Shown here: piece by piece, positions 1 through 64,000 of the stretch
Position numbering within the stretch: position 1 is the first letter of the stretch
Layout: each line of letters starts with the position of its first letter
DNA from: Melanopsichium pennsylvanicum
Taxonomy: Eukaryota; Basidiomycota; Ustilaginomycetes; Ustilaginales
Length of the DNA: 64,000 nt
Direction: 5' to 3'
Assembly (NCBI GenBank): GCA_900208305.1
Contig: OAPG01000002.1
Location: 1,116,001-1,180,000 of the forward strand
Position numbers and translations under genes: made by a program
Notes under the pieces: model-generated
The model's database searches: none
What the model was told of the DNA's origin: nothing
The model's input: only the letters and a program-made list of their open reading frames with translations

Positions 1-2814
1 CTCATTCCCAGGGTCAAGAGGCTTTTCAAGGCACCTGCAGGAGTGTTTGAGAACGTCGAACCCAACGAAGTGACGCGAATCAGCTTCAAGGCAAAAGATT
101 GCTCCATATACGTTGCGCCACCCAGCACCAGCAATCGTGGAGTCATGGCCATCGGCGAAGCCTCGGTCAAGACGAAGCTCACTTCCCATGCTCCCAAAAC
201 TGCTGTGAAGCTGGCGTTCGGCAATCTCGACCTCTTTGCCATAGAGGCTGAAGCGCAGGGTGTCTCAGACAAGTGTCCATCGATAAAATCAGCATCGGAA
301 TACTGGGCTTCAAGAGGCTTCGCTCGGCTCGTGCACGTCCCCGAGAGCAAGGGCAGCATCAACCTCAATACATTGACTCGACCCGAAGTAGACGTGAAAA
401 TCACCAAGCTGCGCGTCAAACTCCAAGCAACGGCTGATTCTCTTGATGTGGTGACTGGCCTGGTTGGAGCCATTTCTTCTGCTCAGCCACAGACCAGCAA
501 AACGGCAGGACCCAATTCAACCACACTTGCAAGCGACAATTCGCGAGCTAGTGCGAAGCACCAAAACGGTCACGATACGCACGGGAGCGAAACTTCCACA
601 AGGCCCTTGTCAGCGACTGACGGTCACCTTGACAGAATGGCTGCGCTCATGTCTGGCATAGAAGAGAACGCGTATCAGCTTGCTTTGCCTCTGCCAGTTG
701 GCACAGATCTCGTTGACGATGATGTGCCTTCCGATGCGGCTTTTCTAGGGGCAAAGGGTCGCTACCATCCAGAGATTGTAGAGACGACTCTCGACTCCGA
801 AGAATTTTTCGGCGGCGAATCCGTTGCGTCGCTTTCTCTGCTTGCTCCTCGCACAGACACTGTTATCTTTGCGGACGAAGACGTGACGGTGCGTCTTGTG
901 GACCCCAAAGGCATCTGCCCAGTACCGAATTACTTTACAGATCCAGATATGCGACCACACGTTGAGTCTGCTTTCGGACCGGCAGCAAGCTCGGTTAGGG
1001 TGAAGGTGAGCAATTTCGACTTGTCACTGCGCCTTCATTCGGGATATGACTGGGCATCCACGCGAAAGGCGGTCCAGCGAGAAGCCAAGCTAGTGCGAAA
1101 GCGCCTGCAAAAGATCAAGCAACTGCTATCAGAGGGCCAGACCCCCGACGACAGCGTGGAAGCTGCTACCAGCCATCTTCTCGATTCTGTTCACATCAGC
1201 TTACCCGGCATTCCTGCAGAAATGGACCCTGAAGACATGATGCAGGCCGTAGCAGATGAGCTAGGGGAGCATTCGGATGCCGCATCAAATGCAGACAGCG
1301 ATGCTTCCGCCTCCTGGCAAACACTCCCGACAGCCCGACGCAACTCGCTCTTGTCTCGCCACGTTCATTCGACCTCTTCCACCATGTCAGAGGCACGGCA
1401 TACCAAGCTCCAAAGGTCAGCACGATCCATGATCGATTTCAATTTCCGCGGACTCGAAGTTGAATTTGAGAAGGCGGACCCCTCTCAACCAAGCCATGTT
1501 GTTTCTCGTCTCGCTGTGAATGTTCGAAGGTTTGAGATCATCGACAACATCAAGACCTCAACTTGGCGCACGTTTCTTACCGAGATGCAAGACCGTCACG
1601 CATCTCTACGCCAGGATTTGGAGAGCAGGATGATCAAAGTTGAGATCCTAAATGTTCGCCCTGAAGAAGGCGCTCTGGACGACGCATCAGTGGCCGAAGT
1701 ACCAGAGGTCAGGATGCGAGCCAAGATCTCACCGCTCCGCCTCCACGTCGATCAGGATGCGCTTGATTTCCTGAAAAAGTTCTTTATGTTCAAGCCGCCC
1801 GGTCAGAAGGCACCCTCTCCAGCTCCGGAGTCGACCGGCCCAGTACTCCCCTTCGTCCAATTTGCCGAGGTGCTACCGATCAAAATCAAACTCGACTACA
1901 AGCCCAAACGAGTGGACTACAATCTTTTGCGCCAGGGCAGGACCATCGAGCTGATGAACTTCTTCCATTTCGAAGGGTCTGAGATGGTGCTTCGCCATAT
2001 CACCCTGAGAGGCATCAATGGGTGGGCACGTCTCTTCGATACGCTCAACGATATCTGGACGCCCGATGTGAAAGCCAACCAGTTGGCCGACTTCTTGTCT
2101 GGTCTTGGCCCCGTTCGTAGCCTGGTCAATGTCGGAGCTGGTCTAGCCGATCTCGTTCTGCTTCCAATCGAGCAATATCACAAAGATGGACGCGTGCTCA
2201 GAGGTATGCAGAAAGGCGCTACGAGCTTTGCCAAGAGTACTGCTCTGGAAGCAGTCAAGCTTGGCGCAAGGTTGGCGACGGGAACGCAAGTGATTCTCGA
2301 ACAAGCGGAACGTATTCTGGGTGGCGAGATGCCAGCTGCGGTCACTGCGCGCGCAGTTGGTCCAGACAATTCTGCAGACAGTTACGCTTCGCTGAGTGAG
2401 AGCATCATGGTTTCATCTAGATCGTCAGAGATCCGCGCTTCTTGGACGCAAGGGAGGGACGATAGTCTGGTGAGCAGATATGCGCAGCAACCAGAGAATA
2501 TGCGCGATGCTCTTTCCCAGGCGTACTCTGGTCTTACGGATGGTTTGACATCGGCTGCACAGACGATCCTGGCGATTCCTATGGAAGTGTATGAGCCTGG
2601 TGTCGGTAGCGGTGATGGAAGCGGTGGGGGAGCAGTTGGTGCTGGTAGGCCTGTGGTCAAGGCGGTGCCCATCGCCGTTTTGAGAGGCGCAAGGGGTGCA
2701 ACGCAGGCCATCGCCAAGGCCATGCAGGGAGTTCAGGTCTCTCTGGGCGATTTGGAAAACGTCAGAGAGGGCAAGTATAAGCAACCTAGCAATAACAGTG
2801 GTCCAAGAAGGTGA
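1..2814 (+). CDS. ATG2: Autophagy-related protein 2 (ATG2), C-terminal 937 residues, 5' truncated by window
   Basis: The frame is open from base 1 to the TGA at 2812-2814, so the true start lies to the left. ATG2 is the rod-shaped lipid-transfer protein that bridges ER and phagophore during autophagosome growth, working with Atg9 and Atg18. The visible part carries the C-terminal hallmarks of the family: a CAD-like segment containing TSTWRTFLTEM, then the conserved run through GINGWARLFDTLNDIW and a C-terminal amphipathic stretch around GRVLRGMQKGATSFAKSTALE that in the family binds membrane. Two low-complexity insertions (about residues 160-210 and 405-460) are likely disordered. The extreme C-terminus is Gly-rich and poorly conserved. 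The gene converges on the GH5 gene, with about 250 bp between the stops. Identification comes from recognising family motifs. Confidence 0.9.
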   Translation, partial: LIPRVKRLFKAPAGVFENVEPNEVTRISFKAKDCSIYVAPPSTSNRGVMAIGEASVKTKLTSHAPKTAVKLAFGNLDLFAIEAEAQGVSDKCPSIKSASEYWASRGFARLVHVPESKGSINLNTLTRPEVDVKITKLRVKLQATADSLDVVTGLVGAISSAQPQTSKTAGPNSTTLASDNSRASAKHQNGHDTHGSETSTRPLSATDGHLDRMAALMSGIEENAYQLALPLPVGTDLVDDDVPSDAAFLGAKGRYHPEIVETTLDSEEFFGGESVASLSLLAPRTDTVIFADEDVTVRLVDPKGICPVPNYFTDPDMRPHVESAFGPAASSVRVKVSNFDLSLRLHSGYDWASTRKAVQREAKLVRKRLQKIKQLLSEGQTPDDSVEAATSHLLDSVHISLPGIPAEMDPEDMMQAVADELGEHSDAASNADSDASASWQTLPTARRNSLLSRHVHSTSSTMSEARHTKLQRSARSMIDFNFRGLEVEFEKADPSQPSHVVSRLAVNVRRFEIIDNIKTSTWRTFLTEMQDRHASLRQDLESRMIKVEILNVRPEEGALDDASVAEVPEVRMRAKISPLRLHVDQDALDFLKKFFMFKPPGQKAPSPAPESTGPVLPFVQFAEVLPIKIKLDYKPKRVDYNLLRQGRTIELMNFFHFEGSEMVLRHITLRGINGWARLFDTLNDIWTPDVKANQLADFLSGLGPVRSLVNVGAGLADLVLLPIEQYHKDGRVLRGMQKGATSFAKSTALEAVKLGARLATGTQVILEQAERILGGEMPAAVTARAVGPDNSADSYASLSESIMVSSRSSEIRASWTQGRDDSLVSRYAQQPENMRDALSQAYSGLTDGLTSAAQTILAIPMEVYEPGVGSGDGSGGGAVGAGRPVVKAVPIAVLRGARGATQAIAKAMQGVQVSLGDLENVREGKYKQPSNNSGPRR

Positions 2815-3065
2815 CCGATCAAAGTGGGTAGTCCTAGTTCTTACGAATCTAGTTTTCGGTTCAGTCTGATTCAAATTCACGCACATATTCTCATCAATTT
2901 TGCTGCACATGCACAAGAATCATCGTGCTTTTTCAAGACTGTTCCACACTCGGAAAGATTTTCACTTACCCCTAACATATAGTATTTCAGAAGACAAGCA
3001 ACACGTATGAACATGGAGGAGGAAAGAGGGGAGAAGTAAGATCGCATCATGATGGCTCACTACTT

Positions 3066-5189
3066 TTAAGGCTTGTTAGCGTAGCTTGAGACGATGAAGC
3101 TGATTGCGTTCTCAGCAGCCTGGACGCCTGCGACGAATTGGGCATTGTAGGTTGTTTCGTCGCTGGATTTGAAGTGACCGGCGGTTAGGTATGATTTGAA
3201 TGTGTCTTTCTGGTATTGGTTGGCGAAGCCGAGACGTGAAAGCGAGTCGGTGGAAGCAGCTAGGATGCGTGAAGTGTAGAAGCCGTCAGAAAAGCCTCGA
3301 CTTGAAACAGTAGCGTTAGTGGCAGTACTACCGGCGCGTTCCATAATTCGGTCTTGCTGGACAATACGAGTAGCAAAAGTGGTGTAACTACCAACACCAC
3401 GTTTGTTCGCCTCTGACGAAACATGCTGAGAAGTCTCGGCAATGGGGTAAAGGGAACGACCGAAACCGTTGGGTCCAATCTTGCCCATGAAATTTTCGTC
3501 CTCATCATCATCATCATTATCATCAACAGTCAGGAAGGATTTGGCTGACTTGATGGCTGTGCTGTTTGATGGTAATCGCACACGGCTAATTTCAGTGCGA
3601 ATCGGAGAAAGCGCACCAAGCTTGTCACCTGTCAAGTTACCAGCAGCAGCGAGCGAGGTAGACGACACTGGAATGCCCCAAGAAGAGTAGTTGCCCTGAA
3701 GGTATTTGTTGGAAGCGCTTTGGAAGCACCAACCCGAATTCTGATCGCAATTCTCCATCTTGTACGACCAAAACGTCCAACCTGAACCAGTAGTCTGCCA
3801 AATATCCTGTTGAGTTTGGCAGAACTCTGTCTGATCCTGGACTGGATTCTTGCTATTCTGAATGGAACTCCAAGCCAGAGCGCACGACCATTCGCCAACA
3901 ATAAGGTTGCGACGGGCAATAGAAGACTGTGCTGCAAATTGGTTGAAGATGGAACCATCAAGCTTGGAGATATGACCTTGGGCCGAGAGGGCCTGATCCG
4001 AGGCAGTGTAGACATAGTAAGAGTGATGGTCCGAGATCACAAAGTCGGATCTCTTGGATACAAAGGCAGCGCCCTTTTCGAGAACGAAAGCGTCGTGAAA
4101 GTAGAGTGGGATGGTCTTTGCGTATGGCGAAGCGGCACGCATAGCATCCATGGCTCCAGGAAGCCAATTCCAATAGCTATCGCGGTTTTGAGGTTCGTTG
4201 AGAAGCTGAATACCAATAACATTGGTCACGTCCGAGATCTCTTTGGCGATCCAAACCAAGAGCTCTGTAGTAAGATTCTGGTTCCAAGAGTTGTACCATT
4301 CAATGTTACCATCGTTGAGACCAGAGTGAGCCTGACCGTTCTGAGAGCCATAAGCTCCGTGAAGGTCAACGATGACACCAATATCGTACTTGGCAGCCCA
4401 ATTGATGGCACGCGCGACGTAGCGCCAACTGTACTCGTAGACCGACTGATATTGATCAAAAGGACTGTAGTGGGTGAAGTAGGGACCTGCAGACCAGTAG
4501 CCGATGGGCAGACGGACGGTGTTGATACCCATTTGAGCGAGGTCGCTGAAATCATCTTCAGTGATCCAAGTGTCCCAGTGCTGCTCCATGTAGGCACGCG
4601 CCGAGGTGAGACCGTCCTTCGAGGTACCAAACCCGTCAAGGATGTCAAATTCGGCTTGCTTGGTACCCGTAGCACAAGACATGAATCCACTCTCCATCCA
4701 ACCTTCCTGAACGAACCAAGCGCCAAGATTGACACCCTGTTGTTGTCGGTAGCGCATGATAGTGGCTTTCACCGGATCAAAATCGGGAAAAACGGGGGGA
4801 GGAAGGGCATCAGATCCGCCTTTTGGCGTATATCCGGTAGAGTAAGGGCAGCTCCCTGGGCCCACTTTTCGCGACGAAGCCAGCTTACGAGCTGCGTCGC
4901 CTTCAGTACTAGTAGTCTGATTGAGTGACTCTACAGGAACGTAGAGGGTGGAGGGCATACCCCATTCGGAGGAATTGTGGGTTGCGGTCCAGTCGGTGGT
5001 GGAGCCTATCTTTTGAACCTGAAAGGAGTTGGCCTTGCCGTTTACAGTGTTGCGACCAGCTCCTGTGTCAGAAATCAAAGTGCTCTGGTTGGCAGAGGGG
5101 AGCTGCGGGATGGGCTTGTAGTTAGCAGCAGCCAAGGAGAGGGCACTCGCTACAGCGTTGAGACTGGTGTCCCTGGGTAAGAGCCTCAT
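3066..5189 (-). CDS. GH5 exo-beta-1,3-glucanase (glucan 1,3-beta-glucosidase-like); 5' exon unresolved
   Basis: A 707-residue glycoside hydrolase family 5 protein, probably acting on cell-wall beta-1,3-glucan outside the cell. The catalytic domain starts near residue 150 (QGVNLGAWFVQEGW). The acid/base Glu is in LLNEP near residue 334 and the nucleophile Glu in VGEWS near residue 433. DLHGAYGSQNG and SDHHSYYVY are further GH5_9-type signatures. A long N-terminal Ser/Thr-rich extension and an Asp/Glu-rich stretch (NDDDDEDE) after the catalytic domain are unusual. The ATG at 5187-5189 gives only a weak signal peptide. It lies 8 bp after a good 3' splice site (branch-like CACTAAC, acceptor GACAG just before 5197), with an in-frame TGA inside that acceptor. 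A short first exon with the real signal peptide is therefore likely upstream, but I could not fix the donor. Confidence 0.85.
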   Translation of the reverse strand: MRLLPRDTSLNAVASALSLAAANYKPIPQLPSANQSTLISDTGAGRNTVNGKANSFQVQKIGSTTDWTATHNSSEWGMPSTLYVPVESLNQTTSTEGDAARKLASSRKVGPGSCPYSTGYTPKGGSDALPPPVFPDFDPVKATIMRYRQQQGVNLGAWFVQEGWMESGFMSCATGTKQAEFDILDGFGTSKDGLTSARAYMEQHWDTWITEDDFSDLAQMGINTVRLPIGYWSAGPYFTHYSPFDQYQSVYEYSWRYVARAINWAAKYDIGVIVDLHGAYGSQNGQAHSGLNDGNIEWYNSWNQNLTTELLVWIAKEISDVTNVIGIQLLNEPQNRDSYWNWLPGAMDAMRAASPYAKTIPLYFHDAFVLEKGAAFVSKRSDFVISDHHSYYVYTASDQALSAQGHISKLDGSIFNQFAAQSSIARRNLIVGEWSCALAWSSIQNSKNPVQDQTEFCQTQQDIWQTTGSGWTFWSYKMENCDQNSGWCFQSASNKYLQGNYSSWGIPVSSTSLAAAGNLTGDKLGALSPIRTEISRVRLPSNSTAIKSAKSFLTVDDNDDDDEDENFMGKIGPNGFGRSLYPIAETSQHVSSEANKRGVGSYTTFATRIVQQDRIMERAGSTATNATVSSRGFSDGFYTSRILAASTDSLSRLGFANQYQKDTFKSYLTAGHFKSSDETTYNAQFVAGVQAAENAISFIVSSYANKP

Positions 5190-6995
5190 TATAAGCTGTC
5201 ACGGGAACTTGGGATGATTTTGGAGTTAGTGTTGAGATCTTCCGGAGACCTGTACGGTGTATGTAGAGGGGTGAGACAGGAAACGAGTATATAGCAGGTC
5301 GATGATCCTAATCCAGTTAGAAGAGAGCGACGTTTGCAAAGCTGAAGGCACCGGGCCAAATGTAAAGAGCGATTTCGACGTCGAAACAGAGGAAAAGGGA
5401 AGGGACAGAAGCGACGCAATAGGAGAGGGCCAGCCTCGAAGAAAGGATCAGATGCTTTAATGGCGAAGAGGAGAATGGAAGGAATTGGTTGTGGTAAGGG
5501 AAGAAAGAGGACGGAGAGAAAACAGGAAGGCAGAAGCAGTCTAGTTTTGAGCGACAGCATATTGTAGCCCAGGCGTTGGCAATTGGTTACCAAGGAAGGA
5601 AAACCGAAGATGAGCATCAGATAGGAGCCGGCCAAGAATGCAAGCAAAAGATATAGACAGACAGAGCGATGAGGGGCGGGACTCGCTTCGATTCTTGGCA
5701 ACCTGAATTCGAGGAGGCAGTGCATTGAACTTCTCCTAATACAGGTCCCTGCTCATTAGATACAGCTCTGGCGCACAGCAGTAAAATTGAGGAAAGCGGC
5801 ACAAAAAGTCTACTTTGGGCTAGCATCAACAATCAAGCCACACAGTCCCGTTACGGCAAGTCTAAGAGTGGCAAGAAGCAAAAATGGCGAAGGTTGCTGC
5901 CTGACATTTCAGCCCAAGAACTTAGAAGGTCATCGCACCAAGGCTTGGCAGAAGCGTGCGCAAGCCCAGCCCAGAAGAGTTGGTTCAGTCAACGCTGAGA
6001 ACAGGAAGTCGAATAACGAAGGCAGCTCAAGGGGGGAAACAAGCTTGGTAAATTCTCGAGGCGGCGATGTGGGCGGTGTCCAGACGACAAGATGCTTTTT
6101 GTCTTCAACATCCACACTGCCTGACCCGAGACCTTCGAAACATGCTGTGATGGAACACCGGAGGCTGATGCTTGAGTTGACAGCAGCATGACTGGGCAAT
6201 GCGAGTACTCTTTCGATCGTGTTGCGACGAGGATAGTAGTGAAACTCAGGCAGTGACGTTGCTCGGCAGAGCTAAACTGGTTTTGGCAGAAACTGACATG
6301 TCGCAACCGTCGGCCTGGAAAATTCACATTCACGATTCACACGCGACAGACGCGACAGACGCCGGAAGTCGGAGAAATTTGAGAGGCTGTGAGGGTAAGA
6401 TCGAAGTGTTGGTCTCAGAATTTTGAGAAAGTGTGTTAGAATCAACGCCAATCGGGCCAAATCGGGTAATGAATGTGCTGTACGATCGCCCCCTTTTGTG
6501 CACTCAGACCTAGCGATGACAGAAAAGTGCTCAGCTTTGGCGTATCTACATATGCACTCGTATTGAGTGTTGACGGCAGGCTACAGACAAAATATCCTTA
6601 CATGAGCTTACTAAGCTTTTCACTTTGGTAGGTGCGATCGTTGCAAGGGTATTTGTGTTGCTTTGGAGAAAAGTATTATGAGATTAATGGAGTATTGCTT
6701 AAGCTCTAGTAGGCTGTGCCGTGCTTGTATGTTTCTGCAATCCTTTGCCAAGTCGACGTCTTAACTTGAAATTGGAAATGTGAATGCGACAGAGAAGGCT
6801 TGAGGCTTTCATCGGCCAACTGGCAGGTGTCCACGTTGAACTAGTGCTTGCCGAAAACTGCACCACCCAAGCAATCAAAGCAACGTGTCCAAACCCTGAT
6901 CCGACGTGCATCCTTCACTTTGGTCCTCGTCGTCTGGCCTCTCGCAACAACAGCCACCATATAATACAAGTTTTGCAAGAAGGTCATATCCTATC
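5190..6995. other. Gene-free stretch: 5' regions of two divergent genes
   Basis: About 1.8 kb between the GH5 start and the Rossmann-fold gene. The 5190-5830 part probably contains the GH5 leader and first exon. Two minus-strand segments look like signal peptides (ATG at 5824-5826, hydrophobic core PLSSILLLCARAVS; and a second within 5430-5560), but neither could be joined by a consensus intron. From 5830 to 6995 I see no conserved coding sequence, RNA gene or repeat. Confidence 0.5.
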
Positions 6996-8291
6996 ATGTC
7001 CAATGCTCTTCCAGCCGAGCTTTCGATCCTCATCCTCGGCGGCACTGAACGTCTCTCGCGTCCGCTGCTCAAATGGCTGCTGGATCCGGCTCACGACGTA
7101 GTCAGGGCTAATGTCAAGATTAAACATGTTCGTCTAGTAGACAAGTACCTCGTATCTAATCGCACAAGCACCACCTACATCGAACCCGATACCTGGTCAG
7201 CTCTCGAAGATCCTCGTGCCGAGTACCGTCAAGTCAATTTAAATCTAGCACCAAATCTCTCAAAAGTGTATGACAATCCACATGGTGGATCATACGACAT
7301 TGTTTTTGACTTTACCGGTGAGGGTAGCGGTCAGCCAGATGTTCCCGAGCAACTATTGATAGAACGTACGGCCAAATTAGCTCGATCCATCGCAGCCGAA
7401 TCGCTTGCAAGAAAAGTTAAGGCTCATATCCGGGATACAATCAATTTTCTCACCGTCGATGCCAATGCTCCACCAGTCAAAGAATCAGATTTCATCAAAC
7501 CAACTTCTACCCGAGCTTACTGGTGGTACGAAGCAGAGCGAGCAACAGCACTTGTTCCAGATCTTCCGTTAGCAATCACAAGATCGGCTGAAGTCGTGGG
7601 ACCTTTTGTGTGTTACGGTTGCATTCCATCTCGGTACGCTCTTGGCGAAGTGTACCGTCACCTCAAAAAGCCTATGAAATGGCTCTGGGGTCCCGAGCTT
7701 CGCATCAACACGATTCACGTCGATGACTGGTGTCCTGCTGCTTGGAGAATTGTGGAGTGGATTGCATCACGCTCCCGCTCACAAGCAGATCAGCAAGCTG
7801 GTGAAGATCTTGCACCAGTGCGGATCAAGGACAAAGCTCAAGATAGTTTGCGAGAAAAAGTCGGATCTGAAATTTGTCCTCGTTCAGAAACACCTCGAGC
7901 GCCTATTTTCAACCTGGTGGACGATACCGATCTGAATCAAGGTAAACTCATCAAGATGATTAGCGATTCGTTCAATATCGAGACAGGTTTCGTAAACGCT
8001 CTTGTCAACGCTTATGCTCGAGTCGACCTTGAAAGCGTTTGTGACGATATCAATGAAAACCATACAAAAGCCATTGGTGAGATTGTCAAGAAAACTGGAA
8101 TCAATGATGTAGCACTCAGAAGTTGGATCGATCCCGAATTGCTAGCCAATCGATCGCGCGCTCTCGATAATACCAAGATCAAAAACCTACTTGGCTGGTT
8201 TCCCAAGGTAGAGATCAATCTTGAACGTCTCGATGAAATTCTTGACAAGCTCAGAGAGCTGAATCAATTTCCCAAGCGAGAGCTTGCATAA
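6996..8291 (+). CDS. Rossmann-fold NAD(P)-binding (extended SDR/epimerase-like) protein
   Basis: The start is the ATG at 6996 (MSNALPAELSILILGG), giving 431 residues. The N-terminus has a beta-alpha-beta start with ILILGGTERLSRPLLKWLL, resembling an extended short-chain dehydrogenase/epimerase. Later VVGPF, INTIHVDDWCPAAWRIVEW and FNLVDDTDLNQGKL match the shape of epimerase-type proteins, in which a conserved HVDD-like segment follows the active-site helix. The glycine motif is degenerate (GGTERLS instead of GxxGxxG). The expected YxxxK is not evident; the region reads RAYWWYEAERAT. It may thus bind nucleotide differently or be non-catalytic. The substrate is unknown. It converges on the RS-rich gene with 156 bp between stops. 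Confidence 0.6.
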   Translation: MSNALPAELSILILGGTERLSRPLLKWLLDPAHDVVRANVKIKHVRLVDKYLVSNRTSTTYIEPDTWSALEDPRAEYRQVNLNLAPNLSKVYDNPHGGSYDIVFDFTGEGSGQPDVPEQLLIERTAKLARSIAAESLARKVKAHIRDTINFLTVDANAPPVKESDFIKPTSTRAYWWYEAERATALVPDLPLAITRSAEVVGPFVCYGCIPSRYALGEVYRHLKKPMKWLWGPELRINTIHVDDWCPAAWRIVEWIASRSRSQADQQAGEDLAPVRIKDKAQDSLREKVGSEICPRSETPRAPIFNLVDDTDLNQGKLIKMISDSFNIETGFVNALVNAYARVDLESVCDDINENHTKAIGEIVKKTGINDVALRSWIDPELLANRSRALDNTKIKNLLGWFPKVEINLERLDEILDKLRELNQFPKRELA

Positions 8292-8447
8292 GTCCTCATG
8301 ACCTAACGGTCTTTGATTTAGATACCATTCATTTTAGCAGATAGATTCTCTTGCACATACCAAAAATGTCACACCTGAAAATGGTCTTTGGAAGAATTCG
8401 CAGCTGGGTATCATGTGTTTCGATCGCTTTCAGATCAAATTGTAATG

Positions 8448-9500
8448 TTACAAGGCGAACGATTCCTTCCCTCGGTCCCACTCCCGAACTTTTCTCGGTG
8501 GATGAGTGATTGGAGAAGCACCTGGCTTCGTGTCAGATGCTGTTTGCTTGTCTCGATGTGAAGAATGCGAGTTGTGAGCACGAGAACTTGTGCGATTCGA
8601 TCGTCGCTCCCTGCATTTCAAGTTGGAGGCTGAACCCTTTTTTTCGTCCCGTGTTCGCCTCTTTCGATCTGCGTGATTCCTGTCTCGGTGCCTGGCTTCG
8701 CGATCACGCCCATGTCCGGGACTGTCGGACTCTTCCCGACGAAAAGAGCGTCTATCTGATTGATAGTGGTGCTCGCGTTGACTACTCGATCCCATTTTTG
8801 AAGATCCATGTTTACTTTTCCCGTCCCGCCGGTGTCGCTCGGATTTATGCCTTGAAACATCACTAGTTTCCTTTCGTTTGCGTCTCGAGCTGTCCTCTCC
8901 GCGGCACGAGTCTGCCTCAGAGTCATCACGTAGCCTCGCTGAATTTCTTTGTTCAGAGATGGGTTCGCTAAAGTACTTGTCCATTCTGCTGGAAAGTTGA
9001 GGTGGCGAGGGGTAATCTACCGATGAGCTATCTCGAAGCGTCCGTCCTTCCTCTGCTTCGTCGTCAAACCAGCCTCTCAATTTCGAGGTTCCTATTCTTG
9101 AGCTGCTTGATTCTCCTTCCTTTCTCTGATCTACCTCTCTGCCAGCCTGTAGGCTAGATTTGTGCCCAGCGAGCCTCGCGACACGATCAGCGTCCCTAGC
9201 CTGCTGCCGCAATAAAGTCTGATTGTGCCCTTCCACATTCCGGATAACGCTGGCTAGAAAGCGTTTGTTTGTATTCGGAACTTTGACTTGAGTCGAATTG
9301 GTCGTTCCATCCTCTTCTTCCTCCAAAAATGCACTGATACCGTCAAATTGTGACTTGGCCTCCCTTGCCTTGGACTTTTGAACAATTAGATCTGCAATGC
9401 ATGCGTCCAAATCGTGATCCGAAATAGATGAAAGATTGGATGACGGATTTGCGCGACGAACATTGGACGGGTCGAAATGTTTCGCTGACCCAGTAACCAT
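8448..9500 (-). CDS. Arg/Ser-rich (RS-like) nuclear protein, function unknown
   Basis: A 350-residue protein starting at the ATG 9498-9500 (MVTGSAKHFD). Residues 20-110 are the only ordered-looking part: an acidic helix-forming segment (DLDACIADLIVQKSKAREAK) and KRFLASVIRNVEGHNQTLLRQQ, which reads like a conserved helical motif. From about residue 180 it becomes RS/RD/RH-rich (many SRR, RHRRD and DRDREARHRDR runs), typical of splicing-associated or nuclear-speckle proteins. The C-terminus ends in RKVREWDRGKESFAL. It shares a 273-bp divergent promoter with AAR2, a U5 snRNP assembly factor. That supports, but does not prove, a splicing role. I do not recognise an exact family. Confidence 0.6.
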   Translation of the reverse strand: MVTGSAKHFDPSNVRRANPSSNLSSISDHDLDACIADLIVQKSKAREAKSQFDGISAFLEEEEDGTTNSTQVKVPNTNKRFLASVIRNVEGHNQTLLRQQARDADRVARLAGHKSSLQAGREVDQRKEGESSSSRIGTSKLRGWFDDEAEEGRTLRDSSSVDYPSPPQLSSRMDKYFSEPISEQRNSARLRDDSEADSCRGEDSSRRKRKETSDVSRHKSERHRRDGKSKHGSSKMGSSSQREHHYQSDRRSFRREESDSPGHGRDREARHRDRNHADRKRRTRDEKKGSASNLKCRERRSNRTSSRAHNSHSSHRDKQTASDTKPGASPITHPPRKVREWDRGKESFAL

Positions 9501-9773
9501 TTCGATACGTAGTATGGAGTCTATCAAGGTGGAAGCATGTTGTAGGTGTGATGAGGGACTGAGCAGGAAAGAAGATGGTTGGATCTAGATATTACAGATG
9601 CGTACCGCCTAGCATTCGAGTTTTGGGTTGCCGACACTTCGGAACACGGACAAGTGGAGGCGGATTGTGGATCTTCCAAAACGAACAAGATTTGGTGATA
9701 CGTTCACTCACACCACTTTTTATGGCGCAACATACATCACTGGGAACGAGCAGCTTATCAAAATACAATCGCT
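9501..9773. promoter_or_regulatory. Divergent promoter between RS-like gene and AAR2
   Basis: Head-to-head start codons are 273 bp apart, so the two genes must share upstream DNA. No TATA box or obvious factor site stands out. Confidence 0.4.
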
Positions 9774-11321
9774 ATGGAAGCTCCATATCGCACTGGTATG
9801 CTCTTGCTCAACGGTTTACCATCACATACACAGATCGCTTTGGATGCACATTCTGAGGCGTACGTGACAAATGAACAATTTGCTGGAGTCAAAGGTCTTC
9901 CCCCTGGTTGGCATTGCGTCAGTTGGAGCATTGCTTCTTCTGAAGCATCGGCAAAGGAAGCCGTAAAACCACATCTGGCAGCAAGAATTGATTCAGCCGA
10001 AGGCTCCGTGCGAAATCTGACATTGAGATGGTTCGACGAAGGTGACATCGTCATTCGAGAGCTCGACCGCATACAAGAACGTCTGGTCGTTCCTGATCCG
10101 TCCTCGTCAAGTAGCCCCGTTGGCCTGTCAAATCGTCGTCAGATCTCCAGACACTTGGATGCATCAAGCGCCGGATCTGACACTACGATCGTCACGTTAG
10201 ATGTTCTCCACAGTGTCGAGCCCCGCCTTCTTCCTTACCCTACTGCTGCCGAGGAGCTGTGGCTGAATGCTACCAGAAACCTTAGTTACCGTAACGGGAT
10301 CACTGGTCGAAAGCTGGTTGCCAAGGTCCTCGGTATCGATCCTTCGTCTGGAGACTCGACCACCGATAGCCTTGCAACAGGGCCGAGCAGATCCAAAGAC
10401 GCGGAAGAGTCGATACAACGTACTGGCAATCCAGGTAGGCACGAAGGCGGAAAGGTGATTTGGGGAAAGTCAAGATGCGAGCAACACCATGATGTTCAAG
10501 CTTTGGATGTACAAGTGGATGATGATACGCATTTTAGCTCTGAACATGCAGGAGAGTACAAGAAACGAAAGGATTTCGAACAGATCGATACTGCCTCGGC
10601 ACAAGATGACGAGAGCTTGCAATTTACACGTTTCGACCTTCGCCGTAGCTGGCCGCCAAACTCAGTCGGACAAGATATCACAAGATGGAGCGAGGACAAG
10701 AGTTGGCTTCTTAAAGATGTGGCGGGTCGAAGCCGCTTTGGCATTGCTGATTCGGAAGAAAAGTGGTATCTTGCACTGCTCTGCGAGTTCGAACTAGCCT
10801 TTATACTCTTCATCACCGCCAACAACCATTATGCGTGGGAGCAGTGGAAACAACTTTTCAAACTGTTTTGTCGAAGCTCATCCCTCATCGGCGCTCCATC
10901 GGCGTTTGAGCTTCATCCTTCAATCACGACGACAAGCCTTTCTTCAAGTAATCACACCAGCATGATCATGTGCCTCGACGCACATACAGAATTCTTGATC
11001 ACTTTGCAATCACAACTCGCTCTGCTCGAGCCAGAATTTTGGTCAATGCAAACATCACAAAATGAACAACATGCAATATTGGAACAGCTCGATGCGCTTC
11101 GAGCAACTATTGCCCGCTCCTTCTCCAACAATTCGATCCAGAAACAAATCCAACTTGAAAACCAACGCGAATCACTCGTGATTGCTTGGAGAAAACTTTC
11201 TTTCTTCACCACCACCAAATTCTCATGGCAATTGGATCAAAGATTGGACGAAGAAGCCGAGATACAAGACGATCTCGAGGCGGAACAAGGCGAAGACGCG
11301 CCTGTCATTGTTGAGATGTAA
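9774..11321 (+). CDS. AAR2: AAR2-family U5 snRNP assembly factor
   Basis: A 515-residue protein starting at ATG 9774. AAR2 binds Prp8 in the cytoplasm, holding it in an assembly-competent state before Brr2 replaces it in the U5 snRNP. The N-terminal domain carries the family pattern of a short hydrophobic strand and loop (GMLLLNGLPSHTQIALD), then VTNEQFAGVKGLPPGWHCV, the best-conserved AAR2 stretch. FDLRRSWPPNSVGQDITRWS near residue 285 corresponds to the segment linking the two domains. The C-terminal helical domain starts around DSEEKWYLALLCEFELAFI. The region between about 100 and 280 contains Ser-rich and acidic insertions absent from shorter homologues. The C-terminus is acidic. Confidence 0.85.
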   Translation: MEAPYRTGMLLLNGLPSHTQIALDAHSEAYVTNEQFAGVKGLPPGWHCVSWSIASSEASAKEAVKPHLAARIDSAEGSVRNLTLRWFDEGDIVIRELDRIQERLVVPDPSSSSSPVGLSNRRQISRHLDASSAGSDTTIVTLDVLHSVEPRLLPYPTAAEELWLNATRNLSYRNGITGRKLVAKVLGIDPSSGDSTTDSLATGPSRSKDAEESIQRTGNPGRHEGGKVIWGKSRCEQHHDVQALDVQVDDDTHFSSEHAGEYKKRKDFEQIDTASAQDDESLQFTRFDLRRSWPPNSVGQDITRWSEDKSWLLKDVAGRSRFGIADSEEKWYLALLCEFELAFILFITANNHYAWEQWKQLFKLFCRSSSLIGAPSAFELHPSITTTSLSSSNHTSMIMCLDAHTEFLITLQSQLALLEPEFWSMQTSQNEQHAILEQLDALRATIARSFSNNSIQKQIQLENQRESLVIAWRKLSFFTTTKFSWQLDQRLDEEAEIQDDLEAEQGEDAPVIVEM

Positions 11322-11491
11322 CAAACATTCCGCAACAACGGGCAGCCAAGTTTGTGACCTTCTTCCCCCCCTTTCCTCCCCCCCCTTTTTTTGCTCTATG
11401 TAACTTCTGTGCTGTTTAGTCTGATTTAAGTCAATGATGATTTGGCATACTGGTCTGATAGGCTTAAAGAAAACCGCCTCAATTTGTGATC

Positions 11492-14400
11492 TTACAAAAG
11501 TGCTTCTTCAACGAGCCCAGGCAAGAAACGCTGAACGCGATCGTGCGTCAAATCGAAAAGGTGTTTCTGAAGCAAAGTCCTTTCGTCCTGAGTGGGAGGT
11601 GCTAGAAGCTGCGAATTGGACATGACCAGTAAAACGTTTTTCAAATTCTCCGGGATAGCCTCTGTAAGCGGATTTCGTCGACCAGCGTTGCCACCTGTCG
11701 AATTGATCATTCTATCCATCAGATCCAGAACATCCAGCCACAGTTTCTGGAATTCCGCCACGTCCGCTTGCTCACCCAACAATACTTCCGTTTCGATCGA
11801 CGCAAGATCAGAAGGTATTGGCGCAAGCTGAGGCATGAGGTGCAGGAAGGTCTTACAGACGAGTGCGGATGCACGAATTCGGACCTCGAGCATCCCGCCA
11901 TTTCGGTTAGCTGCCGAAGGTGGATCGATCTGGTAAACTTGCGGCTTGAGCAGGTCCTCAATGAGTGGGAACAGCGTTGCAGAGAAGATGGTGCGGATCA
12001 ACGCAGTGCGCGAGGGCGGAGGATGAACATCAGCGACCAACAATGGCGAGAAAAGAGCACGCTGCAACAAGGACACTGCTGCGGAACGAACGGGGGCATA
12101 CGCGTTGATCCACTGCTTCGCAATACCCGTCAATAGCGCCAACCAGTACTTGCTCCACACTTGGTCAAGCTTCGCACCATCATCATCGAATTCGACGGAA
12201 ACAAGACGAGGAAGCTCAGCCGTGATGGACTCGAGCAAACCCAGAGCTTGGATGCCACGCTCCTCATGCACCTTCTCCGTCTCGGTCATTTCCTTCTGCT
12301 CAGTCAGAGTGAGGCGCCGATGCGGGGATTCACGGAGGATCGAGTTTCGCCATGCCGAGGTGTCAGCATAGGTAACAAAGTCGACGAGCTGGGCTACAGC
12401 GGGCAAGAAATTGTCCGGCGATAGCTGTGAGCTGACTTTGCTTGACTCAACCCTGCTGTGCTGTTCGTCCATTTGCACCGAAAGGTGACCAACAATGACC
12501 TTGGTGGCGTGAAAGGCGAGTCGTGACGAGTCAGGGTTGCGGGTGTTGCACTTGTCCGCAATCAGGGCAAAAATTAGACTCCATTCAGTGTGAGATCGCA
12601 CAAATGCCGGGTGAGAGGCCAGAATGCGTGTGAGTCCAGCAAGGAGCTGCTTGGAGTCCGAGATGCGGATTTCGACGGGCAACTCGCGCAACAGGTCAAG
12701 CGCAAGGAAGATCTGGTCGCGTAGGCTCTCCTCTGCCGCTGCAACGCTGATGATGCGCAGCAACGTCCCGACTTCGCGTTCAACGATCATCGGATGATAA
12801 GCTTTGGCATTGCGCAGCACGGTGGTGATGTGCTCCGACACCCATGTCCAGGTCTCTGCAAGCAGCTGGCTCGGCGAGGAAGTGACGATCTGCGTCAGGA
12901 GCTCCAACAGGAAGGTCACGCGAGGATCGTAGCCTAACGGCAAGCCAGCAGAAGATCGGTATGCATCCGTGCCTTCACCGGAATTGGGCTGCCTTGAGAA
13001 AGTGGTCGTCGCTCCCGGAAGGTGTCCTGCGTCCTTGCTCAATTTGCTATTGCTTTCGGACCCTTTGTTGGTGGCCGAAGTGACGTCTGCGTTCCAGTTT
13101 CCGGGCTCCTGGAAAAGCACCTTCTCGACAGTGAGAGCTTCGATCTGGAACCGCAGATAGTGAACGGCGCAAAGGTGCGAAGCCGTATCGAGGTTAAGTA
13201 CCTGGTGCCATAACTCCTCCAAGCGACACGAAGCGATGCAATCTACCGAGCTTAGCGTAGCCTCGACGTCCTCTGGTGTGGCTTCGTAAGGGGCGGGGTC
13301 CGTCACGTTCGAGTAGGGTGATAGAAGGTACGATGATAGTGTGCTGAAGAGTCCCCCACCTTGAGCACGAGCATCCTGTGGAGAAGGGCCGGGGAGTTTC
13401 TTTGGCTTGAGCGGAATGGGAACAGGGCCGTCCGAAAGATCTTCCATCTGCACCATCGAGGCCGGTAGCATGCCATGTGCAAAGAGATTCTTGAAGATCT
13501 CAAAAAGATCCGACCAACCGGTGCGAATAGCGTCTACGTTGCCATTGGCGATAGTGAAGAGCACCACTGCAGCGAGCTGACCCTTGAAGTTGACACCGAA
13601 GCGTGTTGAAAGCGGGCTCACTGTGATCTGCTGATCCTCCACTTCGACCGTAGCATTGCTCGTCAAGGTTTGTGGCACGGAGCCATCCAACAGGCCGGTG
13701 GCACTTGCGAGCGTGTGCACCATAAAGTCAAACACCTCGATCAGATCGAACTCGGACGCGAGGATGCCGCACTGACGTATACCGGAAATGGCGCGCTCCA
13801 CCATGTACTCGTCGGCGTAGGTGGAAAAGGCGAAAGCGATGCTCGAGAGAATAGGCTTCCAGCTGGTCTCAAACATGTCACGATCGAACGCAGTCGTGTT
13901 GCAGGCGACTAGTGTACCTGCGGTCCTCGAGCGTCGCAGCAATTCCTTCCATGCGTATTCGAATCCGAGCTGACCGGCGTGTTCCTCGGGCATGACGATT
14001 TCGCGCTTTCGAATGCTCTCGTAGATGGCACCAGTGAGCTCGGGCGAAAAGTCTTCTCCTCCGTTGACGCCACGCAGGTTCTTGCGATAGTCGTCGACGG
14101 TCATACGACGCTTATTCTGCGGGTTGTGCTGATCAGTGTTGAGCATGATGACCGAGTACGAAAGGATGAAGACGGCGTCTTCAGTGATGATGCCTTCGGG
14201 TTTGGCCGCAAAGTAGGTGGAAGCAAAGGTCTGGGTGATGCGCTCGATCTGCTGCGATTCGCCGGGCAAGCGGAAGCTTTCAAGCATCTCGCGAAGCGCT
14301 TCGGCGATAGGCTTGTCCTTGAAGTCGAAGAGACGCACAAAGGCTTCGAGCACTTTGACGTTGTCAGGTCGACCAATGTAATCGCCAACCAACTTCTTGT

Positions 14401-16960
14401 CGAGACGTGGGCATTCTTTGAGGAAGCGAGCGATCCGATCTTCGCGCGGCATGCTAGCATCACCATAGTCCAGGAGACCCTCCTTCTCGAGGAAGGCTAA
14501 GCCATCTTTGGGTTTGGCATTGAAGCGGCTGGCACCATCCAGGATGGTCGCCTTCTTGGCTTTCTGCAGAGCTAGAGCCTCAAACGTGAGTTCACCTGGG
14601 AGGATCTGGACATGCTCAAACTCTCCGACCTGCTCCGCCTCATGGCGCTCAGCTACGGCTGCAATGAAGGATAACAAAGCGTCGAGGGCAAAGAGTTGAA
14701 CTGGGTCCTGTTGAGTGGGACTGTGTGGGTTGGCAGCGTGAATGCTACGACACAGGAAATGGAGCACCCGCTCATACATGTTGTCGTTGTCTGTGTAGCA
14801 ATCGTAGTTGAGGTAGAGATCGATGAGATACTCGGCGGAACGCTCTGCATCGAAGTTGCGGAAGAGCAGTGCAAAAGTCTCGAGGTACAGCTCTCGTGCT
14901 TCACCGGTAGCAGGTGCGCGATCTGACGTCTTTGGAAGCGGTGGCGCAGGCGGAGCAGGAGGTGGAGGTGGCTGCAGCTGGACGATCGATGCGCTAGAAT
15001 CTGGCGTGCCCAGGCGGGTAGTAGCCTCTGCGCCAAGAGCCCGCTTGGCAACGCTGTCGAAGGTGCGTTCGTTCCATGGCTCGAGAGCAAGCGGAAAGGT
15101 AGGGGCAAGACGATCCATGAGATAGTGGAGGAAGAGTTCATGCTGCAGCTTCAAGTGCTCACGCATGGTTTCGAACATGGTCGAGAGAGCTCGGAGGCTC
15201 AATGAGAGGGGGATGGTGTCGTCGCTGCGAGCCAGAGTGAAGAGATGCTTGCATGCAGTATCCTGCATGAGTGCGCGCAGGGACGGGAAGTCGCCGATGG
15301 ATCGACCTGATGTTTCAAGCACAGAGATAAGCATCGACATACCGAGTCTGCGCATGGTGTTGGTGTGCTGCAAATTGTTAGGATCTAGTAGAGAGACGAT
15401 GACACGGCACACTTCGAGAATGGCGGGAAGACCGAAGGGTTCGATCTCGATGGCTGCTGTAGCTAGTGCGACCTGTGCTGGTGCAACTTCAGGTATGGCC
15501 GTCTCGATTTGGTCTGTGCTAGCGTCCGCCGTATCGTGAGTGTCATCCGATGGCACCGCGAATTCTTTTGTGGGGTGCTGGTTTGGGTCGCCATGTTGTG
15601 TTGCATCTGCTGCGTGCTGCGATGATGCTGCTGCTTCTTGAGCTTCTTCTTCCTCGCCCAAGTCTTTGAGCTGATCCAGCACTTGCGCCGCAGCGGCAGG
15701 AAAGACGCTGCTGGTCGGATCCGGCATTGTCATTCTACGCCGCCTCCTTTCATCGACTTCGGCATCCTCGCCGACCGGCTCAGCAGCGAGAGTTGCATGT
15801 TCAGGCTCGGGTTCGGTGCCATCCGGGCGATCCACGAAGAATTCATCAGCGGAGGGTGGAAGCAGGGGCAGGCGACTGAAGATGGTGCGAACCATGGCGG
15901 TCATGGAAAGTTCGGCAGTTCTACGCAAGACCTCGGAAAGACGCGTTTGGCAACACATGGAGAGACCGGTCTCCATCATTTCGCAGATGCTGTCATCGCC
16001 AAGGCAATCGGCAAGGGTGTCAGGACGGCGAATGTGTGCGTTCTGATCGTGGACTACTGGTCCAGGTGGTGTTGAGTTGGATTCTGTGGGTTCGCAGATG
16101 AGTTCGCGCATGACCGAGAGAATTCGCACGAGGACGAGTTCGTCTGTGGTAGCTTCGGAAGCCTCGAAGCGGCAATGGCTCGTAGCATGGGCGATCTCTG
16201 CGGCTGCAATCTGGGCTCCTGGCGCCTGGTGGCATACTACTTTGTAAACCAAGAACTTGTGAACGGCCTGCAGTGCTGCAGATGTAACAGGAGCAGAGGT
16301 GCGAGGGCTGAGAATGACCCGGAGGAAAGGTGCTAGCAAAGTTGGTAGGGGAAAGTTGGAGAAGTTGGGACAAGTGCGAATTTGCGCCTTGAGGGTTGCA
16401 AATCCAGTGAGGAGGCTGACAGGGTCATCAGACTTGCCATCGATACCCAAGGATATGCCGAGTTTTGTTGCTGCAGCAGTGGAAGTCGAGGCAGTGTCGG
16501 TGTTGGAACCTCTTTGCATAGCCCTCAATGCAATGTGAGCGCTAGAACTGGTTGCTGCGACAGGAGTATCGGTCGAAGCTTGTGACTGTTTTGGAGGCAC
16601 GGCACCTTGAGCGTTAGGATGAGCTTGCTGCTGCATCGATAGCTCTTGTGCTTGCGCCGAGGAGTAACTATAAGACGTCATGCGGGCCAAGGCAGCCGAA
16701 GTAGTCGCATTCCAGCGTGTGGCTTTGCGCATCGTCGAAGCAACCGAGGTGATCTCGGACAAGACGAGATGTAGCTTATGGGATTGCAAGGTGGCAACTG
16801 CCGCGCTCTGCATTGGCTGCGAAGCCTGCACTGAGTCATATCGTATTCCTTGTGGAGCAAGGTCGGATGCGGCATGAGCAGAACGATGATAGCCTGCTGG
16901 AGTATGCGACTGTGACGAAGCAGTCGTGCCGGCCAAAGATCCTTGTTTTGGTGAAGCCAT
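11492..16960 (-). CDS. GEA1: Sec7-domain ARF guanine nucleotide exchange factor, GBF1/Gea1/Gea2 type
   Basis: Starts at the ATG 16958-16960 (MASPKQGSLAG), 1822 residues, close to human GBF1. It activates Arf1 on early Golgi membranes to recruit COPI. A DCB-like N-terminus (LHLVLSEITSVASTMRKATRW) begins near residue 73. The HUS box reads LNYDCYTDNDNMYERVL near residue 720. The Sec7 domain spans about 800-985, with the glutamic finger in FRLPGESQQIER near residue 898 and SVIMLNTDQHNPQ following. Downstream HDS regions (VERAISGIRQCGILASEFDL) match Gea/GBF1 better than BIG/Sec7. Low-complexity inserts are at 30-190 and 430-540, and a Pro-rich run (PPPPPAPPAPPLP) lies before the Sec7 domain. Assignment to the Gea rather than BIG branch rests on the N-terminus and the sequence after Sec7. 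Confidence 0.9.
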   Translation of the reverse strand: MASPKQGSLAGTTASSQSHTPAGYHRSAHAASDLAPQGIRYDSVQASQPMQSAAVATLQSHKLHLVLSEITSVASTMRKATRWNATTSAALARMTSYSYSSAQAQELSMQQQAHPNAQGAVPPKQSQASTDTPVAATSSSAHIALRAMQRGSNTDTASTSTAAATKLGISLGIDGKSDDPVSLLTGFATLKAQIRTCPNFSNFPLPTLLAPFLRVILSPRTSAPVTSAALQAVHKFLVYKVVCHQAPGAQIAAAEIAHATSHCRFEASEATTDELVLVRILSVMRELICEPTESNSTPPGPVVHDQNAHIRRPDTLADCLGDDSICEMMETGLSMCCQTRLSEVLRRTAELSMTAMVRTIFSRLPLLPPSADEFFVDRPDGTEPEPEHATLAAEPVGEDAEVDERRRRRMTMPDPTSSVFPAAAAQVLDQLKDLGEEEEAQEAAASSQHAADATQHGDPNQHPTKEFAVPSDDTHDTADASTDQIETAIPEVAPAQVALATAAIEIEPFGLPAILEVCRVIVSLLDPNNLQHTNTMRRLGMSMLISVLETSGRSIGDFPSLRALMQDTACKHLFTLARSDDTIPLSLSLRALSTMFETMREHLKLQHELFLHYLMDRLAPTFPLALEPWNERTFDSVAKRALGAEATTRLGTPDSSASIVQLQPPPPPAPPAPPLPKTSDRAPATGEARELYLETFALLFRNFDAERSAEYLIDLYLNYDCYTDNDNMYERVLHFLCRSIHAANPHSPTQQDPVQLFALDALLSFIAAVAERHEAEQVGEFEHVQILPGELTFEALALQKAKKATILDGASRFNAKPKDGLAFLEKEGLLDYGDASMPREDRIARFLKECPRLDKKLVGDYIGRPDNVKVLEAFVRLFDFKDKPIAEALREMLESFRLPGESQQIERITQTFASTYFAAKPEGIITEDAVFILSYSVIMLNTDQHNPQNKRRMTVDDYRKNLRGVNGGEDFSPELTGAIYESIRKREIVMPEEHAGQLGFEYAWKELLRRSRTAGTLVACNTTAFDRDMFETSWKPILSSIAFAFSTYADEYMVERAISGIRQCGILASEFDLIEVFDFMVHTLASATGLLDGSVPQTLTSNATVEVEDQQITVSPLSTRFGVNFKGQLAAVVLFTIANGNVDAIRTGWSDLFEIFKNLFAHGMLPASMVQMEDLSDGPVPIPLKPKKLPGPSPQDARAQGGGLFSTLSSYLLSPYSNVTDPAPYEATPEDVEATLSSVDCIASCRLEELWHQVLNLDTASHLCAVHYLRFQIEALTVEKVLFQEPGNWNADVTSATNKGSESNSKLSKDAGHLPGATTTFSRQPNSGEGTDAYRSSAGLPLGYDPRVTFLLELLTQIVTSSPSQLLAETWTWVSEHITTVLRNAKAYHPMIVEREVGTLLRIISVAAAEESLRDQIFLALDLLRELPVEIRISDSKQLLAGLTRILASHPAFVRSHTEWSLIFALIADKCNTRNPDSSRLAFHATKVIVGHLSVQMDEQHSRVESSKVSSQLSPDNFLPAVAQLVDFVTYADTSAWRNSILRESPHRRLTLTEQKEMTETEKVHEERGIQALGLLESITAELPRLVSVEFDDDGAKLDQVWSKYWLALLTGIAKQWINAYAPVRSAAVSLLQRALFSPLLVADVHPPPSRTALIRTIFSATLFPLIEDLLKPQVYQIDPPSAANRNGGMLEVRIRASALVCKTFLHLMPQLAPIPSDLASIETEVLLGEQADVAEFQKLWLDVLDLMDRMINSTGGNAGRRNPLTEAIPENLKNVLLVMSNSQLLAPPTQDERTLLQKHLFDLTHDRVQRFLPGLVEEALL

Positions 16961-17736
16961 GATGGATGTGAATGACCAATGTTGAGAACGACGTTGGCTT
17001 TGGTGGTGATACAGATCGAAAGGATGACGAAGTATGGAAGCTGAATAGGTGTGAGTGTTGACGTGCACTCGAGACCAACACGTCAGTTGCACAGAGCCTC
17101 GAAACTGCCATACCGTAAATTTTATTAATAATACTGTATACTACTGCACCCGTGCACACGACCGTATGGAAATCTTTGATTTTTTATGTTACTTTTGTTA
17201 TATCTATCATCAATCCACATCATCAGCAAAAAAAAAAAAAAAAAAAAAATAAAAAATCCGCCAGAGCTTCACCCGACAACTTTCGACCTCTCGAAGAACC
17301 ATATCGAATGAAGATACGATCGTAGTATATCGCTATGCTCACGAGCCATGGTTGCCTTCACTTTAGTATGTTTGCTTAGCTGTCCCTCATTTGTGTACTT
17401 ATTTCAGCGAGCTCAAATCAAGCCTGTCTCTGCTCACTAAAGAGTTGTTAACTTCCATCTTGTCGCCTCGTTCCACCAACATCATACTCGTACCTGCAAT
17501 TACGTACAATGTACTGTAATATACTGTACACTCGATGCGGTCCCGACTCGCCATGGATCAGTAGCTTATTCAAACCTCGTTGGGTCGCACAATTAAATTC
17601 GGGATGAAGAAAAAAAACAGATATGACAATCGCTTTCGCCTTGCACAGACAATCGATCATAAATTCAATGCCAATAAGAAACAAGAATCTCGTTCGAGTG
17701 AAAATGGAATAAGCTTACAAACGTCAATTGACAAGC
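16961..17736. other. Intergenic, GEA1 5' side and SDH1 3' side, with poly(A) tract
   Basis: About 780 bp without a gene. It holds the upstream region of GEA1 and the 3' flank of SDH1. A homopolymer of about 21 A starts at 17228 and is followed by TAAAAAA. No RNA gene was seen. Confidence 0.5.
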
Positions 17737-19698
17737 TTAGTACTGGCGCTTGAAAGGAGGAACGGGCTTACACTCAGCCTCGTCCAAGGTCGTGTTGATT
17801 ACGCCACGGTAGTCGAGCTTGACCTTATCCCCCGTGCTCTCGTGCTGCCATGAGAGCGTATGCTTCATCCACTTTTCATCGTCACGATCGGGGAAGTCTT
17901 CTCTTGCATGGGCTCCCCTGGATTCCTGACGGGCAGCTGCAGAGTGCATGGTCTGAGCGGCACACGTGAGCAAGTTCTTGAGCTCGAGGGTCTCGACGAG
18001 GTCCGAGTTCCAGATCATGGAACGGTCCTGAATCGAGACGTTGGGGAAGCTCTCGTACACCTTGTCGATCTTTTCAACTCCCTCGTCGAGCGTCTTCTGC
18101 GTACGGAAGACGGCGGCGTCCGACTGCATGACACGCTGCATGTCGTTACGGATCTCGGCGGTGGTCTTGGAACCGTTGGCGTTTCGGGCCCAGTCGAGGT
18201 CGTTGATCGACTTGGCGCCGGCGTCACCCTTGAGCTCCTTGTGGGGCTTGCCTGGCGAGAGGTTCTCCTTGATGTGGTTGGCGCAAGCACGACCGAAAAC
18301 GACAATGTCGAGGAGCGAGTTGGCACCCAGACGGTTGGCGCCGTGAACCGACACACAGGCGGTCTCACCGGCAGCGTAGAGACCAGGGACAACCTTGTCC
18401 TCGCCGTTGGGACCCTTGGTAAGCACCTCACCGGTGTACTTTGTGGGGATACCACCCATGTTGTAGTGGACGGTGGGGAGAACGGGGATGGGCTCCTTGG
18501 TGACGTCGACACCGGCGAAGATGGCGGCGGTCTCCGAGATACCAGGAAGACGCTCGTGGAGGACCTCGGGGGGCAAGTGCGAGAGCTGGAGGTAGATGTG
18601 GTCCTTCTCGGGGCCGACACCACGTCCCTCGCGGATCTCGATGGTCATGGATCGCGAGACGACGTCACGCGAGGCGAGATCCTTGGCGGTGGGAGCGTAT
18701 CGCTCCATAAATCGCTCACCTTCAGAGTTGAGGAGATATCCACCCTCACCTCGCGAGCCCTCGGTGATCAAGCAACCGGCACCGTAAATACCGGTGGGGT
18801 GGAACTGGACGAACTCGAGATCCTGGAGGGGAAGGCCAGCTCGGGAGACCATGGCCATACCGTCACCAGTGCAGGTATGGGCCGAGGTGGCGGAGAAGTA
18901 GGCACGACCGTAACCACCGGTGGCCAAGACGGTCTTGTGGGCACGGAAGCGGTGAATGGTACCGTCCTCCATGTTCAAGGCGGTGACACCGACACACTCG
19001 CCATCCTCCATGATGAGGTCCAGGGCAAAGTACTCGATGAAGAAATTGGTGTTGTGGCGGAGTGACTGACCGTAGAGGGTGTGAAGCATGGCGTGACCGG
19101 TTCGGTCTGCAGCGGCGGCACATCGATAAGCCTGACCACCCTTGCCGTAGTTAAGCGACTGACCACCGAAGGCGCGCTGGTAGATCTTGCCATCCTTGGT
19201 GCGGGAAAAGGGAAGACCGAAGTGCTCGAGCTCGATAACGGTACGGGGAGCCTCGCGACACATGTAGTGGATGGCGTCCTGGTCACCGAGCCAATCGGAG
19301 CCCTTGACGGTGTCGTACATGTGCCATCGCCAGTCGTCCTCGGTCATGTTACCTAGAGCGGCGTTGATACCACCTTGTGCGGCGACGGTGTGCGAGCGGG
19401 TAGGGAAGAGCTTGGTGATACAAGCGGTGTTGAGACCGGCCTCGGCAAGACCAAAAGCGGCACGGAGACCCGAACCACCGGCACCGACGACGATGGCATC
19501 GTACTCATGGTCAATGACGGGGTAACCCTTGGCGGCGTCGAGTGGGGTAGTTGCTTCCTTGGCACGAAGAGGCTGAGATGCAATGATGCGAGAAGCGCTG
19601 GCGGTGGAGTGGAAGCCGGCAAGGCGATGCGAAGGGGCGACCAAACTCGACGGAGGCGCACGCGCAACGGCGCGCGAAAGCGACCTTGCGAAGATCAT
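17737..19698 (-). CDS. SDH1: Succinate dehydrogenase flavoprotein subunit, mitochondrial
   Basis: A 653-residue complex II flavoprotein oxidising succinate to fumarate in the TCA cycle. The N-terminal 45 residues are Arg/Ser/Ala-rich with no acids until residue 48, a mitochondrial presequence. The dinucleotide motif VGAGGSG is at about residues 71-77. [10 protein letters not shown] contains the His (near 103) that carries covalent FAD. The substrate and FAD regions [20 protein letters not shown] and [13 protein letters not shown] are intact, as is the C-terminal [15 protein letters not shown]. Length and motifs are standard, and I see no substitution at a catalytic position. Strong codon bias (C-ending codons) fits high expression. 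It is divergent from KTI12 across about 950 bp. Confidence 0.97.
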
Positions 19699-20650
19699 TG
19701 TGAGTGATATGCGTCAACAACTGCCGGGAAGCGTAAATTTACTCTAAATGAACGCTATGCTGATGAATGATGATGATGAGAATATGTGTTCCGAAGCTGG
19801 AAATGAGGAAAGGAAGGTATGAGAGAGAGAGGAAACTGTGATGGCGAATAAATGAGTTGGGAGGAGCACAAACCGTTGACGAGATTGGAGCGAGCGAGCG
19901 ACCATTTGGCTTGGGTGATGGGCGATGAGCTAACTTACGGCCAGAACCGCTTGGCTTGCAACTTTACACTTTAGCTTGCAGCTTGCGGGGCAAGCAGACT
20001 CGACCGGGCTGCCAACGAAGGATTGATTGCACACGCCGAGACAGAGAATAAGACTGCTCTACAATTACACACAGTGTTGAATTTTGAATACAGAGCACTC
20101 TTGTGACATTCAAATTTTGCTCGCCACAGTCAAAATTGTGGATCGACTTTGAAAGCAAGGAAAGCTGTCTGGCTGTGTATCTGCGAATCGCTTAACCAAT
20201 ACGATGCCTTTGATTTGCACACGCCTTCTTGTGTAAGCCGCGTAGATCCCTCTCTTGCTTGGCTGCTTGGATTTGTATTCATCCGCGTAGTGCGAGGCGG
20301 AAAAAAGTATTCTCGAGCGTTAAGCAAATAGACAACAGCGTCAGGCACAGTTGAGTATTTACAAGTTGGATACCAAATTGGAATCTCTTGACGCGCACAA
20401 ACCTACTGCTTTGGTAAGCGCGCCAAAATAGTGTGGAAATCAGAATCCCGTTCAATTCCGTTGAATGATACACAACTGTATCCGAGAAACACCGATCTTT
20501 GCTGAATATTAGATTCGATGTATTATGTCATGCTGATGTGTGTCAGGGTCCAATCGTCGAAATCAAAGGTGGGCCGAAACTTCAACTCTTTGCTACGTGC
20601 ATTTTGGCACGCTCTCTGCCATCATTAACTAGCAAGCATACCTATCAAGG
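19699..20650. promoter_or_regulatory. Divergent intergenic region SDH1 / KTI12
   Basis: About 950 bp containing the 5' regions of both genes. No TATA-like site in a convincing position, no RNA gene and no repeat was found. Confidence 0.4.
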
Positions 20651-21736
20651 ATGGCACTGATCATTGTGTCCGGCCTCGCAAGCTCTGGTCGCTCAACACG
20701 CTCGGCGCTCATCAAACAAGATCTTGAACGACGAATCAAACAAGTCTCCTCTTCTTCGTCTTGCTCCTCCTTGTCCTCTCACATCAACCGTGTGGTCATC
20801 GTGTCCGACCACGATGTTCATGTAGTTCGTTCAGCGTATTCATCACAACGTACCGAGAAGCCTGCTCGAGCGTCATACCTATCAGCAGTCACCCGAGCTC
20901 TCGGCAAAGATACAATTGTCATTGCAGACGGCGGAGCCGGATTGAATATCAAAGGCTTTAGGTATCAGCTGTGGTGTTCAGCACGCGAGGTAGGAGTGCG
21001 ATGTCTCAGTGTACATGTGCATGCACCTCCACAAGTATGTAAATTTTGGAACACCAATAGAAGGATCCAAGACGGAGAAGAGGCGAGCTATGATGATGAA
21101 ACACTATCAAATCTCTTGATGCGATTTGAGGAACCCAATGCTATGACGAGATGGGATTCCCCTCTTATTATTGTACCAACCATCCTTTCCCGATCTTCAG
21201 AATCCGAAGAATCGCTTGACACAATTCAGGAAACCAACATCCTTGTTGAACCCATTCCATATGACGATATTTGGGATGCGGCCACAAAGGGGTCGGTAAA
21301 TAAAGCACCCGAAGTCGTCGCTCCTGTTCGATCCACCACTGCAAATTACCTCTCCATCCTCGAGTCATCCACTCAAATCGTGGTTTTGTGCATCCTTCAG
21401 TACCAATCAAGCCTCGGTTTACAACCTGGTGTACAACTCCCAATCAATCATTCTAGCTTTAAAGGTCCCGCAACGCTTTTATTCACACCTCCAGGTGATA
21501 AACCCGTCACGTTGGCGAGCTTGCAGAGAATCCGACGTCAATTTGTGAGGATGCACAGCTCAGGTTCGGCTCAGATCAACCAATTGGGCAACGCTGCTAG
21601 ATCCGAAGGCGTACACTTTTCCTTAAATTCGCATGCCCAACAAGCATCAAATCAAAGCGCAAATCATCCACAGCTCCCATCAACAGAGTACGCAATCGCA
21701 AGTCGATTTCTCGCTTTCTTGCAAGCCGCTCTCTAA
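20651..21736 (+). CDS. KTI12: KTI12-like P-loop protein (Elongator-associated tRNA modification factor)
   Basis: A 361-residue protein starting at ATG 20651. Kti12 binds Elongator and tRNA and is needed for wobble-uridine modification. The family fold is visible: an N-terminal P-loop (IIVSGLASSGRSTRS, residues 5-17), a middle strand (TIVIADGGAGLNIKGFRYQLWC) that matches the conserved D-x-x-N-Y-I-K-G-F-R-Y-x-L segment of the family, a helix around RFEEPNAMTRWDSPL, and the C-terminal VTLASLQRIRRQFVRMH motif. The Walker A lysine is replaced by arginine (GRST, codon CGC), which is unusual for this ATPase. Two low-complexity Ser and Gln runs are present. It converges on PRP5, 207 bp between stops. 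Confidence 0.85.
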   Translation: MALIIVSGLASSGRSTRSALIKQDLERRIKQVSSSSSCSSLSSHINRVVIVSDHDVHVVRSAYSSQRTEKPARASYLSAVTRALGKDTIVIADGGAGLNIKGFRYQLWCSAREVGVRCLSVHVHAPPQVCKFWNTNRRIQDGEEASYDDETLSNLLMRFEEPNAMTRWDSPLIIVPTILSRSSESEESLDTIQETNILVEPIPYDDIWDAATKGSVNKAPEVVAPVRSTTANYLSILESSTQIVVLCILQYQSSLGLQPGVQLPINHSSFKGPATLLFTPPGDKPVTLASLQRIRRQFVRMHSSGSAQINQLGNAARSEGVHFSLNSHAQQASNQSANHPQLPSTEYAIASRFLAFLQAAL

Positions 21737-21943
21737 CTTGTTCACTGTAGCTTCACTTCTCTTACTTGCGTCTTGTCAGCATTTGTACTTGTATCCCAAT
21801 CTCAACTATCCTTTACCAACCACTCAACACTCTACACGCCTGTCAACGCCACATCCTCGTACAGCACAGCACAGCACATTCATTTTTTAACTTGTAATCC
21901 AATGTTTGCATCTTGCAACTTGACTTGCAGCAGTGTCGGATCA

Positions 21944-24900
21944 TCATACAACAGTGTATCGACCAGTGGTGCCAGGGTTACGTGCCTCAGCCTCCAGCAC
22001 AGCCTGCGTCGCCTCTACCAACAGCCGCTGGATCTCTCTGACCGCGTCTTCTACCATCGATTTGTTGTTCGATTCAATCAACAACTGCAACTTGGGTGGC
22101 TCGCCTGGTTGCGGTTCCGTCCCCTCTTTGTAAAACACGCCTTTGTTCGTGATCGAAGCACCTGTCGACTCGATCAAGTGGCTCATGGTCTCCTTGTTGG
22201 TCACCCTCCAACGAGCGCGCTGAGGGAAGTCGTTGATGGGCACAATGGCGTGGTAATCGGTCGCATCTGGATCGCGAGCTTTGCGTTCTTTCAGTTTGTC
22301 CGCTTCTGGGTTCCTGGCTGCTTCTTTGCGTGCGTTGGCCTGTTTGCGGATGTTCGCTAGCACCGCAGCCAGCTTGGTCGTATCTGCACCGTGCGCTTTC
22401 GCGGCTTCCAGCGCGGCTTCCTGTGCCTTGAGCTGTGCGGCTTCTTTGGCTTCTTGTTCTTGGTCCGCCTTGGTCTTTGCGGCCGCTGCAGAGGCTTCGT
22501 CGTTGGCTGAGACGGTCTTGTTATCGCGTACTGACTCTGGAGCAGCACCATGCATGATCTCTATCTTCATGCCTTGGATCTTGCTCAGTTGGTCTTCCGA
22601 GCTCGATGCGCCAGTCTGAGCACCAGGCTTACCGCTCACCTCGCCTTCAGCATTGGCAGTCTTACCGTCTTCGTCTGCTTCGCCGTAAGCCGACTTCTGC
22701 GCCTTGAGCGCCTTTTCGCGGTCTGTTTCAAGTCGATCCAGTCCCTTGCCTCCAAAACCCGATCCGGCTGCCTTGGCTTTGCCAGCAGCAAGCTTTTCCT
22801 TGAACGCTTCCGCCATTGTTTCGAGCTCAGGCGGAACATGCGCTGAGCTAGCTTTGAGCGCTGCGATGATGTCACGTGCATAACGATCCTGCTCCGGCGT
22901 GATAAAGGTGATGCAGGTGCCTTTCTGGCCTGCACGGCCCGTTCGCCCCGCTCGGTGAACATAGTCCTCCATGTGGTTGGGGACGTCGTAATTGATGACC
23001 AACTTGAGCTGCTTGACGTCAAGGCCACGAGCTGCGACCGAAGTGGCGGTGACGATGGGAACATTGCCGGCTTTGAAGTCGAAAATTGTCTCGTCTCGAT
23101 CTACCTGGTCCTTTCCACCGTGCAGCGACATGGTGACATAGCCTTTGCGGATGAGGTCTTTGAGCAGGTCATCGGCTGCTTCCTGCCGATCCACAAAGAT
23201 AAGCGTCCGGGCATCCTTCTCTCGGTTGTAAAGCTCGCCGAGGATCTCCAGCAGGCGATGAAACTTGCTGTTCTCGGGCCGCACCTCGACAATCTGCTCG
23301 ATCTCAGCTGCTACGACACTCCGCCCACCGACAGTGATCTCGACGGGCTTGTTTTTGAGCACTTTACGTGCCAGCGACTCCATCTGCTTGGGGAAGGTGG
23401 CGGAGAACAGAACTGTCTGACGATCCGGCCGAATGTTGTTGACGATCTTCATAACTTGCGGCTCGAAACCCATATCGAACATGCGATCAGCTTCGTCCAG
23501 CACAAGGTAGGTGACACGACGCAGGTTGGTTACGCGGCCAGAATTGGCAGTCAAGAGATCGATCAGACGGCCAGGGGTCGCAACGACAACGTCTGCTGTT
23601 TTTTTCATCTCGGCAATCTGCTCCGAGATGGGAGCACCACCATAGACGCACGCTGCTCTCAGGTCAAGAGCTCTGATGAAGGGCCGCATTTCTCGGTAGA
23701 TCTGTACTGCCAGCTCTCGGGTGGGTGTCATGATGATTCCGACGGGACCTTCTGATGCTTCGACGGGGCGTTGATCCTTGATGTGGCGGAACATGGGCAA
23801 CAAGAAAGCCATGGTCTTGCCTGAACCAGTCTTTGCTACTCCAATGATGTCTCGACCCGACATGATGGCAGGGATGGCCTGGCTCTGGATGGGCGTGGGA
23901 GCAGCATAAGCTAGGCGTTTGATGACATCAAGGCAGCTTGCGGGAAGACCGCAATGCGACCATTTGGTCAGTGGTTTAGGGCAATCCTTGCCGCGAACTG
24001 TAATTGCGTCCATCTCGAGTCGGATCTGATTTGCCAACTCTTCGGACATGTCTTGAATCTCTGTGGGAGGGTGGTAAAAGACTTTACGGAAATGCTCGTA
24101 GTCGATGCTATCATGATCGACGGTTGCGAGTTCCTTTTTCTTGATCTTTTTGGCAGCGAGCGCGAGCAGATCCTCGGTGGCAACAACCTTATCGAGCTCG
24201 TCGGATTCTTGCTCGTTGTCTTGGATCTCGACGTCGCTATCATCCTGACCGAGGATGAAGGCTTTCATTTTGGACTTGTCCGAGCTGGTGTCGCCACTTA
24301 CGCCGGCCTTGCGGCGATCATCTGCATCGACCTGGGCTACTTGGGTCTTTACGGTGGACATGAAGGCGTCCAAAGGATCTGGCTCTTCATCCACTTCCAT
24401 GTCGGCGTTCGAGACGTCCAGCCGGGAAGGGGAACCGGGTTGCGGTGTGTCTTGATCGTCGTCGTCGTCGTCGGCGAAAGATGCTTTGGCTGGAGAGTGA
24501 AGTTTTGGATCTAACGGAGGAAGATCATCGAAGCGATTCATGCGTGGTTTTGTCATAGGTTCTGATGCATCTTCCATCATGGAACGCGGTCGGTTGTTCG
24601 CATTGATCTTGGAAGGGTCGGTCTTGATCGACAGCATACGGAGACCGGTTGCGTTGATGGAGGTGGGTGCAGCGTGCTTTGAGGCAGGGGTGGAGCTTTC
24701 GAACTTGTGGGATGCCGGAGCTACAGCACTGGCAATGGATTGAGCGCGCAACCTGGCTTCCTCGAGCGCCTTCTTTGCAGCTTGCTCTTTGCGCCATGCT
24801 TCAAGTCTGGCTTTCTTGGCGAGTTTTGCTTGCTCTTCCGCTGTAAGAGGGGCACTAGAAGGCGATCCAGGTGCTCGAGCAGAAGCTGATGCGGATACGG

Positions 24901-25423
24901 ATGCTGAGGGTGCGGGTGCGGGTGCGGGTGCGGGTGCGGGTGGTGGTCCAGGCGCAGCACCAGGTGGAGCTGCCGGTGATCTGTGAGGAGGCATGTTGTG
25001 GGCAGAGCCTACAGTAGAAGGACAAGGGATGGGAGGTGGAGGTGTTGCACCAGCAGGTGCAGCTTGGTCCCATCGCCTACGAGCGGAGCTTGGCGCTGTT
25101 TCATGTGGGTATGGGTCATTGTAGGAAGATGCAGCGCCATTACGAGAATCGCGAGAATCATGAGGGTAGCGGTCTGGGAGACGTTCACGACCGTATGCAT
25201 AGCGCCTGTCTTGATGGGTTTGATTCATATACGATTCACTAGAAGGATCGTGATGGCTGCGCGAAGAGGAATGGTGATAGGAGGAAGGAGAACGAGAACG
25301 TCGTCTGGTTGGCTCATGTGCATGGCTTCTGTAGGACGATGAGGAATCATGCTTACTGGTTCGAGATCGATGATGGGAGGGGTTGGAGCGACGATATTCG
25401 TCACGATCAGTGTAGCCGCTCAT
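21944..25423 (-). CDS. PRP5: Pre-mRNA-splicing ATP-dependent RNA helicase PRP5 (DDX46)
   Basis: Starts at the ATG 25421-25423 (MSGYTDRDEYRRSN), 1159 residues. Prp5 uses ATP to promote stable U2 snRNP binding to the branch site. The N-terminal 230 residues are RS/RD- and Pro/Ala-rich. The DPLDAFM motif near residue 360, known to contact U2/SF3b in this family, is present within an acidic region. The DEAD-box core covers about 505-860: the Q motif before AIPAIMSGRD, AKTGSGKT near 528, PTRELAVQIY, DEAD (VLDEADRMFDMGFEP) near 640, SATFPKQ, and HRAGRTGRAGQKG. A charged Lys/Ala/Glu region follows, then a C-terminal KH-like domain (ARWRVTNKETMSHLIESTGASI). All helicase motifs are intact. Confidence 0.95.
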   Translation of the reverse strand: MSGYTDRDEYRRSNPSHHRSRTSKHDSSSSYRSHAHEPTRRRSRSPSSYHHSSSRSHHDPSSESYMNQTHQDRRYAYGRERLPDRYPHDSRDSRNGAASSYNDPYPHETAPSSARRRWDQAAPAGATPPPPIPCPSTVGSAHNMPPHRSPAAPPGAAPGPPPAPAPAPAPAPSASVSASASARAPGSPSSAPLTAEEQAKLAKKARLEAWRKEQAAKKALEEARLRAQSIASAVAPASHKFESSTPASKHAAPTSINATGLRMLSIKTDPSKINANNRPRSMMEDASEPMTKPRMNRFDDLPPLDPKLHSPAKASFADDDDDDQDTPQPGSPSRLDVSNADMEVDEEPDPLDAFMSTVKTQVAQVDADDRRKAGVSGDTSSDKSKMKAFILGQDDSDVEIQDNEQESDELDKVVATEDLLALAAKKIKKKELATVDHDSIDYEHFRKVFYHPPTEIQDMSEELANQIRLEMDAITVRGKDCPKPLTKWSHCGLPASCLDVIKRLAYAAPTPIQSQAIPAIMSGRDIIGVAKTGSGKTMAFLLPMFRHIKDQRPVEASEGPVGIIMTPTRELAVQIYREMRPFIRALDLRAACVYGGAPISEQIAEMKKTADVVVATPGRLIDLLTANSGRVTNLRRVTYLVLDEADRMFDMGFEPQVMKIVNNIRPDRQTVLFSATFPKQMESLARKVLKNKPVEITVGGRSVVAAEIEQIVEVRPENSKFHRLLEILGELYNREKDARTLIFVDRQEAADDLLKDLIRKGYVTMSLHGGKDQVDRDETIFDFKAGNVPIVTATSVAARGLDVKQLKLVINYDVPNHMEDYVHRAGRTGRAGQKGTCITFITPEQDRYARDIIAALKASSAHVPPELETMAEAFKEKLAAGKAKAAGSGFGGKGLDRLETDREKALKAQKSAYGEADEDGKTANAEGEVSGKPGAQTGASSSEDQLSKIQGMKIEIMHGAAPESVRDNKTVSANDEASAAAAKTKADQEQEAKEAAQLKAQEAALEAAKAHGADTTKLAAVLANIRKQANARKEAARNPEADKLKERKARDPDATDYHAIVPINDFPQRARWRVTNKETMSHLIESTGASITNKGVFYKEGTEPQPGEPPKLQLLIESNNKSMVEDAVREIQRLLVEATQAVLEAEARNPGTTGRYTVV

Positions 25424-26276
25424 GTTGTGTATCCAAGATGAGTTGAGGAGTTTACAATCTGCGCACGATGAACGCCGAGCAATCAATTTCCACGGATGGG
25501 TGGTGCTGGAATGCTGGACCAGCTAAAAAGGTAAAGGAGGTTCGAGATGAGATCAACAGGACGTGTTGGTCACGACAGCGTGGATCTCAACAACCAAAGC
25601 GCTTACCGAGAAGGGCGTGAGAGACAGCTTAGTAACACAGAAACAAGATATTGGAGTGGTGATGATGATGATGATGATGTTGTTGTTGTTGGGATGTGAC
25701 GAGACTATCGTCACACCAAAGTGGATTTGGGTGCCAAACACTCCGACACTCTTTTTATTCAATCCGGCTAAATCACCAAAAAACGTTGTCGGTACTGTAG
25801 ATTTTCTGCCTCTTTTTTTTTGTTTTGTTTTTTCTTTATGATTTTTATTATTATTATTATTTTCTCGACAAGAAGAAAAGAAAAAGGACCCTTTTGGAAA
25901 AATTCCATGGTTAACTATCTCTGTCTTTGATGATCACGTCCACGCCACTATCTTCCTACCTTTTCTCCCACACTTGATCACATCCCTATACCGGTATAAC
26001 AGCTGTTCAGGATTCAACCGCTGAGCCTAATACGGAAGACTTCCCGACCATCCATTTTTTTGCATTTGCTTCAAGCATCAGGTTTGGCTAGGTAGTTAAG
26101 TCTTGAAGACCATCACCGACAGCGAATCAGCTCTCATCATTAGCTCACGGTAGCTTCAAGCCAGCTTCCGCAAATTTGCACCGCTTTTTGGGCCAACACA
26201 TCGCTCAGCATATAAGCATCCTAGCTTTGGAATCTGGACTCTCCTCAAATACAGCATCTCGTTCCTTTCATCAATC
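25424..26276. promoter_or_regulatory. Divergent intergenic region PRP5 / TRF4-like
   Basis: About 850 bp. Contains a GAT/GTT trinucleotide microsatellite at about 25660-25690 and T-rich tracts at about 25808-25860. No gene or RNA was recognised. Confidence 0.4.
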
Positions 26277-28436
26277 ATGCCCGCTCCCACGCAAGAGAAA
26301 GCATTCGGAGCACAGGACTTCATTGCATTCGATTTCGAAGAAGATCATCAGGCTGATGAGCCACAGTCCTCAATCCACGCCAAATCACATCGTGGCTTCA
26401 AATCGAGCGACCACGACAGCTCGTCACGAAAGGGAACCAAGCGCAAGGCAGACGAAAGAGAAGCTGATGGGCGTTCCAAAAAGGAACGAGAAATGGCTCG
26501 CTCTCGTCACACTCCCTGGTCGGTCGACGTGGAATGGAGTAGATGCCAGAATGGCGCTGAAGCATTGCATCGCGAACTAATGGCTTTCGACCAATGGATG
26601 GCTCCAACCACCGCTGAGCATGAAACAAGACGCATGGTTATCGAGCTCATCAGTCGTGCCATCAAATCTCAATTCCGCGACGCAGAGGTGCATCCCTTTG
26701 GAAGTCAACAGACCAAGCTCTACCTTCCGCAAGGTGACCTTGACCTCGTCGTCGTCAGTCGCTCCATGGCCAACCTCAGAACCCAATCGGCGCTTCGCAC
26801 CATGGCTGCCTGCTTGCGACGTCACAACCTCGCCACAGACGTGCAAGTCATTGCCAAAGCAAAGGTACCCATCATCAAGTTTGTCACCACCTATGCTCGC
26901 CTCAAAGTCGACATCTCGCTCAACCACACAAACGGTCTCACCACCGCAAGCTATGTCAACAGTTGGTTGCGCAAATGGCCTCACATACGTCCCCTCATCT
27001 TGGTGCTCAAGCACCTCCTCATGCAACGTGGTATGAGCGAAGTGTTTTCAGGCGGTCTCGGAAGCTACAGTGTCATCATCATGGTCATTAGCTTCCTGCA
27101 GCTTCATCCAAAAGTGCAGCGAGGCGAGATCGAACCATCTAGAAGCCTTGGCGTCCTCCTCCTCGAATTTCTTGAGCTTTATGGCAAAAATTTTGGCTAT
27201 GACATCTGCGGCATATCCATCAGGGGTCGTGGTGGATACTTTAGCAAGGCACGTCGTGGATGGAAGGATGAAAGGCGACCGTTCATGCTCTGCATCGAGG
27301 ACCCACATGACCCTTCCAACGACATTTCCAAAGGTTCGTTCGGCATCATCAATGTTCGATCCACCTTAGCCGGCGCTTTTGACATTCTGACCGCCGCTAT
27401 CTGCCAACAGGCCAACGAAGGAAGCGTCGGTCTCGGGCAAAATGGCGCCGCACGCGCTGATTCGGTTCGTGGCAAGCATCGTCGCTTCTCGGTCGACTCA
27501 GATTCAGACTCCGACGCAGAGGCAAGACGTGCGCTGGTACGTGATTCTACTGTTCAAGGTGGCAAGGATGACAAGGACTCCAATAGTTTGCTCGGCACCA
27601 TTCTTGGTATTTCCAATCCCGTCGTGCGTATGAGAAAAGAAATGGAGGAGCTCTACTACTCGGGATCGCTTCAATTCAAGCTGGGCAGGCCCGCACCGCC
27701 CAGCAGCCCTCCTCCCGCGCGTCCTTCTTCCTCCCAAGCGTCATCCGCAGCCACCTTTGATGCTAGAGGATCTGCGAAGGACAAGGGCAACGTGCGCCAT
27801 GCCAGTGGCGTCGTCTCCATTAACGAGACGCAAAAAACCGCCAAGCGTGGCCAAATGCCGACCTTGTCGATCCGGGGTGCCGCCTCTGCTGTCAAAGCTC
27901 CTGATGCTCCGGATTCAGAGAATGATCGGCGTACGAAGCGAAGAATGACGGCTTCTTCCTCTTCTTTGGTCGACTCAGACCAGGGGGCAAGAAAACGCGT
28001 TGACAGAGGAAGTGAAGAGGAAGAGGATTCGCGATATAGTGCAAGCCGATCTTCAAAGGCGAACAAGCCCAAGGCTGCCAATGGTCAAGCCACACCACCT
28101 CTTGCATCCGCCGCCAAGCGCGCCTACAAGGCAACCTCGGAAATTAGCCAAGGCGACCTGGAAGAGCTGTCCCAATCAGCACCATCTACCTTTGTCTCTG
28201 AAGAAGACACTGACGATGAGATCACACGCAATGAGGACAAGATCCAGCTGCCCACCCTTTCGGATGCAAGCAGCGCAAAATCGTCACCAAAGTTGGAAGC
28301 TGGTGGTAGAGGTCTGGCGAGGATCTCATCGCGCACCAAGAACGACTTTTGGACGTCCAAGGGTGTTGATGCCAGCTCAAAAGAGTCTTCTTTCTCTCCA
28401 CCGCCAGTCTCAGTTGAAGATGGCGCCTGGGCGTGA
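26277..28436 (+). CDS. TRF4: TRF4/5-type non-canonical poly(A) polymerase (TRAMP; Cid14/PAPD5-like)
   Basis: A 719-residue protein starting at ATG 26277. It adds short oligo(A) tails to nuclear RNAs to feed the exosome through the TRAMP complex. The nucleotidyltransferase core runs about residues 80-370. The helical motif VHPFGSQQTKLYLPQGDLDLVV (near 140-160) supplies the first two catalytic aspartates and LKVDISLN the third. The family central-domain signature GGLGSYSVIIMVISFLQ follows, then LGVLLLEFLELYGKNFGYD and the nucleotide-recognition segment with IEDPHDPSND. There is no RRM, which separates it from other classes. The C-terminal half is disordered, Ser/Lys/Glu-rich and poorly conserved. 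The N-terminal 75 residues are basic and may hold a nuclear localisation signal (GTKRKADEREADGRSKKER). Confidence 0.92.
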   Translation: MPAPTQEKAFGAQDFIAFDFEEDHQADEPQSSIHAKSHRGFKSSDHDSSSRKGTKRKADEREADGRSKKEREMARSRHTPWSVDVEWSRCQNGAEALHRELMAFDQWMAPTTAEHETRRMVIELISRAIKSQFRDAEVHPFGSQQTKLYLPQGDLDLVVVSRSMANLRTQSALRTMAACLRRHNLATDVQVIAKAKVPIIKFVTTYARLKVDISLNHTNGLTTASYVNSWLRKWPHIRPLILVLKHLLMQRGMSEVFSGGLGSYSVIIMVISFLQLHPKVQRGEIEPSRSLGVLLLEFLELYGKNFGYDICGISIRGRGGYFSKARRGWKDERRPFMLCIEDPHDPSNDISKGSFGIINVRSTLAGAFDILTAAICQQANEGSVGLGQNGAARADSVRGKHRRFSVDSDSDSDAEARRALVRDSTVQGGKDDKDSNSLLGTILGISNPVVRMRKEMEELYYSGSLQFKLGRPAPPSSPPPARPSSSQASSAATFDARGSAKDKGNVRHASGVVSINETQKTAKRGQMPTLSIRGAASAVKAPDAPDSENDRRTKRRMTASSSSLVDSDQGARKRVDRGSEEEEDSRYSASRSSKANKPKAANGQATPPLASAAKRAYKATSEISQGDLEELSQSAPSTFVSEEDTDDEITRNEDKIQLPTLSDASSAKSSPKLEAGGRGLARISSRTKNDFWTSKGVDASSKESSFSPPPVSVEDGAWA

Positions 28437-28689
28437 TGTCGGATTATAGCATCCACCGCATGACCCTCATTTAGTCTCCATGCAACTACTTTGTTGGTCG
28501 AAGCCATGATCGAATTCGATGACATTGTGGTAGAGTGTGCCACTATCCCACACAGGTAGTCTGACTATTTGGACAGATTTGATTTACGAACAAAGCTGGA
28601 GCAACGCTATGTTGGGTATGAGGTCCGCATCTTGGTCCTAGGAATGCTTGCAGCAGATATGCAGGTGCGACTGTACAAAAATGCTGTGG

Positions 28690-29892
28690 CTACTCCCAGT
28701 CAGAGTCTTGGTCAGATTCGTCGTCCTTCTTCTGGGCCGGCGTCTCAGCAGAGGCGAGTGTGGAATGAGTAGCATATACAGTCGTAGTAGGGTCAACACC
28801 GATTCGCCCCTTGTTAACCGCTGCAGCTGATATAGCCTCAGTGCTCGCGGCTGCCTCTTCGTCGTCTTCGTCCCAAGCAAAATCGTCTTCTTCCTCGGGT
28901 GCATCTGTTGCGCCAGCTGTGGTTACAGATGCTCCAGCATCGATACCGGGCGAATTAGCTGTCTTGCCCACCTTCTCGCTAAGCTCTTGGGTTTTCTTCT
29001 CTGTCGTCACGACCTCATTATTGCTCTTGTCAGACAACTTTTCGACAGCCTTTGTCATATTCGACTCAATTTCCTCTCCCTCGGGCGGAACGACGCGCAC
29101 CAGCTCGCCAACAAACTCCTTCATATCCGCCTGCATCTCTTTTGCAAAGCTTTCCGTAGCCTGCAAGTACTTTGTAGCTAATTGCTGGGAATCCTTCAAA
29201 TCCAAATGTGGAAGGTGCGATTGAATGGTGAGCGAAAGCTTTGACAAACTCTCTTGGATTTTGATCGGATTTGTTGTTGCTCCCATTGCTTTTTCGTCCT
29301 CTTTCGATTGACCCTGACTCACCGATTGCAACGTCGACGTGAGAGAGTGTTGAAGCTGTACCAGCCTCGGATCAGACGTGAGTTTGGAAAAGAGAGAAGT
29401 TACGGATGCTCCTAGTGTTGGACCTTGATTCAGGTTTTCACCGCTTTTTCCGCTTGCTACTGCTGATGCCCTTTCATCATCCACTGCTCTTTGCTTGCCC
29501 TTGCTATTCTCTCTCGAATTTTTCGCATTGCCATCATCGAGCACCGCCTTATCATCCATACTAGGGTCCCCCAAAGCCTCCGCTGAACTTGCTCCAGTCT
29601 GACTTTGATCCCTAGCCCTCTTCTGAGCCTCTCCTATGCTACTTTCGAGCTTGGCGTACTCAGCCTTGGCGTAGTTGACAATGCCACCCTGGGACTCCAT
29701 CTCCTTGCGTGCTTGAGCGAGCGAGTCTTGAGACTTTTTCGCTATGCCATACCACCATGATGAGATATTTCCCACCAATTTTTCGACGTTTTGGTCCAGT
29801 TCGGTCTTGGGAGCATCGGTAGCGGTGTTGGGGGTGGAAGTGCCGTCGGCTTGAGTTGCCGGGCCCATAATGTTGGGATCGTAGATGTCCAT
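28690..29892 (-). CDS. Dos2/BSD1-like acidic coiled protein (no clear BSD domain)
   Basis: A 400-residue protein starting at the ATG 29890-29892. Near the N-terminus is an amphipathic segment (ELDQNVEKLVGNISSWWYGIAKKSQDSLAQARKEME). This WW-containing helix is typical of fungal Dos2 and animal BSD-domain protein 1 relatives. The middle is helical (SLTSTLQSVSQGQ; IQESLSKLSLTIQSHLPHLD; LATKYLQATESFAKEMQADM). The C-terminus is very acidic (EEEDDFAWDEDDEE and a terminal ESDQDSDWE), matching the D/W-E ending of that group. I see no clear BSD domain signature with its paired F/W residues, so the family call is tentative. It lies convergent with the TRF4-like gene, about 250 bp apart. Confidence 0.55.
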   Translation of the reverse strand: MDIYDPNIMGPATQADGTSTPNTATDAPKTELDQNVEKLVGNISSWWYGIAKKSQDSLAQARKEMESQGGIVNYAKAEYAKLESSIGEAQKRARDQSQTGASSAEALGDPSMDDKAVLDDGNAKNSRENSKGKQRAVDDERASAVASGKSGENLNQGPTLGASVTSLFSKLTSDPRLVQLQHSLTSTLQSVSQGQSKEDEKAMGATTNPIKIQESLSKLSLTIQSHLPHLDLKDSQQLATKYLQATESFAKEMQADMKEFVGELVRVVPPEGEEIESNMTKAVEKLSDKSNNEVVTTEKKTQELSEKVGKTANSPGIDAGASVTTAGATDAPEEEDDFAWDEDDEEAAASTEAISAAAVNKGRIGVDPTTTVYATHSTLASAETPAQKKDDESDQDSDWE

Positions 29893-30210
29893 TTTGCTCG
29901 GTGTTTCAATCGTCGCTGAATACGATGTACAGGTCTGTTGTTTATGATCACACGATGCGATTGGGGATAGCTAAGTTGATGTAAGTGGGTGTTTCTCGGA
30001 AGAGCACGTATCGTGAGGGCGTGCGTTTGAGCGGGCATCAATTTCCGAGTTCCGATATTGTCAAATGTAAAAGCGAGCCGAATGAGAAGATTAGATGACA
30101 TCGAGTCAAGAGTTTTGCTTCACCTTACGTGGTCACGTACAACATACAACAGTGCGGATCTCCGTTCGCTCCTAGCAATTTCGGCAGAAAGAGTTAGACG
30201 CTCAACAACG
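29893..30210. promoter_or_regulatory. Divergent promoter between Dos2-like gene and mitochondrial PheRS
   Basis: 318 bp between divergent starts. The PheRS frame is open to 30058 with an in-frame ATG at 30082, so part may be leader coding or 5' UTR. Nothing else was seen. Confidence 0.4.
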
Positions 30211-31755
30211 ATGAAGCTTCCAACTCAAGCAGCTTGTCGGGCCTGCATCGGCGCTCGTCAAGCAGCCCGACCATCACAAATCCACGCTAGGGTCCAAATC
30301 CTCGCACGTGCACGCAATGGGACTATGGAGCTGCCCAGAGCATACAACTCTATCGCACGTTCAGCCGTTAGCACTCGTCCAAGCTTCCATTCGAGACCCT
30401 TTTCGATCTCTCGTTCTGCTTCCTCGCCGACAACTATCACCATCCTGGGCAAGGAGTATCCTACAGACGACTATACCAATATCCCCAACTCCATTCTGTC
30501 CCGACTGGCTCCGAGCCCCACACTGCCACACACGTCCAATCACCCCCTCTGTCTCCTCCGCGATCAGATTGAATCTTCTGTTGGTCCCAGCTATACCGCC
30601 ATCACTCCTACTTCGCCTGTCGTCACCACCGAACTCAACTTTGAAGACCTCGGTATAGCCGCAGACCACCCTGGCCGATCTCCTACCGATACGTACTACG
30701 TCAACCGCACCACCTGCCTGCGCACCCACACATCGGCTCATGAGGTCGAGACGTTCCGCAACAAGAATGAGCGATGGCTGCTCACCGCTGACGTGTATCG
30801 TCGCGACGAGATCGATGCAAGTCACTATCCTATCTTTCACCAGGTTGAAGGAGCAGCCATTTTCCCTCACAGCGATTATGCTATCGGAGGAAAGGTAGAG
30901 AAGGAGTGTGAAGAGATGGAAGCAAAACTGTCGCAGGCCAACTTTGAGATCGAAGATGCGGTCGATTTGTCTGAGGCCGGTGGATATCAAGCGCACCATG
31001 ATCTGCGGGAGGCGGCGTTGGCGGTTCGACACTTGAAGGCCACGCTGAACGGTTTGGTCTTTGAGCTGTTCGGTGAACGCCATGCGTTTGAGACGAAGCA
31101 AAAGGGAGGATCTGGCGCAGATCCTTTGAGGGTGCGATGGATCTCAGCATTCTTCCCGTTCACGAGTCCCTCGTATGAAGTCGAAGTGTGGTTCCGAGGC
31201 CAATGGCTGGAGATTTTGGGATGCGGTGTGGTCAAGCAACGCACTCTAGACAAAGCAGGCATTCCTGACCGACTCGGTTGGGCATTCGGTCTTGGCTTGG
31301 AGCGGATGGCCATGGTGCTCTATTCCATTCCTGACATTCGTTTGTTCTGGACCAAAGATCCGCGATTCTTGGGTCAATTTGCAGCTTCCTCCACCAACGC
31401 TGTCTCCTCAGCAGGCGGACAGGCTAAAGACACCTCGAGGAAGCCGAAGCTATTGACGTTCAAGCCGTACTCAAAGTACCCGCCCTGCTACAAGGATGTT
31501 TCGTTCTGGCTGCCTCAAGACAAGAAGTTTCACGAAAACGATCTCTTCGAGATTGTCAGAGACAGGGTAGGCGATCTGGTGGAAGACGTTGTAAAGATTG
31601 ATGACTTTGTTCATCCAAAGACCGGCAAGCAAAGTCTTTGTTATAGGATCAACTACAGGTCGATGGATAGATCACTTGAGAATGACGAGGTAAATGCGCT
31701 TCATGGTGATGTGCTGGGCAGGCTAGTCGACCAATTGTCCATCCAAATCAGATAG
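30211..31755 (+). CDS. MSF1: Mitochondrial phenylalanyl-tRNA synthetase
   Basis: A 514-residue protein from the ATG at 30211. I chose this start because MKLPTQAACRACIGARQAARPSQIHARVQ is a canonical Arg-rich, acid-free presequence; an upstream in-frame ATG exists at 30082. It charges mitochondrial tRNA-Phe as a single polypeptide. The class II core is recognisable by DTYYVNRTTCLRTHTSAHEV (motif 2 region), DVYRRDEIDASHYPIFHQVEG (near residue 200) and GWAFGLGLERMAMVLYSIPDIR (motif 3 near 345-365). The C-terminal FDX-ACB anticodon-binding domain starts at about residue 416 (KPYSKYPPCYKDVSFWLP) and ends with YRINYRSMDRSLENDEVN. Size and order match FARS2. Confidence 0.93.
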   Translation: MKLPTQAACRACIGARQAARPSQIHARVQILARARNGTMELPRAYNSIARSAVSTRPSFHSRPFSISRSASSPTTITILGKEYPTDDYTNIPNSILSRLAPSPTLPHTSNHPLCLLRDQIESSVGPSYTAITPTSPVVTTELNFEDLGIAADHPGRSPTDTYYVNRTTCLRTHTSAHEVETFRNKNERWLLTADVYRRDEIDASHYPIFHQVEGAAIFPHSDYAIGGKVEKECEEMEAKLSQANFEIEDAVDLSEAGGYQAHHDLREAALAVRHLKATLNGLVFELFGERHAFETKQKGGSGADPLRVRWISAFFPFTSPSYEVEVWFRGQWLEILGCGVVKQRTLDKAGIPDRLGWAFGLGLERMAMVLYSIPDIRLFWTKDPRFLGQFAASSTNAVSSAGGQAKDTSRKPKLLTFKPYSKYPPCYKDVSFWLPQDKKFHENDLFEIVRDRVGDLVEDVVKIDDFVHPKTGKQSLCYRINYRSMDRSLENDEVNALHGDVLGRLVDQLSIQIR

Positions 31756-31939
31756 ATTCCCTTCGTCCTTGTTACACTAGTGTCCTTAACGAGCCATTTC
31801 TTTCCTACCATGTCTTTGAAAACCCAAGAATGCTTGGCTGCCTTTGTGGGTTTGAGTGAGCCCGAAATGCCAATTCTTGCCCGCAAACATGGCTCGCCGG
31901 AATCCAGCCCAGAACAGCAGCACAGCGAGATAGTCTTTC
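31756..31939. other. PheRS 3' flank before the LINE insertion
   Basis: Short 3' flank of the PheRS gene. No separate gene was seen. The LINE target-site duplication begins at 31940. Confidence 0.4.
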
Positions 31940-31955
31940 TGGCTGTCTCACACAC
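31940..31955 (+). repeat. Left copy of 16-bp target-site duplication of LINE
   Basis: TGGCTGTCTCACACAC, repeated exactly at 33311-33326. The 16-bp length is typical of target-primed reverse transcription by non-LTR elements. Confidence 0.85.
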
Positions 31956-33310
31956 TTTTTTTTTTTTTTTTTAATTCATAAAACCGACCCAGGCCTGAGG
32001 CCCATGCAGCTGATCACATGACGTTAGATACAGGTTCCGTGCAAAGGAAAGAGAGGGGAGGAGGGGGGAGGGGGGGGGGGAACTAAATGCAATCTGTGCA
32101 AGAGAAAAGAGAGGGGAGAAGAGTTGATACATGCAATCCGGGAATGCAAAGAGGGGGAGATCTTGGTGGGCAAAGCTGGCTGCAAGGCATCAGAGAGGAA
32201 AGGGAGGGTGCTGCAATTTGCCGTGTAAGCCAGCAAGTTCACAATTCCACCCTGTAGTGGGGGAACTTGTGCTGGGCCAACTACAGCGCAAGCGGTATGG
32301 CCTTGCGGCTGTTGAGGAGGTGGCAGAGTGACTGCAAGTATCATGAACCCAGGGTCCTTTTGATGGTGGTCCAAGAGGTAGCAAACCTGGGACAGAGGAT
32401 CATGATGTGCAGGACCGTCTCTGGCACCCTGCAGGTCTTGCAGAGAGGGTTGTCAACGTCAGGGACCTTCCACCAGAAGAGGTACGGCCGCAGGCTGTTA
32501 TGCTGGGTGCACAGTTGGACAAGGAGCAAAGTTTGTGCCCATGTGAGGGAAGTGTTAGTGCCCCACCAACCGTAGTCCAAAGAGTGGGCGCTCGGCTCCC
32601 CCCTCCCAATGGAGCAACCGTTGCGTTTGAGCCATGACTGATCCAGATCACGCCCCGCCAACTGTAGTCCAAAGGGTGAGCGCTTGGCCCCTCCCTCCTG
32701 CTTGAGCGACCGTCGCAATCGAGCCACGACCGATCCTCTCCGGATCCCCCGCAGAGGAGCGGTCGGCCTAACACAACCCCCCTACCGTCCAACCGCGCCT
32801 GGCCCCTCCGTAAGCAGAATATAGCCGTTGGCAATCTAACATTGTAGCGCTGCGGTGGGAGGCAGTTACTGCAGTTGGCACGGGAGGTGATAGATAGTTC
32901 TTGGACCTTACCACCCTCCCCCCGCCTGACATGAGATTGCCTCCGGACCTCGTTGCATGTATTACTTAGTTAGCTCTATAGCAACGCAGTAGTGTGCTCT
33001 GACCCCAACTGCCTGTGTCGCCTACGCCTACAACCCCTCCGTACCCGTAGACCCTACTCCGGCTGTAGCCGCCCTGCGGTACCTAGACCCTACGGCCTTA
33101 ACATGCATCCAAGACATTGGCTGGCTCCAAGCCTCTTGGTGGCTGTATGCTATTGGTTGGAGCCAAGGCTTTGGCCATCTGGCCTGCAAATGGCCTTACG
33201 GGCCCGTCAACAAAGAAGCAAGGTAGAGAGTGAAGGTGTTGGAGGATGAAGTTGTTGTATGCGTACCAAAGGTTCAAATGTTTGGGCCAATTCCTAAAAT
33301 GGAAGATGGT
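31956..33310 (-). mobile_element. 5'-truncated non-LTR retrotransposon (LINE) remnant, interrupted by an LTR
   Basis: Reading on the minus strand, the insert ends in a run of 17 A (T17 at 31956-31972 on the plus strand) flanked by a perfect 16-bp target duplication. Just before, at about 32552-32341, a minus-strand frame carries a recognisable LINE zf-RVT ending: LLLVQLCTQHNSLRPYL, then CKTCRVPETVLHIMILCP, a C-x2-C ... H ... C zinc-binding pattern seen at the end of LINE ORF2. The rest is degenerate (frames broken, G-rich tract at about 32058-32080). An LTR (32553-33103) splits it, leaving a 5' piece at 33104-33310. No intact RT remains, so it is dead. Confidence 0.8.
32553..33103 (+). mobile_element. 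LTR (551 bp, solo or remnant) of the chromovirus-related family, subfamily B, inside the LINE
   Basis: Begins TGTTAGTGCC and ends GGCCTTAACA, i.e. TGTTA...TAACA ends. It is closely related along its length to the LTR at 41878-42289 and, more distantly, to those of the full element at 42517-50082. It is longer (551 vs 412-431 bp), largely because a segment of about 90 bp near the start (accompanied by GTAGTCCAAAG) occurs twice, at about 32570 and 32650. No matching 5-bp target duplication was seen (GGAAG left, TGCAT right), so a flank was probably deleted or recombined. Confidence 0.8.
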
Positions 33311-33326
33311 TGGCTGTCTCACACAC
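33311..33326 (+). repeat. Right copy of 16-bp target-site duplication of LINE
   Basis: Exact match to 31940-31955; marks the 5' end of the truncated LINE. Confidence 0.85.
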
Positions 33327-34186
33327 GAAGCGCTAGCTTGGGCGTGAATTTGACTTTGGAGGACAAAGAGTTGAAGCCACGCGATGAAAATCCAACATTA
33401 CATGACAAAGACCTAACAGAACCAACCGCTACTGGCCCGACCGACGCATAGTTCTTAGACTGACCAATGAGATTCGATAGCTCGTAGCTAAGACTTCCGG
33501 CTAGCTCAGGACTCCCGGCTAGCTCAGTCGTTAGATCAAGCAAAGCCAATACTCATGTACATAGAACACCATTAGCAATCACAATAGTCAATAACAGCAA
33601 TTCCTACAATTCAAAGGATCAAAAGAGCGAACGGCCTCTCGATTCCTGCTTCTGCTTCTGTGTATGTTAGTAATAATTTACTATAATGGTGTGCCCAATT
33701 CTCACGCACATGGCTTTAATCCAGGTCGACACACCGCGTACCGACTTCCGAATTTGGATTACAGCCTGCTCGAGCGGGGGGGCGTGCGTGCGAGCGGCCC
33801 ATGCAAGAAAGGTAAGAAGCGCCCCTGTGTTGTTCTGGTTCGGCTTGTGATAACTTACAGGAGTTTAGATAGGATACCAATGGCTTTTCGCCACTTCATT
33901 ACTACAATCATCCATCCCATCACCATCTGCCAGGTCAACAGGCATTATCGATCCAATTTTCCCACGCTCCTTTTGAGTTCACTCTTCCATCACTGTTGAT
34001 CGTCGGTTCGTCTTCCGAACCCAAGTCGATCATTCGTACGGCCTTTCCACATACCACACTGACATTCTTGTACACTGAACTTTCAGCTTTTCGCAAGGCC
34101 CATTTCATTATACGTTCAAGACTCTCAAAACAAATCGATTGCTTTAATATCAGTATTCAGCATCGGCACTGCCGCCAAGCATCACA
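33327..34186. other. Gene-free stretch with tRNA-Lys relics and DOCK promoter
   Basis: About 860 bp between the LINE and the DOCK start codon. Contains the tRNA-Lys-like fragments listed separately. The DOCK 5' leader probably lies within about 33900-34186. No open frame is convincing. Confidence 0.4.
33495..33535 (+). repeat. Two tandem relics of a tRNA-Lys 5' half
   Basis: 33513-33535 matches the first 23 nt of the tRNA-Lys at 51014-50910 with one mismatch (box A region GGCTAGCTCAGTCG). 33495-33511 repeats the first 16 or so with a change at its start. No B box follows, so neither is a functional tRNA. Confidence 0.6.
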
Positions 34187-37100
34187 ATGGCTAGCACGTC
34201 CTCCTACCGTAGATGGGAACCACTCCCCAAGATTCTGTACGGCCTGGCCACACATCCATTTTCCCCAGAAACCGAAGTGCTCGAATCCTCCACTGTACCT
34301 CTCGAATCTCTCCCAGCCGAAGTCGTACGGAACCTACAGGAGAACCTCATCGCGCTCGAGCTTGGAGATGAGGTGTATGCCTTCGAACAGCTCGGCCACA
34401 CCGATGTTAGTTGGTATCGCGGCTACGTTGTCTCCACCAATCGCCTTCCATCGACCGCAACAAGCGTCAACAGTTTGAGCGACTACAGCACCTTTCACGC
34501 TCTCGGCCAGGATTCCAACACTACCGTCACCGAGGAGCCACAAGTATACGTTGGTGTCTTCCCTACAACGCACGTCCACATTCGTGAGCAGCTCGACGAT
34601 GCAGAGATGCGACTCGCTTCGGTATATGAACATGCGAAAGACCTTGGTGTGGTTGGAGCAACTGGCCCACTGCTTCGTCAAAGATCGCATATGGAGACGC
34701 TTCCCGAACTGGACGAATCCAGTTCCCAGCCATCAAGTCCAAACCAGCCTTCCACAGTTCAACTTGCATCCATTGAAGCTAGAATCCAAGAGATTGGAAC
34801 TAACGGACAGATTGTGGAACGTCCACCTCCACCATTACCTTCCCTGAAATGTGGCGATGAAACACTCCCAGGTGCACACGAGCCGCTGGTCGACGAAATC
34901 GCGTGCGCTTTGCGCGAATGGTCCGCGCTCATGTACAATTACCTCGGCCAGCGCGACTATGACCTTCTCAATACCGTCAAGGATCAGATCGAAGTCCTCT
35001 ACATGGCGCGTAAGCAGCTTCTCGCACAAACCTTGTCCGCCGAGGAAGTCAGCAAGCTGAGGAGGGAGTGCGTTGCCAGACTAGTCAAGGGTAATGTCGC
35101 ACAAGGACTCGATGTGATCGTAAGACATCCTGCAAGAGGTGGCCTGGTCGACTTTGATATCAACAGCAAAGATGCCGATCCAGACAGCTGGGTGAGCGGC
35201 ATCCGGCTCTTCGCGCTCCAGGCTGCTCTGGCTTACGTCGACCAGCAGGACGAGTCTTCATCCGCAACGGCACCTGGAGGAATGGATCTTTCTGCATCGA
35301 ACGCATTCGGCATCACCTCACCAACCACCGGTAGCGCAGGCGTGCTGGCAGGCATTTCGAGCGATTTCGCCCGACCCGGTCTTGCAGGAAGACAAGGTTC
35401 CGTCTCGACGTTGCACCGCGGACGACTCAATTCGGTCGTTTCTGCGAACGCCCAGGGCAGCAACGATAACACTGCTGGCTCAAGCGCTGCCAAGTACTTC
35501 CACGTCTTCACGGATGTTCGTGCTTTCGTCGCGACGCCTTGCACCGCTGGCGAAATGGTGGAGCTCTACTTTTCGCTGTATAACCGTGCAGAATCTCGTT
35601 TCCTTACCGAAGAGTTCTGCGTCATTCTCAACCATCGTGGAGTCCCTGCCAGGGGCGCGGGCGGGCCCTTTGGAAAAATGCATGCCCTCTTCACTGAGCT
35701 CAGTACCAGCGATATGCAAGACCTCAACATTGTCTGTCGCATCGTGAGGAGCGGTGGCATGCGCATGGGCGACATCAAAGCCACGCCTCTAGGCGCAGCG
35801 GGGCAGGATCAATTGTATGATCGCACGGACAGCTTCGCTGATCTTTCCCTTGCCAACACTCCTTCATTCCGCTCGAAACGTATGATCGGCGACCGTTCCT
35901 TCCGCCGACCTTTCGGATGTGCTGTACTCGAACTTGGGCAGCACCACCATTTCCAAACCGACGTCGCATCATCGTCTGCGATGAGGGAGCACACAATGCC
36001 TATCTTTGTTCCTGTGAACGAGGCCGCCTTCAGCACACTTCATCAAGACATCATCGCATCCAGGACTCGCGAGTTCGAAAAGTCACCGCGCGCAGACATG
36101 CTGGCGATCAACGTCAAGGTCTTCTACGGTGACACTGCTGCCGTCATCCGGGAAAACCCTTCGCTACTCCAAGATACACCGCCGACTGCTCGCCTCGGTT
36201 TCCCCGATGTAGTGTTCCCAGGTGATACTAGAAACGAAGCATACATCAAGCTCTGGAGCGGAGAATTCTATCCCCCAGGCAGCAAGATGGCTGGCGGCTC
36301 AATGAGGAATGTACAGGTGTCTGCCGAGGTCCGCACCCGCGATGGTCGGGTCGTTGAGGATGTAATATCGAGGGGCGCCGGTGAATCCCTAGTGACCCAA
36401 TTCGACAGTCTGGTGTTCTACCATCAGAATGCGCCGACGTGGGGCGAGCTGATCAAGTTGCAATTGCCACACGACATCATGGAAGATTGCCACATCTTTT
36501 TCTCGTTCCGTCATCGCAGCTCAAAGGAGGAACGCGGCTCCGCTGCAGCTAACAACGGCGCTTCCGGCGGCTCTGGCTCGCAGCCTTCTTCGGCCGCCGC
36601 CATGTCACGGCCGTTCGCTTACGGATATCTTCCCTTGTTCGAGTCGAATCGAGCCTTCATCCCAGATGGAAGCCATACCCTTTTCCTCTGGCGCACCAGC
36701 AGGCCTCCCGCTAAGATTGGCCCAGACCTCTACTTCAATCTTCCGCCAGTCATCACTGCTGGACGCAGCCCGAACGACGTCATCCCGGCCCAATTCGCTT
36801 CGACGGTACAGCCACTCCGCGACATCCTGACTCTGCGCACATTCTTGGTCTCCACAAAGTATTCCCAGAACGACGTTCTTCTCAAATTGCTCAACTGGGA
36901 GCGCCTCCTCGCTGAGGACTTTGAGGAACTTCGCAGCGTACTCAACAAGTTCACCTTTGTTGGCGAGGTTGAAATTGTCAAGTTCCTCCGCGACATTTTC
37001 GACTCGCTCTTTGGAATCGCTACCAACAGCCGTAACGGCCATGGAGAGCTCGATGATTTGATCTTCAACAGCCTCGTCAACGTACTCGGCATCGTCCAAG

Positions 37101-40100
37101 ATCGACGATTCAACAATTTCCGCGCCACTCTCGACGTATACATCGAGCGGCATTTCAAGTTCACGACAGCTCACAACAAGTTGATCACATCCATGTCGAA
37201 GCTCATGGCCGATCCATCCCGACCAGATACGTCCAAGGATCTGCGAGCTGCCATCAAAGTGTGGCCGTATTTGTTCAAATTCGTCATTCAGAGTCGCGAG
37301 AACCAAAGGGGCGATCGCGATGTTGGCGGAGGAGCTGTCCTGGATCACCTGGAAGCAGGGTTCAAGCGGGAGCTCGAGGGCCTCCTTCGCAGCATCAATC
37401 TGCTCATGAGCGCTACCAAGCCTTCCTCGATCATCGGCACTCAAACGTTAGCGTTGCAACATTTCGCAGGCATTTTGCCTGATCTTGCTCGTGTGTTCAC
37501 TACCGACGAGCTGGTGCGTACCGCCACTGCCTTTGCTGATAGTGTCTTCATCACCAAAGGCAAGATGGTCATTTGGAAGCTGTTGCACATTCTGCAGCTT
37601 ACACAGGGCCCGCTTTTCGAGGAGCAGGCGTCAAGGTCGCAAATGATTCCAAGCATGGTGCGATGGATCGGCCCGCATCTTGGGCCCTATGATGAAACAG
37701 CGCACACCCCACCGAAGGCGCACGAGAACGCCCGCGACGCCGCCAGGGTGGCATGGCTCGAGGCTGCGAGATTGGCTGTCACGATCTTGGCTGTGATCCT
37801 AGATCGCTTGCAAATGAGCCTAGCTGCTGACCCAGAGGAGACGTCGAACGACGTCCGAGGCGCGCGTGGCATAGGCCGCCAAGAGCAGGATGACGTCGAC
37901 TACTTGCTCAGCATGATGCCTAAGCTCCTCGAGACGTATCGCGAGTTGTCCAGCCGAGCCACGACCAGAGCTGTGGAGCGCCATCGTTCTCCCTCTACCA
38001 CACCATCACCGGTCCCCGTCATCTTCCCTTCCAGCTATCCATTCCCATTAGTCGCCAAGCGGCCTCAGGGCAATGCATCGGTCGTCAGCGGCCCTTCCTC
38101 CCGACGGAATCGCCGACGCGACCGGACAGAGTTCCTCAATTGCGGCCTGGTGGAGATCAGTGCCGTGCTGATGGTGCTCATCGTGCTCAGCCCCAGGAAG
38201 CACCTTTCTAGCTTTTTGGATGAGGAGAGAGATTTGGGTGGAGACGAGCGAATGGCCAAGATCTTGTTCGATTTCTTTGAGGTGGCGACCTCGGTTCTCT
38301 CGTACGAGGCCTTCCCAAGCACTTGGTTGAACTTGAACATCTTCAGTCATCAGATGCTGCTCAAGATGGCTGACCCGCTGGCGTCGGTGATGGTGCGTCA
38401 TTTCATCCCAGCTGCAGAGCAGAGCGAGACATTCGACACCGCGCTGTGGCGATCCTGCTTGACGATGCTTTTAACCTTGCTGTCGAGTGATCAGCTCGTG
38501 ATCGAGCAATTTAAACCGCAGAGGCGCAGAGCGGTGTGGCGGCTTGCAGGTGACATCCGTGGGAAGGGAGCCCAGATCTTTGCCAAGTTGTGGACTTCGA
38601 TTGGATGGCCTGAAAAGTCGAATGACAACTCTCACGACGACCAAGCAAGTCAGACCGATGAGACGATGAACACCGGTGGCTTCCAGGTCCAATTCGTGCC
38701 ATCGCTTGTCGAGCCGGTCCTGGAGCTGTGTCTCTCGCACCACGACGAGCTGAGGACGTGTGCAGTTCGCGTTTTGGCCACCATGATCACTTCCGAATGG
38801 CACCTCAACGGCGATTTTGCCGTGATCGAAGCAGAGATCATTGACAAGCTCGATATCCTCTTCATGACGCATACTAAGGGCGACGAGATTTCGCGGGCTT
38901 TCTTCATCGGTCAGCTTCGCGCGCTGTTCGACAATCCCAACGTGGACGCTGCTCTACGCGAGCAGGTCAACGCATGTTTACTCTCAGTGAATCGCTTCCT
39001 CGACCTGCTACTCAGTGTCCGAAGCCTGCCGCTCGAGGAAGGCTATGAGGATGACCGTATCGCTGGCACCCTCAAACTGCTTGGCTTCCTCCGTCAAGCC
39101 AATCGCGTGAGTGCCTTCTCCACTCATGTTCTTCGCCTGGTAAATCTTCACCTTGAGAACCACAACTACGTCGAAGCCGCCCTCACCCTCAAGCTCCATG
39201 CCGACCTCCACTCTTGGGACATGGACTCCTTCGTCGACCCCATCTCGGACCTCGATCTCCCGCGTCAATCTCACTTTGCTCGCAAGGAAACCCTTTATAT
39301 GCTCATCCTGGATTACCTCTCCAAAGGCCAAGCATGGGAGATCTCGGTCGATATCTGCCGAGAGCTGGCGCAGCAGTACGAGTATCGCTCTGTAAACTAT
39401 GTGCGCCTGGCTGAGGTGTTGCAGCATCAGGCGAAGCTCTACCAGAGGATCGCAATGGAAGAGAGAGCTTTTCCAGGCTACTTCAGAGTGGCCTACTACG
39501 GGCAGGAATGGCCACCTTCGTTGCAGAACAAGATGTTTGTTTATCGAGGGCATGACTGGGAGAAGTTTGCGGCCTTCTGTGATCGATTGCATGCAAAGCA
39601 TTCCAAAGCCACGCTGATCAAGAGCGCGGCGGTGCCAGAAGAGGAGGTGAGATTGGCCCAGGGGCAATTCTTGCAGGTTACCGCTGTCCTGCCAGAACCT
39701 GATCGTTCGAAGGATGTCTTCACCAATCCTGAGGTGCCACACACCGTAAGGTCGTATTACGAGAACAGCGGAACTGATCTGTTCTCCTTCGTCCGACCTC
39801 TCGAGAAGTCCGGCGCCGCTGCTGCCGAGCAGTGGGTTGAAAAGACCTATCTTCGCTGCGAGGACGCTTTCCCCACAGTGCTCCGTCGAAGCGAGGTGGC
39901 TGAGGTGTATGTGGTCGAGATCTCTCCCCTCGAGAAAGCCCTGGAAGACGTGAAAAGCAAGACCACCGAGCTCGAAACGCTCGAGAAAAAGTATCTTGCC
40001 ATTCGAAAGGTCTCGAATGGAAAGATCAACACCAACCGTCTTTCCATGGCTCTCAATTCAGCTGTTGATACCCCTTCCGACGGCGGTGTGCCCTTCTACA

Positions 40101-41059
40101 AGCGCACTTTCCTCACCTCGGGCTCGGATCATCTCGCCCTGCACAAAGATCAGCAAGAGCTCATCAAAGAGCTCGGCACCGCCATCGACGTGCAAGCCAC
40201 AGTGCTGTTCCGATGCATCCGTTTGCACGCACATATGTGCCCACCAGAGATGAAGCCGTTCCATGACACATTGGTGCGCTTTTTCGTGCAAAACTTTAGC
40301 GAGGAGATCTCTAGGCTGGAACTGGACATGAGAAAGCTGGATGGAGAGAACGGGAGGGTCGGATCTACGAGCTTGGAAAGGACGAGTGCGGTTGGTGGGG
40401 TTAGCGGGAGTGAGGAAGATGCGCGGAAGAGTCCGGAGAGGACCATGAGCAGGGGGTTCACCATGGTCATGGGTGCGATGGATCGTGCTGCCATCGGTAC
40501 TGGGTTCTCAGCGGCGGATGAGACCAGACAGGATCTTCAAAGTGGCGCACAGATGCGGCGTGGGGTGGTTGGTCAGTCCCCGTTGCAGAGGCACATTACA
40601 TTTTTGACCAGGAATCAGGCTGAATCATCGACGATGGCAAAGGAGACTAACGACGTGACCACAATTCCAGCAGCAGCAGCAGCAGCAGCAGCAGCCAGCA
40701 GCAGCGCGTTTACATTGACGAGATCCGAATCAGCAACCAGTGACATCCCTAATAACAGCGTTAATGTCGACCGCTCACAACCGAGCAAGGCCCTACCCTC
40801 CATTACCGAGGACATGCTGGGCGGGGTAGCAGGCATGCCCCCCACAGCAGCAGCGGCGATGATGTATGGGAAAAGCAAGAACTCCGAAAGCATGATCTAC
40901 AGCAAGCAGAGTATGAGCAGGCATGAGAGTAGTCACTCTATTCCAGACATGGGTTCAAGCAAAGGTGCTGCTGGCACCAGTGGTGGAGCATATGGGAAAC
41001 AGGGACCAGGTAGTCGATTCAGCAAGTTGATGGGTCGGAGGAAGGCAAGCAACTCATAG
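34187..41059 (+). CDS. DCK1: DOCK-family (Dck1/DOCK180-like) Rho/Rac guanine nucleotide exchange factor
   Basis: A single 2290-residue frame from ATG 34187. DOCK proteins activate Rac/Cdc42 GTPases in partnership with ELMO and control polarity. An SH3-like N-terminus (about 35-125: DEVYAFEQLGHTDVSWYRGYV) is followed by the lipid-binding DHR-1/C2 region near 600-880 (DVVFPGDTRNEAYIKLWSGEF). The catalytic DHR-2 domain runs about 1680-2045. It starts with FVDPISDLDLPRQSHFARKE, then GQAWEISVDICRELAQQYE, ERAFPGYFRVAYYG and FRVAYYGQEWPPSLQNKMFVYRG, which match the conserved strands of DHR-2. The C-terminus (after 2045) is disordered and has a GCA-repeat-encoded Ala run near 40667-40695. It sits between two transposon islands. 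Confidence 0.9.
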   Translation: MASTSSYRRWEPLPKILYGLATHPFSPETEVLESSTVPLESLPAEVVRNLQENLIALELGDEVYAFEQLGHTDVSWYRGYVVSTNRLPSTATSVNSLSDYSTFHALGQDSNTTVTEEPQVYVGVFPTTHVHIREQLDDAEMRLASVYEHAKDLGVVGATGPLLRQRSHMETLPELDESSSQPSSPNQPSTVQLASIEARIQEIGTNGQIVERPPPPLPSLKCGDETLPGAHEPLVDEIACALREWSALMYNYLGQRDYDLLNTVKDQIEVLYMARKQLLAQTLSAEEVSKLRRECVARLVKGNVAQGLDVIVRHPARGGLVDFDINSKDADPDSWVSGIRLFALQAALAYVDQQDESSSATAPGGMDLSASNAFGITSPTTGSAGVLAGISSDFARPGLAGRQGSVSTLHRGRLNSVVSANAQGSNDNTAGSSAAKYFHVFTDVRAFVATPCTAGEMVELYFSLYNRAESRFLTEEFCVILNHRGVPARGAGGPFGKMHALFTELSTSDMQDLNIVCRIVRSGGMRMGDIKATPLGAAGQDQLYDRTDSFADLSLANTPSFRSKRMIGDRSFRRPFGCAVLELGQHHHFQTDVASSSAMREHTMPIFVPVNEAAFSTLHQDIIASRTREFEKSPRADMLAINVKVFYGDTAAVIRENPSLLQDTPPTARLGFPDVVFPGDTRNEAYIKLWSGEFYPPGSKMAGGSMRNVQVSAEVRTRDGRVVEDVISRGAGESLVTQFDSLVFYHQNAPTWGELIKLQLPHDIMEDCHIFFSFRHRSSKEERGSAAANNGASGGSGSQPSSAAAMSRPFAYGYLPLFESNRAFIPDGSHTLFLWRTSRPPAKIGPDLYFNLPPVITAGRSPNDVIPAQFASTVQPLRDILTLRTFLVSTKYSQNDVLLKLLNWERLLAEDFEELRSVLNKFTFVGEVEIVKFLRDIFDSLFGIATNSRNGHGELDDLIFNSLVNVLGIVQDRRFNNFRATLDVYIERHFKFTTAHNKLITSMSKLMADPSRPDTSKDLRAAIKVWPYLFKFVIQSRENQRGDRDVGGGAVLDHLEAGFKRELEGLLRSINLLMSATKPSSIIGTQTLALQHFAGILPDLARVFTTDELVRTATAFADSVFITKGKMVIWKLLHILQLTQGPLFEEQASRSQMIPSMVRWIGPHLGPYDETAHTPPKAHENARDAARVAWLEAARLAVTILAVILDRLQMSLAADPEETSNDVRGARGIGRQEQDDVDYLLSMMPKLLETYRELSSRATTRAVERHRSPSTTPSPVPVIFPSSYPFPLVAKRPQGNASVVSGPSSRRNRRRDRTEFLNCGLVEISAVLMVLIVLSPRKHLSSFLDEERDLGGDERMAKILFDFFEVATSVLSYEAFPSTWLNLNIFSHQMLLKMADPLASVMVRHFIPAAEQSETFDTALWRSCLTMLLTLLSSDQLVIEQFKPQRRRAVWRLAGDIRGKGAQIFAKLWTSIGWPEKSNDNSHDDQASQTDETMNTGGFQVQFVPSLVEPVLELCLSHHDELRTCAVRVLATMITSEWHLNGDFAVIEAEIIDKLDILFMTHTKGDEISRAFFIGQLRALFDNPNVDAALREQVNACLLSVNRFLDLLLSVRSLPLEEGYEDDRIAGTLKLLGFLRQANRVSAFSTHVLRLVNLHLENHNYVEAALTLKLHADLHSWDMDSFVDPISDLDLPRQSHFARKETLYMLILDYLSKGQAWEISVDICRELAQQYEYRSVNYVRLAEVLQHQAKLYQRIAMEERAFPGYFRVAYYGQEWPPSLQNKMFVYRGHDWEKFAAFCDRLHAKHSKATLIKSAAVPEEEVRLAQGQFLQVTAVLPEPDRSKDVFTNPEVPHTVRSYYENSGTDLFSFVRPLEKSGAAAAEQWVEKTYLRCEDAFPTVLRRSEVAEVYVVEISPLEKALEDVKSKTTELETLEKKYLAIRKVSNGKINTNRLSMALNSAVDTPSDGGVPFYKRTFLTSGSDHLALHKDQQELIKELGTAIDVQATVLFRCIRLHAHMCPPEMKPFHDTLVRFFVQNFSEEISRLELDMRKLDGENGRVGSTSLERTSAVGGVSGSEEDARKSPERTMSRGFTMVMGAMDRAAIGTGFSAADETRQDLQSGAQMRRGVVGQSPLQRHITFLTRNQAESSTMAKETNDVTTIPAAAAAAAAASSSAFTLTRSESATSDIPNNSVNVDRSQPSKALPSITEDMLGGVAGMPPTAAAAMMYGKSKNSESMIYSKQSMSRHESSHSIPDMGSSKGAAGTSGGAYGKQGPGSRFSKLMGRRKASNS

Positions 41060-41877
41060 AAACTGTAGCGTGCCTCAAGAGCTTTTCTCTGTACTGAATG
41101 AATCCATTACCAGATTGCAAGCAGAGATGAAGGTGCATTGTAGAGTGTCTGTGAAAATTTGCTATGACAAGCAACAAAGTGATGTTGAAAGAGTATTTAG
41201 TGGGTCAATAAGGAATGACAGCATTTGGGGTTGCTGTGAAAGGGGTCAGACAACAAGACATGCATGACAGAGCCAAATGCAGGAAACCCACCCAAGAGTT
41301 GTTCTCACATGCTGAGAAATGATTCATGATGAATGGCTTGGTTGGATTGCTCTGATTTTCTGACCGCATCAGTGATGCAACTGAATTCATTATACTTCCA
41401 ACTGATAGATGTGGTGCAACACTTGCTTGGTCATGGGCTCATCCACTCTACTATTCATACATCCAGTCTTTACCTTGCAAGTTGTTTCCAACATATCAGT
41501 ATTTAGTATATTGTCTGCTGCTGCAATTGTATGGTATTGCAGCAACCCAGTGTTTGTTTTCTTCCTGCCTGAAGGAGTTCAACATCACCAGCAATTGTCA
41601 GCACCTCTACTAATGCTACAGAACCTCAACTGCAGCAACACAACCTCAACTGTAGCCATTGACAACAGCAACAACAGCTTCTGGGCTCTCAGAAGAAGTT
41701 GTGCACCATAACCAATACCTGTATCAAGAACACTTGTGCAATGCAAAGGTTGTACATTATCCAGATGAGCCGCACTACCTCTGAATGGAGTGTTCACAGT
41801 GACTGGTCAGCTCAGTGCCTGTTAGAATGCACCAAGGGTCTTGTACTGCTGGTGCGGAGGAATGCTGGATGGCTTGG
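41060..41877. other. Gene-free stretch, possibly degenerate repeat DNA
   Basis: About 820 bp of AT-richer DNA with short, broken frames on both strands. I see no recognisable domain. Composition differs from the flanking GC-rich genes. It may be an old repeat relic. Confidence 0.3.
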
Positions 41878-42289
41878 TGTTAGTGCCCCACCAACCGTAG
41901 TCCAAAGAGTGGGCGCTTGGCCCCCCCCTCCCAATTGAGCAACCGTCGCAATCAAGCCACGACCCTCCTACCGTCCAACCGCGCCTGGCCCCTCCGTAAG
42001 CAGAATACGGCTGTTGGCAATCTAACATTGTAGCGCCGCGGTGGGAGGTAGTTACCGCAGTTGGCACGGGAGGTGATCAATAGTTCTTGGACCTTACCAC
42101 CCCGCCCCCGCCTGACATGAGGTTGCCTCCAGACCTCGTTGCATGTATTACTTAGTTAGCTCTACAGCAACGCAGTAGTGTGCTCTGACCCCCGACCGCC
42201 TGTGTTGCCCACGCCTACGACCTCTCCGTACCCGTAGACCCCATCCCGGCTGTAGCCGCCCGCGGTATCTAGACCCTACAGCCTTAACA
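41878..42289 (+). mobile_element. Solo LTR (412 bp) of subfamily B
   Basis: Begins TGTTAGTGCCCCACC and ends CAGCCTTAACA. Related along most of its length to the LTRs of the full element, with many substitutions and some indels, so older. Flanks CTTGG (41873-41877) and CATGG (42290-42294) differ at one base and may be an eroded 5-bp target duplication. Confidence 0.8.
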
Positions 42290-42323
42290 CATGGACGCTG
42301 CAGGATTCCCACAGGTTGCGTGG

Positions 42324-42516
42324 TGTTAAGGCTGTAGGGTCTAGATACCGCGGGCGGCTACAGCCGGGATGGAGGCTACGGGTACGGAGAGGTTGTAGGC
42401 GGGGCGACACAGGCGGTCGGGGGTCAGAGCACACTACTGCGTTGCTATAGAGCTAACTAAGTAATACATGCAACAAGGTCCGGAGGCAACCTCATGTCAG
42501 GCGGGGGCGGGGTGGT
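42324..42516 (-). mobile_element. Left half of a minus-strand LTR split by the full chromovirus
   Basis: Reads TGTTAAGGCTGTAGGGTCTAG, the reverse complement of an LTR end, and proceeds until the GTGGT at 42512-42516. The right half resumes at 50083. This half carries subfamily A-type differences (for example GGATGGAGGCTACGGG). It faces the LTR at 41878-42289 with a 34-bp spacer. Confidence 0.8.
42512..42516 (+). repeat. 5-bp target-site duplication, left copy
   Basis: GTGGT immediately before the 5' LTR, repeated at 50083-50087. Confidence 0.85.
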
Positions 42517-42947
42517 TGTTAGTGCCTACCAACCGGAGTCCAAAGAGGGGGTGCTCGGCCCCCCTCCCGATTGAGCGATCGTTGTGATCGGGCCCCGACC
42601 GACCCTCTCCGGACCCCTCGCGGCGGAGCGGTTGGCCTGACACGATCCTCCTACCGCCCAACCGCGGCTGGCCCCTCCGTACGTAGAATACGACCGTCGG
42701 CAACCTAACATTGTAACGCCGCGGTGGGAAGTGACCGATAGCTCCTGTACCTTACCACCTCGCCCCCCGCCTGACATGAGGTCGCCTCCGGACCTCGTCG
42801 CATGTATTACTTAGTTAGCTCTATAGCAACGCAGTAGTGTGCTCTGACCCCCGACCGCCTGTGTCGCCCCGCCTACGACCTCTCCGTACCCGTAGCCTCC
42901 ATCCCGGCTGTAGCCGCCCGCGGTATCTAGACCCTACAGCCTTAACA
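42517..42947 (+). repeat. 5' LTR of the chromovirus
   Basis: 431 bp, TG...CA with TGTTA/TAACA inverted ends. It contains GTCGCATGTA at 42797-42806, complementary to the PBS, which would mark the start of R (transcription start) if the element self-primes as Tf1 does. Confidence 0.92.
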
Positions 42948-42948
42948 T

Positions 42949-42958
42949 TACATGCGAC
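42949..42958 (+). promoter_or_regulatory. Self-complementary primer-binding site
   Basis: TACATGCGAC, one base after the LTR end. It is the exact reverse complement of 42797-42806 in the LTR (10 of 10). No match to the 3' end of the local tRNA-Lys is seen. This is the layout of self-priming Tf1/sushi elements, where the mRNA 5' end folds back as primer. Confidence 0.7.
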
Positions 42959-42986
42959 CTCCCCACGGGACGACGTCGTAACCAAG

Positions 42987-44222
42987 ATGAGTACACGCTC
43001 CAACCGACGAAACCAAACGGACGCCTCCCCCCAAGCGGAGGGAGACGCTCCCACCATTTCCCCCAGCGGAGACGAGCCCGCCAGCGTCGTTGCACCCTCG
43101 GGCAAACCGCCCGCCGCCCTGACCACCTTGGTCCAAGGGCAAGTGGATATCCTGGCGCTTCTGCGTGAAACCTCTGAACAACAGCGGCGCATTACCGCTC
43201 TGTTAGAGGCCGCCTTCTTCCCCAGGGAGGATCAACCTAGACCGGAGTCTTCCCAGCACTACCAAGGAGCAACCGCTGCCCAGGTTCCCCCGCCAACCGT
43301 AGCCCCCGTTTACGTGGAGGCCGCGCCCCGCGAGCCAGAGATTCGACTCCAGGCTCCGGAATGGGACGGCAGCCAAGACAAACTGGAGGACTTCTTGGAT
43401 CAATGCGAACTCAACTTCGAGGCTAATCCCTCCAAGTTTCCGACGGATGCCCGTCGCATCATGTTTGCCATCGGCAACATGACGGGCAAACCACGAACCC
43501 GCATTCGCAATGTGCGACAACAGGAGGGGGAGGATCCACCCTGGATGAACTCCTGGAGGGCCTTTTGCGCCGACCTCCGTTGCGTCCATGGCGATCCCGA
43601 CCCCAGCTACACCGCACGCCTCCAACTGAATGCCCTCCGCCAGAAGGGATCAGTATCGGAGCACGCGGCGGAGTTCATGTCGCTGACGGCCAAATCGCAC
43701 CTGACCGACCAGCAGCAGGCGTTGATGCTGTTTGAACAAAGCCTCCGGCCGCGCCTACGGGAAAAGCTCACCCACGTGCCGATGACCGACATCCGTGACT
43801 TCATCAACGCCGCCATTGTCACGGAGCGCCGGATGCAGGTGATACAGGAGGCCACAACAAGACCCACGGAGTCACAGCTGCGACACCGACCGCCCCTCCC
43901 AGCCGTGACGGCCAAACGAGAGCCCCCGGAGGGACCCCGCAAAATGGAACGACCTCCACTACCGGCCAAGGACCCTACGCGTGATGCGGCGGAACGCCTC
44001 CGCCAGCACCGACGGACCAACGGGCAGTGCTTCGGCTGCGGTGGCAGCGACCATTTGGCCCGTGACTGCCCGAAGGCGCCCCAAACACAAACTCTCCGGG
44101 CACATGCTATTTCATTCGACAACGATTCCGGGACTATACTCGTCAACCCCATGGATGACAGGTCAGCCTCCAACCCCGACAGCGACCTATCGGATTTGGA
44201 GGATCCCCCGGAGGGAAACTAA
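42987..44222 (+). CDS. Gag of the chromovirus
   Basis: 411 residues from ATG 42987 to TAA 44220-44222. The frame extends further upstream into the LTR, but this is the first ATG after it. The capsid-like segment (about 120-290) includes QAPEWDGSQDKLEDFLDQCE and FEANPSKFPTDARRIMFAI, typical of Ty3 Gag. A single zinc knuckle CFGCGGSDHLARDC (C-x2-C-x4-H-x4-C) is near residues 350-364 after a basic Arg/Pro-rich linker. The last codons GAG GGA AAC TAA form the slippery site. Product: virus-like-particle shell and nucleocapsid. Confidence 0.9.
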   Translation: MSTRSNRRNQTDASPQAEGDAPTISPSGDEPASVVAPSGKPPAALTTLVQGQVDILALLRETSEQQRRITALLEAAFFPREDQPRPESSQHYQGATAAQVPPPTVAPVYVEAAPREPEIRLQAPEWDGSQDKLEDFLDQCELNFEANPSKFPTDARRIMFAIGNMTGKPRTRIRNVRQQEGEDPPWMNSWRAFCADLRCVHGDPDPSYTARLQLNALRQKGSVSEHAAEFMSLTAKSHLTDQQQALMLFEQSLRPRLREKLTHVPMTDIRDFINAAIVTERRMQVIQEATTRPTESQLRHRPPLPAVTAKREPPEGPRKMERPPLPAKDPTRDAAERLRQHRRTNGQCFGCGGSDHLARDCPKAPQTQTLRAHAISFDNDSGTILVNPMDDRSASNPDSDLSDLEDPPEGN

Positions 44223-44257
44223 GGGTCGATGGGTTCCTTCGGTCCGAACCCATCGAC
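44213..44257 (+). promoter_or_regulatory. -1 ribosomal frameshift signal between gag and pol
   Basis: Slippery heptamer GGGAAAC at 44213-44219, in frame as G GGA AAC and directly followed by the gag stop TAA. After a 5-nt spacer, 44225-44236 (GTCGATGGGTTC) pairs perfectly with 44246-44257 (GAACCCATCGAC), a 12-bp stem with a 9-nt loop. Loop bases 44239-44245 are complementary to 44307-44313 (GGACCGA), so a pseudoknot is possible. The -1 frame reads straight into pol. Confidence 0.85.
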
Positions 44258-47200
44258 AACCTAAGCCAGCTCCGGGTGCTCGCCGCAGCATTCTGGGCAG
44301 CCCACCGGACCGACACTCCCGTCGTGGAGCAAGAGGGATCCGTTCTCCGGATCCATCAACACCCTACCTTACCAACCTACGAATGCTTGGTAAGCGTCGG
44401 CGACACGCAAGGCCTCGCCTTGCTCGATACCGGCGCCACCGCCTCTTTCATTACTCCCAAAATGGTCGCAACGGCCAACATTCCTACCCACTCCCTCCGT
44501 AAATCCGTCCACGCCACATTCCTCCAGGGCATGTCGGCCGCCATCAGTCGCCACGCGGCGGTGGATATCATCATCAACAACCACTGCATCACCTCACGCC
44601 ACCAACTCTTCATCACCCCCATGACCTCCCACGACGTGCTGTTGGGTATGGATTGGATCGAGGCCGCCAGGCCGGAGCCAAACTATACCCTCCGTACGTG
44701 GGACCTCCGGGTCCCCCACACCGTCACGGTGCCCTCCAACCCCAAACTCGAAAGGAACGAACTCCACAACTTGGTCGGCCGGCAACAGCTGGTCTCCACT
44801 GAGGAGGACCTGCTGGTCCTCCCAGAACCGGAAGAGGAGCTACTGCCCCTCCGAGCTTCCGCGACCGACCTCGCCGTCCTACCGCCAGAGTACCGCGAGT
44901 ACGCCGACGTCTTCGACGCCGAGAGGGCCGACCAATTGCCTCCCCACCGCCCACACGACCATGAGATCAACCTGGAGGCTGGCAAAACCCCTCCCTACGG
45001 CGCACTCTACTCCCTGTCGCACCGCGAACAAGAGGAGCTCCGGAACTACCTCCGGAAGATGCAGGCCATTGGCTTCATCCAACCGTCGAGTAGCCAAGCT
45101 GCCGCGCCCCTCCTTTTTGTACCAAAGAAGGACGGTCGCCTCCGGCCGTGTGTGGACTACCGCGCCCTCAACGCCATCACCGTCAAGGATTGCTACCCGA
45201 TCCCCCTCATCTCCAAACACCTTGATTGGCTGGCGACAGCCAAGATATTCACTAAATTCGACCTGAAGGGTGCCTACAACCTCCTCCGGATCGCCCCCGG
45301 CCACGAATGGAAGACCGCATTCCGCACGCGCTACGGCAGCTACAAATACCTCGTCATGCCGTTCGGCCTCTGCAACGCTCCGGCGACCTTCCAACGGCTC
45401 ATGAACCACGTGCTGTCGGATCTCTTAGACGTGTCCGTCATCGTATATCTGGACGACATCCTAGTCTTCTCCGACAACGAGGCCGACCACCACCACCACG
45501 TCTGCCAAGTGTTAGATCGATTACGGAAGCATCAGCTGTATTGCGCTCCGGACAAATGCGAATTCCACACCGCCTCCGTCGAGTTCCTCGGCTACCTCGT
45601 CAGCCCCAACGGCCTCTCCATGGACCCGACCAAGGTCAGTACAGTCTTGGAGTGGCCGCCACCACAGTCGATCCGACAGATCCAAGTCTTCCTCGGATTT
45701 GCCAACTTCTACCGTCGCTTCATCCGCCACTATTCTCGTGTAGCGGCCCCCCTCACCGACCTCCTGAAAGGAGGAGCCTCCAGAAAGGTAGATCTGCCCC
45801 CGGAAGCAACGGCAGCCTTCAACCGGCTGAAGGAAGCGTTCACCTCTGCCCCTATCCTCCGGCACTTCTCTCCAACGCTCTACACCGTCGTCGAAACAGA
45901 CGCAAGCGATGCTGTGGTAGCCGCCGTGCTGTTGCAGTGGCACCCACAGCCGGGCGCCGACGCGAGCGCCGAGCCCAACAGCCGCTTGCATACCCTCCAT
46001 CCTGTGGCATACTGGTCGCGAAAAATGATCCCGGCGGAGCGTAACTACGAAATCCACGACAAGGAACTCCTGGCTATCGTAGACGCCTGCGGCGCTTGGA
46101 GACACTACCTCCATGGCCTCACCCGACCGTTCCTCATTTACACCAACCACCAGGCGCTCCAGTATTTTCAGACGAAGCGACAACTCAACCGTCGCCAAGC
46201 CCGCTGGCAAGCCGACCTGGCTGAGTTTGACTTTGTCCTCCACTACTGTCCGGGTAAGGAGGCCGTCCGCCCCGACGCTCTGAGTCGCCGGCACGACTTG
46301 TTCCCCAACGGACCGTCGCGCCCAGACCCCGCCAACCAAGCCACTCTCCTCCCTGCAAACTTGTTTGCAAGGGCAGCCGGCGTACACTCCTCGGACCCCC
46401 TGCCTACGGAGTGGATCAAAACCCTCCGGAAAGCGGCCAACCTCCCCCCAAACGTTGCCGTCCGCGATGGTGTCCCGTACACCACAGAGGGTCACGTCTA
46501 CCTGCCACCCCAATTACGGGACAAGGCACTCCACCTACTGCACGACCACCCTACGGCAGGACATCCTGGCCGCAAGACGACCCTCCATCTCATGCGTCAA
46601 CGTTTTTACTGGCCAACCATGGTGCAGGACACCGACAGCTATGTCGCCTCTTGCGCGGCCTGCCGACGGGCAAAACACCCCCGTCACAAACCCCACGGCT
46701 ACCTTCTCCCGTCGGTCCCTCCCGATCGGCCGTGGTCCACTATTACCATGGACCACATCACTGACCTCCCGCCCTCCCTTGCCAACGGCACCACCTACAA
46801 CTCCATTCTCGTAGTCGTCGACCGCCTCACCAAGTTTGTGGTCTTCATTCCTGCAAACAAAACTGATACGGCGGAGACCTTGGCGTACCAGCTCCACCGC
46901 TACGTCTTTTCATACTTTGGCCTCCCGGACACCATTGTATCTGACCGAGGAACCACGTTTGTAGCTTCCGTTTGGACGGAACTCCTCCGGGCCCTCCGGA
47001 TTAAAGGGTCTTACTCGTCGGCCTACCACCCTCAAACAAATGGCCAGACCGAGCAAGCCAACCAGACGTTGGAGTTGTTCCTCCGCTTCTATACGGCCTA
47101 CAACCACAGCGACTGGGCAACCCTCCTGCCGACAGCCCAGCTTGCGCTGAACCAAAGACCGTCGGCGACCACAACCATCGCCCCGGCTATAGCTTGCTTC

Positions 47201-47782
47201 ACATTTGCACCTCGGGCACACCCCTCCATCCCCCCGGCCACCTCCAACGTTCCGTCGGCGGATAAAGTGCGGGTGTGCCAGGACGCCATCGCCAAAGCTA
47301 ACCTTGCCGTCGCAAAGTGGTTTAACCGTCGCAGGAGCGACGTCTCGTTCCGCCGGGGGGACCTGGTGCTCCTCCGTACCAAGCACCTCCGCAGCGACCG
47401 ACCCTCCCACAAGCTCTCCAACCCCCTCGCCGGCCCGTTCAAAGTCGACGAGGTGATTAGCGACCGAGCCTACCAACTCCTCCTGCCTCCGTCGTGGAAG
47501 GTCCACCCCGTCTTTCACGTACAGATGCTGGAGCCATACCCCGACGGAGTCAGGGAGTCCAGCGACGCCCCCCAACCGACGACTCTGGAGGACGACTACG
47601 CCGATTTCGAAGTCGAGGGCGTATTGGACTCCCGCCGCCGCGCCGGACGCCTACAGTACAAGGTCTCCTGGGTAGGGTACCCCCCAAGCTGGGTCCCGGC
47701 GGAAGACGTGGACCGCGCCCCGGATCTGGTCGCTGCGTACCACACCGCAAACCCGACCAAGCCTGCCCCTACCCGGCGCTAG
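44219..47782 (+). CDS. Pol of the chromovirus: PR, RT, RNase H, integrase, chromodomain
   Basis: About 1187 residues, in the -1 frame relative to gag and without an ATG near its start, so made by frameshifting. Protease: LLDTGATASF. RT: KKDGRLRPCVDYRALN, FDLKGAYNLLRI, MPFGLCNAPATFQ, YLDD. RNase H: VETDASD, NYEIHDKELLAI, TNHQALQYF. Integrase: the HHCC zinc region (H...H in HDHPTAGHPG, then CAACRRAK), catalytic D/D/E in MDHI, SDRGTTF and NGQTEQANQT. A GPY/F-type region (LAGPFKVDEV) is followed by a C-terminal chromodomain (YADFEVEGVLDSR...YKVSWVGYPPSW), which in chromoviruses targets integration to modified chromatin. All catalytic residues are present and no stop interrupts the frame. Confidence 0.93.
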   Translation, partial: LRVDGFLRSEPIDNLSQLRVLAAAFWAAHRTDTPVVEQEGSVLRIHQHPTLPTYECLVSVGDTQGLALLDTGATASFITPKMVATANIPTHSLRKSVHATFLQGMSAAISRHAAVDIIINNHCITSRHQLFITPMTSHDVLLGMDWIEAARPEPNYTLRTWDLRVPHTVTVPSNPKLERNELHNLVGRQQLVSTEEDLLVLPEPEEELLPLRASATDLAVLPPEYREYADVFDAERADQLPPHRPHDHEINLEAGKTPPYGALYSLSHREQEELRNYLRKMQAIGFIQPSSSQAAAPLLFVPKKDGRLRPCVDYRALNAITVKDCYPIPLISKHLDWLATAKIFTKFDLKGAYNLLRIAPGHEWKTAFRTRYGSYKYLVMPFGLCNAPATFQRLMNHVLSDLLDVSVIVYLDDILVFSDNEADHHHHVCQVLDRLRKHQLYCAPDKCEFHTASVEFLGYLVSPNGLSMDPTKVSTVLEWPPPQSIRQIQVFLGFANFYRRFIRHYSRVAAPLTDLLKGGASRKVDLPPEATAAFNRLKEAFTSAPILRHFSPTLYTVVETDASDAVVAAVLLQWHPQPGADASAEPNSRLHTLHPVAYWSRKMIPAERNYEIHDKELLAIVDACGAWRHYLHGLTRPFLIYTNHQALQYFQTKRQLNRRQARWQADLAEFDFVLHYCPGKEAVRPDALSRRHDLFPNGPSRPDPANQATLLPANLFARAAGVHSSDPLPTEWIKTLRKAANLPPNVAVRDGVPYTTEGHVYLPPQLRDKALHLLHDHPTAGHPGRKTTLHLMRQRFYWPTMVQDTDSYVASCAACRRAKHPRHKPHGYLLPSVPPDRPWSTITMDHITDLPPSLANGTTYNSILVVVDRLTKFVVFIPANKTDTAETLAYQLHRYVFSYFGLPDTIVSDRGTTFVASVWTELLRALRIKGSYSSAYHPQTNGQTEQANQTLELFLRFYTAYNHSDWATLLPTAQLALNQRPSATTTIAPAIACFTFAPRAHPSIPPATSNVPSADKVRVCQDAIAKANLAVAKWFNRRRSDVSFRRGDLVLLRTKHLRSDRPSHKLSNPLAGPFKVDEVISDRAYQLLLPPSWKVHPVFHVQMLEPYPDGVRESSDAPQPTTLEDDYADFEVEGVLDSRRRAGRLQYKVSWVGYPPSWVPAEDVDRAPDLVAAYHTANPTKPAPTRR

Positions 47783-47961
47783 GCACGGATACGAGCGACG
47801 GTCGCCGTCGGGAGACCCCCCGCCGGAACCAAAGCCCCTCCGGTCCCCGACCTCTTGGCTAGGAGACCCGGTCGGGCTCCCCTCACCCCCACTCCCACAC
47901 ACGGACACACACACACGCAAGCGACAGAAAAAACAAATGCATTCGAATAAGGGCCCCGGGG
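47783..47961. other. Spacer between pol stop and end of antisense gene
   Basis: 179 bp with a CA-rich stretch at about 47903-47930. Pol and the antisense gene converge here. No gene was seen. Confidence 0.4.
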
Positions 47962-49186
47962 CTAGTCCCTCAGGAAGCCCTCCAACCACGCCCAGACCAC
48001 GTCCACCTGCTGTCGCGTGTTCTGCGACAGCTGCTGGATCTCGCTGATCCGGCGGAGCTCTCGCTCGCCGCCGGTCCTCAGCGACTCTGCCAGCAACAGC
48101 GCAGCCACGTCGGCCAGCCCCTGTTGAAATAACTCAGTCCCCTCCTGCACCCCGTGGAAGAGGGACTCGGCACGCCTTACGGCCGCACCCAGGTCCCCCA
48201 GGCCCGTAGCGGACTCCCCCGGCTGGCCTTGGGCCCGCGCCCGAGTGCGGCGCCGCTCTCGGGCAGCCTCGGCTGGACGGTCAGGGCGGGACCTAGCTCG
48301 CTTGCGAGCCGCCTCCCGCTCCCGACCCACCGCGCCCACCCGAGCCACCTCCTCCCTCAATTCCTCCTCCTCCTCCGGGATCTCGCCAAGTGTCCTCAGC
48401 GACAACCTGACGTTGGGGTGGGGGCGGCGACGCCAACCGACCCCCCCGGACCTCCACCTCTCAAGCAAGCACGCGTAAACCCTCATTTGGAGGGGACCTT
48501 GGGCGCCGCCAAGTGGGGGGACTGTCGGGGGAAACAAAGGAAGAACAAGAGTCAGCCGGCCACCCAATACATCGCGACAGACGCCCGACGGAAATACTTA
48601 CCGCGCATATCCGCGTCACAGGGTTGCCCATGCTGCCCCTGACACCAACGGCAGCGGAGATCGCCTCCCGCCCGCTCACAGGCAACGCCGGCGCATACGC
48701 AGGCGTAGCAATCGCCCCACGTCTCGGCCCATAGCGGGGCAAGGTCTGTTGTATTGGCCACGGAAACACAAACGTCAGTAACGATCCCAATCAACACAGC
48801 AATGGAACAAATACTTACCATCACCAACGAGTTCCGGAGTGATCTCGATGGGAACCGAAGGACGCGACCACGGCATCGAGTTCCGGGGCGCCAGGACGAG
48901 GGAAGTGTTGGTCGATGCAGAGGAAGGAATGGCCGACGGATCGGCGTGCTCGCGACGGCCCGAGTTGGCCCCCCGGGAAAGGTGAGCACGCGGGGAGCGA
49001 CGCACCCCCCGGATGGGACCAGCGGAGGTCCCCGACGGCCGATCTGTCGTAATCGAAACAAGGGGGAGGGAACAAATGTCAGTAACCCATCCCACGGCAC
49101 CGACCGGTGGTTGCCAGACCCCCTGGGCCCCCCATCCACAACCGAATCACGACGGAACCACGACCGACTCACCTCCGGAAGCGGGT

Positions 49187-49222
<36 letters not shown>

Positions 49223-49350
49223 GCTGCTGCTGCTGTTGCCGACGCTGCCGCCGTTGCGGACGTAGGCAATGGTGGGGGGACGGTACTGATATCGGCCGAC
49301 GGGTTGTCGGCCGGGGAATCCATGGAAGCGTCTGCTGGTGACGACGACAT
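47962..49350 (-). CDS. Antisense four-exon gene inside the chromovirus, Zn2Cys6-like cysteine cluster protein
   Basis: Reading the minus strand, I assemble four exons: 49350-49173, 49043-48819, 48745-48602 and 48521-47962. Three introns (129, 73 and 80 nt) begin GTGAGT, GTAAGT and GTAAGT, end CAG, and each has a CTGAC branch-like site. All are phase 1; the joined frame has no stop and gives 368 residues. Parts: a Ser/Asp/Ala start with a poly-Thr run (exon 1), an Arg/Pro/Ser-rich linker (exon 2), a Cys cluster at residues 147-177 with C-x2-C-x6-C-x8-C-x2-C-x7-C spacing (exon 3), and a Glu/Arg-rich helical, coiled-coil-like C-terminus (exon 4). A TATA-like box lies about 65 bp upstream. I do not recognise the family; a DNA-binding or RNA-binding accessory factor is possible. 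Confidence 0.7.
49187..49237 (+). repeat. Trinucleotide repeat (GTT/GCT) coding poly-Thr/Ala in the antisense gene
   Basis: About 12 TTG units grading into TGC units. On the minus strand it encodes the Thr and Ala run in exon 1 of the antisense gene. Such repeats change length easily. Confidence 0.8.
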
Positions 49351-49410
49351 TGCGAAAAGGGAATGGGGAAGAATGGGGGAAATCGAGAAGGAAGACCCGT
49401 CGACCCCCAT

Positions 49411-49420
49411 CCTTATATCC
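49411..49420 (-). promoter_or_regulatory. TATA-like box for the antisense gene
   Basis: Minus strand reads GGATATAAGG, 60-70 bp upstream of the ATG at 49350, a normal distance for a fungal TATA box. Seen by eye only. Confidence 0.4.
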
Positions 49421-49639
49421 CCCCTCAATAGCTACGCACAAGCAATGGCGCACAGTCAATTCCGCCGGTCCAAGGCCTTGTGGGTGGTATTGCCTCATTG
49501 CTGCGCATCCGCGATTAAATTGCCGAGACGAGCGTCGCGACTTGTACAGAGAGGCGTCCCTGGCGCGGATTAAGGTTGAGGGAGTACGACCCCCCTCGCC
49601 CTCCTGTCCTATCAGCCGCCTGGGGACCAGTCGGCCTGA

Positions 49640-49651
49640 ACCGGGGGGTAA
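49640..49651 (+). promoter_or_regulatory. Candidate polypurine tract next to 3' LTR
   Basis: The run ACCGGGGGGTAA abuts the 3' LTR and contains six G. It is short for a polypurine tract but in the correct place to prime plus-strand synthesis. Confidence 0.4.
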
Positions 49652-50082
49652 TGTTAGTGCCTACCAACCGGAGTCCAAAGAGGGGGTGCTCGGCCCCCCT
49701 CCCGATTGAGCGATCGTCGTGATTGGGCCCCGACCGACCCTCTCCGAACCCCTCGCGGCGGAGCGGTCGGCCTGACACGATCCTCCTACCGCCCAACCGC
49801 GGCTGGCCCCTCCGTATGTAGAATACGACCGTCGGCAACCTAACATTGTAACGCCGCGGTGGGAAGTGACCGATAGCTCCTGTACCTTACCACCCCGCCC
49901 CCCGCCTGACATGAGGTCGCCTCCGGACCTCGTCGCATGTATTACTTAGTTAGCTCTATAGCAACGCAGTAGTGTGCTCTGACCCCCGACCGCCTGTGTC
50001 GCCCCGCCTACGACCTCTCCGTACCCGTAGCCTCCATCCCGGCTGTAGCCGCCCGCGGTATCTAGACCCTACAGCCTTAACA
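49652..50082 (+). repeat. 3' LTR of the chromovirus
   Basis: 431 bp; I count six differences from the 5' LTR, all C/T or G/A transitions, four of them at CpG positions. Confidence 0.92.
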
Positions 50083-50087
50083 GTGGT
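50083..50087 (+). repeat. 5-bp target-site duplication, right copy
   Basis: GTGGT immediately after the 3' LTR; identical to 42512-42516. Confidence 0.85.
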
Positions 50088-50340
50088 AAGGTCCAAGAAC
50101 TATCGATCACCTCCCGTGCCAACTGCGGTAACTACCTCCCATCACGGCGCTACAATGTTAGATTGCCAACAGCCGTATTCTGCTTATGGAGGGGCCAGCT
50201 GCAGTTGGACATGTTAGGCCGACTGCTCCTCTGTGGGGGATCCGGAGAGGATTGGTTGTGGCTCGATTGCGACAGTCGCTCAATTGGGAGGGGGGGGCCA
50301 AGCGCCCACTCTTTGGACTACGGTTGGTGGGGCACTAACA
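50083..50340 (-). mobile_element. Right half of the minus-strand LTR split by the chromovirus
   Basis: Continues from 42516 and ends GGGGCACTAACA, the start of an LTR in reverse. Together with 42324-42516 (less one copy of GTGGT) it makes an LTR of about 446 bp. This half resembles subfamily B (GTTGGCACGGGAGG-type sequence), the other half subfamily A, so the LTR is mosaic. Confidence 0.75.
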
Positions 50341-50909
50341 TTGGCACCAATTGCATATTGAGGCAAACGGTCCCTCAGCGCAAGAACTCGATTGCACCCA
50401 GAGACGGTGGTGAGGATTCCACCCTAGATTTTCAACTTAGACCCCAACCCCAGTGATGAGCACCATCTGTTGCCCAGGAACTGCTCAAAGACAACAAGGA
50501 GGGGATCAGCGCTCATCGCAAAATCAACTTGATTTTAACGTCTTCATTTTAGCTCAGAAGATGTTACCAAAACTATCATCTTTCCAAAAGTTTCCAATTC
50601 CAAAAAGCATTGACTTTCCTTCAGTCTTGTTCCATTGCAGCAACTCTTGTTATAGCATATGTTTTGCAATTGTATTTCTAGTTGTTTTGCTTTCATGGAT
50701 TCTTGTAGCAGTGCAAGTAACAGGCCTGATTCCTTTGGCATTGTTCTTTTTGTTATGAGTCTAAGAGCTTGGCATCCTGTGAGGTGCTCGGTAAAAAGAA
50801 ACATGCTACACACAAGGCTCATGTGCGCTATTCACAAGCTGGCGTTCTCTTTCTCGTCAAGTACCAATCTGGCAATTGAGGTGGGAGCCAAAAGAAGCAA
50901 AAAGATAAT
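50341..50909. other. Gene-free stretch between LTR and tRNA
   Basis: About 570 bp, no recognisable domain. Short frames on both strands look non-coding. Confidence 0.3.
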
Positions 50910-51014
50910 CTCCCAACGTGGGGCTCGAACCCACGACATTCAGATGAACCCCGAAATGAATCTCGGAAACCCTTGTATAAGAGTCTGACGCTCTACCGAC
51001 TGAGCTAGCCGGGA
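50910..51014 (-). tRNA. tRNA-Lys(CUU) with 32-nt intron
   Basis: Minus strand from 51014: acceptor TCCCGGC pairs with GTTGGGA (two G-U pairs). D-arm GCTC/GAGC, anticodon stem TCAGA/TCTGA, loop CT-CTT-A-A with anticodon CTT, T-arm GTGGG TTCGAGC CCCAC, discriminator G at 50910. The intron lies at 50946-50977 (32 nt), directly after position 37 as in canonical nuclear tRNA introns. The A and B boxes (TAGCTCAGTCGG, GGTTCGAGCCC) are intact. The body is near-identical to conserved eukaryotic tRNA-Lys. Confidence 0.92.
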
Positions 51015-51890
51015 CAGTAATGATTGCTAATTTGCTTGAATATTGCTGATATATAGGTTTTGATTAATTGAAAAAACCTAAATATTGGACGCTCGCGAAG
51101 CCACTTAGCTCAAGAGCGAAAGCAGGTGATTTTTGAGATTCCGCTAAAATGCCGTCGTGCACTTCAGCAGCTGGGCGGGGGAACGCGTCTGGCTGAAATG
51201 AGGAAACAGATATTTTGAGCGGGAGTGCAAATTGTGCTAAAGTGGGTGTGAAACGTGATAATTGAAATTTGCAAGCCAAGGCGATCTCAAAATCAAGACA
51301 CGGAGGCGAAAGGAGAAGAGTGCCGATCCCCTGTCACGTTTTTGCTGGCCTGTGTCACAGCCAGAACAGAGACAGAGAGATCCAAAGAGCTGAGTTGAGA
51401 AGATCACTTGAATTACATCGCAAACCATCGCATACTGCCACGACCTCCTCTTCCTCCATCTAAACCTTCCTTACACTGAGCACTGCTTGCAACGACGTGG
51501 CGTCACGCAAATTCTAACAGCGAGCGCCATCTCATCCGCCGTCAAGCGCTAAGATCGCATCTTTCGGGTCTGGTCGTACATTCCTTCGTTCAGTATCCAG
51601 TCAGGGCTCCTCAACTCCATAGGCTCACTTCGATCGGATCAGCCACGCGATTGTAACAGAGCTCATCTGTTTGTTTCGCACGCGACTCTCTTTAATCAGT
51701 ACATACGCGCGCACCGGTGAACAGCACACATTGTACATTCACTCTGTCCGGCAGTTGTTTATAGAGGTACTGCTCGTCGATCCCCAGCCATCCCTCTTAT
51801 TGCCATCCCCGAGCAGCGTCTTTAAAAGTCGTCGACACCCAGCTCAGCTCCTGGTTCATCGCACACACACACACACACCTGGTTACAACC
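51015..51890. promoter_or_regulatory. Upstream region of CK2 alpha
   Basis: About 880 bp between the tRNA and the CKA1 start. A (CA) repeat of about nine units sits at 51862-51878, just before the ATG. No TATA box or gene was recognised. Confidence 0.4.
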
Positions 51891-52919
51891 ATGTCCGGAG
51901 GTCGCAGCTGTGCACGAGTCTATCCCGGCGCGAACGAAAAGTTCGGGCGTCCATGGTGGGACTATGACAACCTCGCTGTGCAATGGGGTACGCAGGACAA
52001 CTACGAAATCTTGCGCAAAGTAGGACGAGGTAAATACTCTGAAGTATTTGAAGGTGTCAACATCGCTTCTGCCTCGGGTGTGCCCGAAAAGTGCATCATC
52101 AAAGTTCTCAAGCCGGTCAAGAAGAAGAAGATCAAGCGTGAGATCAAGATTCTTCAAAACCTTGCCGGTGGGCCCAACATTGTGGGCTTGCTGGACGTGG
52201 TGAGGGATCCTCAGAGTAAGACGCCGAGTATTATCACAGAGTACATCAACAATACGGATTTCAAGATCCTGTATCCAAAGTTTACCGACTTTGATGTGCG
52301 GTTCTACATCTTTGAACTGCTCACGGCGCTGGACTTTTGTCACAGCAGGGGGATCATGCATAGGGATGTCAAGCCGCACAATGTGATGATCGATCACGAG
52401 AAGAGAAAGCTTCGATTGATCGATTGGGGTTTGGCCGAATTCTACCATCCTTACACGGAGTACAACGTGCGTGTAGCTTCGCGCTACTTCAAAGGTCCAG
52501 AGCTGCTGGTTGACTTTCAAGAATACGACTACTCGCTCGACATGTGGTCGCTCGGGTGCATGTTTGCGTCGATGATCTTCCGCAAAGAGCCTTTCTTCCA
52601 CGGACACGACAATTACGACCAACTCGTCAAGATCTGCAAAGTGCTTGGTACCGACGAGCTGTACGCCTATCTCGAAAAGTACGACATCGATCTCGACCCT
52701 CAATACGATGACATTTTGGGCAGGTATCAGAGGAAGCCTTGGAGCAGGTTCATCACGAGCGAAAACCAGAGGTACATTAGCAACGATGCGATTGACTTTT
52801 TGGACAAGTTGCTTAGGTACGATCATCAGGAGAGGCTGACGGCCAAGGAGGCACAGAATCATGCTTACTTTGAGCCAGTCAAGGCTGCTGCGGCTCGTGG
52901 CGAGGTGGTTGCTAGTTGA
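51891..52919 (+). CDS. CKA1: Casein kinase II catalytic subunit (CK2 alpha)
   Basis: 342 residues from ATG 51891, the normal length. An acidophilic Ser/Thr kinase acting in nucleus and cytoplasm, usually as a tetramer with CK2 beta. The Gly loop [13 protein letters not shown] is followed by the CK2-specific basic cluster [15 protein letters not shown], which shapes the substrate-binding site, with the catalytic Lys just before (IIKVLK). The catalytic loop is [12 protein letters not shown], and [10 protein letters not shown] (DWG in place of DFG, a CK2 hallmark) marks the activation segment. [24 protein letters not shown] and the C-terminal [15 protein letters not shown] are standard. No oddities. 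Confidence 0.97.
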
Positions 52920-54047
52920 AGGGAGTCACACGAGCACGAGGCACAAAGTAGAGTGCAAATACCATTGGAGGTCGAGGATCGAGTGCAGTAAATTAGATGA
53001 GGGCTCAATGAAGTGATACGGCCTTGGCTTGAGGTGCAAGTGGACAAGGCCAGAACGCAGTGGACGTGGTTCGTGCTACAAATCGTTCGACGGTTCGCGC
53101 TCGCCATAAATGATCATTCTATCTCATATCTTTGCTCGATTCGGTTGTTTAGTTAAATATAGTTTTCTGATTTGGTCATGGTGCTCTTATGTATGAAGAG
53201 ATGGTTGTGCGATGAGGTGAAGATCATAGTGCCTACTTGTTGAAAGAAAAAGATGGGTGAGCCTCAAAATAGCTTTTTGGCTTGACTGAGATGCGGTGAA
53301 TTGAGCAGGTACGAGCTTGACTGGTCTGAGGATCAAAAGGAGGAGAATGTTGTTGAAGAATATTGTTGGATGAGATTGAAAGGGATCTTGCACATCGGTC
53401 TGAAATTGAGCTGCGACCTAACCATTGCTCGGACCGAGACGGGCCAAATTCGAAAGAAAGAAAGAAAGAAAGAAAGAAAGGAAGGAGGCTTGTTAAACTT
53501 TGACGGATACAGAGTACTTTAGTGCGGTTGTAGTATGGCCTAACTAGATGTTGTTGGAAACTGGCCTCAGGCTGGGAGAAAAGCTTTTTGCTCCACTTTG
53601 AGCAAGTATACTGTAAATTTATGTACTGTTAAAGCAGAGTGTCAAAGTGCTGACCAATTTCCTTGCACATTTTCAATGAATGTGACTGTTTGTCAAAAAT
53701 TGCACAAAAGGGAGGGAAGGAAAATAGGAAATGTAGGATGCAGATCATGCAGCAATAATACGACAGGTAAGTTAAGAAGCGCCCAACTTAATAGAGGTGC
53801 AGAGGGACAGAGGGAGCGTGGCTAAGTTAGCATTATGTGAAATTATTTTGTCAAGCTTTGGGCGGTCAAGTGGGTGTGAGGCTGATTTCCGTTTCTCTGT
53901 GACGTAACAAGTCAAACACCGCGAGCCCTACGACCCTGATCTGCCTGCCGTTTCTTGTCTGTATGCAGCTTACTTTTGGTTGTCAGATGACATTTTGGGC
54001 TACTTTGTTCGATACCTTCACATTCATCATCCTCTCTTTTTGTCAAC
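52920..54047. other. Gene-free stretch with GAAA microsatellite
   Basis: About 1.1 kb. Contains a GAAA tandem repeat at about 53451-53480 and otherwise no gene. The 5' leader of the membrane protein gene is probably near 53990-54047. Confidence 0.4.
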
Positions 54048-55907
54048 ATGGCATACGTCAGGTCGGATGCAAGTCCGCTTCCTGATGCTACTGCAGATTC
54101 AGCATCAACATTCAAGCCCACTACCATGACAGCAACAACAACAACAACAACAACAACAGAGGTAGACCAAGTCACCGCCGCACCACCAATCTCAACAGCA
54201 TCATTGGTCAACACCACCTCCCAATCCAATTCTAACCCATCTTCACTACCTCAATCTGGTTCTAGTCACCGCATCCCAACGTATCCATCCACATCAATCG
54301 CACAACCACACTCGGCTTTTGCAATGATGCGCACTGGCATTCTCAACCACAACCACAACAATAACGAACCTAACCAACCATCGACAGGTACTACTGCTCC
54401 TGTTCGGCAACCAAGAGTTTCACTTTCCTACGCTGATGGCCCTGATCGTGGTCGAAGTGCAAACGTTACAGGTGCGACTCATGATGGAGATGCAATCAAA
54501 AGCAAGGGTCACGCTCACGGTCACGATCAGGATCAGAGTCACAGACGGTCTCACAGTACCAAACGAAAGGGAAGAGCTAGCATGGATGCCGTCCGAAAAT
54601 CCATTTCCTTGATCAAATTATCCGAATCAGCACCTGTGGATCCAATGCAAGAACCGAGAAGATCCATATCCAAACGACCGGAAGAACTTCAACTCTCAGC
54701 CAAAGATCCACACTCTGTGTCCCACCCTAAAGCGCAAAAGCTTCACCGTGCCATTCCCTTTGCAGCACCCTACCAACGTTCGGGTGTTGTACTCACCAAC
54801 CCTGCTTCCTTGAGCGATTGGATGGTTCCAGGTCCATTGACGTTTGGATACGGTCAATGGTGGTATATTTTTTTCGCCCAGTCCTTCATCGCCGCCATCA
54901 TCTCGGGTGGTATCAACTTTGGTGTAGCTGTCGCGATGTATCGCAAAAAGAACGATGTCGACTTGTGGACATTTAGCAAGCAAACTGTGGCAGGAGATAT
55001 GGGCGTTACCGTCATCATCCAACAGATTGTTTCGTTTATCATCACGAGTTCGTTGGTACATCATGATCTTTATGCAGGACCGATCGGACCTTTGCGTCGT
55101 CCGTGGCCACCTTTGTTACATCTTGCCTCAACGCCTCAACCTCAAGGCTCATGGTTGGGTGTGCGAATGCCGCAAGATGTGGATGCGGACGCCAAGCCTT
55201 TGTACATGGGAAAGGCAGAGGGTAAAGGTAAAATCAGTGGGTATTGGTGGTGGTTTGTTCGTACCGTTCTTACGGGTTCGGAAAGGAACGATTTGCTAGC
55301 AGCTGGGATCAGTTGGCGTCAGAGACTCGAAAGATTGGTCTGGACTGCTGCACAAGGATTTTTTCTGTGCGTGCTTACGTTTTGGTGGTATTGGCCGATT
55401 GCGATAGCCATTGTGGCACCAATTTATGGAGGAAAGCAATTGGCACATACGTGGGTGCCGCCCATCATCAAGTTGTTGTATGGCGCAATCATGTCGTTGC
55501 TCACCAATCCCATCATGGCACTCATGGCAATGGGCGCAGAGAGTAGCGTCAGGAGATGCTATCCCGAGTTGGACATATGGGAGCCTTTTGGTGGTAGGGA
55601 CGACTTTGCAAGGTGGAAAATGGACCATGGTGTGATTGATCCAGCCGGGGTGATTAAGGTCGAAGGAGCAGAGGCGGGAGAGGAGGAGCAGGAGCAGGAG
55701 CAGGAAACGATGTTGCAGAGTGCGAGTGGAGGTAGTTCAGATAGCAGTGTCGTGCAAGCGGCTGGGATGGATAATGCAAGTGCATCGGTAACCCTTGAAA
55801 AGGTTCGCATCGTGGGTTCGTCGTCGGTTAATCAGACTAGCAATATGCTTGAAAGACGCATCACTGAAGAGTCAAGAGCGAATATGATGTACGAGAAGCA
55901 AAGTTGA
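54048..55907 (+). CDS. Fungal multi-spanning membrane protein, DUF2456-like
   Basis: 619 residues from ATG 54048. The first 230 residues are disordered: a Thr run (ACA repeats), Asn/His- and Ser-rich segments. The membrane part begins near residue 265 with TFGYGQWWYIFFAQSFIAAI and the following helix, then GVTVIIQQIVSFIITSSLV, then AAQGFFLCVLTFWWYWPIAI and KLLYGAIMSLLTNPIMALMA, giving about four predicted membrane segments, with a hydrophilic loop between the second and third. The tail after about residue 510 is acidic with a Glu/Gln run (EEEQEQEQE). The resemblance to an uncharacterised fungal family (DUF2456) is from memory and uncertain. Function and membrane are unknown. Confidence 0.6.
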   Translation: MAYVRSDASPLPDATADSASTFKPTTMTATTTTTTTTEVDQVTAAPPISTASLVNTTSQSNSNPSSLPQSGSSHRIPTYPSTSIAQPHSAFAMMRTGILNHNHNNNEPNQPSTGTTAPVRQPRVSLSYADGPDRGRSANVTGATHDGDAIKSKGHAHGHDQDQSHRRSHSTKRKGRASMDAVRKSISLIKLSESAPVDPMQEPRRSISKRPEELQLSAKDPHSVSHPKAQKLHRAIPFAAPYQRSGVVLTNPASLSDWMVPGPLTFGYGQWWYIFFAQSFIAAIISGGINFGVAVAMYRKKNDVDLWTFSKQTVAGDMGVTVIIQQIVSFIITSSLVHHDLYAGPIGPLRRPWPPLLHLASTPQPQGSWLGVRMPQDVDADAKPLYMGKAEGKGKISGYWWWFVRTVLTGSERNDLLAAGISWRQRLERLVWTAAQGFFLCVLTFWWYWPIAIAIVAPIYGGKQLAHTWVPPIIKLLYGAIMSLLTNPIMALMAMGAESSVRRCYPELDIWEPFGGRDDFARWKMDHGVIDPAGVIKVEGAEAGEEEQEQEQETMLQSASGGSSDSSVVQAAGMDNASASVTLEKVRIVGSSSVNQTSNMLERRITEESRANMMYEKQS

Positions 55908-56651
55908 GTTCACATGCCATGCGTCAGTGAATACTTCCACATATTGATCGCATAAGGTGCAGGGTGATTGGAATACTTTTTATACAACATAGATTTTCTC
56001 CATTCCTTTTTTTTGGGGGGGAGGGGGGTTAATTTTACAGATTGCTACTGCGTCCCTTTCGGGACGATGAAAAAAGGATTGAAACTGAATTGACTGATGT
56101 GTTTTTTTGCTATGGGAGTGGTCAAGAGAAGTTGTACTTTCTGTCGGGGACTTACTAGGGTTTTTTGGCTATTCTCAAGAAAAAAAAAAAGAAAAAAAAA
56201 GTCAAAACAGGTTGGGTTTTAGGTTTAGCTGGGGATTACCAAGGATTTAGAAAGCTTTTAGTCTCGAACACTTTGACTAAGTGTAAAAAATTTCCATCAG
56301 TTTCATTTTTTTTTTTTTGTTCGGCAATCGTTGCAAAGCAAAAAAAAAAAAAACGCATAGACGATCAGACCAATTTATCAGCAAAACAAATGCCGGTCTA
56401 ACAATCTTGTGTGGTAATTTTTAGCCTTGACACTTCGTCGTCGCCATATTATTAACTTAAACACCATCTTTTTTTTCTTTTTTTTTTTTTTTGATGCTTA
56501 CTTTTTTCAATCTTCATTCAAATTTCCTAGACGATCATGTGCTTTTTGTTTCTTGTAGTTGAATGTATGGCATTGCGAGGTTATTTTGGGTTTAGGACGG
56601 TTGAAAGTCGAAATTCAATTCAGAAGGTTTGTACAGTGCCTGTAGAGGAGC
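55908..56651. other. Gene-free stretch rich in homopolymer tracts
   Basis: About 740 bp with several poly(T)/poly(A) runs (for example about 56006-56014, 56180-56200, 56310-56352, 56468-56492). No gene was seen. Confidence 0.4.
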
Positions 56652-57821
56652 CTATTCTGAGCGTGGAGGCATCCTTCCTTTTCCTTGTGCTTTCACCTTT
56701 TCTCTATCGTTCTGCCACCCGAATCGCAACCATCTACTGTGCATAAAAACGCCTTGAATCGAGAGTGTGCAAATGGCACTTGCTGCTTTTTCGTGACTTG
56801 CGAGCGTGACAAAGCCATAGCCTCTTCCGTGAGGGATACGCGCTTCGAGAGGATGACCGTGATTGAACGGAGCAAATATGCGCACCAAATCGCTTTCGGA
56901 AGTAAGAGGGGAAATGTTGCCCACGTAGACGCTGGTTTGGGTTGGCGGTGCGGCGGAAACGATTTCGTCATAGTTGAATTTGCGAGAGAGATTGTTGGCG
57001 ATGGTGCGAGTGTGGTCAACGGCAGTGTGACGGCGAGGTAAACGCGGCACGGTAGGTAGAGCAAAGGCGGCCATTTCTAAAAGCTGGGTTTTGGCATCGA
57101 AATAGGAGTTGCTACTGTGTTGGGATGGTGGCTTGAGGGAGTTTGACAAATTCGTTGAAGTTGTGGTAGTCGCTTGATTCTGGTTCTTCTGGTTTGCCCA
57201 ATTGACACGAACCTGGCGACCGCCGAGCCATTGACCATGCATTGTGATGATGCAGCGCTCTGCGTCTTGCTTTTGACGAAGGCTAATAAAGCCAAATCCG
57301 CGTGACTTGCCCGTTTCTGCGTCGTACATGACCCTGACATCTGCTAAAGAAGAAAATCTGGAGAAGAAAGACTGGAGCATACTATCATCTACTTCTGGCG
57401 CCAAGTCCCCGACAAACAGATGCGAGTTACTAGCATTGCCTTGTGTCGCCAAGGGGCGCTCTGTGTCTTCTTCTGCCACAGCGTCGGGATGCATGCTGTG
57501 CTTTGCCCAGCTCACTTTGATGGGTGTGCCAAACCATAACCAGCCGTCCATGGTCCGGATAGCGCGCTCTGCCGACGCTACATCAACATACTCTACAAAG
57601 CCATACACCAGAGCGCCAGCGGAGCGGCTTGTGACCACTTTGACAGATTGAATTTGACCCAGGGAGCTAAACATTTCGCGAATGTTGCGCTCTGTTGTAC
57701 TGACTGGAAGATTGGCGATGTGGACGAGCGGACGGACAGTAGTAGACATGTCGACGCGCCGAGATGACGATCCAGAGGGTGGGCCCAGGCCCGTATAGGC
57801 GCCAAATGGCGCCATCGTCAT
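56652..57821 (-). CDS. PUB1: Three-RRM RNA-binding protein, PUB1/TIA1-like
   Basis: 389 residues from the ATG 57819-57821. RRM1 starts near residue 31 (LVHIANLPVSTTERNI), RRM2 near 133 (SHLFVGDLAPEVDDSML...GKSRGFGFISL) and RRM3 near 292 (TSVYVGNISPLTSESDLVRI...GRGYGFVTL). This is the 3-RRM layout of TIA1/Pub1 proteins, which bind U-rich 3' UTRs and stress-granule mRNAs. RNP1 and RNP2 of RRM2 and RRM3 are intact; RRM1 is more divergent (ALVYGFVEY). An Asn/Ser/Thr-rich linker separates RRM2 and RRM3. Just 12 nt upstream of the ATG, on the minus strand, is a plausible 3' splice site (TTTACAG, after a TGAC branch-like site), so a 5' UTR intron is likely. Confidence 0.8.
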   Translation of the reverse strand: MTMAPFGAYTGLGPPSGSSSRRVDMSTTVRPLVHIANLPVSTTERNIREMFSSLGQIQSVKVVTSRSAGALVYGFVEYVDVASAERAIRTMDGWLWFGTPIKVSWAKHSMHPDAVAEEDTERPLATQGNASNSHLFVGDLAPEVDDSMLQSFFSRFSSLADVRVMYDAETGKSRGFGFISLRQKQDAERCIITMHGQWLGGRQVRVNWANQKNQNQATTTTSTNLSNSLKPPSQHSSNSYFDAKTQLLEMAAFALPTVPRLPRRHTAVDHTRTIANNLSRKFNYDEIVSAAPPTQTSVYVGNISPLTSESDLVRIFAPFNHGHPLEARIPHGRGYGFVTLASHEKAASAICTLSIQGVFMHSRWLRFGWQNDREKVKAQGKGRMPPRSE

Positions 57822-60800
57822 TGTCGCTCTCTACTGTAAAGACGAGTCACTGACTATGCTGAGAGCAAAAGCTCTTCGGAGTGTCGGCAAGTTTGTTGGG
57901 TTCGGCAAGGTGAAGATTTAGGGATACTACAAAGAGGGAAACCGCGAGCATCCCGTGACAGTGGTTGATGAGACTGGTCAGCGAGTGTTGTGGTGCGGAC
58001 TCAACAGGGGCGATACATAGATTTGTGCCCATTGAGGAGGCGCTAGTCCAAGCGAGGCAAGATGTCGCTACAATGAAGAATGAGGAGGTGCAGTATTTTC
58101 GACTGCTTTCTTTTATGATGAAGTTGCGCAGCCGAAGGCGACAGCTGATACAAAATGATTGTGGTTGCTGCTTCTCTCAATGCGTGGTGGTCTGAAAGGG
58201 TTCGACGACGCTGAAGGCAGAATTGCACTCACCTTGTCCATATCTTTGAGCAAGTGACAAGCCTGAGCGTTGTACAAGACACTTTTTGAAGGTGCAGTAT
58301 AGGTGGAAAAGAACAAGGCGGAATGGCAAGAGCGGCCTAAATAGCCTCTTAGTTTGAGCAGATGGGGATATTGTGAAGGACAGACGGTTGTTGATGGATA
58401 TCGAATGATGAATCAGGGTTCAACGCTGGGATAGGCAATGTTGGTGAAGACGACGGCGATCACTGCCAAATGTTTGGTTGGTAGAGCAAAGAGCTGCAGT
58501 ATGAGAAATGTGCAGCTCAATGTGGTGAAACGGGTCGCTCAGGCGCTCTTCCAATTAGGAAAGAGGACAAAAGAACGAGGCGTTGAGTCAGGATGTCGGA
58601 TCCACCTACGCCGATACATGGACGAGGTAGAGTAAGATGTATGTGTGACCAATTTGAACGGCATGAAGGGGATAATTAGAGTATCTTGGCCAGATAGCCT
58701 GGATCAGTTTTGGGTTTGATTCGGTCCAAGCCGAGGCTGCAACTTTGGAGTGACACGAACGGGCGGAATTGCGGTAGGAGAGGCGAGGGGAACAGGCGGA
58801 GAAGCATGAAGCGAAAGGTGCTCAAGCGAGGATAAAAGTAGTCATCATACAGAACGGAAAGGTGGGCAGCATTAAATTTTGACTTGATCAGGGTGTGAGT
58901 GGCCGAGAAAGGTGCAGGGGAGGAAGAATCGACATGTGTGCGCAGTTCCGCAATAAGAAAGATGGACGAGGTTTCAGGAGCGAGAAGATGACCAAGATCG
59001 GCGGGGACGGCAACACTTTTACGCTGCTCGGAGGCCGGCATCTCGTGCGCTTTGACGAACTAGCTCGCATACAAAGGAAGAGCGCGCAGCTGAACTATCA
59101 GTGCACGATCTGAGGAGGCTAAACACAGAAGTCGATGTCGAGCAGCCCGAGCTCTCATCTGGAAAGGGAAAAAGAGTGAGGCGGTCAGTAGAGCGCTTGG
59201 AGCGCACATAAAGTAGGGTACGGCTAGCGAGCCAATTCGGTTCCTGAAGGGGAAAGGCCATGCATACGTCACAAGCGTGGCGAGGTCAAAGGGATGGGGA
59301 CGGCTTGATGTATATTGACGACAAGGAGCAGCACAGCTCGGTAGGAAGAATGTTCTAATTTACAAACAATCAAGCGTAGCTACAGAGACCCAGTTGGTCT
59401 GCCTCGACAGTATCAATATCGGACAAACAATGTGCGGAAAGTCTCAAGTTGGTTTGACGCTGTCTCTTCTCGTGATGTGCTCAAGAAGAGTGTGATGAGC
59501 TCCAAAACATTCAGACGGTTTTTTAAAAAAGAGAAAGGAAAAAATTGGGGTGTGGGCTGTTGCACCACCGAGCTCTAAAATCTTTTTTGGCTTCAACGGA
59601 CATTCAAATGCCGGTCTATGCTTGACTCACTGGGCACCAGAAACAACGCTCTAAATCTGAATTTAACGTTTTAACCTTCTCGCCTAACTCGTAGGCAAGT
59701 TTTTGGCTCTTCGGTTGTGTAAGAAAGCGAAAATAGAAATTGGGAAAAGCGAGAGTGAGAGTAAGAGTGAGAGTGAGGATTGAGAAGGTGACTGGAGTAA
59801 GATCTTCCTTCTCAGAATCTTTTCGTTTTGCTGGCAAAGTGCTGGAAATACAACTTCTACACACAAAGAAAGGCGGTCTTTGGTCGTGTACCATTACAAA
59901 AGAGGGTTTGTGGGCTCATCAAGCCTCTGATAAACATCATGGTGGGGTGGACAGCTACACTCGGTGAAAGGCGGACTCACCTTGTTGTCTCGCATCGCTC
60001 AAAGGTATATTACACTGGATCGCTTCCGAGTTAAGAAGTGGTTGGTAGTTTGGAAAATGGTCAGTCCATCTCGTTCCGTATTCTTTTGCGCACTGTGCAT
60101 AATGGTTGACAGTGTAAGCGAGGCAGCTCGCTCTGCCGTCAACCTCGGTTGCATCGATTTTTTCGTGAGCAACTTTTGGCAAACTTTTTTTTTTTTTTGA
60201 GTCACAGTCACAGTCACGTTGAAGGGCACACATTCTTGCCCCAAATCTTACTCTCACTCATTAATTAAGCTTGGATGCGGCTGTACCCTAAGAACCGCGT
60301 GGAAATCTCGCATTCATACCGACTCGTGTTTCGAGATTACTCTGCTCCCACTTGCGTCATCTTATTGCTCAATTGACTGTAAATTTACTCTACCTACTCC
60401 GGACCGTGCTTGCTTCACGTTGGAACAGGTTTGGACCCCATACTAACCGTATCCCCGCACAAAATTCGTGCCTATATATACAACCAGGTGCCCGAACCGC
60501 ATCCCATGTCAAAGTTGCGTGTTATCAGGTCGATTTGCCAGCCTTCATGCTCTCGCATAGGAGCAATATGCTACCCTGATCGGCCAACTTGAATAGTACA
60601 ATCCATGCAATCTCTTAATCCGTGATCAAAAAAGAAAAGTTGCGATTTGATGATGCGTTTTTCTAGAGTGACAAGCCTGCGATCCTCAAGGCCTCCTCTG
60701 TGAGTGACCATCTCTAACGCACAACTATCCAGCAAGCCTTTTGAAGAAGTGGCGAGATTCCGAATGAGATTTTGCGGCTTTGAAATGAAACGTAAGAATG

Positions 60801-61049
60801 CGGTGAGATTACTCATCTGAGCAGCCTCGATACGACTGCTGGCTCAAACAACCCAACCCATTGTTATGCAGTTTCAAATTTTGTCAACTGTGCGGCCACC
60901 TTGAGCAAGCTGATCGGCAAAGCGTCCATCACAAGCATGTCCACAGAAGGCGTCCTACTCTGGACGAAACGTTTGAACTCATTAATAGCAACGAAAACAA
61001 TACAAGTTATGCTCCCGCACCCGGACCAGCATTTGAGCAAAGCATGCGC
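57822..61049. other. Long stretch without a convincing gene (5' side of PUB1-like, 3' side of STH1-like)
   Basis: About 3.2 kb. Holds short broken frames, a GAGAGT-type repeat at about 59745-59780 and a T11 run near 60187. On the minus strand at about 59160-59220 a good intron 3' end is visible (TACTGAC then a pyrimidine run and CAG before ATGAGAGC). No open frame downstream of it matches a family I know. Confidence 0.4.
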
Positions 61050-64000
61050 CTACTCTTCGTCCTCGGAATCAATCGCCTTTCCTTTCTGCGCGGCGGGCTT
61101 CCTCTTTCCAAGCTTGATCTTGATCCCTCTCGGCGCAGGCGCTGCCGGCTTCTCATCCTCATCCTCATCCTCCCCTTCCTCTTCTACCTCCTCACCCACA
61201 CCCTGCATATTATCTCCGCCAATGCTTGTGTCACCATCACCACCACCTGCCACCTCACCCTCATTCTCACTCCCTGGCAACCCACTAAATCTACACAACA
61301 TATCATAAGTGGTGTCAAAAGCTTTTTGCAGCTCCACCGCGTCGTTATACACCCAACTACCCTCCTGGTTGTACGTCTTCGCGTTCCTCACCATGAGATG
61401 GAATTCGTCACGACACGTGTCGACGCGACGGAACGTCCGGTTGTCGATCCTGCGCTTGATCTGACGCATGGCAATGGGTTTCTCGATAATCACGTGGTAA
61501 TCGGGGTAGTCGGTTTTCTTAGGAACATCCAGGAACAAAAGGCAGCGCTTGCGACCAGATTCGGGCTCGAGACAGGTCTCGACGGCTCTGTAGCATTGGT
61601 TGAGAGCGTACTTGATGCGGTCTCGAACATCGTCTTCACCTCCGGTCTTGCGACGTTTGGGTTGCGCAATACGCGAAGCCGAAGGCGACTCCTCGTAGTC
61701 GGGAGAGCCGTCCATGGAAACGTTGCCGAAACGTTTGCGCTTTCGCGCAGAAGGCCCCGGTGATGGTTCCGGAGTTTCCGAGACTCCGCCGCGACCTCGA
61801 CCAACCTTTTTGCGCCTCCCGCTTTCAGGATCAGGAGTGCCTTCGGTTGAGTCTATAGGTTGCATCATAGCCTTGGCTCGTCGCTTCTCGATACGCTCAC
61901 GCTTGCGCTCGACAATGTCGTTCAGGTCCACGTCATCGTCCTCGAGAGCTCGCAAGAATTGATCCTCGGTAAGGCCATCGTCGTAGTGGACCACGTTCCT
62001 CTTTCGCGTAGCGGGTTCCTCTTCCACAACCTCGGCCAACACGTTGTCTGCGTCAAAGTCTTGCTGGTAAACAGCGGGCAGCTCGGTCTCCTGCATGAGT
62101 CGCTCGGGTAGCTTGCCCTTGTAACCCAATGACTTCCAGAAATCGGCATCGGCCTGGTTGCGCTCCTTGTCGATCTGCTGGAAGATGGGCACCTCGTGCT
62201 CACCACGTGCAAGCAGCTGGTTGAGCTCGTCGTCATTGAACTCTCCGTCGTCTTCATCCTCGTCGTCGTTGTCGGCTTCCAACATGGCTCGAAGCAGCAG
62301 TTCTCGCTCATCGGCTGTAGCTTGATTGTCGAACTTACCAGCCTGAATGACCTTGCCTTCGATTTCGAGCTTGTCCTGAGCTCGTGCCAAGATGGTTTCT
62401 TCGACCGACTTCTCGGTGACAAGACGAAGGATACGCACCTCCATCTTTTGACCAATACGATGCGCACGATCCTGAGCCTGCAGATCCTGGTGGGGATTCC
62501 AATCCGAGTCGTAGATGATAACGGTGTCGGCGGACTGCAAGTTGAGACCAAGACCACCAGCACGGGTAGATAGGATGAAGATAAAGTAATCGGACCCGGG
62601 CGTGTTGAAGAGCTTCAGCAGCTGCGATCGGTCGTCGGGCTTGGTCGAGCCGTCGAGACGCAGGTACTTGAAGCCTCGGTATCGCAAGAAATCCTCCATG
62701 ATGTCCATGATAGCTGTCATCTGGAAGAAGATCAGCACACGATGCTTGGTAGCAAACAGTTTGGGCAGCAAGCGGTCGAGCAATTCGAACTTTCCAGCTG
62801 ACCTGTACAAGTCCGGACCGTTCTCCTTTGTAGGATTGATGGCCAACTCGACCTGCTCGAAGACATAGGGGTGATTGCAAATCTTTCGCAACTGCATGAT
62901 AGCATTCTGCAGGCCTCGGATACCCTGTGGCTTGGCTTTCTTGCCAGCCTGGGTGTTGTCTTCGCCAGACAAGATCATCTTGTGCTTCTTCATCTGCTGG
63001 TACAACTTGAGCTGAAGTGCGCTCATCTTGCATTTGATGACCTTCTCCACCTTGTCCGGCAGCTCGGACGCTACGTCCTTCTTGAGACGACGCAGCAAGA
63101 AAGGTCGCAACACCTTGTGAAGACGCTTGATAATCAGCAGCGCTTCTTCTTCGTTGAGCATCATACCACCTTCGTTTCCAGTGTTGGTGAAAGGTGTGTT
63201 GAACCACTCGTCGAAACTCTTGACCGAGTTGAAGATCCTTGGCAAGACGAAGTTGAGCAGAGCCCACAGCTCTGGCAAGTTGTTTTGCAACGGCGTACCG
63301 GTGAGGAGGAGACGGTAGCGACTCGTGTAGAATTGTGTGAGGGTGATCGTCAACTTCGATTGCGTATTCTTCATACGATGACCCTCGTCGATGATCATGT
63401 GGACCCACTTGATCTTGCCAAGCAAGTGCTTGTCCTTGATGATGTACTCGTACGTGGTGAGCAGGACCTGGAAGTTCATAGAACGCAAGCGCCCGGTCAG
63501 CTGCTTTCGAACGTTGGGCGTGCCCTTGTAGACGAGCGTCGAGACTGTTGGCGCCCACTTGTTAAACTCGTTGACCCAGTTGGTAAGCGTAGACAGAGGC
63601 ACAATGACCAGGAAGGGACCGTTTTGCTTCTTGAACTCCATGAGGTACGTGATGAGCGAAATGGTCTGGATGGTCTTGCCGAGACCCATCTCATCAGCCA
63701 AGATACCGTTTAACCTGTTGTTGTAGAGCGAGATCATCCATTGGAGACCCTTTATCTGGTATTCCTTCAGTGTACCTCCCGACAGAATAGCGGGCTGCTG
63801 CGCGATGCGCTCCGTGATGCGGTGAGCCACCGAGTAGTAGTCGACCTTGCCGCGGTCTTCACTTGGGTCGTCCTGGCGGGTGGCTCCGAACATGGTCTCG
63901 TCGACAGCGACTCCGACCTCCTGATTCGAGGTGTCTTCGACAATACGCTCGGCTGCGATGGCCTCGGCGTGGACATCGTCGTTCTGCTGAGCCTGGACGG
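61050..64000 (-). CDS. STH1: SNF2-family chromatin remodeler, Sth1/Snf2 (BRG1) type with C-terminal bromodomain; 5' truncated by window
   Basis: The frame is open from the right edge, so only the C-terminal part (about 980 residues) is seen. It starts in the region upstream of VDYYSVAHRITER, the helix just before the ATPase domain in this subfamily. ATPase motifs: DEMGLGKT (Walker A), DEGH (IIDEGHRMKN), TGTPLQNNLPELWALL, helicase C-terminal LSTRAGGLGLNLQSAD and DRAHRIGQKMEVRILRL. A charged SnAC-like region follows, with QADADFWKSLGYKGKLP. The C-terminal bromodomain contains FRRVDTCRDEFHLMVRNAKTYNQEGSWVYNDA, with the acetyl-lysine Asn in AKTYNQ. A basic, acidic-flanked tail ends the protein. 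This is the ATPase of RSC or SWI/SNF; the choice between Sth1 and Snf2 is inference. Confidence 0.9.
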   Translation of the reverse strand, partial: VQAQQNDDVHAEAIAAERIVEDTSNQEVGVAVDETMFGATRQDDPSEDRGKVDYYSVAHRITERIAQQPAILSGGTLKEYQIKGLQWMISLYNNRLNGILADEMGLGKTIQTISLITYLMEFKKQNGPFLVIVPLSTLTNWVNEFNKWAPTVSTLVYKGTPNVRKQLTGRLRSMNFQVLLTTYEYIIKDKHLLGKIKWVHMIIDEGHRMKNTQSKLTITLTQFYTSRYRLLLTGTPLQNNLPELWALLNFVLPRIFNSVKSFDEWFNTPFTNTGNEGGMMLNEEEALLIIKRLHKVLRPFLLRRLKKDVASELPDKVEKVIKCKMSALQLKLYQQMKKHKMILSGEDNTQAGKKAKPQGIRGLQNAIMQLRKICNHPYVFEQVELAINPTKENGPDLYRSAGKFELLDRLLPKLFATKHRVLIFFQMTAIMDIMEDFLRYRGFKYLRLDGSTKPDDRSQLLKLFNTPGSDYFIFILSTRAGGLGLNLQSADTVIIYDSDWNPHQDLQAQDRAHRIGQKMEVRILRLVTEKSVEETILARAQDKLEIEGKVIQAGKFDNQATADERELLLRAMLEADNDDEDEDDGEFNDDELNQLLARGEHEVPIFQQIDKERNQADADFWKSLGYKGKLPERLMQETELPAVYQQDFDADNVLAEVVEEEPATRKRNVVHYDDGLTEDQFLRALEDDDVDLNDIVERKRERIEKRRAKAMMQPIDSTEGTPDPESGRRKKVGRGRGGVSETPEPSPGPSARKRKRFGNVSMDGSPDYEESPSASRIAQPKRRKTGGEDDVRDRIKYALNQCYRAVETCLEPESGRKRCLLFLDVPKKTDYPDYHVIIEKPIAMRQIKRRIDNRTFRRVDTCRDEFHLMVRNAKTYNQEGSWVYNDAVELQKAFDTTYDMLCRFSGLPGSENEGEVAGGGDGDTSIGGDNMQGVGEEVEEEGEDEDEDEKPAAPAPRGIKIKLGKRKPAAQKGKAIDSEDEE

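What the first reader, a model, noticed from the sequence alone, without database searches (positions are those of the whole stretch)
47962..49350. Spliced gene on the antisense strand of an intact chromovirus, between pol and the 3' LTR
Four minus-strand exons join without a stop through three introns that have GTGAGT/GTAAGT donors, CTGAC branch-like sites and CAG acceptors, all in the same phase. Retrotransposons usually cannot keep introns because they pass through RNA. Here the introns are antisense to the genomic RNA and would not be spliced from it, so they can persist. An accessory protein made from its own antisense promoter would be a distinct strategy, perhaps controlling the element or its host.
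Basis: partly seen in the sequence, partly recalled or inferred. Interest (0 to 1): 0.9.

Follow-up and report, generated by a model that had tools for sequence, protein, structure and literature searches.

The report
Spliced antisense gene in fungal retrotransposon
A jumping element in a smut fungus carries, on its opposite strand, a gene with introns that is kept intact in most of its copies, and other element families in the same genome carry comparable genes, so these elements probably make a second, independently expressed protein.

Summary
Confirmed. The 368-codon, four-exon minus-strand gene lies at 49350-47962, between pol and the 3' LTR of an intact-looking chromovirus of Melanopsichium pennsylvanicum. 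In 35 aligned copies, CAG acceptors are kept in 105 of 105 introns, GT donors in 104, CTGAC branch sites in 105; the frame is open in 33, and 31 also keep the ATG and every GT-AG. Introns carry 1-nt indels; exons 3+4 (704 nt) none. A TATA-like box stands upstream in 35 of 35. Amino-acid constraint is mild (omega about 0.75 by one count, 0.9-1.05 by another). Exon 3 encodes six Cys with Zn2Cys6 spacing (no Pfam hit).

A second chromovirus family has its own spliced antisense Cys6 gene in the same place (21 copies read: introns 70-89 nt, exon lengths always a multiple of 3, omega about 0.52, p = 5e-7; 10 have stops). A third has a homologue of that one with the same intron position. Homology of the window's gene to these is not shown.

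[quoted passage not shown] Conserved coding introns in such a gene of fungal elements appear new. No RNA evidence was available. Best guess: a nuclear regulator. 18 of 23 third-type chromodomains lack a paired gene, so it is dispensable there.

The parts
42517..42947 (+). 5' LTR (TG...CA), 431 bp
   Evidence: direct repeat
49652..50082 (+). 3' LTR, 431 bp; 6 differences from the 5' LTR in the 429 bases compared
42512..42516 (+). target-site duplication GTGGT, left copy
   Evidence: read from sequence
50083..50087 (+). target-site duplication GTGGT, right copy
   Evidence: read from sequence
42987..44222 (+). gag: capsid and zinc knuckle matches
   Evidence: Pfam Ty3_capsid (29.2 bits, cut-off 29.1) and Retrotrans_gag above cut-off; zf-CCHC just below
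44159..47782 (+). pol frame (open from 44159): protease, RT, RNase H, integrase, chromodomain near the end
   Evidence: Pfam; frame
49411..49419 (-). TATA-like box GATATAAGG of the antisense gene, identical in 35 of 35 copies
49173..49350 (-). antisense gene exon 1 (178 nt; ATG at 49350; Ala/Thr-rich)
49044..49172 (-). intron 1 (129 nt, GTGAGT...CAG, branch CTGAC 49078-49082)
48819..49043 (-). exon 2 (225 nt)
48746..48818 (-). intron 2 (73 nt, GTAAGT...CAG, branch CTGAC 48774-48778)
48602..48745 (-). exon 3 (144 nt), carries the Cys cluster
48618..48710 (-). CX2CX6CX8CX2CX7C cluster (residues 147-177), present in 33 of 33 open copies; spacing like a Zn2Cys6 cluster (recalled)
   Evidence: no Pfam match
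48522..48601 (-). intron 3 (80 nt, GTAAGT...CAG, branch CTGAC 48551-48555)
47962..48521 (-). exon 4 (560 nt with stop); no indel in 35 copies
48226..48324 (-). Lys/Arg-rich stretch in exon 4, NLS-like (inference by eye)
   Evidence: sequence; 14 K/R in the 41 residues counted

Best explanation
A genuine accessory gene of a chromovirus family (called F1 here). Integrated copies are read by the host from a promoter just inside the 3' LTR, towards pol. The pre-mRNA is spliced by the host and makes a protein of about 370 residues: a low-complexity N-terminus, a six-cysteine cluster with Zn2Cys6 spacing, a basic stretch and a C-terminal region that looks helical by eye. Because the introns lie antisense to the genomic RNA, they are not spliced from it and come back with every new insertion; they also mean that the protein can be made only from DNA in the nucleus, not from the packaged RNA. 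I think the protein most likely acts in the nucleus on element or host chromatin, as a trans-acting regulator of transcription, silencing or integration, as proposed for plant antisense ORFs and known for HBZ. Shown here: gene structure, its conservation, comparable genes in two other families. Inferred: transcription, splicing in vivo, zinc and DNA binding, regulation. My estimates: real spliced protein-coding gene 0.93; nuclear DNA- or chromatin-acting regulator 0.4.
For: 35 F1 copies: splice sites, branch sites, ATG and frame kept. Distinct frame-breaking gap patterns: 1 in 1107 exon nt against 11 in 763 non-coding nt, p = 4e-4 (7 in 763 and p = 0.01 without the variable T-run patterns). 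23 copies carry a second, upstream ATG exactly 48 nt away and in frame in 23 of 23, across a T-run, while the distance from a fixed upstream landmark to the first ATG takes seven values. TATA-like box 35/35. By variable columns the gene's frame has omega about 0.75, pol's 3' end 0.65 with the same method; the synonymous excess has p = 0.03. Cys cluster in 33 of 33 open copies; 0 of 20000 whole-protein shuffles have the pattern, 14 of 20000 when only 42 residues are shuffled. Second family F2: in 21 copies intron 70-89 nt but exons 1071 or 1050 nt in all, CAG 21/21, GT 20/21, ATG 21/21; frame-breaking patterns 0 in 1071 against 20 in 529, p = 3e-10; omega 0.52, p = 5e-7. Third family F3: gene homologous to F2's, same intron place, pol on the other strand. 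The annotated proteins P0001-P0004 show the same exon 1/exon 2 junction and use exon 4 with its edge (my reading).
Against: No RNA data at all. Parsimony counts give F1 internal-branch omega about 0.90 and terminal 1.05 against 0.39 and 0.59 for pol. Fixed differences between copy groups are few and near the neutral N:S ratio of about 1.95 (4:2, 5:2, 11:6), while pol's few are all synonymous (0:0, 0:2, 0:1). So protein-level constraint in F1 is weak. Nonsense depletion in F1 is not significant by variable columns (2 seen, 6.2 expected, p = 0.05-0.10); by parsimony 3 seen, 11.1 expected, not tested. 10 of 21 F2 copies have a premature stop. 18 of 23 chromodomain hits of the F3/L038 type have no antisense gene paired with them, and L038 and L039, of which L038's pol is the nearest seen to that of the F3 locus L066, show no such gene. 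No Pfam match, no homologue outside this species. Four annotated models skip exon 3, the Cys exon. F1 and F2/F3 proteins are not detectably related. No structure model was obtained.
Confidence: 0.6

Rival explanations
1. The transcript, not the protein, matters: an antisense RNA that pairs with sense RNA and feeds silencing or interference; the coding frame is a relic.
For: Antisense transcripts with non-coding roles are discussed for other LTR elements (PMC7264820, passages). Weak amino-acid constraint in F1 by parsimony and fixed differences.
Against: Frame-breaking indels avoid exons in F1 and F2; the upstream ATG keeps frame in 23 of 23; F2 synonymous excess p = 5e-7; conserved introns would have no evident use in a pairing RNA (inference).
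Confidence: 0.12
2. A captured host gene that rides along as a passenger (transduplication), kept open only because the copies are young.
For: Introns of ordinary fungal type; gene capture by class I elements is discussed in PMC7264820 (passages).
Against: No host paralogue seen: exon 2, 3 and 4 searches of this genome return matches that look like copies and fragments of the element, 78% identical or more but for one 44% match at E = 0.03 beside another fragment. Present beside 36 of 44 chromodomain hits of the F1 score band. A gene of like build sits at the same place in F2 and F3, which share an intron position although their pol ends are only 58% identical.
Confidence: 0.1
3. The gene serves the host or a nested second element rather than the chromovirus (domesticated or hitch-hiking).
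For: It is often absent from F3-type elements. A fragment is annotated as 5' exons of a truncated Tudor-SN-like gene.
Against: It goes with the element in nearly all F1 copies; no repeats marking ends of its own were seen in the window.
Confidence: 0.06
4. Chance open frame with chance splice signals.
For: 1 of 500 shuffles reaches this length.
Against: Conservation of splice, branch, start and frame in 35 copies, and the second and third families.
Confidence: 0.02

Closest known systems
Antisense additional ORFs of plant Ty3/gypsy elements (maize Grande gene23, rice RIRE2, Silene Retand with TRP28, PvRetro13)
   Same: Antisense, between pol and 3' LTR, present in most copies of some families; Grande's is read from its own promoter and its product is nuclear (as told in PMC7264820, passages, and PMC11963269, passages and Discussion; the Grande paper itself was not seen).
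   Different: Those are plant elements, Retand is a non-chromovirus, its marker domain is TRP28 (no match here), and the word intron does not occur in the main text of either paper. Here: fungal chromoviruses, one to three coding introns, Cys6 cluster.
HTLV-1 HBZ and HTLV-2/3/4 APH genes
   Same: Antisense gene with spliced transcripts; HBZ is a nuclear regulator (PMC10186651, passages).
   Different: HBZ is a bZIP protein read from the 3' LTR; here the TATA-like box is outside the LTR, there is no bZIP match, and three introns cut the coding region.
Antisense homing-endonuclease genes with spliceosomal introns inside myxomycete group I introns
   Same: A mobile element with a protein gene on the strand opposite to its own RNA, cut by a spliceosomal intron, thought to be made from a separate pol II transcript (PMC9548176, passages).
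   Different: Different kind of element and protein.
Fungal Zn2Cys6 (Zn_clus, PF00172) regulators
   Same: CX2CX6CXnCX2CX7C spacing.
   Different: No Pfam match in F1 and a non-significant one in F2 (E = 7.5); the usual basic residues between Cys 2 and 3 are missing in F1 (recalled feature).

Membership tests
Chromovirus (chromodomain Ty3/gypsy) | RT-RNase H-integrase order with a C-terminal chromodomain | tested here: met
Antisense aORF of the plant type (aORF-3R) | antisense ORF between pol and 3' LTR | tested here: met
Antisense aORF of the plant type (aORF-3R) | present in most copies of the family | tested here: met
   33 of 35 aligned copies open; 36 of 44 chromodomain hits in the F1 score band paired with it
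Antisense aORF of the plant type (aORF-3R) | own promoter | tested here: inconclusive
   TATA-like box in 35 of 35; no transcript data
Antisense aORF of the plant type (aORF-3R) | TRP28 domain (Retand lineage) | tested here: not met
   no such Pfam match
HBZ-like antisense gene | bZIP domain | tested here: not met
   no such Pfam match
HBZ-like antisense gene | spliced antisense mRNA | not testable with these tools
   splice signals conserved but no RNA
Zn2Cys6 family (PF00172) | CX2CX6CX5-12CX2CX6-8C spacing (recalled) | tested here: met
Zn2Cys6 family (PF00172) | profile match above the curated cut-off | tested here: not met
   F1; F2
F2/F3 antisense protein family | sequence homology of the F1 protein to F2/F3 | tested here: inconclusive
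   BLASTP E 0.54, hhalign P 0.43; Cys-fixed shuffles reached the scores in 1229, 205 and 1114 of 2000
Captured host gene | a host paralogue | tested here: not met
   (this genome only)

The most novel reading that the evidence does not exclude
Antisense, intron-bearing genes for cysteine-cluster nuclear proteins are a standing second gene class of fungal chromoviruses, gained more than once or very old, and the introns act as a filter so that the protein is made only from integrated, nuclear DNA: a fungal counterpart of HBZ.
Probability: 0.4. Interest if true: 0.85.

Novelty: new variant of a known kind. Interest (0 to 1): 0.72.

Why it matters
It indicates that a retrotransposon can keep several spliceosomal introns in a coding gene as long as the gene lies on the antisense strand, and it puts an antisense accessory gene, in the papers seen here described for plants, HTLV-type retroviruses and a mussel element, into fungal chromoviruses. 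Because the element is multi-copy and two further families carry comparable genes, the question of what antisense accessory proteins do becomes testable in a small fungal genome with simple RNA-seq and binding assays.

Tried and rejected
Homology of F1 to F2/F3: suggested by the Cys spacing, not supported by BLASTP, hhalign or shuffles with Cys fixed. LTR sharing between F1 and F2: an early impression, withdrawn when the true F2 LTRs of about 1 kb were found. A chromovirus pair, L038/L039, showed no related antisense gene. Conserved sense-strand ORFs in place of the antisense gene: in F2 the other frames give higher omega, the mirror frame (which shares third positions) 0.58 with 5 stops in the reference copy; in F1, exon by exon, some other frames come close to the gene's value, and in exon 1 two of five are lower. 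Structure prediction: met a full queue; one job (exon 4) was accepted but had not finished. PDB sequence search of P0005: nothing meaningful.

Full report
What is there. The window is G000:C2:1116001-1180000. The genome is that of the smut Melanopsichium pennsylvanicum: the annotated proteins found by search bear MEPE_ names, and their contig lengths equal those of contigs seen here, for example 679549 for C13 and 556139 for C18. The element runs from 42517 to 50082, with 431-bp LTRs (6 differences in the 429 bases compared), the target duplication GTGGT, gag, and a pol frame with protease, RT, RNase H, integrase and chromodomain. On the minus strand of the 1.87-kb stretch between pol and the 3' LTR, four exons join to a 368-codon frame through three phase-1 introns. 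The finding is right in its coordinates.

More than chance. One of 500 dinucleotide shuffles of the stretch reaches 368 codons under the same splice rules, and the antisense strand of seven overlapping gag-pol stretches gives at most 197 codons. The stronger test is comparison. Of 38 fetched loci of this family, 35 cover the whole stretch and were aligned; L036, L037 and L040 are partial and were left out. The start ATG is kept in 34 of 35, the donor GT in 104 of 105, the acceptor CAG in 105 of 105, and CTGAC 30-37 nt (branch A counted) before the intron end in 105 of 105. The frame is open in 33 of 35; L012 has a stop, L034 a frameshift; of the open ones L007 has lost the ATG and L017 a donor, so 31 of 35 are whole by every count. 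Intron lengths vary by single bases. Exons 3 and 4 carry no indel in 704 nt, exon 2 only 9- and 18-nt ones, exon 1 five patterns that are multiples of 3, placed in or beside its triplet repeat, and one frame-breaking pattern. Frame-breaking patterns are 1 in 1107 exon nt against 11 in 763 non-coding nt (p = 4e-4), or 7 in 763 without the T-run (p = 0.01).

A natural experiment. 23 copies carry a short duplication that adds an upstream ATG. It lies 48 nt from the old one in 23 of 23, in frame, across a T-run, whereas the distance from a fixed upstream landmark to the first ATG takes seven values among the same copies. Upstream of all this stands GATATAAGG in 35 of 35 copies.

Selection on the protein is the weakest part. 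Counting each variable column once, omega is about 0.75 for the whole frame, 0.59, 0.84 and 0.69 for exons 2, 3 and 4, and 1.12 for exon 1; pol's last 393 codons give 0.65 by the same method. The synonymous excess in F1 has p = 0.03. Parsimony on a tree gives 0.90 on internal and 1.05 on terminal branches against 0.39 and 0.59 for pol. Fixed differences between copy groups (4:2, 5:2 and 11:6, N:S) sit near the neutral ratio of about 1.95, while pol's three are synonymous. A first count on 33 copies gave N:S 52:48 for changes seen in one copy and 76:37 for shared ones, against about 2:1 expected, which is the reverse of what simple purifying selection before insertion predicts. CpG sites that change often and young copies blur all of this.

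Other families. A chromovirus with pol 42-43% identical to F1 (L042, C20) has a spliced-looking antisense gene in the same place: exons L042 2301-2914 and 2990-3446, 356 aa, one intron. I call it F2. Besides L042, one search lists 25 near-full-length places (40 of 180 candidates scored); 20 were fetched and read with L042: ATG 21/21, donor GT 20/21, CAG 21/21, TTAAATAG box 21/21, intron 70-89 nt, coding length 1071 or 1050 in all, no frame-breaking indel; 11 of 21 have no premature stop. CTGAC stands in the intron of 20 of 21. Frame-breaking patterns are 0 in 1071 exon nt against 20 in 529 non-coding nt (p = 3e-10), and omega is 0.52 with p = 5e-7. Weaker hits led to a third set, F3: L066 and L065. 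L066 is about 35% identical to F2 over about 180 residues, with the intron at the same place inside the same conserved stretch (IP, intron, CFPSxFAD) in both. In L066 the end of pol lies on the opposite strand downstream of the gene. In L065 an F1 element has inserted into exon 2.

How regular is it? I paired the 109 chromodomain hits of the genome with antisense-gene hits (40 of the 42 rows, 40 F2 rows, 6 F3 places) on the opposite strand within -200 to 4000 nt downstream. F1 score band: 36 of 44 with an F1 gene and 1 with an F2 gene. F2 band: 31 of 38 with an F2 gene. F3/L038 band: 4 of 23 with an F3 gene, 1 with an F2 gene, 18 without. A small in-between band: 1 of 4. Of the 86 antisense hits, 12 found no chromodomain partner. 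The bands are by profile score only and contain some other proteins. One of the 18 lies next to the F1 insertion that split its gene (coordinates). So the gene is near constant in F1, common in F2 and mostly absent in F3-type elements, which have nevertheless multiplied.

The protein. F1 has 8 cysteines, 7 of them in residues 147-177 with spacing CX2CX6CX8CX2CX7C plus one extra; the spacing is kept in 33 of 33 open copies. It is the spacing of a Zn2Cys6 cluster (recalled), but Pfam finds nothing. F2 has CX2CX6CX20CX2CX7C in 20 of 21 copies, one of which holds a stop inside it, and a non-significant Zn_clus match (E = 7.5). Exon 3 is 144 nt between phase-1 introns, so its skipping keeps the frame; four annotated models, P0001-P0004, skip it, and P0005 keeps it. 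Whether that is biology or prediction cannot be told. F1 and F2/F3 are not detectably homologous, so either they are very old relatives or two separate gains.

Comparison with print. [quoted passage not shown] PMC11963269, passages and Discussion), and of spliced antisense HBZ and APH transcripts in HTLV (PMC10186651, passages). A mussel element has an antisense 67-aa ORF (PMC10974842, passages). Antisense endonuclease genes with spliceosomal introns exist inside group I introns (PMC9548176, passages). The main text of a study of retrotransposons in smuts does not use the word antisense (PMC9603552, word search and passages). In nine searches none of the papers listed is, by title and the start of its abstract, about a fungal LTR element with a spliced antisense gene; the lists show only the best-ranked papers and the library lacks most subscription journals.

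Verdict. Function is inferred by analogy; expression is untested.

Noticed in passing
C3:505040-507200 (L041 4041-6201), C3:189654-190484: A fragment of the antisense gene is annotated as the 5' exons of a truncated gene with SNase and Tudor domains (MEPE_01710, P0007; Tudor-SN is my reading), while a longer frame (1030 aa open) with SNase matches lies at C3:189.6 kb; F1 copies near both places (L003, L007) are sisters in the tree, so a segmental duplication is likely.
   Followed up: partly
41878-42290, 42324-42512, 50083-50340: The element is nested in older LTR-like pieces, 83-98% alike, some of them in inverse orientation.
   Followed up: partly
42949-42958 and 42797-42806: TACATGCGAC starts at the second base after the 5' LTR and its complement lies inside the LTR, which recalls self-priming in the Tf1/sushi group (recalled); not tested statistically.
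   Followed up: no
L042/L043, C20:484287-493149: F2 element with LTRs of about 1 kb whose antisense gene starts some 100 bp from the 3' LTR; F1-like LTRs (80% alike) lie outside it on both sides.
   Followed up: partly
L065 (C22:259800-262700): An F1 element has inserted into exon 2 of an F3 antisense gene, so F1 moved after that F3 copy was in place.
   Followed up: partly
49361 in the alignment of F1 copies: 23 of 35 F1 copies carry a short duplication that creates an upstream in-frame ATG.
   Followed up: yes
C8:506-522 kb: Cluster of inverted and truncated F1 copies and fragments.
   Followed up: no
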